Assembly (NCBI GenBank): GCA_029249225.1
Contig: JAQWHT010000079.1
Location: 1 to 36,125 of the forward strand
Direction: 5' to 3'
DNA from: Flavobacteriaceae bacterium
GTDB taxonomy: Bacteria; Bacteroidota; Bacteroidia; Flavobacteriales; Flavobacteriaceae
DNA length: 36,125 nucleotides
Positions 1 to 36,125 of the stretch are shown piece by piece (position 1 is the first letter of the stretch; every line of letters begins with the position of its first letter). The position numbers and the translations under genes are program-made. Below the pieces are notes generated by a model, which worked only from the letters and a program-made list of their open reading frames with translations, made no database searches and was not told the DNA's origin.

Positions 1-1
1 A

Positions 2-160
2 AATTTTTCTAAGGCACGACTTACTATTCCGTCAACTCAAGATTGGTTACTAATAAAACAAGGAAAACAACTTGTCGATGATTTTGAGAAGAAGGTAAAT
101 CAATTTTATGCTGATTGGAAAAAAGAAATAGCCCTCCTTAATTCACGAGAGATCAATTAA
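2..160 (+). CDS. C-terminal end of a plus-strand gene (partial, unidentified)
   Basis: An open frame enters from the left edge and ends at TAA 158-160, giving 52 visible residues. The tail is hydrophilic and helix-like (LVDDFEKKVNQFYADWKKEI), with no membrane segment or motif. It loosely recalls the extreme C-terminus of secreted BNR/VPS10-type beta-propeller 'glycosyl hydrolase' proteins of Bacteroidota, but that is only an impression. Its stop shares the four bases TTAA with the stop of the opposing aldo/keto reductase gene, which supports it as a real gene end. The function cannot be assigned from this fragment. Confidence 0.55.
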   Translation, partial: NFSKARLTIPSTQDWLLIKQGKQLVDDFEKKVNQFYADWKKEIALLNSREIN

Positions 161-1605
161 TCCAAGATGGCTTCCGCTTCAATTTCAACTTTATACCCTT
201 CTCCTACAAGCTTTGCCTGGACCAAAGTGTTCACAGGATCTATATTTTTAAAACGAGAACCGTGGGCTTTGGCAATAACCTCCCAATCTTCGATATCGTC
301 AACAAATATTCGGGTCCTAACTACGTCTTTTAAACTACCCCCCAATGAGGTAATTGCTCCTTCAATTTTATCAATTACAAACTGAGTTTGAGCTGCTGCA
401 TCAATCCCCCCGATAACTTTGTTTTGATGTGTGGCTGTAGTTCCAGAAACCAAAATTCGATTTCCTTTTTTGACAGCACGAGAGTAACCCGCAAAAGATT
501 CCCAAACAGTGCCGCTATAGACTTGTTCCCTTGTTTCTGATTTTATCACTTTTTCATAAACCACAGGAAAAGCTTCAAGGTGATGGCTTAAATCCCCAGA
601 TGCAGTTAAAAAGGGAGGGACTCGGTATTCATCTCCACAATTTCCTGGAATTAGGTTTAATTTTGAAATCCCATCTTGAATTAGAGCAATATCCTCTTTG
701 TCAAGAAAGAGGTCCATCAATGTTTGATGTGCAGTAATGTGGTTACTTTCTCCCAATCGTGCACCAATAATCACAGCAGCAACATTTGGATTCTCAAGTA
801 CAAATCTACTGGCAATGTTAGCAATTGATGTTTGGTGTTTTTTAGCTACTTGATTCAATCGTTCCAATAAGTGTTGAAATAATGACCATCCTCCGGCAGC
901 TTCGATAAAACGAATATATTTCATCTGAGACCAGGTCTGTAACGCTTCCCTACGGGGTTGTTCTAATCCAAGCCATCGATCAGAGAGAAAACCTCCTAAT
1001 AAGGTTCCATAAGCCAATAGTTTGACATTGTACTCATTACAAACTTCTTTCATTGAACCTAATGCACGTTGATCTATAACAGAATGAGAAATTTGATTAG
1101 ATACAATTGGTATACCACTTGCAAGTGCAATTCGTAAATGATTTGCATCAAAATTTGTAACTCCAATATTTTGAATTAATCCAGCTTCTTTCAACTCTTT
1201 TAAATAAAAAAGACCATCTAACCAGCTAGGATCCGAATAAAGCCATGCGTGAAATTGAATAAGATCAATATGCTTTTGCTGCATTCTATCCAAGGCAAGT
1301 TCAATTGCCTCTCTTACCATTTTTTTGTCTATAGGCCCTGGCTTAGGCACCCATTTGGTGAATAGAGTAATTTTATCTTTATCAGGATGATTATTCTTAC
1401 AATTTCCCGCGATAATCTCACTTGACCCATAATGATCTGCCATATCAAATGTTGAAAATCCTGCTTCTATATAAGGATACATATAAGATGCAGTTTCTGT
1501 GGGATCTAGAGTTGGATTTTTGCGCTCCATATCAGCTATTTGCCACAAACCCATGACTAATCTTGGGACTGTTAAAGTAGGACTTAACTTAACTGTTTTA
1601 TTCAT
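157..1605 (-). CDS. Aldo/keto reductase fused to a C-terminal Rid (YjgF/RidA-like) domain
   Basis: A cytoplasmic 482-residue protein with two domains. Residues 1 to about 325 are an aldo/keto reductase barrel with the catalytic tetrad visible: Asp54 and Tyr59 (FDMADHYGS), Lys84 (FTKW) and His119 (IQFHAW). It should reduce a carbonyl or oxidise an alcohol with NAD(P)(H). Residues about 350-482 form a Rid-fold domain (ILVSGTTA, VVRTRIFVDD, KVEIEAEAIL). RidA enamine/imine deaminases carry a key Arg in a PARS-type motif; here the equivalent segment reads PVNT, so Arg appears replaced by Asn and deaminase activity is doubtful. It is the last gene of a six-gene minus-strand operon, 2 bp after the APC permease. 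The stop overlaps the opposing gene by 4 bp. The AKR and Rid folds are clear; the substrate is unknown. Confidence 0.9.
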   Translation of the reverse strand: MNKTVKLSPTLTVPRLVMGLWQIADMERKNPTLDPTETASYMYPYIEAGFSTFDMADHYGSSEIIAGNCKNNHPDKDKITLFTKWVPKPGPIDKKMVREAIELALDRMQQKHIDLIQFHAWLYSDPSWLDGLFYLKELKEAGLIQNIGVTNFDANHLRIALASGIPIVSNQISHSVIDQRALGSMKEVCNEYNVKLLAYGTLLGGFLSDRWLGLEQPRREALQTWSQMKYIRFIEAAGGWSLFQHLLERLNQVAKKHQTSIANIASRFVLENPNVAAVIIGARLGESNHITAHQTLMDLFLDKEDIALIQDGISKLNLIPGNCGDEYRVPPFLTASGDLSHHLEAFPVVYEKVIKSETREQVYSGTVWESFAGYSRAVKKGNRILVSGTTATHQNKVIGGIDAAAQTQFVIDKIEGAITSLGGSLKDVVRTRIFVDDIEDWEVIAKAHGSRFKNIDPVNTLVQAKLVGEGYKVEIEAEAILD

Positions 1606-1607
1606 TG

Positions 1608-3083
1608 CTATTCTTTTGGTAATTTTTTAAACCGTGATTTATTTAAACTGAACTCATGTTTGTTCCATTTATATAAGAAAACCAGACTCGCCAAGCCCAT
1701 AACAATGAGCCAAACATAAGTAGAATGAAAATACCAAGCATCAACCGTGCTGCTAAGATCTTTATATAAATGAATAATTAAAAAGCCCGATAGAAAGAAA
1801 ATTCCTCCCCAACCTATAAATAGTTGTGCAGATCTTCCTCTAAGAATTTTTATTTTTTTGAATAAGTCTGGATTGTAACTTTTTATAGTTAAAAGCGTAA
1901 TACACATCAATAAAAAATTGACCAGCATTGAAGTCACCATTATATCGATCCCAAGGAAAAAATCACCTGCAAAGTTAGACCCCAAAACCCCTATGGTAGA
2001 CATCATTCCTGCCATGATCAAAGCAACAACAGGGGTGTTGTTTTTAGTGTGAATTATTGTCAATTTATTGGATATAATACCGTCTTTAGCCCAAGCAAAC
2101 ATAAGCCTTGAGACAGACAATAACATAGCAGGGAGATCGTTTATCAATGCTACAGTAGCACCAAGAATGATCAGAGTATCTAACCCACTAGGTAAAACAT
2201 AGCTCAAAAGTCCCGGCGCAGTAATGTCTTTAATCTGAGCTTGCTCTGCGATAAAACTCCAAGGGATTATGGAATAGACAGAAGCTGTGAATAAAAAATA
2301 AAAAAGACCAACACCCAGTATTGCAATTAAAATCGCCAAGGGTAAGTTTCTCCTAGGATTAACTGCCTCACTTCCAGTTTGAGCAATTGCATCAAAGCCA
2401 ATAAAACTGGAAAACATGACAGCAGCAGCAGAAAAAAAAGCATACCATTTGAAATCCGGTTGGGGAGGCACAATATGTGAAAGGCCTTCTTTTTGTTCTA
2501 GAGCAACTAAAAAATCATCCACCTCAAAGAAGAGACTTGCTAAAATCACAATACTTCCTAAGCTAAAAATAACAATGACCATGGGGAGCAATAAATTAGT
2601 GTATGATTTAATCCCTTTGATATTCACATATACAAAACTCCAAATAAAACATAAAGATAGGCTTACTCGAATCCAGGAAACCTCTAAAAGACTGGAAAGA
2701 GAAAAGAATTCATAACTGTAGGCGATATCACGTAAAAAAGGAATGGATATATAGGCTATAACTCCTATTACAATTGACAACCCAAACCATTGCGAAAAAC
2801 TAGCTGCAAAACCAAGATAAGGATTCAAACCTCTACTTACATAGAGATAACTTCCTCCTGCCCTTGGCATAGCAGAAGATAAAATTGCATAGGCCAAACC
2901 CGCAAAAAGAGCAGGAATAGCAGCAAAAATAAAAGCCCAAAGAACATTAGGCCCTATCAACGGAACACTTCTGTGAATCATAAAAGGAACCACATTTATT
3001 GAAGCACCTACCATGGAAGAAACACCCGTTGCTACAACAGCAAACAACCCCATTTGACGACTTAGTTTAGGCTTTTCATCCAT
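1608..3083 (-). CDS. APC-family amino acid/polyamine-type permease
   Basis: An integral inner-membrane transporter of 491 residues with about 12 hydrophobic segments. The start is typical of APC (amino acid-polyamine-organocation) permeases: an unwound first helix around GLFAVVATGVSSMVGASINV, then PRAGGSYLYVSRGLNPYLGF, a family signature after TM2. It probably imports a small amine or amino-acid-like solute by proton or sodium symport; specificity cannot be read from the sequence. It lies 2 bp upstream of the AKR-Rid gene and 59 bp downstream of the DUF2231/cytochrome gene. This suggests that the solute taken up is handled by the reductase and derives from the periplasmic enzymes encoded upstream. 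The ATG at 3083 directly precedes the soluble N-terminal tail. Confidence 0.88.
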   Translation of the reverse strand: MDEKPKLSRQMGLFAVVATGVSSMVGASINVVPFMIHRSVPLIGPNVLWAFIFAAIPALFAGLAYAILSSAMPRAGGSYLYVSRGLNPYLGFAASFSQWFGLSIVIGVIAYISIPFLRDIAYSYEFFSLSSLLEVSWIRVSLSLCFIWSFVYVNIKGIKSYTNLLLPMVIVIFSLGSIVILASLFFEVDDFLVALEQKEGLSHIVPPQPDFKWYAFFSAAAVMFSSFIGFDAIAQTGSEAVNPRRNLPLAILIAILGVGLFYFLFTASVYSIIPWSFIAEQAQIKDITAPGLLSYVLPSGLDTLIILGATVALINDLPAMLLSVSRLMFAWAKDGIISNKLTIIHTKNNTPVVALIMAGMMSTIGVLGSNFAGDFFLGIDIMVTSMLVNFLLMCITLLTIKSYNPDLFKKIKILRGRSAQLFIGWGGIFFLSGFLIIHLYKDLSSTVDAWYFHSTYVWLIVMGLASLVFLYKWNKHEFSLNKSRFKKLPKE

Positions 3084-3142
3084 TAAAATCTAAGATATTA
3101 TATTTCATCATTTAAAATAAAAAGCGGCTGTATAAATCTTCA

Positions 3143-4528
3143 TCAATACACTATATCATCTGAAGCTAGTTTTGGCAAAATATAGTCTCCAAGTTTAATA
3201 ATACCCTTAAGTTTTGGAGTTAATTCAATCTCTTCTGTTAGGTTTCTTTTCGACTGGTAGACAAAAACTTGTTCTATAGCGGGAAGATTTAAAAGTTGTG
3301 GAAGGTTAGATCCTTTGAGGGAGGTTTCAACAAGGTAGAGCTTTTTCAGTCGCTTTAAAGCACTTAGCTGACTCATTCCCTCTCCACTAACCTTAGTGTG
3401 GTTGAGTTTAATTTGAACCAAATTGGGGAATTGGGCTAAACGATTAAAAATAGAATCATTGACTGAACTATAACTTAAATCGATACTGACCAAATGTTGT
3501 TGTATCCCCTGTAAAATATCCATTTGTTGAGTTTCAAAATTAGGATAGTTAAGCATGCTAACATTAAGCAAGTTAGATTCTTTAGTAACAGGTGAAACTA
3601 GAATATTTTTGGAAAGAAGCTGATCAAGGGTTTTGGTATCTGGTGAATCAAGCACCACATCTGGGTAGAAATTTTCTTTTTCTTTTGAGAAAAAAGCATC
3701 AATTTTATTGCGTTCTACACCAAGCTGACCTATGGTTTGATTTTCAGGTGCCCCTATTTCAATCCAATAACTGATAATATTGATTTCTGCTTTAGTCAAT
3801 TGTTTTTTTGATTTTGGCGGCATGTGCTTTTTTTCTTCCTTGGGAAGGTGAATTCTCAAAAAGAGTTCACTTTGTTCAGGATTCTTATAATTAACTATTA
3901 GTCCATTTTTTCCTCCTTTTTGAAGTGCTTTATAAGTATGCATTTGCAGCTCGCCTTTAGTCTTTTTAGGATTGTGACAGCTCATGCATTTTTGTGATAA
4001 TATAGGCGCTATTAAACTGGTATACATTGGTTGTTCTAAATAATTATCTTCATTTAATTGAACTTCAAAATCATTACTTTCACCAGATAAAAAGGTAGAA
4101 GACAACTCTTTTAAAGGCTCAGTTAAATGATTCTCCCCATGAGTTATAGTACCGCCAAAATGTCCTGTCAGAAGCAGACTAATCAATAAGCCCACAGAAA
4201 AAAAAAGTCTTGGAATACGAATTAAAAACGCTTGTTTTCGTAAAAAAAAATAAAACCCTATTGATAGGACAAGGGTAAGTATCCCAAAATAAAAATGTGC
4301 TTGAATAGTTTTCCATAAATATCCTTCTTGCTGATATTGAAAAAAACCAGAAATCAATGAAAACACCCCGCTAACTATTGTCCAAAACAAAGTGAATTTT
4401 AAAACTTTTTCTGATTCATTAAAATTCTTTCTATTAAACTCGATAAGTAAAGCAAGTAAAATAAAGCCAATAGGTAAATGCACTAATAGAGGATGAAAAC
4501 GACCAGTAAATGTTAAAAAAGCATCCAT
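3143..4528 (-). CDS. DUF2231-type membrane protein with cytochrome c motif and leucine-rich-like tail
   Basis: 461 residues. The N-terminus (about 10-125) has four membrane helices beginning FHPLLVHLPIGF, the hallmark of the DUF2231 family. A periplasmic segment with one CxxCH heme c site follows (CMSCH, Cys181, Cys184, His185), of the 'planctomycete cytochrome C' type, with HMPPKSKK downstream likely giving the axial Met. The last 150 residues contain leucine-rich-like repeats (SIDLSYSSVNDSIF, QIKLNHTKVSGEGM, KLYLVETSLKG). It is likely an inner-membrane electron carrier or scaffold facing the periplasm. It ends 59 bp before the permease and starts 4 bp after the isomerase-like gene, so it belongs to the operon. 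The redox partner is presumably the PSD1/DUF1501 pair, which is inference. Confidence 0.85.
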   Translation of the reverse strand: MDAFLTFTGRFHPLLVHLPIGFILLALLIEFNRKNFNESEKVLKFTLFWTIVSGVFSLISGFFQYQQEGYLWKTIQAHFYFGILTLVLSIGFYFFLRKQAFLIRIPRLFFSVGLLISLLLTGHFGGTITHGENHLTEPLKELSSTFLSGESNDFEVQLNEDNYLEQPMYTSLIAPILSQKCMSCHNPKKTKGELQMHTYKALQKGGKNGLIVNYKNPEQSELFLRIHLPKEEKKHMPPKSKKQLTKAEINIISYWIEIGAPENQTIGQLGVERNKIDAFFSKEKENFYPDVVLDSPDTKTLDQLLSKNILVSPVTKESNLLNVSMLNYPNFETQQMDILQGIQQHLVSIDLSYSSVNDSIFNRLAQFPNLVQIKLNHTKVSGEGMSQLSALKRLKKLYLVETSLKGSNLPQLLNLPAIEQVFVYQSKRNLTEEIELTPKLKGIIKLGDYILPKLASDDIVY

Positions 4529-4532
4529 AAGA

Positions 4533-5411
4533 TTAGTTCTTGTGATTCATGTGTTCTTTAATTGCTTTCATCATGAAAACATTTGCTTCCCATTGATCAC
4601 TTAAAGGGTTTTGAGTGAAAGGTTCTGTAGGCAAATAATTTGGAGGTCCAAATTCAGTGGTTACAGTGGGTATACTTCCAGCTTCCCAATGGTTTAAAAT
4701 AATTTCCTCCCATAGTACAAGATGTCGATCCAAAGTGTTTTTCCATTCTGGAGCTTGTGGGTTATTCACCTGGGGACCTTCTTCAAAACCAACTCTAGCA
4801 TGGATGTGATTGGTCCGAATTAATACTTCATTTAATCGCTTTTGTTGTTTTTGGAGTAAGGATTCGTGAACTACCATCCAATGACTCACATCTAATGTGA
4901 GGCTAAATATTGAATTGGAATCCAAATATTTTTTAGTTTCAGGTAATGAATAACTGAATCTTCCCCGGTGGGTTTCGTGATAAATTGGAATATTGTGTTT
5001 TGTACTCAGTTCGGTAGCTACACTTAAAAACGCCATATTTTGTTCAAAACTTAAAAATTCACTCCCTGTATGTGAATTAATAGCATATGGTTTTTGGTCA
5101 ATTGCCTTTTTCAAATACTCTCGATAGGCCTCTAAACTCATATCAAATGGAATCCCATTGTTGGTTCCACATAGGTATATCACTTTTAGATTGTATTTTT
5201 TTAGCCCTTCAAAGATCTCTTTTTGAGAAGAGGGATTGGTTGGAAACCATACCTCTACCCCATCATATCCAGAATTTTTTGCCTTTAAAAAAAACTCTTC
5301 CCAGGTACCTTCAAAACCCCAATTGGGTTGAAAAAATAAAATTTTATTCTGAGCAAATCCTGTCTCAAAAATAAAAACAAGAAGAATTAATATTTTATAA
5401 AAATAACTCAT
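4533..5411 (-). CDS. Secreted sugar phosphate isomerase/epimerase-like TIM-barrel protein
   Basis: 292 residues with an N-terminal signal peptide (residues 1-20, ending TGFAQ). The mature part is a xylose-isomerase-like/AP-endonuclease-2 TIM barrel: GYDGVEVWFP, YLCGTNNG, YHETHRG, TLDVSHWMVVHES and NHIHARVG follow the order of metal-binding segments (Glu, His, Asp, His) in this superfamily. Members isomerise, epimerise or dehydrate sugars and inositols. Export to the periplasm is less usual than cytoplasmic location but is common when such genes sit beside DUF1501 and PSD1 genes. It is 4 bp from the downstream cytochrome gene and 11 bp from the upstream DUF1501 gene. The exact reaction is unknown. 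Confidence 0.85.
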   Translation of the reverse strand: MSYFYKILILLVFIFETGFAQNKILFFQPNWGFEGTWEEFFLKAKNSGYDGVEVWFPTNPSSQKEIFEGLKKYNLKVIYLCGTNNGIPFDMSLEAYREYLKKAIDQKPYAINSHTGSEFLSFEQNMAFLSVATELSTKHNIPIYHETHRGRFSYSLPETKKYLDSNSIFSLTLDVSHWMVVHESLLQKQQKRLNEVLIRTNHIHARVGFEEGPQVNNPQAPEWKNTLDRHLVLWEEIILNHWEAGSIPTVTTEFGPPNYLPTEPFTQNPLSDQWEANVFMMKAIKEHMNHKN

Positions 5412-5422
5412 GTAGTATTCGA

Positions 5423-6919
5423 TTAAGCTAAAATCTCATGTATTACTCGTCCCTCAACATCAGTCAACCTAAAAGGTCTTCCTTGAAAATCAAAAGTAAA
5501 TTGTTCGTGATCAAAGCCAAGTAGATGTAAAATAGTTGCTTGAACATCATGCACCGAAACCCTTCCATTGATACCTCTAAAACCAATTTCATCTGTTTCA
5601 CCATGAACATATCCTTTTTTTACTCCTCCACCTGCCATCCACATGGTAAATGCTTCTCCTTGATGATCTCTACCGATGAGGCTGTTTTGAATTCCTGCAC
5701 GATTTTCCCACATGGGTGTTCTGCCAAATTCACCTCCCCAAACAACAAGGGTTTCTTCCAGTAAACCACGCTGTTTTAGATCGAGTAATAGTGCTGATAC
5801 TGGTCTATCCATATCTCTACACTTATTCAAAAAACCTTTACTGAGTGCTTCGGATTCACTTGCTCCATGTGAGTCCCATCCCCAGTCGTATAGTTGTACA
5901 AAACGTACTCCTTTTTCAACCATTTTACGAGCTAAAAGACAATTGTTTGCAAGCGACTCCTTACCTGGCTTGACCCCGTACATTTCTTTGATATACTCAG
6001 GTTCGTCATTAATATTCATTACTTCTGGTACAGAAACTTGCATCCTATAAGCCATTTCATATTGACTGATTCGAGTTAACACCTCTGGATCTTGAAACTT
6101 TTGATATTCTTTGTAGTTAATTTCATTAATTGACTGAATAATTTTTCTTTTAAGGTCTCTGGAAACTCCTTTAGGATCTTTTAAGTAGAGAACCGGATCT
6201 CCTTTCGAGCGGCAGTGTACACCCTGGTAGATAGAAGGGAGAAAGCCATTTCCCCAAAGACTTTTTCCAGCATCTGGGGTTCCACCTGAAGTCAATACCA
6301 CAAAACCAGGAAGGTTATTATTTTCAGACCCTAATCCGTAAGTTATCCATGAGCCTAAAGAGGGCCTTCCAAATCGAGCACTTCCTGTAAACATTAATAA
6401 TTGTGCTGGACCGTGATTAAACTGATCCGTATGCACTGCTTTTAAAAAAGAAACCTCATCTACAACATTTTTAAAATGGGGTAGGTGATTGGACACCCAA
6501 TTTCCTGATTCCCCTTCCTTAGAAAAAGTAGCTTGGGGGCCTAACATATTAGGCACCCCCTCTATAAATGCAAATTCCTTTCCTTCGATTAGAGATTCTG
6601 GACAGGGCTTGTTATGTAATTTTGCTAATTCAGGTTTATAATCAAACAATTCTAATTGAGAAGGGGCTCCTACCATATGGAGATAGATCACACTTTTCAC
6701 TTTGGGAGACAAAGGAGGAGCAAGCGGAGCCATTGGATTTAAAGCTCTACGTGTACTGTAATCATAAACTGTTTTTTGGTCAAAAGAACACGAGTTTAAG
6801 AGGCTACCCAGGGCGATTCCCCCTAGACCAAGAGTACAATCCTTCAAAAAGTGACGCCTGCTATTTAGCCTGGCTTGCATCTCTTTATTCTCAATTAATA
6901 ATTTTTTCAAGTTATCCAT
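5423..6919 (-). CDS. DUF1501 protein, Tat-exported lipoprotein
   Basis: 498 residues. The N-terminus carries a twin-arginine motif (SRRHFLKD, Arg21-Arg22), a hydrophobic stretch and a lipobox-like LLNSC with Cys44, so it should be exported folded and possibly lipidated. The rest matches DUF1501, a family structurally related to sulfatases and alkaline phosphatases: YLHMVGAPSQLELFDYKP, HGPAQLLMFTGSARFGRPSLGSW, DWGWDSHG, VVWGGEFGRTP and GRDHQGEAFTMWMAGGGVK are all family hallmarks. The biochemical role is not established. It begins inside the end of the PSD1 gene (8-bp overlap ATGGATAA), showing translational coupling; DUF1501 and PSD1 genes are regularly paired, best known in Planctomycetes. 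Confidence 0.92.
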   Translation of the reverse strand: MDNLKKLLIENKEMQARLNSRRHFLKDCTLGLGGIALGSLLNSCSFDQKTVYDYSTRRALNPMAPLAPPLSPKVKSVIYLHMVGAPSQLELFDYKPELAKLHNKPCPESLIEGKEFAFIEGVPNMLGPQATFSKEGESGNWVSNHLPHFKNVVDEVSFLKAVHTDQFNHGPAQLLMFTGSARFGRPSLGSWITYGLGSENNNLPGFVVLTSGGTPDAGKSLWGNGFLPSIYQGVHCRSKGDPVLYLKDPKGVSRDLKRKIIQSINEINYKEYQKFQDPEVLTRISQYEMAYRMQVSVPEVMNINDEPEYIKEMYGVKPGKESLANNCLLARKMVEKGVRFVQLYDWGWDSHGASESEALSKGFLNKCRDMDRPVSALLLDLKQRGLLEETLVVWGGEFGRTPMWENRAGIQNSLIGRDHQGEAFTMWMAGGGVKKGYVHGETDEIGFRGINGRVSVHDVQATILHLLGFDHEQFTFDFQGRPFRLTDVEGRVIHEILA

Positions 6920-9680
6920 GAGTCAAAAATTCATCTAAATTCATAATAGTATTTGCTATGATTGCTAGGGAAGCTATCTTTCTGTCTACAGAAGTTTTTT
7001 GATTAAAAAAGTTTTGAAGTTTTTCTGGAACTTGATCAAAATCCTGAAATGCATTAGAATAAAGGGTTTCTAATAATTCCAAAACTTCCCCATCTATTTC
7101 CTTATAAACCGCCTTACGATACATTTTTTTGACAGCTTCATGAACTGGTAAATGAGCATATAAGGATGCTAAACTTAGTGCAGCCTCCAAAAAAACTGGA
7201 TCATTGAGTGTTACAAGGGCCTGCAAGGGAGTGTTACTTGGAGTTCTTCTTACCAAACACACCTCCCTACTCCCCGCATCAAAAGAAATTAAGGAAGGAT
7301 AAGGACTAGTGCGTTTAAGATAAGTATAAATCGCTCTACGGTATCGGTCTTCTCCTTTACTTTCTTTCCATAAATTCCCCAAGTAGGCATGCTCCCATAT
7401 CCCTTCTGGCTGAGGAGGCATAACTCCTGGACCATACTTTTTAGTACTTAATAAATTGGATACATAAAGAGCCTGATCTCTTATCTCTTCTGCATCTAAA
7501 CGCAATTTGTTGCCACGAGCATAATATAAATTTTCGGGATCAGCTCCGTATTTATTTTCTTCTATGACCGAACTTTGCTTGTAAGTAGCCGACATCAAGA
7601 CCATTTTGATAAAAGACTTTAGACTCCATTCTTTAGTGCTTACAAAATCAGCTGCTAGCCAATCTAATAAAGCAGGATGGGTTGGAGGTTCGGACTGGGT
7701 TCCTAAATCTTCTAAGGTCAACACTAGCCCTTTCCCAAAAATTTGGTACCATACCCTATTTACAAGTGTTCGAGAAGTAAGAGGATTCTCCTCGTTGACC
7801 AACCATTTGGCTAGCCCAAGACGATTTGTTTCCCACTCTTCATCCCATTGATTTAATGTGGTTGGAACAGAAGGCTGAACCTCTTCCTTTTTATTCAACC
7901 AACTCCCCCGATCAAAGAGTTGTGTTTTCCTTTTCATAAAATCTTTATTCTCAACCATGATTGGGGTAAGATGTTCAGGATTATTTAGCACAGTATTCAT
8001 AGCAGCCTCAACAGAAGAAAAGCCTCTTTTGTTTTTAGCGGGAAGTTCAGGAACAAATGAAAACCAGTGAAGAGATGCTGCAAGATCATCATAGCGGTAT
8101 CCATTTTCTCTTTTGGTTTTTAAAGAAGGGTTCTTTGTTTCTATAAATAAATCAAAAAAGCCATCTATTGCTTTTATTTTAAGTTTAGCATACTGATTTT
8201 TTGGATTAGCAAACTGAGGATCTTTAGGATCATTTAACCGAATACTCCCGATTACCTCACCTTTAGGACTATTTTTACGAAAAATCAGATCCGTATTATG
8301 AGTAGTTTTACTGTATTTAAAATACATATTTTGATTTCCTTTCGTATTTACATTTCTGTACACTGCCTGTCCTTTATTGCGCATAGAGAGGGTCACCCCT
8401 GAAACATATGCTAGATCAGGATTCAACGAAGTGCTGTTATGTGCTTGGTATTTGGGTTCTAAAAACTGGAAAAAATCACGGTAAAAGTTGTGAGTTTGTT
8501 GATCACCATATTTTGATATCCATGACAAAATAGACTGAACTTTTTGATTATTTTCTTCTGAATAAGAACGAAGATTTGGGGATTCGTCCGTAAGATCTTC
8601 ATCCCGAGTATTGTTGAAAAATGACAACAGTTGATAGTATTCTTTTTGACGAAATGGATCATAAGGATGGTCATGGCATTGAACACAACTCATAGTTGTG
8701 CTCTGAAACACATCAAAAGTAGTATTAACACGGTCAATCACAGCTGCGGTACGGTATTCTTCATCAGAAGTCCCTCCTTCATCATTGTTCATCGTGTTTC
8801 TATGAAAAGCTGTAGCAAGTAATTGATCAAAAGATGGATTTGGGAGAAGGTCTCCGGCTAATTGTTCTATAGTAAACTCATCAAACCTTAAATCTTTGTT
8901 GAGAGCTTTGATCACCCAATCTCGGTATTTCCAGATCGATCTTCCGCGATCGGCTTCATAGCCTTTTGTGTCAGAGTAGCGTGCTAGATCAAGCCACCAA
9001 CTTGCCCATTTTTCTCCAAAACTAGTTTGTGCTAATAAGCTGTCAAGATAGTGTTCGTAGCTAATTTTTTCTGTTGTGTAAAGATCAAAGAGTCTTTGAT
9101 CAGGAGGTAAACCGGTAATATCAAAAGCAGCCCTACGTGCCAGAACATCTGACTCAGCTTGCCTACTAGGAAATAGGTTAATATCCTCCATTCTAGCCGC
9201 TACAAAATAATCGATTGGTGTTAGTAGAAAATTATCTTGCTTAAATTTTGAATCTACCTCAGGGAGTCTTGTTTTTAGGGGAGGAATATACGCCCAGTGA
9301 GTTCCCCATTGAGCCCCCTGATCAATCCAACGGGTAAACAACTCAATTTCTTCCTTACTTAAAGCTGGTTTTTCATAGGGCATCCTTAGTTCTAAGTCTG
9401 TCTCATGAAGTCGTTGAATCACTCGGCTATTTTTAGCATCCCCAGGAATGATAGCGGGTGATCCTTCGTTTGTAGTTCCCAACGCTTCTTTTTCAAACAA
9501 AAAACTAAATCCTGCATTCTTTTTTACGCCCCCATGACAGGAAATGCATTTGCTATTGATTATTGGTTTTATTTGGGTACTGAAATCTACCTGTTCTGAC
9601 TGTTGGCAGCTGATAATAAAAAACACTATGCCAATAAACCTGGCGCTTCTATTCAACTTAAAGTAATTAAAGTAGAGCAT
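6912..9680 (-). CDS. PSD1 / DUF1549 / DUF1553 cytochrome c-type lipoprotein
   Basis: 922 residues; first gene of the six-gene operon. A lipoprotein signal ends in FFIISC (Cys25). Residues about 35-105 form a planctomycete-type cytochrome c domain with CISCHGG (Cys45, Cys48, His49) and a later MPYEKPALSKEE segment supplying a possible Met ligand. DUF1549 follows (about 155-350) and contains a second CxxCH (CVQCHDHPYDP, about residues 332-336), then DUF1553 (about 620-870: RTLVNRVWYQIFGKGLV, LRLDAEEIRDQAL, SNTPLQALVTLNDP). The family is thought to act in envelope redox steps of unusual carbon-compound degradation, but no reaction is established. No clear TAnnTTTG promoter was found in the AT-rich 100 bases upstream, although transcription must begin there unless it reads through from the tRNA. 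Confidence 0.92.
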   Translation of the reverse strand: MLYFNYFKLNRSARFIGIVFFIISCQQSEQVDFSTQIKPIINSKCISCHGGVKKNAGFSFLFEKEALGTTNEGSPAIIPGDAKNSRVIQRLHETDLELRMPYEKPALSKEEIELFTRWIDQGAQWGTHWAYIPPLKTRLPEVDSKFKQDNFLLTPIDYFVAARMEDINLFPSRQAESDVLARRAAFDITGLPPDQRLFDLYTTEKISYEHYLDSLLAQTSFGEKWASWWLDLARYSDTKGYEADRGRSIWKYRDWVIKALNKDLRFDEFTIEQLAGDLLPNPSFDQLLATAFHRNTMNNDEGGTSDEEYRTAAVIDRVNTTFDVFQSTTMSCVQCHDHPYDPFRQKEYYQLLSFFNNTRDEDLTDESPNLRSYSEENNQKVQSILSWISKYGDQQTHNFYRDFFQFLEPKYQAHNSTSLNPDLAYVSGVTLSMRNKGQAVYRNVNTKGNQNMYFKYSKTTHNTDLIFRKNSPKGEVIGSIRLNDPKDPQFANPKNQYAKLKIKAIDGFFDLFIETKNPSLKTKRENGYRYDDLAASLHWFSFVPELPAKNKRGFSSVEAAMNTVLNNPEHLTPIMVENKDFMKRKTQLFDRGSWLNKKEEVQPSVPTTLNQWDEEWETNRLGLAKWLVNEENPLTSRTLVNRVWYQIFGKGLVLTLEDLGTQSEPPTHPALLDWLAADFVSTKEWSLKSFIKMVLMSATYKQSSVIEENKYGADPENLYYARGNKLRLDAEEIRDQALYVSNLLSTKKYGPGVMPPQPEGIWEHAYLGNLWKESKGEDRYRRAIYTYLKRTSPYPSLISFDAGSREVCLVRRTPSNTPLQALVTLNDPVFLEAALSLASLYAHLPVHEAVKKMYRKAVYKEIDGEVLELLETLYSNAFQDFDQVPEKLQNFFNQKTSVDRKIASLAIIANTIMNLDEFLTHG

Positions 9681-9787
9681 GTTTTTTTAGATTAATTTTC
9701 TTATAAAATACTAATTAAATCCTAAATATATTAAAGTAAAAACTGAATTGAGACTCATAAGGGAGAGAAAAATGAGTTAAAAATAAA

Positions 9788-9811
9788 AAACCTCTGTTAA
9801 AACAGAGGTTT
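9788..9811 (-). terminator. Intrinsic terminator downstream of tRNA-Leu
   Basis: The arms AACCTCTG and CAGAGGTT form a stem of 8 bp or more around a TTAAAA loop. On the minus strand this is followed by a run of T (A-run 9785-9790 on the plus strand). It lies just after the 3' end of the minus-strand tRNA-Leu and separates it from the PSD1 operon. Confidence 0.8.
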
Positions 9812-9817
9812 AAAATG

Positions 9818-9899
9818 TGCGGGTGAAGGGACTCGAACCCCCACGCCGTGAAGCACTAGATCCTAAATCTAGCGTGTCTACCAATTTCACCACACCCGC
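9818..9899 (-). tRNA. tRNA-Leu (anticodon TAG)
   Basis: An 82-nt cloverleaf on the minus strand. The acceptor stem GCGGGTG pairs with CACCCGC, with A as discriminator. The anticodon arm is CTAGA-TTTAGGA-TCTAG, with TAG in the 7-nt loop; there is a long variable arm as expected for leucine; the T arm contains GGTTCGAGTCC. CCA is not encoded. A terminator follows directly. Confidence 0.95.
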
Positions 9900-9965
9900 A
9901 TGTGGGAGGACAAATATAACTAAGTTTTCCTATTAATTTTCTTCTATTAAAAAAAATACATTGGT

Positions 9966-9973
9966 TAGCTTTG
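9966..9973 (+). promoter_or_regulatory. Bacteroidota -7 promoter element for the M20 peptidase gene
   Basis: TAGCTTTG fits the consensus TAnnTTTG. Transcription would begin near 9979-9981, about 15 nt before the ATG at 9996, which argues against a TTG start at 9981. No good -33 TTTG was found. Confidence 0.55.
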
Positions 9974-9995
9974 TGACGATTTGAAAAGAAATATT

Positions 9996-11381
9996 ATGAT
10001 GACATTAACCACTGACCAAAAACGCTACCTAGAAGAATGGATGACTTTTTTAAAAATTCCATCAGTAAGTGCAGATCCTGCATATAAAGATGAGGTTACT
10101 AAAGCTGCTGAATGGGTAAATGATTCCCTACGTAAGGTGGGTTGTGCACACACAGAAATCATTCCTACTGCTGGTCATCCTATAGTTTACGGAGAATACC
10201 TCATCAATGAAGATCTACCAACAGTCTTAGTTTATGGTCATTATGATGTGCAGCCACCAGATCCCATTGAGTTGTGGGATAGCCCCCCCTTTGAACCAAT
10301 AGTTAAGACAACCTCTTTACATCCAGAGGGTGCAGTTTTTGCACGAGGTGCATGTGATGATAAAGGTCAGATGTTTATGCATATCAAAGCATTTGAAATC
10401 ATGAAGAACGAAGGGAAATTGGGTTGTAATATTAAATTCATGATTGAAGGTGAAGAAGAAGTTGGTAGTGATCACCTTGAAGCTTTTGTGAAAAATAATA
10501 CAACAAAATTGGCATGTGATGTCATTCTCATCTCTGATACTGGAATGATTTCCAAGGAACAACCTTCCATCTCTACAGGTTTGAGAGGGTTGAGTTATAT
10601 GGAAGTTACAGTAACCGGTCCAAATAGAGATTTACATTCCGGATTATACGGAGGTGCCGTAGCGAATCCAATTAATGTTCTTTGTGAAATGATTACCCAA
10701 TTACACGATGATCAAAAAAGAATTACGATACCTGGATTTTACAACACGGTCAAAGAGCTTTCACAAACAGAAAGAGATGCTATGGCAAAAGCTCCTTTTA
10801 GTCTGAATGAATTTATAGACTCGATTGGAATAAATGAAGTCGTGGGTGAAGAAGGCTTTTCCAACGAAGAAAGACGAACCATTCGCCCAACACTTGATGT
10901 AAATGGTATTTGGGGAGGCTACACAGGGGAAGGAGCTAAAACAGTCATTCCCAGTAAGGCTCATGCCAAAATATCTATGCGCTTAGTGCCTGATCAGGAT
11001 TGGAATCAGATCGGTAAATTATTTAGTAACCATTTTAAATCTATAGCCCCTAAGGGTGTTACGGTTGAAGTTCAAACACATCACGGAGGTTTCGCCTATG
11101 TGACTCCAACAGATAGTCTTGCCTATCAGGCTGCTCATCAGGCTTATCTGGACACCTTTGGAATCCCACCTATACCTAGTCGAGGGGGAGGAAGCATCCC
11201 TATTGTGCCCATGTTTGAAAATGTGTTGGGTGTTAAGTCAATTTTAATGGGCTTTGGTTTGGATTCAGATGCCATTCATTCCCCAAATGAACATTATGGG
11301 CTTTTTAATTTCTTCAGAGGAATTGAAACCATTCCAAAGTTTTATGAGCATTATATTAAATTAAGAAAAGAACAGACTTAA
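9996..11381 (+). CDS. M20/M25/M40-family dipeptidase (zinc metallopeptidase)
   Basis: 461 residues from ATG 9996. The frame stays open to TTG 9981, but that codon lies at the predicted transcription start, so ATG is preferred. It is a di-zinc exopeptidase of the M20 family. VYGHYDVQPPDP supplies the first metal His and catalytic Asp (about 82 and 84), RGACDDKGQ the bridging Asp (about 121), and EGEEEVGS the catalytic and ligand Glu pair (about 151-158). The insert TGPNRDLHSGLYGG begins the dimerisation/lid domain, and SPNEHYGLFNF near the end carries the last ligand His. It probably cleaves dipeptides or small peptides in the cytoplasm; there is no signal peptide. The gene is monocistronic and convergent with hemW, sharing TTAA at the stops. 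Confidence 0.93.
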   Translation: MMTLTTDQKRYLEEWMTFLKIPSVSADPAYKDEVTKAAEWVNDSLRKVGCAHTEIIPTAGHPIVYGEYLINEDLPTVLVYGHYDVQPPDPIELWDSPPFEPIVKTTSLHPEGAVFARGACDDKGQMFMHIKAFEIMKNEGKLGCNIKFMIEGEEEVGSDHLEAFVKNNTTKLACDVILISDTGMISKEQPSISTGLRGLSYMEVTVTGPNRDLHSGLYGGAVANPINVLCEMITQLHDDQKRITIPGFYNTVKELSQTERDAMAKAPFSLNEFIDSIGINEVVGEEGFSNEERRTIRPTLDVNGIWGGYTGEGAKTVIPSKAHAKISMRLVPDQDWNQIGKLFSNHFKSIAPKGVTVEVQTHHGGFAYVTPTDSLAYQAAHQAYLDTFGIPPIPSRGGGSIPIVPMFENVLGVKSILMGFGLDSDAIHSPNEHYGLFNFFRGIETIPKFYEHYIKLRKEQT

Positions 11382-12502
11382 ACCATAAATAAGTCAGCAG
11401 CTAAGCCGTCTGTCAAAAATTTTGAATTTGCTGAAACTTTTAAGTGATCCCCATCCCAAAAGAAAAATTGTTCTGATAAATGACGTGCGGCTTGTTCTTC
11501 TAGGTAAAGGGCATAGCGTTTTCCAAAAGTTTTTTGAACGTATACAAGCGAAATCCCTTCAAGTGTTCTTAAGCCTGTCATAAGGTATTCGTTATAGCGA
11601 TCTTTCTGACTAAGTTGTTCTTCCTCAAAAGCCAGTTTTCCCTGTTCAATAGACTTTAGATAGATGAGATTACTTGAAACATTCCACCTTCTAATCTGAA
11701 AACCATCGAAACTGTGTGCTGCAGGACCTATTCCTAAATAGGGTTTCCCTTTCCAATAATTTTGATTATTCACAGAGAAAAAATTCGGTTTTCCAAAATT
11801 TGAAAACTCATAATTAAGATAACCTAACCCTTCCAACTTTTTTACCATTAATTGATATTGTGCTTCAACCGCTTCCTCAGGCAACAATAGAACTTCTCCT
11901 TGTTTGACTTGATGAAAAAGAGCTGTCTTTTCTTCCACGGTGAGCGCGTAGACAGAAATATGTGGCGGATTAAAATCCAATGCAGCCTCAAGGTTTTGTT
12001 CCCATTCTGTGATACTTGAATAAGGCATCCCATAAATTAAATCCAGCGAATAGTTGACGAAAATTTTTGAAATTAACTCTAAAGCAACGAGTGCTTGATC
12101 ACTTCGATGAGCTCTGTTCATCAACGTTAAATCTCGATCTAGAAAAGATTGAACCCCTAGACTAAGTCGATTGATTCCAGCCTTTTTCAGTTCAATCAAA
12201 TAGGATTCATTAACATCATCAGGATTTACTTCTAGTGTTATCTCAACTTCAGAATACAATGTGAAATTCTGTTTTGTCAAGTCTATTAATTCTTTAATAG
12301 ACTTAGGATTTATTAAAGAGGGTGAACCCCCTCCAAAATAAATACTTTCGATAGGTGAGATCATTTCTTTGGAACGTAATTTCAATTCCATTTTCATTGC
12401 CTCCCATAAGGTGTCTTTATGTTTAATACTTGTAGAAAAATGAAAATTACAGTAATGGCAAGCTTGTTTACAAAACGGGTAATGGAAGTAGAGATTTGAC
12501 AT
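11378..12502 (-). CDS. hemW: HemW-like radical SAM protein (heme chaperone)
   Basis: 374 residues. The radical-SAM motif CKQACHYC (Cys11, Cys15, Cys18) sits at the extreme N-terminus after YFHYPF. As in HemW, and unlike the coproporphyrinogen dehydrogenase HemN, there is no fourth cysteine right after the motif (CNFHFST). FGGGSPSLI (SAM binding), EVNPDD, RLSLGVQSF and GIGPAAHSF are HemW/HemN signatures. HemW binds heme and is believed to deliver it to respiratory enzymes; older annotation calls it oxygen-independent coproporphyrinogen III oxidase. It is 15 bp downstream of ruvC and forms the end of the lipoprotein-ruvC-hemW operon. Confidence 0.93.
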   Translation of the reverse strand: MSNLYFHYPFCKQACHYCNFHFSTSIKHKDTLWEAMKMELKLRSKEMISPIESIYFGGGSPSLINPKSIKELIDLTKQNFTLYSEVEITLEVNPDDVNESYLIELKKAGINRLSLGVQSFLDRDLTLMNRAHRSDQALVALELISKIFVNYSLDLIYGMPYSSITEWEQNLEAALDFNPPHISVYALTVEEKTALFHQVKQGEVLLLPEEAVEAQYQLMVKKLEGLGYLNYEFSNFGKPNFFSVNNQNYWKGKPYLGIGPAAHSFDGFQIRRWNVSSNLIYLKSIEQGKLAFEEEQLSQKDRYNEYLMTGLRTLEGISLVYVQKTFGKRYALYLEEQAARHLSEQFFFWDGDHLKVSANSKFLTDGLAADLFMV

Positions 12503-12517
12503 CAGAAATACCCTGGA

Positions 12518-13072
12518 TTAGGATTTGATTTTCTTTGGATTCTGACTGACATAAGCACTCCAACCTGAATAATTTTTTTCATTGGTCGGTTTACCCATAT
12601 TGTAAAAATGACATACAGCAGCAGCCAAGCCATCAGTGGCATCTAAATTTTTAGGCAAGGTTTTAATTTTTAGGAGTTGCTGAAGCATTTTAGCTACTTG
12701 TTCTTTGGAAGCGTTTCCATTTCCGGTAATTGCCATTTTAATTTTTTTTGGGGAATATTCTGTGATGGTCAACTCTCTGGACAGGCCTGCTGCCATGGCA
12801 ACACCTTGAGCCCTTCCTAACTTAAGCATAGACTGTACATTTTTTCCAAAAAAAGGAGCTTCAAGTGCCATTTCATCAGGATGATACTCGTCAATTAACT
12901 CAATAGTTCTCTTAAAAATATGGTGCAGTTTCAGAAAATGATTATCGTATTTTTTAAGATGTAACTCATGCATCTGAATCATTCTCATCTTATCATTCTT
13001 CACCGCAATCAATCCAAATCCCATTATTGTTGTTCCTGGATCAACACCCAAAATAATTTGTTCTTCCTGCAT
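12518..13072 (-). CDS. ruvC: Crossover junction endodeoxyribonuclease RuvC
   Basis: 184 residues, normal for RuvC. It resolves Holliday junctions made during recombination by symmetric cleavage, acting as a dimer with RuvAB. The four acidic catalytic residues are in place: Asp11 (GVDPGTT), Glu71 ([10 protein letters not shown]), Asp144 and Asp147 ([13 protein letters not shown]). [16 protein letters not shown] is the usual helix. The start ATG overlaps the stop of the upstream lipoprotein gene by one base (TAATG), so translation is probably coupled. The hemW neighbour 15 bp downstream is a metabolic gene sharing only the operon. Confidence 0.96.
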
Positions 13073-13569
13073 TAGTTTTTTTCCTGTGCGACTATTCGAA
13101 GAGGCAGCTGAAATTGTGAAGACACAAATATTCCCACATTGGACTTAATTGCTGGTTTTGCTTGAGGAAGTTGATGAACAGCCTCTTCTAAAATCTCTCT
13201 AAGTGTAGGAATTGCATCTAACAAAGCATTTGAGAAATCCACTTCTCCTAAAGAAAAATAACCCTCATGATCTACTACAATTATTAATAAAAGTTCTTCT
13301 TCGATACTCTGATTTGCTTCTAATAGGGTTCCTGTAAGATAATCGCTCAGGGTGGTAGAAACAATATTTTCAAAACAATTCTTCATTTCTTCTACATCAA
13401 ACTCATCGCAAGCTACGAAACTAGGACCAATATCCTCAGAAGACCACTTGGAGGCAACTAAAATTTCTTGACTTGAAACCGCTGTTGACTGGAATAAATG
13501 ACAGCCTAAAAGTAAATTTGATATAGAACAAATAAAAAAAAGAGTTTTAAGTCTTGAGAAGGCCTGCAT
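13072..13569 (-). CDS. Putative lipoprotein of unknown function
   Basis: 165 residues, first gene of the lipoprotein-ruvC-hemW operon. The N-terminus is a lipoprotein signal with lipobox LLLGC (Cys23). The mature part has two further cysteines (FVACDEFD and MKNCFENI, 11 residues apart) and the segments [20 protein letters not shown] and [18 protein letters not shown]. These recall the C-terminal TonB-like domain found in many Bacteroidota proteins (a strand, a helix ending xLPxxxPA, a final strand IPLRI-like), but the resemblance is weak. A TAACTTTA motif, close to TAnnTTTG, lies about 20 nt upstream of the ATG on the minus strand. Confidence 0.7.
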
Positions 13570-13612
13570 TTGTTGAAAATTATCAAATAAAGTTACAATT
13601 TTTATTTATTTT

Positions 13613-13629
13613 GGAGCTTATTTAGCTCC
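13613..13629. other. Small hairpin between divergent genes
   Basis: GGAGCT-TATTT-AGCTCC is a perfect 6-bp stem with a 5-nt loop, lying between the divergent lipoprotein and DUF456 genes. It has only a weak T-stretch on the plus side (GTTTTAC). It may act in the 5' leader of either gene or as an operator; nothing decides between these. Confidence 0.35.
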
Positions 13630-13661
13630 GTTTTACTCATCTAAATCAATTGTATACACTT

Positions 13662-14162
13662 ATGGACCTTCTGTTAGTATGTATTTCAGGACTTTTTATT
13701 TTTCTAGGAATCGTAGGCAGCTTTATTCCTATTATTCCTGGTCCACTCACATCTTGGATTGGATTATTTTCACTAAGCTTTGTCAAAGTTGTTAATATTT
13801 CCACCCCTTTTTTACTCATCAGCTTTTCAATCGCCCTTTTAATATTTTTACTTGATATTTTTATCCCCATAGCAGGCGCAAAAAAATTTGGAGGTGGAAA
13901 AGGCAGCACCTATGGAGCTAGTGTAGGATTGTTGATAGGACTACTATTTTTAGGTCCTTTGGGAATACTGATTGGACCTTTTATGGGGGCTTTTATAGGA
14001 GAGCTTATTGTGAATCAAAATAACAACAAAGGGGCGTTTAAAGCTGCTCTAGGATCTCTTATTGGATTTTTATCAGGGGTTTTTCTCAAGTTTATTATTG
14101 GTCTAGCTTTCGGATTTTATTATTTAAACTTTGTTTGGAATGCGCGTAATGATTTGTTTTAA
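13662..14162 (+). CDS. DUF456 family membrane protein
   Basis: 166 residues from ATG 13662; the frame opens earlier at TTG 13650, but MDLLLVCISG is the more natural start. Most of the protein is membrane-embedded: helices at about 3-30 and 38-58, then glycine-rich helices at about 82-110 and 125-155. LGIVGSFIPIIPGPLTSW, KFGGGKGSTYGASVGLLIG and GPFMGAFIGELI are characteristic of DUF456, a family of small glycine-zipper-like membrane proteins with no assigned biochemical role. It is monocistronic and convergent with the cas9 relic. Confidence 0.88.
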   Translation: MDLLLVCISGLFIFLGIVGSFIPIIPGPLTSWIGLFSLSFVKVVNISTPFLLISFSIALLIFLLDIFIPIAGAKKFGGGKGSTYGASVGLLIGLLFLGPLGILIGPFMGAFIGELIVNQNNNKGAFKAALGSLIGFLSGVFLKFIIGLAFGFYYLNFVWNARNDLF

Positions 14163-14168
14163 AATCAT

Positions 14169-14299
14169 AAAAAAACCCCTTTCTCCAATAATTCAATCAA
14201 ACCACAACACTATATTTATTTAATGAATGTTGTTGTATGCCATAAGCATATTTATTAATGCTTTACTACTTTTTGTAGGGCGAAATTGGGAAAGGGGTT
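14169..14299 (-). terminator. Terminator-like multi-hairpin RNA just after the cas9 relic
   Basis: Arms at 14174-14189 and 14285-14299 (AACCCCTTTC(T)CCAAT / ATTGGGAAAGGGGTT) pair over 15 bp with one bulged base. On the minus strand the structure begins 4 nt after the relic's stop and ends in seven T. Three smaller hairpins are nested inside: ACAACA/TGTTGT (14204-14233), AAGCAT/ATGCTT (14244-14263) and CTAC/GTAG (14266-14278). It can serve as the terminator of the relic and for the convergent DUF456 gene. Its size and nested hairpins also allow a decayed tracrRNA or other structured RNA, which is speculation. Confidence 0.5.
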
Positions 14300-14303
14300 A
14301 GCT

Positions 14304-15818
14304 TCATGAATAGTTTTTTATTGCGTTTTTAAATTCGTTTGTTTCATCTTTTATAGATAGTTTACCTATTGCATTCATCCATACTTTAATTGGATTGTGT
14401 GTAACCCAACCTGTTTTACGCAATCCAAAATTGTTAATTCTAATATAATACGGAAATTCTGTTGAGCTAGTATCATTATGATGAACAAGTCTAAATTCAT
14501 AAAACTTACTAGATAGTTTTTGAACACGATAAAGATGTTTTGCTAAAAAACTTTTTGACTCATACTTAAGGTTTAACTCTGTTTCTTCGAGGTCAAGAAG
14601 AAATAAGTCATTGATTTGAAGAGTTGTAACAAATTCTTCTCCATCTTCAGGGAGTTGGAAAATTGGTTCTCCAAATCTGTATCTTCTAATAGCTTCCCAA
14701 AAAGTAACCACTTGTTCACAGTATTGCTGATCGTGATTTAAATAAATAAGAACATGATGATTATTTCTCAAATTCACATATTGATTGAGTCCCTCTTTCA
14801 ACTGAACGACCCCACTTAATATTTCTCGAATTCGTACACTTTTAATAGGAACCTGATCTCCCTTTGTATTCGTAAGGAATAGATTCGGCACAGAATATCC
14901 ATCTCTATTTTTTGAGAAAAACACCTTAGTTGGTATGGCTTCACCGCAAAATCCTCCGGCATCCTCAATTGCTTCTAACACTCTATTACGTATGGTTGGA
15001 TCTACGATTTTTAACACCTGTTTTTTTGTCTTTATTTGAGCTAGATTTTTTCTGATATGATACGCCTCTCTTTGATCTTCGGGTGATCTTCTTTTGCCAA
15101 GTATGGTTTCTTTATGTAAAGACCCTCTTACGGACAAGCATAAGTTTTCGAATTGTTTGTCTCCATTTTTAGTTTTATGTCTTCTACTACTGATCAACTT
15201 ACTAACCTTTTTGTGGGATACCAAAACAGAATGTATATGATATTCCACATCATCTTGAAAACCCTTGTAAGGTTCAGGAAACAGAATCCTTTTTGATGAA
15301 GGCTGATATTTGTTTTCACTGGCTAATAACTCAATATACTTTTTTGATCTATTTGCATTGATGTAGGCCAAAAGTGCATGATAGCGAAAATCTAATTGTG
15401 GCGTTTCATAAACTTCTGGTTTAAAGATCTTGTGAAGTCTCCATTTTTCAATAAACATTAAAGTTGATTGACCTGGAGATATCCCAACTTTGGTGACTCC
15501 TTGGGATAAATAATTTTGGAGAGTCCTACTCAAAATATTTGCATCATTAAGCTGATGTTTTAAAGGATCCCTATGATTATGCTTTTTGACAAATCTTTTA
15601 AATTTTCTATAACTGGAAGGAAAAGACTTTGTGTTAGAAAAAAGTCTAGCCGCACGTTTTACAACCGCATTCCATTCCTCAGCATTATTTGAATTGAAAA
15701 ACTCATAGGGGCTGTATTCTAAAATATTTTTTGAAAAGGATTTTAGACAAAGTGCTTTGTTCCAATGACTGTCATTTAGAGAATACTTCCAAGGTTGGAT
15801 GTAAACGATTTGCCAGAT
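14304..15818 (-). pseudogene. cas9: Relic of a type II-C cas9 (C-terminal third, catalytic residues eroded)
   Basis: An uninterrupted 505-codon frame whose product is recognisably the C-terminal part of a Bacteroidota type II-C Cas9. Codons 1-95 (15818-15534) match the end of the HNH domain and its linker (IQPWKYSLNDSHWNKALC, SPYEFF, LNDANILSR). Next come the RuvC-III region (QLDFRYHALLAY), the bridge SVRGSLHKETILG, and the wedge/PAM-interacting domain (LNQYVNLRNNHHVLIY, FQLPEDGEEFVTTLQINDLF, YRVQKLSSKFYEFR). A TGA at 15819-15821 ends homology upstream. RuvC-I, the recognition lobe and RuvC-II (about 900 residues in the family) are absent. RuvC-III normally reads HHAxDA; here it is YHALLA, so the catalytic Asp is Leu. 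The HNH His appears to be Tyr (IVYIQPW for IEHIIPW). The first in-frame start-like codon is TTG 15533, without a ribosome site. No cas1, cas2 or repeat array is nearby. The Cas9 assignment is firm; whether anything is still expressed is unknown. Confidence 0.9.
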
Positions 15819-15834
15819 TCAAATTTGATAATAA

Positions 15835-15869
15835 AACACCTCCTTTTTAAATAATATAAATCAGGTGTT
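15835..15869. repeat. 7-bp inverted repeat at the upstream edge of the cas9 relic
   Basis: AACACCT (15835-15841) and AGGTGTT (15863-15869) flank 21 AT-rich bases, just beyond the point where Cas9 homology stops. It could be a decayed terminator or a scar of the deletion that removed the 5' part of cas9. On the minus strand the second arm includes AAGGAGGT, a perfect Shine-Dalgarno-like string, but only short peptides follow it. Confidence 0.4.
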
Positions 15870-15928
15870 GATATTGTGTTGTTTTCGGTTACTATTTAGT
15901 AATATTTGGGTTTTTTGATAAGACTTTG

Positions 15929-15950
15929 ATTGTAGGTATTTTCCTACAAT
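15929..15950. repeat. 8-bp inverted repeat upstream of the NqrM-like gene
   Basis: ATTGTAGG-TATTTT-CCTACAAT is a perfect 8-bp stem with a 6-nt loop, about 36 bp upstream of the predicted -7 element. No T-run follows on either strand, so an operator is as likely as a terminator. Confidence 0.4.
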
Positions 15951-15985
15951 TAGAAGCAGTTTAAGTAGGTTCTAATAAAGATTAG

Positions 15986-15993
15986 TATTTTTG
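15986..15993 (+). promoter_or_regulatory. -7 promoter element for the NqrM-like/sigma/Nramp-like operon
   Basis: TATTTTTG fits TAnnTTTG and lies 18 nt before the ATG at 16012. A weak -33 candidate, TTTA, is at 15960-15963 (22-nt spacer). Confidence 0.5.
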
Positions 15994-16011
15994 AAGTTCA
16001 ATTGAAACTTC

Positions 16012-16218
16012 ATGGAGCTTTTTTTAATCACATTTGGCCTTTTATTTCTTGCTTTTGCTGGAATCTCGATCAAAATATGGGCGAAGAAAAATGGAGAGTT
16101 TGCGGGTACTTGTGCCAGTCAAAGTCCTTTTCTCAATAAAGACAATCAACCCTGTGGACTATGCGGAAAAATGCCTGAAGAAGCAGATTGTAAAAATCCA
16201 GCACCCCTCAACAATTAA
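16012..16218 (+). CDS. Small membrane-anchored cysteine protein, NqrM-like
   Basis: 68 residues: one N-terminal membrane helix (about 2-23), then a short tail with four cysteines (Cys34, Cys48, Cys51, Cys60) in the pattern GTCASQSPFLNKDNQPCGLC. A single helix followed by a four-Cys tail resembles NqrM (DUF539), the small protein needed to insert the Fe centre of the sodium-translocating NADH:quinone reductase. Many Flavobacteriaceae carry this protein under the label 'membrane or secreted protein'. The NqrM link is inferred from architecture; no nqr gene is in the window. It is followed 14 bp later by the sigma factor gene. Confidence 0.75.
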   Translation: MELFLITFGLLFLAFAGISIKIWAKKNGEFAGTCASQSPFLNKDNQPCGLCGKMPEEADCKNPAPLNN

Positions 16219-16232
16219 GAAACTATTTGTCA

Positions 16233-16781
16233 ATGTATCGGGAAAAAGAAGTTATTGATAAAGCAAAAGCAAATGACCAACTTGCCTTCAATACCCTTTT
16301 CAATAAATATTGGGATCCCGTGTATTCTTTTTTGGTTTCTAGGACTGCTGATCCCACGAATGCTGAAGAGCTTGCTATAGAAACTTTTTCTAAAGCATTT
16401 GATCGAATAGAGAGCTTTGATAACAAATTAGCATTTGTTTCTTGGATAATGACCATTGCAAAAAATCATCACATTGATAAATTCAGGAGTTCAAAAAAAC
16501 AATCAGAAAAAACAAATCAAGTTTCAGACTTTAATTCACACGAAATCACAAGTCTTGAACCTTCACCTGAAGAACTCTTAATTTCAAATCAGGATTTGGA
16601 TCATGTTTTGATACAAATAAAATCATTAAAAAAAGACTACAGAACCATTCTCAAACTTCGATACTTTGATGATTTGACCCTTAAACAAATCGAACAAGTT
16701 TTAGATGAGTCTGCATCTACAGTCAGAGTCAAACTGTTTAGAGCTAAAAAAATGCTAGCAAATAAATTAAATCGTGAGTAA
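16233..16781 (+). CDS. ECF-type RNA polymerase sigma factor
   Basis: 182 residues from ATG 16233 (the frame also opens at TTG 16227). Sigma region 2 spans about 10-85: DQLAFNTLFNKYWDPVYSFL, AEELAIETFSKAF and SWIMTIAKNHHIDKFR, the -10-binding helix. Region 4 spans about 125-178: DYRTILKLRYFDDLTLKQI followed by the helix-turn-helix ESASTVRVKLFRAKKML. No anti-sigma gene follows; instead the downstream transporter starts inside the last codons (8-bp overlap), so the two are translationally coupled. Signal and regulon are unknown; the transporter may be a target or act in sensing. Confidence 0.93.
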   Translation: MYREKEVIDKAKANDQLAFNTLFNKYWDPVYSFLVSRTADPTNAEELAIETFSKAFDRIESFDNKLAFVSWIMTIAKNHHIDKFRSSKKQSEKTNQVSDFNSHEITSLEPSPEELLISNQDLDHVLIQIKSLKKDYRTILKLRYFDDLTLKQIEQVLDESASTVRVKLFRAKKMLANKLNRE

Positions 16782-17985
16782 ATTCAACTTATCCAAATTA
16801 GGTCCTGGCCTTTTGTTTGCAGGAGCCGCTATCGGAGTTTCCCACTTAGTTCAATCTACTCGTGCTGGTGCAGATTTTGGCTGGGGGTTAGTCTGGGCAT
16901 TGTTATTGATCAATTTATTTAAATATCCATTTTTTCAATATGGCCCTCGGTACGCTCAGGCAACCGGAGAAACCCTTCTCGATGGGTATTTTAAATTAGG
17001 GAAAGGGTATCTGTGGGTGTATTTTATTTTGAACATAGCAACTATGTTTACAATTCAAAGTGCTGTGACTATTGTTACAGCTGGCCTAGCCTCAACTCTT
17101 TTTGGATTGACATCAAACATTGTTACTTGGGGAATCATTATTACCCTTTCTTGTAGTGTAATTCTCATTCTCGGGAAATATCAGTGGCTTGACAAACTGA
17201 TCAAGGTAATTATGGTCACTTTAGCGATCAGTAGTATTTTAGCCGTAAGTGTTGCTTTTGCAAAAAACGATACCCCTTTGTCATTTCAACAAGTGTTCCC
17301 TGATTCTTCGGGACTACTCTTTCTTATTGCCTTTTTAGGTTGGATGCCTGCTCCTCTAGATATTTCGATTTGGCATTCAATCTGGACCATAGAAAAAAAC
17401 AAAACACAAGCTAATAATTCACTGAGAGATAGTCTGTTTGATTTTAATGTGGGCTACATTGCTACTATTCTACTCGCTCTTTGTTTTTTAGGATTAGGAG
17501 CATTGGTCATGTTTGGATCAGGATCGCAGTTTTCAAATCAAGGGGGTGAATTCGCTCAACAATTAATTGAACTTTACACCAGTAACCTAGGCCAGGCTGC
17601 CTATGGAATTATAGGTATTGCCGCCTTTACTACTATGCTAAGCACAACGCTAACTACCTTGGATGCATCTCCAAGAGCAATGTCTAAAACCATTCAATTA
17701 CTTTTTTCCAAAGAAAAAAATTACTACCTCCCTTGGATGATCATACTCACTTTTGGTACAGCAGCGATTTTCCTTTTTCTGCTTTCCGAAATGGGACAGT
17801 TAGTTCAAATTGCAACTGTCCTTTCTTTTATGACCGCTCCTCTTTATTCTTTTTTAAACTACCGTTTAGTCATAAGTAAAGCTATGCCAAAAGAACATCA
17901 ACCTAAAAAAGGATTGCGAATCTTAAGTGTTGTAGGAATCTTATTCTTAACTGGATTTACCCTCTTTTATCTTTTGAGTCTCTAA
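16774..17985 (+). CDS. Non-canonical Nramp-like metal ion transporter
   Basis: 403 residues with about 11 membrane helices. It starts with GTG at 16774 inside the end of the sigma gene. The first helix begins LGPGLLFAGAAIGVSHLVQS followed by TRAGADFGWGLVW, clearly aligned to the Nramp start GPGFL..DPGN..T..QAGA..G. The metal-coordinating DPGN is replaced by GVSH, so both the Asp and the Asn ligand are missing. The TM6 motif MPHN is likewise altered (LGWMPAPLDISIWHS). It is therefore probably an Nramp-fold carrier with different ion choice, or not a Mn/Fe importer at all. lipA follows with its own promoter. Confidence 0.82.
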   Translation: MSKFNLSKLGPGLLFAGAAIGVSHLVQSTRAGADFGWGLVWALLLINLFKYPFFQYGPRYAQATGETLLDGYFKLGKGYLWVYFILNIATMFTIQSAVTIVTAGLASTLFGLTSNIVTWGIIITLSCSVILILGKYQWLDKLIKVIMVTLAISSILAVSVAFAKNDTPLSFQQVFPDSSGLLFLIAFLGWMPAPLDISIWHSIWTIEKNKTQANNSLRDSLFDFNVGYIATILLALCFLGLGALVMFGSGSQFSNQGGEFAQQLIELYTSNLGQAAYGIIGIAAFTTMLSTTLTTLDASPRAMSKTIQLLFSKEKNYYLPWMIILTFGTAAIFLFLLSEMGQLVQIATVLSFMTAPLYSFLNYRLVISKAMPKEHQPKKGLRILSVVGILFLTGFTLFYLLSL

Positions 17986-18004
17986 ATAAGAGTTTGTATC
18001 TTTG
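17973..18004 (+). promoter_or_regulatory. Bacteroidota -33/-7 promoter of lipA
   Basis: TTTG at 17973-17976 and TATCTTTG at 17997-18004 (TAnnTTTG) with a 20-nt spacer match the full Bacteroidota promoter. Initiation would fall near 18010, so the TTG at 18002 cannot be the lipA start and ATG 18020 is supported. Confidence 0.7.
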
Positions 18005-18019
18005 CACAAAAGAAGGACG

Positions 18020-18889
18020 ATGGAGGTAAAAGAAAAACAAGTTAAGCATCAAAAAAAACCAGACTGGATTCGTGTAAAACTCCCTACAGGGAAAAAATAT
18101 ACCGAACTCCGAGGACTGGTTGACAAGTATAAATTAAATACAATTTGCACCTCTGGTAGCTGTCCCAATATGGGTGAGTGTTGGGCAGAAGGAACCGCCA
18201 CCTTCATGATTTTGGGTAACATTTGTACCCGCTCTTGTGGGTTTTGTGGGGTCCAAACTGGAAGACCTAGCTCCGTAGATTGGGCTGAACCTGAAAAAGT
18301 TGCCAATTCCATTAAAATAATGAACATTAAACACGCGGTTATCACCTCTGTAGACCGTGATGACTTAAAAGATATGGGCTCCATTATTTGGGCTGAAACT
18401 GTGAATGCAGTCAGAAGAATAAGTCCTCAAACTACAATGGAAACCCTTATTCCAGACTTTCAGGGAAATACTAGAAACATTGACCGCATCATTAAGGTCG
18501 CACCTGAAGTTGTTTCTCATAATATTGAAACTGTTAGAAGACTTACGCGAAAAGTTCGTGTTCAGGCAAAATATGACACCAGCCTTGAAGTACTTCGATA
18601 TCTGAAAGAAGAGGGAATTGAAAGAACTAAGTCAGGTATTATGCTGGGTCTTGGAGAAAAAGAAGACGAAGTTATGGAAGCCCTTCATGATTTAAGAAAA
18701 GTTAATGTTGATGTTGTAACTATCGGTCAATATTTACAACCGAGTAAAAAACACCTTCCCGTTCAGCAATTTATCACTCCAGATGTTTTCAAGAAGTTGG
18801 AGGTTTTTGCTTTAGATTTAGGCTTCAGACATGTTGAAAGTGGACCTTTAGTAAGATCTTCGTATAAAGCACATAAACACATTGCTTAA
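18020..18889 (+). CDS. lipA: Lipoyl synthase LipA
   Basis: 289 residues from ATG 18020. It inserts two sulfur atoms into octanoyl groups on lipoyl domains (pyruvate and 2-oxoglutarate dehydrogenases, GcvH) by radical SAM chemistry. Both iron-sulfur clusters are visible: the auxiliary cluster [12 protein letters not shown] (Cys43, Cys48, Cys54) and the radical-SAM cluster CTRSCGFC (Cys69, Cys73, Cys76). The C-terminal RSSY segment carries the Ser that ligates the auxiliary cluster. [13 protein letters not shown] and [13 protein letters not shown] are further signatures. A purine-rich AGAAGGA lies immediately before the ATG, unusually close. It is convergent with lpxK and shares TTAA at the stops. 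Confidence 0.97.
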
Positions 18890-19899
18890 AGACTTCTATT
18901 TAAATATTCTTTGAATTGAGTCTCCATTATTGGATTGATAAATTCCATGGTGATGGGTAGGTAAAAAAGACTATTGTTTTCAATTAGTGGATTTAAGCGT
19001 GTAAAATCTTTTTCAGTAGTAAGTATAGTTCCATGCTTGTTCAACATATTGATTCTTGAAAGATCATTCGGAGTGAAAATATGATGGTCTGAAAATTCAA
19101 GATGATGAAATTTTAAATTCAACTCTTTCAAATACTTTACGAGCGGAGAGGGGTTCGCAATCCCTGTTACAAGTACAAAATTGTTTTTCAATTCTTTCAA
19201 CGGAAGCTCAGTGATTGTGTTTTTAATTAATCTACTGTATTTTATTCTGGTGAAAAACAGTTTTTGATCAGGATTCAAATTCAATTTTCGTGTAAAGAGA
19301 TCCATCTGTACTTGAGTCAAATTCATTGGACATTTTGTAACAAAAATCATTTTAGCTCTTTGAGCTCCTGATTTCAATTCTCTTAAATTTCCCACAGGTA
19401 AAATCGAATCCGAAAAATAAGGTTTATCAAAAGTTGTTGTCAAAATGATTAAAGAGGGGGTTATATACCGATGCTGTAAAACATCATCCAAAAGAATTAA
19501 ATCCAATTGACGATTCATTTGATTCAACCTATTCATTCCTTGAATTCTTTTTTCGGCAACTACCAGAGAGATATCAGAATATTTTGAGTGAAATTGAAAA
19601 GGTTCATCTCCAATAGTAGATGCTGAACTCGTTTGGTCTGCAACTACAACCCCACGGGTTATACGGCCAAACCCCCTGCTTAAAACCCCAATCTTAAAGT
19701 TTCTATGATAGTTTGAAATCAAATAGTCAATTACAACAGACTTCCCCGTTCCACCTACCGATAAATTCCCTACCCCAATGCTTGGAATTGAAATTTGATG
19801 ACTTTTTAAAATCCCCCAGTCAAATAATTTATTTCGAGTTGAGGTAGCTAGTCCATAAATTAAAGCCAATGGAAAGAGTAAAATTCGCCACGTATTCAT
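18886..19899 (-). CDS. lpxK: Tetraacyldisaccharide 4'-kinase LpxK
   Basis: 337 residues from ATG 19899. The frame extends to TTG 19932 and has another ATG at 19905, but [16 protein letters not shown] matches the usual family start. It phosphorylates the 4' position of the lipid A disaccharide at the inner membrane. The N-terminal hydrophobic helix (about 5-20) is the membrane anchor, and the Walker A loop [11 protein letters not shown] (about 44-54) is unmistakable. [25 protein letters not shown] (catalytic Asp and Walker B area) and TTEKDFTRL are conserved. Its divergent neighbour is the Nif3 gene. Confidence 0.94.
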
Positions 19900-19917
19900 G
19901 CCCATGAAGATAAATAT

Positions 19918-19925
19918 TATATTTG
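19918..19925 (+). promoter_or_regulatory. -7 promoter element for the Nif3 gene
   Basis: TATATTTG fits TAnnTTTG, 15 nt before the ATG at 19941. The -33 region lies within the start of lpxK and has no clear TTTG. Confidence 0.55.
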
Positions 19926-19940
19926 TGATCAATAGGTTCT

Positions 19941-21038
19941 ATGACAACGATAAAAAATATCATCAATATAGTGGATCAATGGGCTCCTCCTGCCTACGCA
20001 GAGGACTTTGACAATGTTGGATTATTAGTGGGAGATCCCTCTGGTGAGTGTTCTGGAATACTAGTTAGTCTCGATTGTATCGAAGGAGTAGTAGACGAAG
20101 CAATAACCGAAAAATGCAATTTAATTATTTGTTTTCATCCAATTATTTTTTCAGGTTTAAAAAAAATTACAGGTAAAGACTACGTAGAACGGGTGGTACT
20201 GAAAGCAATCCGACATGATATTGCTATTTTTGCATTACACACACGTTTAGATAATCATCCCGAAGGAGTAAATAAAGTTCTGATAGAAAAACTTGGTGTT
20301 TCAAATAGTAAAGTACTAATCCCTAAGCCCTCAGGAATTAAAAAACTGAATACTTATGTGCCAAAAGAACACAGTGGTAAAGTCCTTGAATCGTTGCATA
20401 AAGCCGGTGCTGGGGCACTTGGAAATTATTCTGATTGCAGTTTTACTTTAGAAGGTAGAGGACAATTTAAAGGAAATGAAGCGAGTACACCTCATCTAGG
20501 TAAGCCTCTAGAGAAAATTAATGTCGATGAAACTCAAATTCAAGTTGTCTTTGAATCTCATTTAAGTCCCTTGGTTGAAAAAGCTCTTTTAACTTCCCAC
20601 CCTTATGAGAATGTTGCTTTTGAAATCTATAGTCTTGACAATACCTTACCCAGTATAGGCATGGGGAGAATTGGCTCATTAAAGCAATCAATGGACGAGG
20701 AAATGTTTCTTAATTTGATTAAAACTAAACTCAATCCTAAAGGGATACGTCACAGTCCATTAATTGGAAGAAAAATACAAACTATTGCTGTTCTTGGTGG
20801 CTCTGGAAGTTTTGCCATCTCCCAAGCAAAACAACAAAAAGCAGATGCTTTCATCACTGCCGACTTGAAATATCATCAATTTTATCAGGGTGAAACAGAA
20901 GTATTACTCATAGATGTTGGACATTATGAAAGTGAGCAGTTTACCAAAAATCTGATATTTGATTATCTTATCAAAAAAATGCCTAATTTTGCAATCGTTT
21001 TATCACGCACAAAAACAAATCCTGTTAATTATTTTTAA
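19941..21038 (+). CDS. Nif3-like dinuclear metal centre protein (YqfO type)
   Basis: 365 residues, the long YqfO form: two Nif3 halves (about 1-125 and 240-365) separated by a PII/CutA-like insert (about 130-235, beginning LNTYVPKEHSGKVLESLHKAGAG). Metal ligands are visible in CFHPIIFSG (His66; the preceding residue of the usual HHP is Phe), HTRLDNHPEG (His100, Asp104) and the C-terminal DVGHYESE. Family members form hexameric toroids. The role is debated: they are often annotated as GTP cyclohydrolase I type 2 homologs, though this activity is doubtful. The coiled-coil protein gene follows after 2 bp, an arrangement conserved in many Bacteroidota. Confidence 0.93.
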   Translation: MTTIKNIINIVDQWAPPAYAEDFDNVGLLVGDPSGECSGILVSLDCIEGVVDEAITEKCNLIICFHPIIFSGLKKITGKDYVERVVLKAIRHDIAIFALHTRLDNHPEGVNKVLIEKLGVSNSKVLIPKPSGIKKLNTYVPKEHSGKVLESLHKAGAGALGNYSDCSFTLEGRGQFKGNEASTPHLGKPLEKINVDETQIQVVFESHLSPLVEKALLTSHPYENVAFEIYSLDNTLPSIGMGRIGSLKQSMDEEMFLNLIKTKLNPKGIRHSPLIGRKIQTIAVLGGSGSFAISQAKQQKADAFITADLKYHQFYQGETEVLLIDVGHYESEQFTKNLIFDYLIKKMPNFAIVLSRTKTNPVNYF

Positions 21039-21040
21039 TT

Positions 21041-21817
21041 ATGGCTAAAAAAACTGAAGTAACTGTCGAAAAAAAATTGAGAGCCCTTTATGACTTACAA
21101 CTCATTGACTCTCGTATCGATGAAATTAAAAATTTAAGAGGAGAACTTCCTTTGGAAGTAGAAGATCTAGAAAATGAAATTGCTGGACTCAATACCCGAT
21201 TAGATAAAGTCAAAGCTGAGGTTAAAGAAGATGAACATGAGATATCAGATCACAAACAAACGATTGAGACAGCGAAAGAATTATTGAAAAAATACGAAGA
21301 GAAACTTAAAAATGTTCGTAACAATAGAGAATATAATTCTATTGTAAAAGAACAAGAGTTTCAAGAGTTAGAGATACAACTTGCCGATAAAAAGATAAAG
21401 GAACACAAAGCTAGAATTGAACAGAAGCAAGAATCTTTATATGGCATTAACGAACGTCTCGAAGAACGTAATGCTCACCTGAAAGCAAAAAAAGGTGAAC
21501 TTGATGCAATACTCAAGGAGACACATAAAGAGGAGGATTTATTGCAAAAAAAATCTTCTGAGTTTGAAAAGCAAATCGAAGAACGATTAATTTCTGCATA
21601 CAAACGAATCAGAGGAAGTGTAAAAAACGGCTTGGCGATTGTTCCTGTAGAGCGTGGTGCTTCTGGAGGTTCATACTTTTCTATTCCGCCTCAAGTTCAA
21701 CTCGAAATTGCCTCAAGAAGCAAAATAATTATGGACGAACACAGTGGCCGTATACTTGTTGATCCAGAACTCGCAAAAGAAGAACAAGCTAAGATTAAAA
21801 AATTAATTGGTGCTTAA
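21041..21817 (+). CDS. Coiled-coil 'C4 zinc ribbon' family protein with all zinc cysteines lost
   Basis: 258 residues. About residues 10-190 form a long antiparallel coiled coil rich in Glu and Lys, with the conserved KNVRNNREYNSIVKE turn. The C-terminus aligns with the zinc ribbon of the family, normally ACGGCF...IPPQ...CEHCGRIL. Here it reads ASGGSYFSIPPQVQLEIASR and then IIMDEHSGRILVDPE: the four cysteines have become Ser, Ser, Asp and Ser, while the scaffold (GG, IPPQ, GRILVDP) is kept. The protein should fold without zinc. It is co-transcribed with Nif3 (2-bp gap). The family's role is unclear; nucleic-acid binding has been suggested. Confidence 0.9.
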   Translation: MAKKTEVTVEKKLRALYDLQLIDSRIDEIKNLRGELPLEVEDLENEIAGLNTRLDKVKAEVKEDEHEISDHKQTIETAKELLKKYEEKLKNVRNNREYNSIVKEQEFQELEIQLADKKIKEHKARIEQKQESLYGINERLEERNAHLKAKKGELDAILKETHKEEDLLQKKSSEFEKQIEERLISAYKRIRGSVKNGLAIVPVERGASGGSYFSIPPQVQLEIASRSKIIMDEHSGRILVDPELAKEEQAKIKKLIGA

Positions 21818-21823
21818 ACCTCT

Positions 21824-22255
21824 TTACTCCCAATAGTCATACACCAATACAGACTCTGTTAAGGGTACAAATAATTTTACAAAATTTTGGTGAATAGGAT
21901 GAGGCAAATATATACTGTCTCTGTCTACAGCCTTGTTAAACTTCATGGTTAGGCTATGTGTATACCCCTTATTAAGACCTTCTGGAGAAGTATTCTGACC
22001 AAAATTCAATTCTTCCACACCTTCTATTTGCTGTAAACTATAAGCTCCGTCTGAAACCAACTGTAAATCACTTGAACTTATTGAGGGCTGAAACTGAATA
22101 AGCACCAAATGGATTAATTTTTTGGAATCTGATCGATGAGTCCTATCTGTAGTTTTTTGATTAGTGACATGAAAAAAGCCAACTAAAAAAGTGATGCTAT
22201 AGAAAACAGCCAAAATCAAAAAAGAAAGACGATCAGTAACTCCAATTTTTTTCAC
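21824..22255 (-). CDS. Membrane-anchored Dabb (stress-responsive A/B barrel) protein
   Basis: 143 residues, GTG start. A membrane helix at about 10-28 (LSFLILAVFYSITFLVGFFH) anchors or exports the rest. Residues about 47-140 resemble a Dabb dimeric alpha/beta-barrel: LIHLVLIQFQP as first strand, IEGVEELNFGQNTSPEG, YTHSLTMKF, HPIHQNFVKLFVPL as the last helix, then VLVYDYWE. Dabb proteins are ferredoxin-like dimers of mostly unknown function. The stop lies 6 bp from that of the convergent coiled-coil gene. A long hairpin with a T-run (22309-22391) lies about 54-136 nt upstream and could be a leader structure. Confidence 0.8.
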   Translation of the reverse strand: MKKIGVTDRLSFLILAVFYSITFLVGFFHVTNQKTTDRTHRSDSKKLIHLVLIQFQPSISSSDLQLVSDGAYSLQQIEGVEELNFGQNTSPEGLNKGYTHSLTMKFNKAVDRDSIYLPHPIHQNFVKLFVPLTESVLVYDYWE

Positions 22256-22787
22256 GAGGTAAATTTTATCTAATGTATTACTTATAAAACTAAGATAAAA
22301 TGTAGAGAAAAAAAATCTGCCCGTTAACTAAGAGTTTTTATCAAACAATCTAAACTAAATATCAAAATGAAAAACAGACACGGGCAGATTACTAAAACCA
22401 AATTTATATATAAGACTACTTGAATCTTAAAAAGTTACATGGCCTAACCTTAAATTCTTGTTAAAATCTTATTTTATTGATTGTTGAAAGTCGCCAGAGT
22501 CTATGAAACGAAAAAAAACTCTTATTTAACCTACTCTTACTACAGATAACATCGGGGTATTATTAGGTGCTGGAATTACTAACTTAAGATTCAAACTAGC
22601 GCTAGGATTGATGAGTGGTGCCTGGAACTATCTATTTTGAATACTGTGTGGAGGTGGGGAGGAATTAATCGGAGAGTGAATACATTAAAAAAACAATAAG
22701 AATCAGAAAATAATAAAACTACAGTAGTCGAAGTTTTAACACTAATACCACTGGTATCTTTTCCTTCTTTTATAAAATCTTTTCCAC
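22256..22787. other. 532-bp stretch without a recognisable gene
   Basis: It contains the long hairpin at 22309-22391 and otherwise AT-rich DNA. No frame here has a plausible start, ribosome site and family match. Small palindromes occur (CTAGCGCTAG near 22597-22606; ATACCAcTGGTAT near 22746-22758). A 36-codon open stretch near 22530-22640 looks membrane-like but has no start. No tmRNA, RNase P RNA or SRP RNA motif was recognised. It may be degraded intergenic sequence or hold an unrecognised small RNA. Confidence 0.5.
22309..22391 (-). terminator. Long terminator-like hairpin with 55-nt loop
   Basis: AATCTGCCCGT (22315-22325) and ACGGGCAGATT (22381-22391) are perfect 11-bp arms. A second internal stem GTTTTT/AAAAAC (22335-22340 with 22371-22376) lies inside. 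Read on the minus strand the structure ends in eight T (22309-22316), like an intrinsic terminator with an oversized loop. It stands upstream of the minus-strand Dabb gene, so it could end a transcript from the gene-poor region or work as an attenuator in that gene's leader. Confidence 0.55.
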
Positions 22788-22820
22788 AAAAAAACCCCAA
22801 CTAGTAGTTGGGGTTTTTTT
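22788..22820. terminator. Bidirectional intrinsic terminator after tRNA-Val
   Basis: A perfect 15-bp inverted repeat AAAAAAACCCCAACT / AGTTGGGGTTTTTTT with a 3-nt loop, giving T7 on both strands. It lies 4 nt from the 3' end of the minus-strand tRNA-Val. Confidence 0.92.
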
Positions 22821-22824
22821 GATG

Positions 22825-22899
22825 TGGGCGCTGAGGGATTCGAACCCCCGACCCCCTCGGTGTAAACGAGGTGCTCTGAACCAACTGAGCTAAGCGCCC
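22825..22899 (-). tRNA. tRNA-Val (anticodon TAC)
   Basis: A 75-nt cloverleaf on the minus strand. The acceptor GGGCGCT pairs with AGCGCCC, discriminator A. The D arm contains AGCTCAGTTGGTTCAGAGC, the anticodon arm is CTCGT-TTACACC-GAG with TAC, and the T arm has GGTTCGAATCC. CCA is not encoded. It is followed by a strong terminator and lies 68 bp downstream of folC. Confidence 0.96.
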
Positions 22900-22967
22900 A
22901 TTGTTTTTTCAATGAGATGGCAAATATAAAATATCTCAACTAATTCTCTACTATTCCTTCTCATATT

Positions 22968-24206
22968 TTAAGACTTTTCATAATTTAAATAAGACAAAAC
23001 TTCTGCAACCACAAAAGTACTTCCACAAACCAACACCAAATCATTTAAAGCTGCCTTTGATTTTGCATATTCAAAAGAATCTTCGACTGACTCAAAATAA
23101 TTAAGCTTAAGTTGACTCTTCATCAAGTCTTCTTTTAGAATCTCCAAAGGGTAGGCCCTCTCTATATTTGGACTAGAGAGGTAAAATGTAGCCTCTTTTG
23201 GAAAAAGTGAAATTAATTCATTTACATTTTTACCTTTCACAAAACCTAATACAATATGCAATTCTTCATATCTCAAATCATTTAGTTGCTCCATTATTAA
23301 AGAGAGCCCCTCTTTATTATGGCCTACATCAAGCACTATTTCTGGTTTCTCGGATATACGCTGCCAGCGCCCTTGAAGCCCTGTATTCGTGATTACATTT
23401 TTTAGTCCTAGTCTTGTTGTTCTAGAGTTTACTTTTTGGTCTGAAAGCTGTTTAAGAGCGTTTAATGCGGTACGTATATTGTGCTCTTGATACCCTCCTT
23501 TCAAATCAGTTTCAAATTTCATATCCAAGGGTTTAGCAAAAAGTAAGGGTGCAGTATTACGCTTTGCAATTTGCTCAAAAACCCTTTGAGTTTCATCTTC
23601 TTTTTCTCCAATTACAACAGGAACTGAGGCTTTGATAATTCCTGCTTTTTCAGCAGCAATTTCAGGGCGAGTGGTTCCTAAAAAATCCATATGATCCAAC
23701 CCAATGTTTGTAATAACAGAAAGAACTGGAGTAATCACATTAGTTGCGTCCAATCGTCCCCCAAGACCAACTTCAACAACTGCATAATCTACTTTGTTCG
23801 TGTTAAAATAGGTAAATGCCAAACCAACGGTCATTTCAAAAAATGACGTCTTATGAGCTTCAAAATATGCTTTGTGATGATCGATAAATCGAATTACTTC
23901 TTCTTTCTCAATTTGTATGCCATTTATTTTAATCCGTTCTCTAAAATCCAGTAAATGAGGTGAGGTATAAAGACCTACTTTGTATCCTGAACTTTCTAAG
24001 ACCGATGCAATAAGATGAGAGGTTGAACCTTTCCCGTTAGTTCCTCCTACGTGAATCGATTTAAACAACTGATGAGGTTTGCCCAAATACGCATCAAGAT
24101 GTAGCATACTTTCTAGACCGGGCTTATATGCTGCTTTGCCTACTCTTTGATACATCGGAAGCTTTGAAAACATCCAATCTAAAGTGTCTTGATATGATTT
24201 CAACAC
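22968..24206 (-). CDS. folC: Bifunctional folylpolyglutamate synthase / dihydrofolate synthase FolC
   Basis: 412 residues. It adds glutamate to dihydropteroate and to reduced folates in the cytoplasm, using ATP. The P-loop GTNGKGS is at about 55-61 (HVGGTNGKGSTSHLI). YTSPHLLDFRERIKING, EVGLGGRLDATN, TNIGLDHMDFLG with AEKAGIIK (carbamylated Lys region) and VLDVGHNKEG are all diagnostic of the Mur-ligase fold. The start is GTG, overlapping the TAG stop of the TonB-like gene by one base (TAGTG), with GGAGAA just upstream inside that gene, so translation is coupled. Location at the end of the exbB-exbD-tonB cluster is common in Flavobacteriia. Confidence 0.96.
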   Translation of the reverse strand: MLKSYQDTLDWMFSKLPMYQRVGKAAYKPGLESMLHLDAYLGKPHQLFKSIHVGGTNGKGSTSHLIASVLESSGYKVGLYTSPHLLDFRERIKINGIQIEKEEVIRFIDHHKAYFEAHKTSFFEMTVGLAFTYFNTNKVDYAVVEVGLGGRLDATNVITPVLSVITNIGLDHMDFLGTTRPEIAAEKAGIIKASVPVVIGEKEDETQRVFEQIAKRNTAPLLFAKPLDMKFETDLKGGYQEHNIRTALNALKQLSDQKVNSRTTRLGLKNVITNTGLQGRWQRISEKPEIVLDVGHNKEGLSLIMEQLNDLRYEELHIVLGFVKGKNVNELISLFPKEATFYLSSPNIERAYPLEILKEDLMKSQLKLNYFESVEDSFEYAKSKAALNDLVLVCGSTFVVAEVLSYLNYEKS

Positions 24207-25060
24207 TATTCTCCTAATTTAAATTGAATAACGACAAAGCCTATCTGCTCTGCCGGAGCCTTACTATCAGGGAACCATTTATGAAGTAAGGCTGTTTTTT
24301 TTGCTGGATCCAATAAACATGGATGGGTATTGGTACTCCCTTTCACACCTGGCTCTGCTTGGATTACATCTCCACTGTTGTTTACTGTTATTCGGACAAC
24401 CACCGTCCCTTCCTGATTACAATCTTGTACAACTTTACCATTCGACTGAAGGTTTCTTCCATTTAGACCGTATCCTTTTCCTTGTCCTCCCAGTCCAAAA
24501 TTGTTATAATAACTGCTCGAATAAGGATTTCCCTCAAGCTTACCCTTATCGCCTTGAACCAAATCATCTCCTTCTCCCTGTGTAGCCTCGCCCTCTTCTG
24601 TCTTATTGTTCAACAAACTCGAAACGACACTTTTGGTCACTTCTGAAATTTTGGGAATCTCTTTGACAGGTTCGGGTTTTGAATCAGGCTCTGCAGTTTC
24701 TGTTATTGGCTGTTGAATCTTTTTTTCCTCATTCTTTTCAGGAACAGCAACAGTAGATTCCTTTTCTGTCAACACTTTTTTAATTGGTTCTGGAATTACC
24801 TCTTTAGGGGGTATAGTTACTTCTTTTTCAACTACTTCTTGAGGAGGATCGACTGCTTGCTCAACTGTTTGCACACTTTTTTTTGGTTGAACCTTTCCAT
24901 TGCCTTGAGCAAGAGTTCCAAAATTAACTTCCATACCGTAACTCACAGGTGGGTCATAGTAAGTAAGACCTAACATAAAAAAAAGGAGCAACAAGAGAGC
25001 AGCTACTAAAGCAGTGAGTCCCGCAGATTTTTTTTTATGTGGTGTGTCAAGCATTTTCAT
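24206..25060 (-). CDS. TonB/TolA-like energy transducer
   Basis: 284 residues. A short cytoplasmic tail is followed by one membrane helix (about 15-34). Residues about 55-150 form a Pro/Glu/Lys-rich linker (PPQEVVEKEV, PEPIKKVL, KPEPVKEIP) that can span the periplasm. A Gly/Asn-rich part (about 165-215) follows, then a C-terminal TonB/TolA-type domain (about 218-284: GTVVVRITVNNSGDVIQAEP, then GFVVIQFKLGE). Two cysteines (DCNQEG, HPCLLD) may form a disulfide in the periplasm. It lies 12 bp after exbD, so it should work with the ExbB/ExbD motor to energise outer-membrane receptors or, as a Tol variant, envelope integrity. Confidence 0.88.
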   Translation of the reverse strand: MKMLDTPHKKKSAGLTALVAALLLLLFFMLGLTYYDPPVSYGMEVNFGTLAQGNGKVQPKKSVQTVEQAVDPPQEVVEKEVTIPPKEVIPEPIKKVLTEKESTVAVPEKNEEKKIQQPITETAEPDSKPEPVKEIPKISEVTKSVVSSLLNNKTEEGEATQGEGDDLVQGDKGKLEGNPYSSSYYNNFGLGGQGKGYGLNGRNLQSNGKVVQDCNQEGTVVVRITVNNSGDVIQAEPGVKGSTNTHPCLLDPAKKTALLHKWFPDSKAPAEQIGFVVIQFKLGE

Positions 25061-25072
25061 TTCAGCTAGTCC

Positions 25073-25468
25073 TTAGGGGGTGTCAACGGCCAACACAACC
25101 TTGATCCCGTTTTTGTTTGCTAGATTCATCACATAGACAACTTCTTGAATAGCGACTTTTTGTTCAGCTCTCAATACTATTGAAGGAGTGTTGCCATTTC
25201 CTAGAGAGCTAATCAATCTAGATTCTAGGTTAGTTTTGGAGACTCGCTTCTCATTAACATAAAATCTACCTCTGTCAGTAATGGTTACTGCAACAGTATT
25301 CCTGTTTTCGGTTTTGCCTTCACCTTGAGGTAATTTTACTTCAATGGTGTTTAGCTGTTTGGCTAAGGTAGAGGCGATCATAAAAAAAATCAACAACAAA
25401 AATACCACATCTGTCATGGATGACATGTTGAATTCAGGTTTGATTTGATTTCTACCTTTCAGTTTCAT
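25073..25468 (-). CDS. ExbD/TolR family biopolymer transport protein
   Basis: 131 residues. One N-terminal membrane helix follows FNMSSMTDVVFLLLIFFMIAS, with the conserved proton-path Asp at residue 20. The periplasmic domain (about 45-131) has the usual ending YVMNLANKNGIKVVLAVD. It forms the rotating or gating part of the ExbB-ExbD proton channel that powers TonB-type proteins. It is 3 bp downstream of exbB and 12 bp upstream of the TonB-like gene. Exb and Tol versions cannot be told apart from sequence alone; the absence of tolB and pal nearby favours neither strongly. Confidence 0.93.
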   Translation of the reverse strand: MKLKGRNQIKPEFNMSSMTDVVFLLLIFFMIASTLAKQLNTIEVKLPQGEGKTENRNTVAVTITDRGRFYVNEKRVSKTNLESRLISSLGNGNTPSIVLRAEQKVAIQEVVYVMNLANKNGIKVVLAVDTP

Positions 25469-25471
25469 GAC

Positions 25472-26149
25472 TTAAGCCGGTTCGTTAAGTAAGTCTAAGA
25501 ACTCTAAACTTGAGGCTTCCATTTGATAAACAGCCTTATTAATTTTTACCACCAAATGGTTGTAGCAAATGTAGCCAAGGATCCCAACGATTAGCCCAGC
25601 CACAGTAGTGGTCATTGCAGTATAAAGTCCATCGGCTAATAACTGCATGTCTATGTTTCCTCCGGCATTTGAGATTTCAAAAATGGAAAGAATCATTCCG
25701 ATCACGGTTCCTAAGAAACCCAACATGGGTGCTGCACCAGATATTGTAGCCAAAATACTAATGTTTTTTTCAAGCTGATACACTTCTAAGCGTCCTGCAT
25801 TTTCTATGGCTGTGTTGATGTCATCCAACGGTCTCCCAATTCGAGAAAGCCCCTTTGATATTAAATGAGCTACAGGAACATTTTCTTGTATACACAATTG
25901 CTGCGCACCATCTAGTTTACCATTCATTACAAATGACCGGATTTGAGGCATAAAGTTTGGTGTTACTTTAACCGCAGAACGAATTGCAAACAACCTTTCA
26001 AAATAGATATAGGTCACAATTAAGAGAAGGACAAATAATAATCCAATAATAAGTTGGCCTCCTAAACCTCCATTATTTATTAGCTCGATTAAAGAGAGCG
26101 TTTTCTTTGTTTGCAAAGGAGCAGGGTCTTGAACATTAAAAAATACCAT
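25472..26149 (-). CDS. MotA/TolQ/ExbB family proton channel protein
   Basis: 225 residues. Three membrane helices lie at about 32-52, 130-155 and 175-198. The family core is clear: LEKNISILATISGAAPMLGF, LGTVIGMILSIFEIS and GLYTAMTTTVAGLIVGILGY, with the Thr-rich pore-lining segment. It assembles as a pentamer around ExbD. It starts 64 bp after nhaD and is followed by exbD, the tonB-like gene and folC in close order. A small CGAAAATTTCG palindrome sits in the 64-bp gap but has no T-run, so readthrough from nhaD is possible. Confidence 0.95.
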   Translation of the reverse strand: MVFFNVQDPAPLQTKKTLSLIELINNGGLGGQLIIGLLFVLLLIVTYIYFERLFAIRSAVKVTPNFMPQIRSFVMNGKLDGAQQLCIQENVPVAHLISKGLSRIGRPLDDINTAIENAGRLEVYQLEKNISILATISGAAPMLGFLGTVIGMILSIFEISNAGGNIDMQLLADGLYTAMTTTVAGLIVGILGYICYNHLVVKINKAVYQMEASSLEFLDLLNEPA

Positions 26150-26213
26150 AGGCTACGTCTTCTTTTTATATAGTATGAACGAAAATTTCGGTAAAAAATT
26201 CTTTCCTTAATCG

Positions 26214-27542
26214 TTATAGTACAAAATCACGAATAAGTACAAAAGTGATAAAACCGCCTAAAAACCCGACAAAAGCCAACCAAGCGATTTTTTTTAGATA
26301 CCAAAAAAAGTCAATTTTTTCCATTCCCATTGCAACAACCCCCGCAGCAGAACCGATAATAAGCATACTTCCACCAGTTCCAGCAGAATAAGCAATAAGG
26401 TGCCAAACTGGATCATCTGTCCCCTTAGAAAACATTCCCATACTTGCCGCTACCAACGGGACGTTATCAATAACTGCTGACCCAATACCAAACAATCCAA
26501 CTACTATATCGGTATTTGGAATGGTTTCATTCAACCCTTCAGCAAAATTGAATAACAACCCTAGTGATTCAAGTGCAGCTACAGCCAACAAGATTCCTAA
26601 GAAAAATAAGATACTCGGTAATTCTATTTTTGAGAGTGAGCGATGCACAGGACTGGCTGTCTGATGAGCGTCGCTCTCTTCATCAAAAGAAGTGATATTT
26701 ATTTTTGCTTTACTGAAAATTTCTGCAAATGTAGCAACTACTGCCAATGATAACATCATTCCAACATAGGGAGGAAGGTGTGTTAGCGTTTTAAAAACTG
26801 GGACAAAAACAATCGCAGACAAGCCTAAATACAACATCGTCCCACCTCGTTTATGAGTCTCTACTGTTAAATCTTCTTCGACCTCATCAATTTCGCCTTG
26901 AAAGGCTGGTAGCAACGTAGCTATTCCAACCGGTAGAACAAAACAAATAATCGAGGGAATAAGTACATAACTGATCAGTTTTAGGGTTGTGACCTTATCT
27001 CCAATCCAAGGCATAGTAGTCGTTACATCTCCAATTGGAGACCAGGCACCACCTGCATTTGCGCAAATGATAATAAGACCTGCAAACCATAATCGAGTAT
27101 CACGATTGTGAATAACCTTTTGAAGTATAGTGATCAATACAATCGTTGCAGTAAGGTTGTCTATGATTGCAGATAAAATAAATGCCAAAATTCCAAAAAT
27201 CCATAACAACCCTTTCTTACTCCTTGTTTTTATGAAGTTTTTAATGGTATAAAAGCCATTGAAATAATCAATAATTTCAACGATAGTCATCGCACCCAAA
27301 AGAAAAATAATAATCTCAGCTGTTTTTCCCAAGTGGTGGAGCAATATCTCATCAATATGCGAGGGTTCAAGTTCTTTGAGTTCGGTATTTACATCAAATA
27401 CAGGTAAATGAGCTAAAGAAATTATTGCCCACATTAAGGCCATCATTGCCAAGGCCGGGATCAATTTATCAACTTTTAAATTGTGTTCCAAGGTAATGGC
27501 TAAATATCCCAAAACAAATAGTGAAATAATAAGGGTCTCCAT
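26214..27542 (-). CDS. nhaD: NhaD-type sodium/proton antiporter
   Basis: 442 residues with about 11-12 membrane helices. It belongs to the ion transporter superfamily; the two inverted halves each carry an Asp-Asn motif in a broken helix: SAIIDNLTATIVL (Asp128-Asn129) and, near residue 360, SAVIDNVPLVAA. NAGGAWSPIGDVTTTMPW and YSAGTGGSMLIIGSAAGV are typical of NhaD. It expels sodium (or lithium) in exchange for protons, in line with a marine lifestyle. The middle loop (about 212-235) is acidic and cytoplasmic. It lies 48 bp after anmK in the same direction. Confidence 0.93.
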   Translation of the reverse strand: METLIISLFVLGYLAITLEHNLKVDKLIPALAMMALMWAIISLAHLPVFDVNTELKELEPSHIDEILLHHLGKTAEIIIFLLGAMTIVEIIDYFNGFYTIKNFIKTRSKKGLLWIFGILAFILSAIIDNLTATIVLITILQKVIHNRDTRLWFAGLIIICANAGGAWSPIGDVTTTMPWIGDKVTTLKLISYVLIPSIICFVLPVGIATLLPAFQGEIDEVEEDLTVETHKRGGTMLYLGLSAIVFVPVFKTLTHLPPYVGMMLSLAVVATFAEIFSKAKINITSFDEESDAHQTASPVHRSLSKIELPSILFFLGILLAVAALESLGLLFNFAEGLNETIPNTDIVVGLFGIGSAVIDNVPLVAASMGMFSKGTDDPVWHLIAYSAGTGGSMLIIGSAAGVVAMGMEKIDFFWYLKKIAWLAFVGFLGGFITFVLIRDFVL

Positions 27543-27590
27543 AAGTTTAAATTCGTTTAGGAGCTAAAATATAAAAACTCTATCGTTTAT

Positions 27591-28649
27591 TTATTTCTGA
27601 GGATAAAAAATCACTCCACTCGAATGATCTAAGGAACTTCCAGTGACTGAGGAAAGACAATTTACCTCATTTTCAATACGTAAAACACCTAAAAAAGCAA
27701 AAATTAAAGCTTCTTTAAAATCAATTATATCTGACTCCGGAAGAACAAAATTCGCATCACTAAGCTCTCTTAATAGCGAAATCAAATACTGATTGTATGC
27801 CCCACCTCCAGTAATCAAAACTTCTTCAAGCTCAGTAAAATTTTTTCCAATTTGCACTCCAATGTGTTGTGCATAGGTGTGCATTCGGTCTTCAACAGGA
27901 GATGAACTATACTGATCTAAAAGTGGAAAAACTTCTTTATTTACCCATTCTATACCAAGAGACTTTGGCCCTTTTTTACAATAAAAATCCAATGCATTTA
28001 AGCCATCGAATAGTTCCGGAATTAATTTTCCAGATTTAGCTATCATTCCCTCAGCATCAAAAGCTAAACCTTTTTCTTTAGCTAGCAGGTTAAAAACTGT
28101 ATTTACAGCACAAATATCATATGCGTTAACTTCAGATTCATATCCTTTTGAGACATTAGCGAAGCCACCTAAATTCAAACAAGCCGTATACGAATTAAAT
28201 AAATGTAAATCCCCTACAGGCACTAACGGAGCACCCTGACCTCCTAAACCAACATCTTGACTTCTAAAATCACAAATTACTGGAAAGTGAGTCAAACCAG
28301 ATAAGGCAGAAGTATTTCCTATTTGGTAGGTGATACCCTGTTCAGGTTGGTGAAAAACAGTATGACCGTGCGAACTAACAAAATCAATTCCATGAAGTCC
28401 ACTTGAAAAATTCAATATATGGTTTGCCAGTAGGCTAACGTATTTTTTTTCAATTTCTTTAATTATTTCAGGGGTTTGATCATGTAATTCTGCCAAAGTT
28501 TTTTTCCACTCAGGTGAGTAGGAATACGTATTGGCTTTCAAGAGTTCAAACTCCCATTTTTTCTTTTTCTCAAAAAGTACACATACCAAATCCAAACCAT
28601 CCAAAGAGGTTCCTGACATGGCTCCAATAACTGTATATTTTGTTTTCAA
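27591..28649 (-). CDS. anmK: Anhydro-N-acetylmuramic acid kinase AnmK
   Basis: 352 residues from TTG 28649. It recycles peptidoglycan by opening and phosphorylating 1,6-anhydro-MurNAc to MurNAc-6-phosphate in the cytoplasm. The first ATP motif VIGAMSGTSLDGLD sits at the N-terminus. HGHTVFHQP, GNTSALSG, VICDFRSQDVGLGGQGAPLVP and EVLITGGGAYNQ complete the ASKHA-fold signature. No ATG exists before the motif. The frame also opens at TTG 28661, but that codon is the end of a perfect TAnnTTTG element. A start at 28649 gives MKTKYTVIGAMSGTS, matching the family start, with a very short or absent leader. Confidence 0.93.
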   Translation of the reverse strand: MKTKYTVIGAMSGTSLDGLDLVCVLFEKKKKWEFELLKANTYSYSPEWKKTLAELHDQTPEIIKEIEKKYVSLLANHILNFSSGLHGIDFVSSHGHTVFHQPEQGITYQIGNTSALSGLTHFPVICDFRSQDVGLGGQGAPLVPVGDLHLFNSYTACLNLGGFANVSKGYESEVNAYDICAVNTVFNLLAKEKGLAFDAEGMIAKSGKLIPELFDGLNALDFYCKKGPKSLGIEWVNKEVFPLLDQYSSSPVEDRMHTYAQHIGVQIGKNFTELEEVLITGGGAYNQYLISLLRELSDANFVLPESDIIDFKEALIFAFLGVLRIENEVNCLSSVTGSSLDHSSGVIFYPQK

Positions 28650-28658
28650 ATCTAATTT

Positions 28659-28666
28659 CAAAAATA
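28659..28666 (-). promoter_or_regulatory. -7 promoter element for anmK
   Basis: On the minus strand TATTTTTG fits TAnnTTTG. Initiation about 5-7 nt downstream would be at 28652-28654, only a few bases before the proposed TTG start at 28649. Confidence 0.5.
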
Positions 28667-28719
28667 AGCTACTAAGGACGTAAAAATTAATTTTTACACA
28701 ATTTTTTAATTTATAAATA

Positions 28720-28769
28720 CGAATTCATATATGAATTTGAGCTTTGATTGCGAATTCATTAAGCGAATT
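28720..28769. promoter_or_regulatory. Repeated GAATTCAT palindromic sites between anmK and gltB
   Basis: A perfect 16-bp palindrome AATTCATATATGAATT (28722-28737) overlaps CGAATTCAT (28720-28728). The same 9-mer recurs at 28751-28759, and a shorter CGAATT at 28764-28769. The two 9-mers are 31 bp apart, about three helical turns, upstream of the gltB -7 element. This is what paired sites for a dimeric regulator would look like; the regulator is unknown. Confidence 0.45.
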
Positions 28770-28811
28770 GATTTTGACATCTCATTAATACAGTAGATAG
28801 AAATGGATTCT

Positions 28812-28819
28812 TATTTTTG
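28812..28819 (+). promoter_or_regulatory. -7 promoter element for gltBD
   Basis: TATTTTTG fits TAnnTTTG and lies 23 nt before the gltB ATG. No TTTG at the proper -33 distance, which would be consistent with activator dependence. Confidence 0.55.
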
Positions 28820-28842
28820 TATTCCTTCAAAAAAAACATCTT

Positions 28843-31800
28843 ATGCTGCCAGCAAAACAAGGATTATACAACCCTGAAAATGAACACGACAACTGTGGTG
28901 CGGGTTTTATCTGTAGCCTTCAAGGCAAAAAAACCAATGATATTATCCATAAAGCTCTTGATATTCTTGATAAACTCGAACATCGAGGTGCTGTAAGCGC
29001 TGATGGAAAAACAGGAGATGGCGCAGGAATATTGATAGAAATTCCACACGATTTTCTAATCTCTCAATGCGATTTTGAATTACCCGATTTACATCAGTAT
29101 GCTGTAGGAATGGTTTTCTTACCAAAGAAAGAAAATCAAAGAACTTATTGTATTGGGGTTTTCGAATCTGAAATAAAAAAACAAGGACTTAATATACTTG
29201 GATGGAGAAAAGTTCCAGTAAATCCTGATGTTATGGGGAGTATTGCTGCGCAAACTGAACCCTACATCATGCAGGTTTTTATTGATCGTGGAACTTCTGA
29301 AATGTCTGATCAAGAGTTCAATATCAAACTATTTTGCTCTCGTAAAATTGCGGAACACACTATATCCAATTCGAAGTTATCAGAGGCTTCGTATTTTTAT
29401 TTGCCTAGCCTTTCTACCCATACATTAATATACAAAGGCCTTCTTATCCCAGAAGATATCAAAGGATATTACAAGGATTTATCAGATCCTGCAGTTGTTA
29501 CCCGTCTGGCATTGGTTCACCAACGGTTCTCTACTAACACCTTCCCCACATGGGATTTAGCTCAACCGTTTCGATACATGTGTCACAACGGTGAGATTAA
29601 TACCTACCGAGGTAATGTTAGCAGAATGCAAGCACGAGAAGAACTTCTAGAAAGTGATTTCTTTGGCCCAGACATAAAAAAAATATTACCCGTAATCCTA
29701 CCCGGAAAATCAGATTCATCCTCAATGGATATGGTTGTTGAATTATTGCTTGCAACAGGGAGATCTCTTCCTGAAGTTATGATGATGCTTGTTCCTGAAG
29801 CATGGGAAAAACACGCATCAATGGATGAGGGTAAAAAAGCTTTTTATCAGTACAACTCCTGTATTATGGAACCTTGGGATGGACCCGCCTCAATTCCATT
29901 TACCGACGGAAAATTTATTGGAGCTTTATTGGACCGAAACGGTCTTCGCCCCTCAAGATACTCCGTTACTAAAGATGGATATGTGGTGATGTCTTCCGAA
30001 ACTGGTGTATTAGATATCGCACCAGAGAATATTGAACGTCATGGACGTTTAGAGCCAGGTAAAATGTTTTTAGTAAATATGGATGAAGGCCGTATCATTG
30101 AGGATGAAGAAATAAAAAAAGAGATCACCAGCAAACGGCCTTATCAAAAATGGTTGGATGAAAATCTTCTCCCTCTAAAAGATATCCCTTACCGAGGCAA
30201 CCTAACTCCAACAGAAGACGAAGGCTTTGAAACTCGTATGAGAATTTTTGGATATACCCAAGAAGACCTTAAAACTATCATTACTCCAATGAGTCTTCTA
30301 GGTAAAGAAGCTATTGGATCTATGGGAACAGACACTCCTTTGGCTGTATTATCTGAACGTCCACAATTACTGTATAATTATTTTAAACAGCTTTTTGCTC
30401 AAGTGACCAACCCCCCATTAGATGGGATTCGTGAAGAGATCGTAACAGATACTAGCCTGAGTGTTGGTAAAGAATTTAACCTCTTTGATATAACACCTTC
30501 TCAAGCAAAAAAACTAAGTATTCAAAACCCCGTGATTTCCAATGAGGATTTGGATAAAATAAAATTCATTGAACACCATGATTTTAAAGCTGAAACTATA
30601 TCGACTCTTTATGAGGTAAGCACAGGCCTAAACGGTCTTGAAAATGCTCTTGAAGACATGATCAAGTCCATAGAAAAAGCTGTAGATAAAGGAGCCAATA
30701 TTATTATTTTATCAGACCGTGGAGTTTCACCCTCAATGGCACCCATTCCGATACTTTTGTCAACCTCTCACACTCATCACGCATTCAAACGTTTAAAAAA
30801 GCGTTCGAAATTTGGAATCATTATTGAATCTGCTGAACCTAGAGAGCCACATCATTTTGCTCTACTTTTTGGTTATGGGGCGAGTGCGATCAATCCTTAC
30901 ATGGTGAATGAAATTATTATTCACCAAGCACAGCAGGGAAATATTTCCCTAGAAGCCAATTTAGCCATCGAAAATTTTAATAAAGCCATTGCAAAGGGTA
31001 TTGTTAAAGTAATGAACAAAATTGGGATTTCAACTCTGCATTCTTATCGTGGTTCTCAAATTTTTGAAGCCTTAGGATTGTCTGAAAAGTTCATCAATCG
31101 TTTCTTCTGTAATACTGCAACGCGTATCGAAGGTATTGGCCTTTATGAGATTGAAAAAGAAATTAACAGTCGCCATTCTAGAGCCTATGTTCATGAATCT
31201 AACTTAGGACTTCCTTTAGAGATTGGAGGAGATTACCGCTGGAGACGTGATGGAGAAGCACACGTAGTTAATCCGCAAACCATAGCCTCTTTACAACAAG
31301 CGGTTCGTCAAAACAAACCCGAAAGCTATAATGCTTTTGCCAAAATGATCAATGAACAAAATGAAAAACTGATGACTCTGAGAGGATTGTTTGAGTTCTC
31401 AAGTTTTGATCCTATTCCAGTTGATCAGGTAGAGCCTTGGACAGAAATCGTTAAAAGATTTAAAACTGGAGCCATGTCCTTGGGTTCTATTAGCCAAGAA
31501 GCCCACGAAAACCTCGCAATTGCCATGAATCGTATAGGAGGAAAAAGTAATTCAGGTGAGGGAGGAGAAGATGTTCGACGTTTTCAACCTGATCAAGATG
31601 GTAATTGGAAAAACTCTGCCATCAAACAGGTTGCATCTGGACGTTTTGGAGTTTCAAGTCACTATTTGAGTTCTGCAAAAGAGATTCAAATCAAAATGGC
31701 TCAAGGAGCTAAACCAGGTGAAGGAGGACAACTTCCAGGCCCAAAGGTGAATCCTTACATTGCATCGGTCAGAAATTCTACTCCTTACGTAGGTTTAATT

Positions 31801-33345
31801 TCTCCCCCACCGCATCACGATATCTATTCAATTGAAGACTTGGCTCAATTAATCTATGATTTAAAGAACGCGAACCGCGATGCACGAGTCAATGTGAAAT
31901 TAGTTTCTGAAGTGGGTGTTGGAACTATCGCAGCTGGAGTTGCAAAAGCCAAAGCTGATGTCATTTTGATTTCTGGATTTGACGGAGGTACGGGAGCCTC
32001 TCCACTTACTTCACTAAAACACGCTGGACTTCCTTGGGAACTTGGTATTGCTGAAGCACAGCAGACCCTTGTAATGAATGATTTAAGAAGTCGAATAGTT
32101 TTAGAATGTGACGGTCAAATGAAAACAGGTCGAGATGTTGCCATCGCTTGTTTGCTTGGTGCTGAAGAATTTGGGTTTTCTACCGCCCCACTAATTGCAT
32201 CAGGATGTATTATGATGCGCGCTTGTCATCTCAATACCTGCCCAGTTGGTATTGCTACCCAAGATCCTGAATTGCGAAAAAACTTTAAAGGTAAGCCAGA
32301 ACATGTAATCAACTACATGTACTTTATCGCAGAAGAGTTGCGTCAAATCATGGCAGAACTCGGATTTAGAACTGTTGACGAAATGGTAGGTCAGTCACAG
32401 AAACTCAATATGAAAAAAGCTATTGAGCATTATAAAGCACAAGGAATAGATTTATCTAAAATACTTTATAAGCCGGAGGTTCCTTCTCATGTACAAGAAC
32501 GCAATACCGTTTCTCAGGATCATCAACTCGAAAATGTACTAGACTTTGATATTTTGAGACACGCACATCCTGCCTTATACCGAAAAGAGGAACAGCATTT
32601 GGAATACCGAATCAAAAATACCAACCGTACCGTTGGAGCAATTTTAAGTAATGAGATTTCTAAAATTCACGGTGCTGACGGATTGCCAAACAAAACCCTT
32701 AGTTTAAAATTTTTAGGTACCGCAGGTCAAAGTTTTGGTGGTTTTGCAACTCACGGACTCTATATGAAGGTAGTGGGTACAGCAAACGATTATTTTGGAA
32801 AAGGACTCTCTGGTGCCACCCTAGTTGCTCAAGTACCCGAAAAAGCAACATTTGTACCTCACGAAAATATCATCATTGGAAACGTTGCTTTATATGGTGC
32901 TACACAGGGTGAAGCCTATATCAATGGAATTGCTGGTGAACGTTTTTGTGTTCGAAATTCTGGAGCAAAAGCCGTTGTAGAAGGAATTGGAGATCACGGT
33001 TGTGAATACATGACGGGAGGTATCGCTGTCGTATTGGGAGAATTTGGAAGAAATTTTGCTGCCGGAATGAGTGGTGGAATTGCTTATCTCTACAGTGAGG
33101 ACGGAACTTTTGACGAGAAAAAATTCAACCTTGAAATGGTAGAATTAGAAGACTTACTTGAAAGCGACTTTGAAAATCTTCAAGAGTTGTTGCAAAATCA
33201 TATTGATTATACCCGAAGTCCAAAAGCAACTAAAATACTTGAAGAGTGGCCACAGTCTGCAAAAAAGTTTATTAAGGTTATGCCTTCAGACTATAAAAGA
33301 GCTTTAGAAATGATGGCTAAGAATCAAACTGAAAAAACGATATAG
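28843..33345 (+). CDS. gltB: Glutamate synthase large subunit GltB
   Basis: 1500 residues, full length. It makes two glutamates from glutamine and 2-oxoglutarate with electrons from GltD. A 17-residue propeptide precedes Cys18 (HDNCGAGF), the N-terminal nucleophile of the glutaminase domain (about 18-430). The central domain follows, then the FMN/synthase domain (about 860-1230: FKTGAMSLGSISQEAHENLA, GEGGQLPGPKV, FDGGTGASP). The 3Fe-4S cluster cysteines are Cys1122, Cys1128 and Cys1133 (CIMMRACHLNTC). The C-terminal beta-helix (about 1270-1490) contains GQSFGGFATHG and YMTGGIAVVLGEFGRNFAAG. gltD follows after 2 bp. Control probably acts at the repeated sites upstream. Confidence 0.98.
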   Translation: MLPAKQGLYNPENEHDNCGAGFICSLQGKKTNDIIHKALDILDKLEHRGAVSADGKTGDGAGILIEIPHDFLISQCDFELPDLHQYAVGMVFLPKKENQRTYCIGVFESEIKKQGLNILGWRKVPVNPDVMGSIAAQTEPYIMQVFIDRGTSEMSDQEFNIKLFCSRKIAEHTISNSKLSEASYFYLPSLSTHTLIYKGLLIPEDIKGYYKDLSDPAVVTRLALVHQRFSTNTFPTWDLAQPFRYMCHNGEINTYRGNVSRMQAREELLESDFFGPDIKKILPVILPGKSDSSSMDMVVELLLATGRSLPEVMMMLVPEAWEKHASMDEGKKAFYQYNSCIMEPWDGPASIPFTDGKFIGALLDRNGLRPSRYSVTKDGYVVMSSETGVLDIAPENIERHGRLEPGKMFLVNMDEGRIIEDEEIKKEITSKRPYQKWLDENLLPLKDIPYRGNLTPTEDEGFETRMRIFGYTQEDLKTIITPMSLLGKEAIGSMGTDTPLAVLSERPQLLYNYFKQLFAQVTNPPLDGIREEIVTDTSLSVGKEFNLFDITPSQAKKLSIQNPVISNEDLDKIKFIEHHDFKAETISTLYEVSTGLNGLENALEDMIKSIEKAVDKGANIIILSDRGVSPSMAPIPILLSTSHTHHAFKRLKKRSKFGIIIESAEPREPHHFALLFGYGASAINPYMVNEIIIHQAQQGNISLEANLAIENFNKAIAKGIVKVMNKIGISTLHSYRGSQIFEALGLSEKFINRFFCNTATRIEGIGLYEIEKEINSRHSRAYVHESNLGLPLEIGGDYRWRRDGEAHVVNPQTIASLQQAVRQNKPESYNAFAKMINEQNEKLMTLRGLFEFSSFDPIPVDQVEPWTEIVKRFKTGAMSLGSISQEAHENLAIAMNRIGGKSNSGEGGEDVRRFQPDQDGNWKNSAIKQVASGRFGVSSHYLSSAKEIQIKMAQGAKPGEGGQLPGPKVNPYIASVRNSTPYVGLISPPPHHDIYSIEDLAQLIYDLKNANRDARVNVKLVSEVGVGTIAAGVAKAKADVILISGFDGGTGASPLTSLKHAGLPWELGIAEAQQTLVMNDLRSRIVLECDGQMKTGRDVAIACLLGAEEFGFSTAPLIASGCIMMRACHLNTCPVGIATQDPELRKNFKGKPEHVINYMYFIAEELRQIMAELGFRTVDEMVGQSQKLNMKKAIEHYKAQGIDLSKILYKPEVPSHVQERNTVSQDHQLENVLDFDILRHAHPALYRKEEQHLEYRIKNTNRTVGAILSNEISKIHGADGLPNKTLSLKFLGTAGQSFGGFATHGLYMKVVGTANDYFGKGLSGATLVAQVPEKATFVPHENIIIGNVALYGATQGEAYINGIAGERFCVRNSGAKAVVEGIGDHGCEYMTGGIAVVLGEFGRNFAAGMSGGIAYLYSEDGTFDEKKFNLEMVELEDLLESDFENLQELLQNHIDYTRSPKATKILEEWPQSAKKFIKVMPSDYKRALEMMAKNQTEKTI

Positions 33346-33347
33346 AT

Positions 33348-34814
33348 ATGGGAAAGATTAAAGGTTTTATGGAATATGACCGACTAAAAGAGCCGGTTAT
33401 TGAGCCCAAGAAGCGAATTGGCAATTATAATGAATTTACAATTGCTCCAAAAACTGAAACTTTACAAGAGCAAGGTGCACGTTGTATGGATTGTGGTGTT
33501 CCTTTTTGTCACAGTGGTTGTCCCTTAGGAAACTTGATCCCCGATTTTAACGATGCGGTATACCAAAATGAGTGGCAGCGTGCCTTAACTATTCTACACA
33601 GCACTAACAACTTTCCTGAATTTACCGGAAGATTGTGTCCTGCTCCCTGTGAAGAGGCCTGTGTCTTGGGGATTGTGAATCCTCCTGTTTCGATAGAACT
33701 AATAGAAAAGTATATTGTTGAGCGTGGATTTTCTGAGGGTTGGATTAAACCTAAGCCACCAGAACACAGAACCAATAAGACTGTCGCCATCATTGGCTCG
33801 GGTCCTGCAGGTCTTGCTGCTGCACAGCAGCTCAATAGAGCTGGACATACCGTTACAGTATTTGAGAGAGATAATAAATTGGGAGGCTTACTCCGCTATG
33901 GAATTCCTGATTTTAAAATGGAAAAAAGTGTCATCGACAGAAGACTCGAAATTTTAGAAGCTGAAGGAATTGAATTCAAATGTAATATTGAAATTGGAAA
34001 AGATATTGAAGCTAGTCAATTAGAAAAAAAATTTGATGCAGTCATTCTAGCAACTGGGGCAACCATTAAAAGACAAATGCCGATTCCAGGAGCGGATTTA
34101 GAAGGTGTGGTTCAAGCCATGGACTTCCTCCCTCACAATAACAAAGCAGTAGATGGCCAACATGACCATGAAGAAAAATACCTTGCAGAAAATAAAAATG
34201 TCATCGTAATTGGTGGAGGAGATACCGGCTCAGACTGTATTGGAACCTCAAACAGACAAGGTGCAACCAGTGTAACCAACTTTGAAATTATGCCCAAACC
34301 GGCAGATTCAAGAACCGAAGAACATCCTTGGCCCTACTGGCCGTTTAAACTCAAAACTTCTTCCTCGCATGAAGAAGGAAGCCATCGGGAGTGGAGTATT
34401 TTAACCAAGGAGTTTGTAGGAGATGATAAAGGTCATGTAAAGTCACTCAAGACGGTTGAAGTCCAGTGGAAAAAAATTCCTGGAGAACGCCCTCAACTCA
34501 TAGAGAAAAAAGATTCTGAAAAAGAATGGCCTTGTGAATTGGCGCTTCTAGCACTTGGATTTACAGGTCCAGAAAAAAGTCTTCCAGAACAATTCGGTCT
34601 TTCATTTGACGAAAGAGGAAATATTAGAGGAGAAAATGACTACCAAACATTAAAAGCTAATATTTTTACTGCGGGTGATTGCCGAAGAGGACAGTCTCTC
34701 ATTGTCTGGGCAATCTCTGAAGGACGTGAGGCAGCTCATCAAGTAGATACTTATTTAATGGGTAGTTCTGTACTTCCTCAAAAAAATAAAGCTGGAGATT
34801 TAGTCGCATCTTAA
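33348..34814 (+). CDS. gltD: Glutamate synthase small subunit GltD
   Basis: 488 residues. It passes electrons from NADPH via FAD and two 4Fe-4S clusters to GltB. The N-terminal cysteines are in CMDCGVPFCHSGCPLG and CPAPCEEACVLG. The FAD-binding loop is IIGSGPAGLAAAQQL (about 148-162), and the second dinucleotide site VIVIGGGDTGSDCIGTSNRQ is near residue 285. NIFTAGDCRRGQSLIVWAISEGREAA closes the FAD site. It starts 2 bp after gltB, so the two are co-translated. A terminator-like hairpin follows about 100 bp later. Confidence 0.98.
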   Translation: MGKIKGFMEYDRLKEPVIEPKKRIGNYNEFTIAPKTETLQEQGARCMDCGVPFCHSGCPLGNLIPDFNDAVYQNEWQRALTILHSTNNFPEFTGRLCPAPCEEACVLGIVNPPVSIELIEKYIVERGFSEGWIKPKPPEHRTNKTVAIIGSGPAGLAAAQQLNRAGHTVTVFERDNKLGGLLRYGIPDFKMEKSVIDRRLEILEAEGIEFKCNIEIGKDIEASQLEKKFDAVILATGATIKRQMPIPGADLEGVVQAMDFLPHNNKAVDGQHDHEEKYLAENKNVIVIGGGDTGSDCIGTSNRQGATSVTNFEIMPKPADSRTEEHPWPYWPFKLKTSSSHEEGSHREWSILTKEFVGDDKGHVKSLKTVEVQWKKIPGERPQLIEKKDSEKEWPCELALLALGFTGPEKSLPEQFGLSFDERGNIRGENDYQTLKANIFTAGDCRRGQSLIVWAISEGREAAHQVDTYLMGSSVLPQKNKAGDLVAS

Positions 34815-34917
34815 TCTCAAACTCCTTCTCTTTTCAACCCTAAAATTTACAGTTTGTAGGTTATTACATTTAGGTCTTGAGTTAAAGTACTTGATCAAAA
34901 AAAAACTCATTCTAACG

Positions 34918-34937
34918 AAAGAGGTACTCTTTTTTTT
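34918..34937 (+). terminator. Probable intrinsic terminator of gltBD
   Basis: AAAGAG-GTA-CTCTTT forms a 6-bp stem followed directly by further T (to 34937). The stem is short and AT-rich, but position and T-run fit the end of the gltBD transcript. Confidence 0.55.
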
Positions 34938-34938
34938 C

Positions 34939-35147
34939 TAGGTCTTCATTCGTGTTGTTAAAGCGTATCTCCTACCTGTTTTAACTTAAAAAAGGCTACA
35001 CATCAAAGCCCCAACGAAGTCTTCAGGCTACTTTATCCTGAGGAAACCAAGATCTTTAATGCAGTAAAAAAGTCAATAAAACTCAAATAAATCTAAGTTA
35101 TCTGTAACAATTTGATGGAGTATACGTCATAAAGGAAAACCCTACAA
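34939..35147. other. Gene-free part of the 333-bp gap between gltD and the DUF5916 gene
   Basis: Together with 34815-34917 this is AT-rich non-coding DNA. It holds a weak hairpin TCAGG/CCTGA (about 35021-35039) and a 42-codon open stretch without a start codon ending at TAA 35088-35090. No clear TAnnTTTG element was found ahead of the gene at 35148. Confidence 0.4.
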
Positions 35148-36125
35148 ATGTCCAAGACCTTTAACGTCCTACTTATCTTTTTTTCTTTTTGTTTAGCTGC
35201 CCAAAACAATCCGCCAAATTTTGATGGAATTATAAATTCAGACGAATGGCATGCAGCAGAAAAATTTGAAATCAACTATGAAATTGATCCTGGAAATAAT
35301 GTGCCTTCGCCTCATTTAACGGAGGTGTTTATTAGCTATACCGAAACTGATTTGTATGTAGGTTTTATAGCTTTTGCCGATATGGAAAACTTGCGTTCTT
35401 CAGTGCGCAATCGAGATGAAGGTTTTCAAGATGAAATGTTTTTATTGCAATCGACACCTATGGAGACGGTCGTTATATGGTCGGCTTGGGGTCCAATCCT
35501 GAGGGAAATCAATTGGACGTCAAATTATTATCTAACGGAAATGATGATATAACCTACGATGTTAATTTTGAATCTAAGGCTAGTAAACATGATGACAGCT
35601 ATCATATTGAACTTAAAATTCCTTTTAGTGTATTACAGTTTAAGCAAGCTCCACAAATGGAATGGAAGATATTACTTTATCGTTCTACTTTTACGGAAAA
35701 CAATCGAAGTCAAAACATCAATTTTCCCCTCGATAGAAACAATCCTTGTTTACCCTGTCAAGCCACCTCTGTAATTACCTTGGAAAATATAAAATCAAAA
35801 AATAGAGTCAACCTCCTCCCATACGTATACGGGGGCTTGGACGGAACTACAGAAAACAATAAGCTAAGTTACGGTAAGCCAACTGGGACAGTTGGACTAA
35901 GTGGTTTGTTTGACATCAACAATATCACCTCCTTGGAATATGCCCTTAATCCTGATTTTTCTCAAGTAGAAGCGGATGTTTCACAAATTAGTGTGAACAA
36001 TACTTTTGCCATCTTTTTTCGTGAGAGACGTCCCTATTTTAATGAAGGTAATGACATCATTGATACACGACTCAATACGGTCTATACTCGATCCATCAAC
36101 AAACCCCTTCTCTCAACTAAGCTCA
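35148..36125 (+). pseudogene. DUF5916 protein with CBM9-like domain, frameshifted and cut by the window end
   Basis: A signal peptide (1-19, ending CLAAQ) is followed by a CBM9-like carbohydrate-binding-type domain (PPNFDGIINSDEWHAAEKF, VFISYTETDLYVGFIAFAD). The frame from ATG 35148 ends at TAA 35550-35552, but the true sequence leaves it at a T5 run (35439-35443). With one base added there, the frame reads on as IDTYGDGRYMVGLGSNPEGN and stays open to the window edge. It then gives IPFSVLQFKQAP and the DUF5916 hallmark LNPDFSQVEADVSQISVNN with FFRERRPYFNEG, the start of an outer-membrane beta-barrel-like region. DUF5916 proteins are large outer-membrane-associated proteins of Bacteroidota with unclear function. 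A homopolymer indel may be a real mutation, phase variation or a sequencing error. Confidence 0.85.

What the first reader, a model, noticed from the sequence alone, without database searches (positions are those of the whole stretch)
14304..15818. Open but decapitated and catalytically eroded type II-C Cas9 fragment
A 505-codon stop-free frame encodes only the end of HNH, RuvC-III and the PAM-interacting part of a Cas9. RuvC-III reads YHALLA where the family has HHAxDA, and the HNH His position appears to be Tyr, so both cleavage sites are dead. About 900 N-terminal residues, cas1/cas2 and the array are gone. Neutral decay of an AT-rich 1.5-kb stretch should have introduced stops, yet none is present. 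Either the large deletion is recent, or a non-nuclease fragment (DNA- or RNA-binding wedge/PAM domain) is still made. The missing start codon argues for decay; the open frame argues against long decay.
Basis: partly seen in the sequence, partly recalled or inferred. Interest (0 to 1): 0.82.

Follow-up and report, generated by a model that had tools for sequence, protein, structure and literature searches.

The report
Relic of a domesticated dead Cas9
The window holds the broken tail of a Cas9 that had lost its DNA-cutting sites long before it was truncated; intact relatives in other marine flavobacteria keep it with one or two fixed guide RNAs and no CRISPR memory, as if a bacterial immune enzyme had become a natural RNA-guided gene switch.

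Summary
On the minus strand, 15818-14304 is a 504-codon open frame matching Cas9 from mid-HNH to near the C-terminus. HNH reads VY for E-H and RuvC-III YHALLA for HHAxDA. About 640, not 900, N-terminal residues are missing.

The reading changes. The dead sites are inherited, not decay. Full-length relatives (G018 80%, G014 59% identity) are dead too, and dead proteins show purifying selection. They sit at one chromosomal place (beside DUF456/ruvC) in several flavobacterial genera. They keep a tracrRNA upstream and one or two single crRNA units downstream, with guide ends conserved across genera. Type A, the window's kind, adds a LuxR-type HTH gene. cas1 is absent (0 of 10 genomes; active sisters 10 of 10), as are arrays.

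In the window a ~2.5-kb deletion removed HTH gene, tracrRNA and dCas9 N-terminus; the crRNA unit survives (14190-14228). The window copy is thus a recent wreck of a domesticated, probably regulatory, dead Cas9.

Candidate target: the trpE promoter in G018 and G022 matches the guide over 19 nt with one extra base, beside NNAAA. Found in 2 of 6 genomes; unproven.

The parts
14304..15818 (-). C-terminal relic (504 codons + stop) of a nuclease-dead Cas9: end of HNH, RuvC-III and the C-terminal (WED/PAM-interacting) part; homology to the intact relative starts at about 15809
14209..14228 (-). crRNA guide, 20 nt, identical in 11 of the 13 genus genomes that hold the unit; its last 12-19 nt are kept in other type A genera
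14190..14208 (-). shortened CRISPR repeat of the crRNA unit (GTTGTGGTTTGATTGAATT); the same repeat pairs with the tracrRNA in intact G018
14163..14303 (-). inferred crRNA-containing RNA, predicted hairpin with arms 14288-14299 and 14169-14183, the latter ending in a T run (terminator-like)
   Evidence: fold -37.0 kcal/mol
15810..15845 (.). deletion junction: relative to G018 about 2.49 kb (HTH gene, tracrRNA, dCas9 codons 1-640) is missing here
13650..14162 (+). DUF456 gene, syntenic marker beside dead-Cas9 loci of several genera (context, not part of the system)
12518..13072 (-). ruvC, second syntenic marker (context)

Best explanation
The window piece is a recent 5' truncation of a domesticated, nuclease-dead Cas9 that is inherited at one chromosomal locus in marine Flavobacteriaceae. 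The intact cassette is: [LuxR-type HTH gene, type A only] - tracrRNA (opposite strand) - dCas9 - one (type A) or two (type B) single crRNA units. Shown by sequence: dead HNH and RuvC sites, purifying selection, crRNA:tracrRNA complementarity, conserved guides, no array, no cas1. Inferred: dCas9 loads the crRNA:tracrRNA pair, binds DNA at a short guide match beside an A-rich PAM without cutting, and acts as an RNA-guided transcription factor, most simply as a repressor that covers a promoter; the HTH protein would add or tune the response. Best target candidate: the promoter in front of the trp-type leader and trpE (anthranilate synthase), where the guide would cover the -7 box. In the window genome the system cannot work: HTH, tracrRNA and the N-terminal lobe are gone; the crRNA is a leftover. 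My estimates: relic of a dead-Cas9 lineage 0.95; intact forms bind guide and DNA 0.8; transcription control 0.65; trpE target 0.4.
For: Full-length dead relatives at the same locus. Catalytic table over 80 named loci: 19 dead at sites read, 59 with the active residues where read (two of these, L138 and L144, have V before the HNH His), 2 not assessed. dN/dS 0.145 (L183/L186, dS 0.54) and 0.126 (L194/L199, dS 0.97), G018/G014 0.146 with dS saturated. tracrRNA upstream of 17 of 17 dead loci whose upstream is held; 18 aligned, invariant core, 4 of 14 predicted pairs with two-sided compensatory changes. crRNA units: 1 in 9 of 9 type A, 2 in 9 of 9 type B loci. crRNA:tracrRNA duplex of two 8-bp stems around a bulge for G018; the UUU bulge kept here is reported essential for Fp2Cas9 (PMC12609912, passages). 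cas1 in 0 of 10 dead against 10 of 10 active genomes. 16 of 16 tested type A/B loci beside DUF456, 0 of the 41 active loci tested. HTH beside 7 of 7 type A loci whose upstream is held. trpE promoter site.
Against: No expression or binding data. 7 of 19 dead loci are interrupted by stops or frameshifts (L126, L127, L166, L186, L192, L196, L199), real or MAG errors, so the gene is often lost; both unsaturated dN/dS pairs include one such locus (L186, L199), only their stop-free parts being compared. No 20-nt protospacer within 2 mismatches exists outside the crRNA units in 10 genomes. Seed counts do not exceed the reversed control in any telling way (22 vs 19, 357 vs 423, 20 vs 19), and the trpE site was found in only 2 of 6 genomes, one of which (G022) has an interrupted dCas9. 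crRNA units persist in genomes that have lost dCas9, which this model explains only by recency. L177 keeps the HNH His and RuvC-III Asp, L183 and L186 the RuvC-III Asp, L184 the RuvC-I Asp. Type B has no HTH gene.
Confidence: 0.7

Rival explanations
1. Plain recent pseudogene of an ordinary, formerly active type II-C CRISPR system; the dead residues arose during decay.
For: No usual start codon near the frame's beginning, 5' deletion, no array or cas1.
Against: Full-length, selected relatives are dead too; the crRNA and tracrRNA of the lineage are distinct and conserved; cas1 was absent from all 10 dead-Cas9 genomes searched and no array was seen at 19 dead loci.
Confidence: 0.06
2. The 504-codon fragment is itself still made as a non-nuclease DNA- or RNA-binding protein.
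For: Frame fully open, gene-like codon positions, no rate increase on the window branch; G013 and G175 have open frames that join the HTH start to the dCas9 C-terminus.
Against: No in-frame ATG, GTG or TTG before residue 96, a stop directly before residue 1, no tracrRNA or HTH partner found, and a remnant of this size in 1 of 38 genus genomes.
Confidence: 0.06
3. The dead clade is a silencing defence: dCas9 with a fixed guide represses one recurrent phage or plasmid rather than a host gene.
For: Guide conserved over genera; no genome-wide excess of chromosomal seed matches.
Against: Only 2 exact matches of the last 18 guide bases + NNA in IMG/VR, with unrelated flanks; a fixed guide suits a changing invader poorly; chromosomal promoter match in two genomes.
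Confidence: 0.15
4. The whole lineage is decaying and its conservation reflects only recent common ancestry.
For: Repeated losses and interruptions.
Against: dN/dS 0.13-0.15 between dead proteins; dCas9s 34-57% identical to G018 keep tracrRNA core and guide ends.
Confidence: 0.06

Closest known systems
Type II-C Cas9 of Flavobacteriaceae, here mostly 1123-1166 aa open frames with active residues; Fp2Cas9 of F. psychrophilum (PMC12609912, passages read) is a characterised II-C enzyme of the family, not compared by sequence here
   Same: Protein homology over the full length of the relatives, tracrRNA of the same design at the same place, repeat start GTTGTGGTTTGATT, UUU bulge
   Different: Both nuclease sites dead in nearly all members, no cas1 found, no array, one or two fixed crRNAs, shortened repeat and antirepeat, extra HTH gene in type A
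scaRNA:tracrRNA:Cas9 regulation in Francisella novicida and long-tracrRNA autoregulation (review PMC8730458, passages read; the species of the latter, S. pyogenes, recalled)
   Same: A crRNA-like RNA with short complementarity would direct non-cutting Cas9 binding to a promoter or 5' UTR
   Different: There Cas9 is still an active immune nuclease; here it is dead and immunity is gone
TldR, TnpB-derived nuclease-dead RNA-guided repressors (PMC13418256, passages read; Wiegand 2024 only as cited there)
   Same: Nuclease-dead, guide kept, genetic partner gene; guides as short as 6 nt suffice
   Different: TnpB-derived; here Cas9 with a separate tracrRNA and crRNA
dCas12f-sigma-E RNA-guided transcription activators of Bacteroidota (recalled; one search found no paper on them)
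   Same: Exapted dead CRISPR effector with a transcription partner in the same phylum
   Different: Effector is Cas9; the partner is a small LuxR-type HTH protein. An ECF sigma gene lies across the intergenic region in the window's genus but is an ordinary neighbour, also present in genomes with only dCas9 remnants

Membership tests
Cas9 (TIGR01865) | Profile match over the curated cut-off | tested here: not met
   Window fragment 91.2 bits against a cut-off of 100, model 596-1033; it is a fragment. The intact relatives were not scanned with this profile
Cas9 (TIGR01865) | Cas9 fold | tested here: met
   For the G018 relative, not the window fragment: nearly all of the 50 listed Foldseek hits are titled Cas9 (best E 1e-35, TM about 0.5; model pLDDT 76.4, pTM 0.54); HNH_4 over its cut-off
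Cas9 as RNA-guided nuclease | Catalytic HNH and RuvC residues | tested here: not met
   Window: HNH VY, RuvC-III L for D. Relatives: with exceptions named in the report
Type II-C CRISPR-Cas immune system | cas1 in the genome | tested here: not met
   0 of 38 genus genomes; 0 of 10 dead against 10 of 10 active genomes
Type II-C CRISPR-Cas immune system | CRISPR array | tested here: not met
   19 dead loci: at most 2 hits of the repeat pattern. 52 of 61 other loci: at least 3 hits (one can be the tracrRNA antirepeat) and 2 or more spacers
Type II-C CRISPR-Cas immune system | tracrRNA | tested here: met
   17 of 17 dead loci with upstream held; not present in the window
Cas9-based RNA-guided transcription regulator (scaRNA kind) | Short guide match at a host promoter | tested here: inconclusive
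   trpE promoter in 2 of 6 genomes, one-base bulge
Cas9-based RNA-guided transcription regulator (scaRNA kind) | Guide-dependent change of expression | not testable with these tools
   needs experiment
TldR | TnpB ancestry | tested here: not met
   Best matches by profile, sequence and fold are Cas9 or its domains; no separate TnpB profile was run

The most novel reading that the evidence does not exclude
Marine flavobacteria carry a vertically inherited, domesticated Cas9: a permanently dead Cas9 with its own tracrRNA, one or two fixed crRNAs and, in one branch, a LuxR-type HTH partner, working as an RNA-guided transcription factor that controls a host promoter, possibly that of the tryptophan operon (trpE), through a short seed beside an A-rich PAM. 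The window shows one of several independent losses of this switch in one genus.
Probability: 0.45. Interest if true: 0.95.

Novelty: new variant of a known kind. Interest (0 to 1): 0.86.

Why it matters
Active Cas9 is known to moonlight in gene control, and dead TnpB (and, recalled, Cas12f) relatives are known regulators. I found no printed description of a natural clade of full-length dead Cas9 with dedicated guides. The nine searches were made; several matched far more papers than were listed, subscription journals are mostly missing and no bioRxiv collection is held, so this is not proof of absence. If true, it would be the natural counterpart of laboratory dCas9/CRISPRi, offer non-cutting Cas9s with matched RNAs, and make directly testable how an immune effector becomes a fixed regulator, since active sisters, intact dead forms and several stages of loss coexist in one family.

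Tried and rejected
Own-genome search for the missing N-terminal part: none. Guide within 3 mismatches in 10 genomes: 27 sites, 8 of them the crRNA units, the other 19 all with 3 mismatches, against 13 for the reversed control. 11-nt seed in 5 genomes: 22 sites against 19 reversed; 17 non-self sites, no shared orthologous target. 12-nt seed + NNAA with 2 mismatches: not above the reversed control (G018 71 vs 84, G014 65 vs 80, G022 74 vs 110, G057 147 vs 149). 9-nt seed + NNAA, exact, 6 genomes: 20 sites against 19 reversed; one orthologous pair, G018/G022, trpE promoter. Guide in IMG/VR: 2 hits, unrelated flanks. Dead Cas9 in viral contigs: 32 pattern stretches, none a relative. Local target near the cassette: none consistent. 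PAM of active relatives: 4 arrays against phages gave 17 hits, 6 fetched; five sites from three spacers (three sites are one phage family) have A at position 3 of the 3' flank; a sixth, with 6 mismatches, does not and was set aside. ECF sigma factor as partner: rejected, an ordinary syntenic neighbour. Rfam on the locus: two weak hits far below cut-off. HTH model from a single sequence: pLDDT 57.6, not used. Tree: quick method, long branches flagged; I rely only on dead A, dead B and the active group being separate, and on L174 as a second dead case.

Full report
What is in the window. On the minus strand, 15818 to 14304 is one open frame of 504 codons and a stop. It matches the Cas9 profile TIGR01865 at positions 596-1033 (E 5e-26, below its cut-off) and, weakly, solved Cas9 chains (best E 3.5e-4). 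Codon-position GC (0.42, 0.32, 0.26) is near that of neighbouring genes. HNH reads VYIQPW where active relatives read EHIHPW; RuvC-III reads YHALLA where they read HHAIDA. A stop stands directly before residue 1; the first TTG is residue 96 and the first ATG residue 121. In the assembly (2.09 Mb, 133 contigs, 90% complete) I found no other Cas9, no cas1 and no HTH partner gene.

The same genus has the complete gene, and it is dead too. Of 38 same-genus genomes, 9 match the fragment, the window's included. G018 (80% identity) and G014 (59%) have frames of 1141 and 1140 aa at the same place. G016 has a long frame that runs to a contig end, with the N-terminal part on another contig; G022 is interrupted. 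All five, window included, read VY in HNH and lack HHAxDA (for G022). RuvC-I reads LGLS or LGLY instead of LGLD in the three whose start was read. G015, G013, G011 and G008 hold only short C-terminal remnants.

The dead group is wider. A search of 397 genomes of the family gave 40 matches, among them a set with open frames of 1122-1163 aa scoring 837-1503 bits, apart from longer Cas9s (1302-1539 aa frames, at most 267 bits). A scan of the genome collection (one genome for each of 84,980 species) with two peptide patterns gave 147 relatives, of which 80 were kept. Of these 80, 19 are dead at the sites read, 59 carry the active residues where read (L138 and L144 with V before the HNH His), and 2 (L171, L189) were not assessed because the script picked another frame. 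Exceptions among the dead: L177 keeps the HNH His and RuvC-III Asp, L183 and L186 the RuvC-III Asp, L184 the RuvC-I Asp; L123, L124, L125, L126, L137 and L192 keep the RuvC-II Glu. L127 was read at RuvC-III only. In the tree (43 rows, quick method) dead type A, dead type B and the active group (which holds L174) have support of 100, 99 and 100; the dead label needs two changes, one for A plus B if the root lies among the active forms, one for L174.

Dead systems keep matched RNAs. In 17 of 17 dead loci whose upstream DNA is held, a tracrRNA lies just upstream of dCas9 on the opposite strand, ending in a terminator with a T run. Ten active genomes (11 of the 14 loci read) have the same kind of RNA at the same place. 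Eighteen tracrRNAs from dead loci share the invariant core TCTTATC-CA-TAAGGCT; 4 of 14 predicted pairs have two-sided compensatory changes. Downstream of dCas9 lies one crRNA unit in 9 of 9 type A loci and two in 9 of 9 type B loci; L174 shows none with that motif. With the looser pattern used for arrays, no dead locus exceeds 2 hits, whereas 52 of 61 other loci have at least 3 hits, one of which can be the antirepeat, and 2 or more spacers in the held stretch. The type A repeat (GTTGTGGTTTGATTGA) is a shortened form of the active repeat and pairs with the shortened antirepeat of G018 in two 8-bp stems around a bulge. The UUU bulge is kept; it is reported essential for Fp2Cas9 (PMC12609912, passages), an enzyme I did not compare by sequence.

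Guides. Of 13 genus genomes with the unit, 11 have the 20-nt guide ATTCATTAAATAAATATAGT unchanged; other type A genera keep its last 12-19 nt. Type B guides end in AGTTAAAATTT (9 of 9) and AAGTATAGT (8 of 9). Conservation at the PAM-proximal end, while dCas9s are only 34-57% identical to G018, suggests a short-seed target that is itself conserved.

Selection and inheritance. L183/L186: dS 0.54, dN 0.078, ratio 0.145. L194/L199: 0.97, 0.122, 0.126. In each pair the second locus is interrupted, and only its longest stop-free part was compared. G018/G014, both intact: ratio 0.146, dS saturated (2.56). Window fragment against G018: pS 0.744 (saturated), pN 0.134, in the range of four neighbouring genes (0.065-0.282). 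16 of 16 tested type A/B loci lie beside DUF456; L174 does not, nor do any of the 41 active loci tested (41 of 59). cas1 is found in 0 of 10 genomes with dead Cas9, the window's included, and in 10 of 10 with the active sister. This fits one domestication at one locus followed by vertical descent and repeated loss. Against constant need: 7 of 19 dead loci are interrupted.

The HTH partner. A 130-144 aa protein with a LuxR/GerE domain (PF00196, E 3e-8 and 3e-5 in two of them) is encoded directly upstream in 7 of 7 type A loci with upstream held and in none of 9 type B loci. In the genus it is found in 8 of 38 genomes, some copies interrupted. In G013 and G175 its start is joined in frame to the dCas9 C-terminus.

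How the window copy arose. Alignment with G018 places the break between about 15810 and 15845: roughly 2.49 kb with the HTH gene, the tracrRNA and dCas9 codons 1-640 is missing. The window branch is not accelerated, so I infer a recent loss. The crRNA unit (guide 14209-14228, repeat 14190-14208) is intact. Thirteen of 38 genus genomes hold the crRNA motif with at most one mismatch to the pattern; eight of them have no or only a short dCas9. Whether those crRNAs are leftovers or have another use is open; the pattern search biases towards well-kept copies.

Target. Outside the crRNA units no guide match with fewer than 3 mismatches was found, and seed counts are at control level. With a 9-nt seed and NNAA, 20 sites in 6 genomes were read (19 for the reversed control); one pair is orthologous: G018 (L255:1490-1509) and G022 (L240:292-311). 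There the DNA reads TTCATTAAATCAAATATAGT, the guide with one extra C, followed by ACAAAA or ATAAAT. Fp2Cas9 prefers NNAAAG, and five protospacer sites of active relatives have A at position 3. On the other strand this is ACTATATTTGATTTAATGAA, containing TATATTTG, a match to the Bacteroidetes -7 box TAnnTTTG (consensus recalled), upstream of a hairpin-plus-T leader (read by eye) and a TrpE-type gene in G018 (PF04715, PF00425); in G022 the trpE side runs off the locus held. Of 40 shuffled guides none has a match within one edit in the 1.73 Mb held, but that set includes loci fetched with the seed. The site was not found in G014, G016, G057 or G221 by this pattern. I rate the target at 0.4.

Structure. 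The G018 dCas9 model (17 sequences; pLDDT 76.4, pTM 0.54) has Cas9 structures as its best PDB matches (E 1e-35, TM about 0.5). Domain orientation is not reliable at this pTM.

Verdict. The window feature is a relic. Its importance lies in what it is a relic of: a natural, vertically inherited dead Cas9 with fixed guides. I file it as a new variant of a known kind, namely exapted, nuclease-dead RNA-guided effectors, with Cas9 as a new source. It is not a member of an active type II-C immune system: catalytic residues, cas1 and array were tested and not met. It may work like scaRNA-Cas9 or TldR regulation; that is inferred.

Noticed in passing
L017 8696-9289 (+) in G013; L068 8370-8900 (-) in G175: Open frames of 198 and 177 codons that join the HTH protein's start in frame to the last ~65-105 residues of dCas9, in two genera, with the crRNA kept downstream; perhaps chance deletions, perhaps small fusion proteins.
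   Followed up: partly
G001:C38, G003:C41, G012:C21 (L203, L204, L208): crRNA units with guide and repeat nearly intact where no dCas9 or HTH gene was recognised in the 3 kb held.
   Followed up: partly
L174 (contig CALPLL020000015.1, titled Rhizobium sp. Q54 MAG): A second, apparently independent dead Cas9 (RuvC-I Y, HNH EY, RuvC-III E) nested among active flavobacterial Cas9s, with a long active-like antirepeat in its tracrRNA; the Rhizobium label is probably a binning error.
   Followed up: partly
L255 1481-1545 (+) and the matching stretch of L240: The trpE promoter with the guide match is flanked by a conserved 9-11 bp inverted repeat (TATTGTTCGG ... CCGAACAATA).
   Followed up: no
L163, L177, L183-L186, L194, L196, L199 downstream of dCas9: Type B dead systems carry two crRNA units with different conserved guide ends (AGTTAAAATTT in 9 of 9, AAGTATAGT in 8 of 9); neither has a target found near the cassette, and type B genomes were not searched for targets.
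   Followed up: partly
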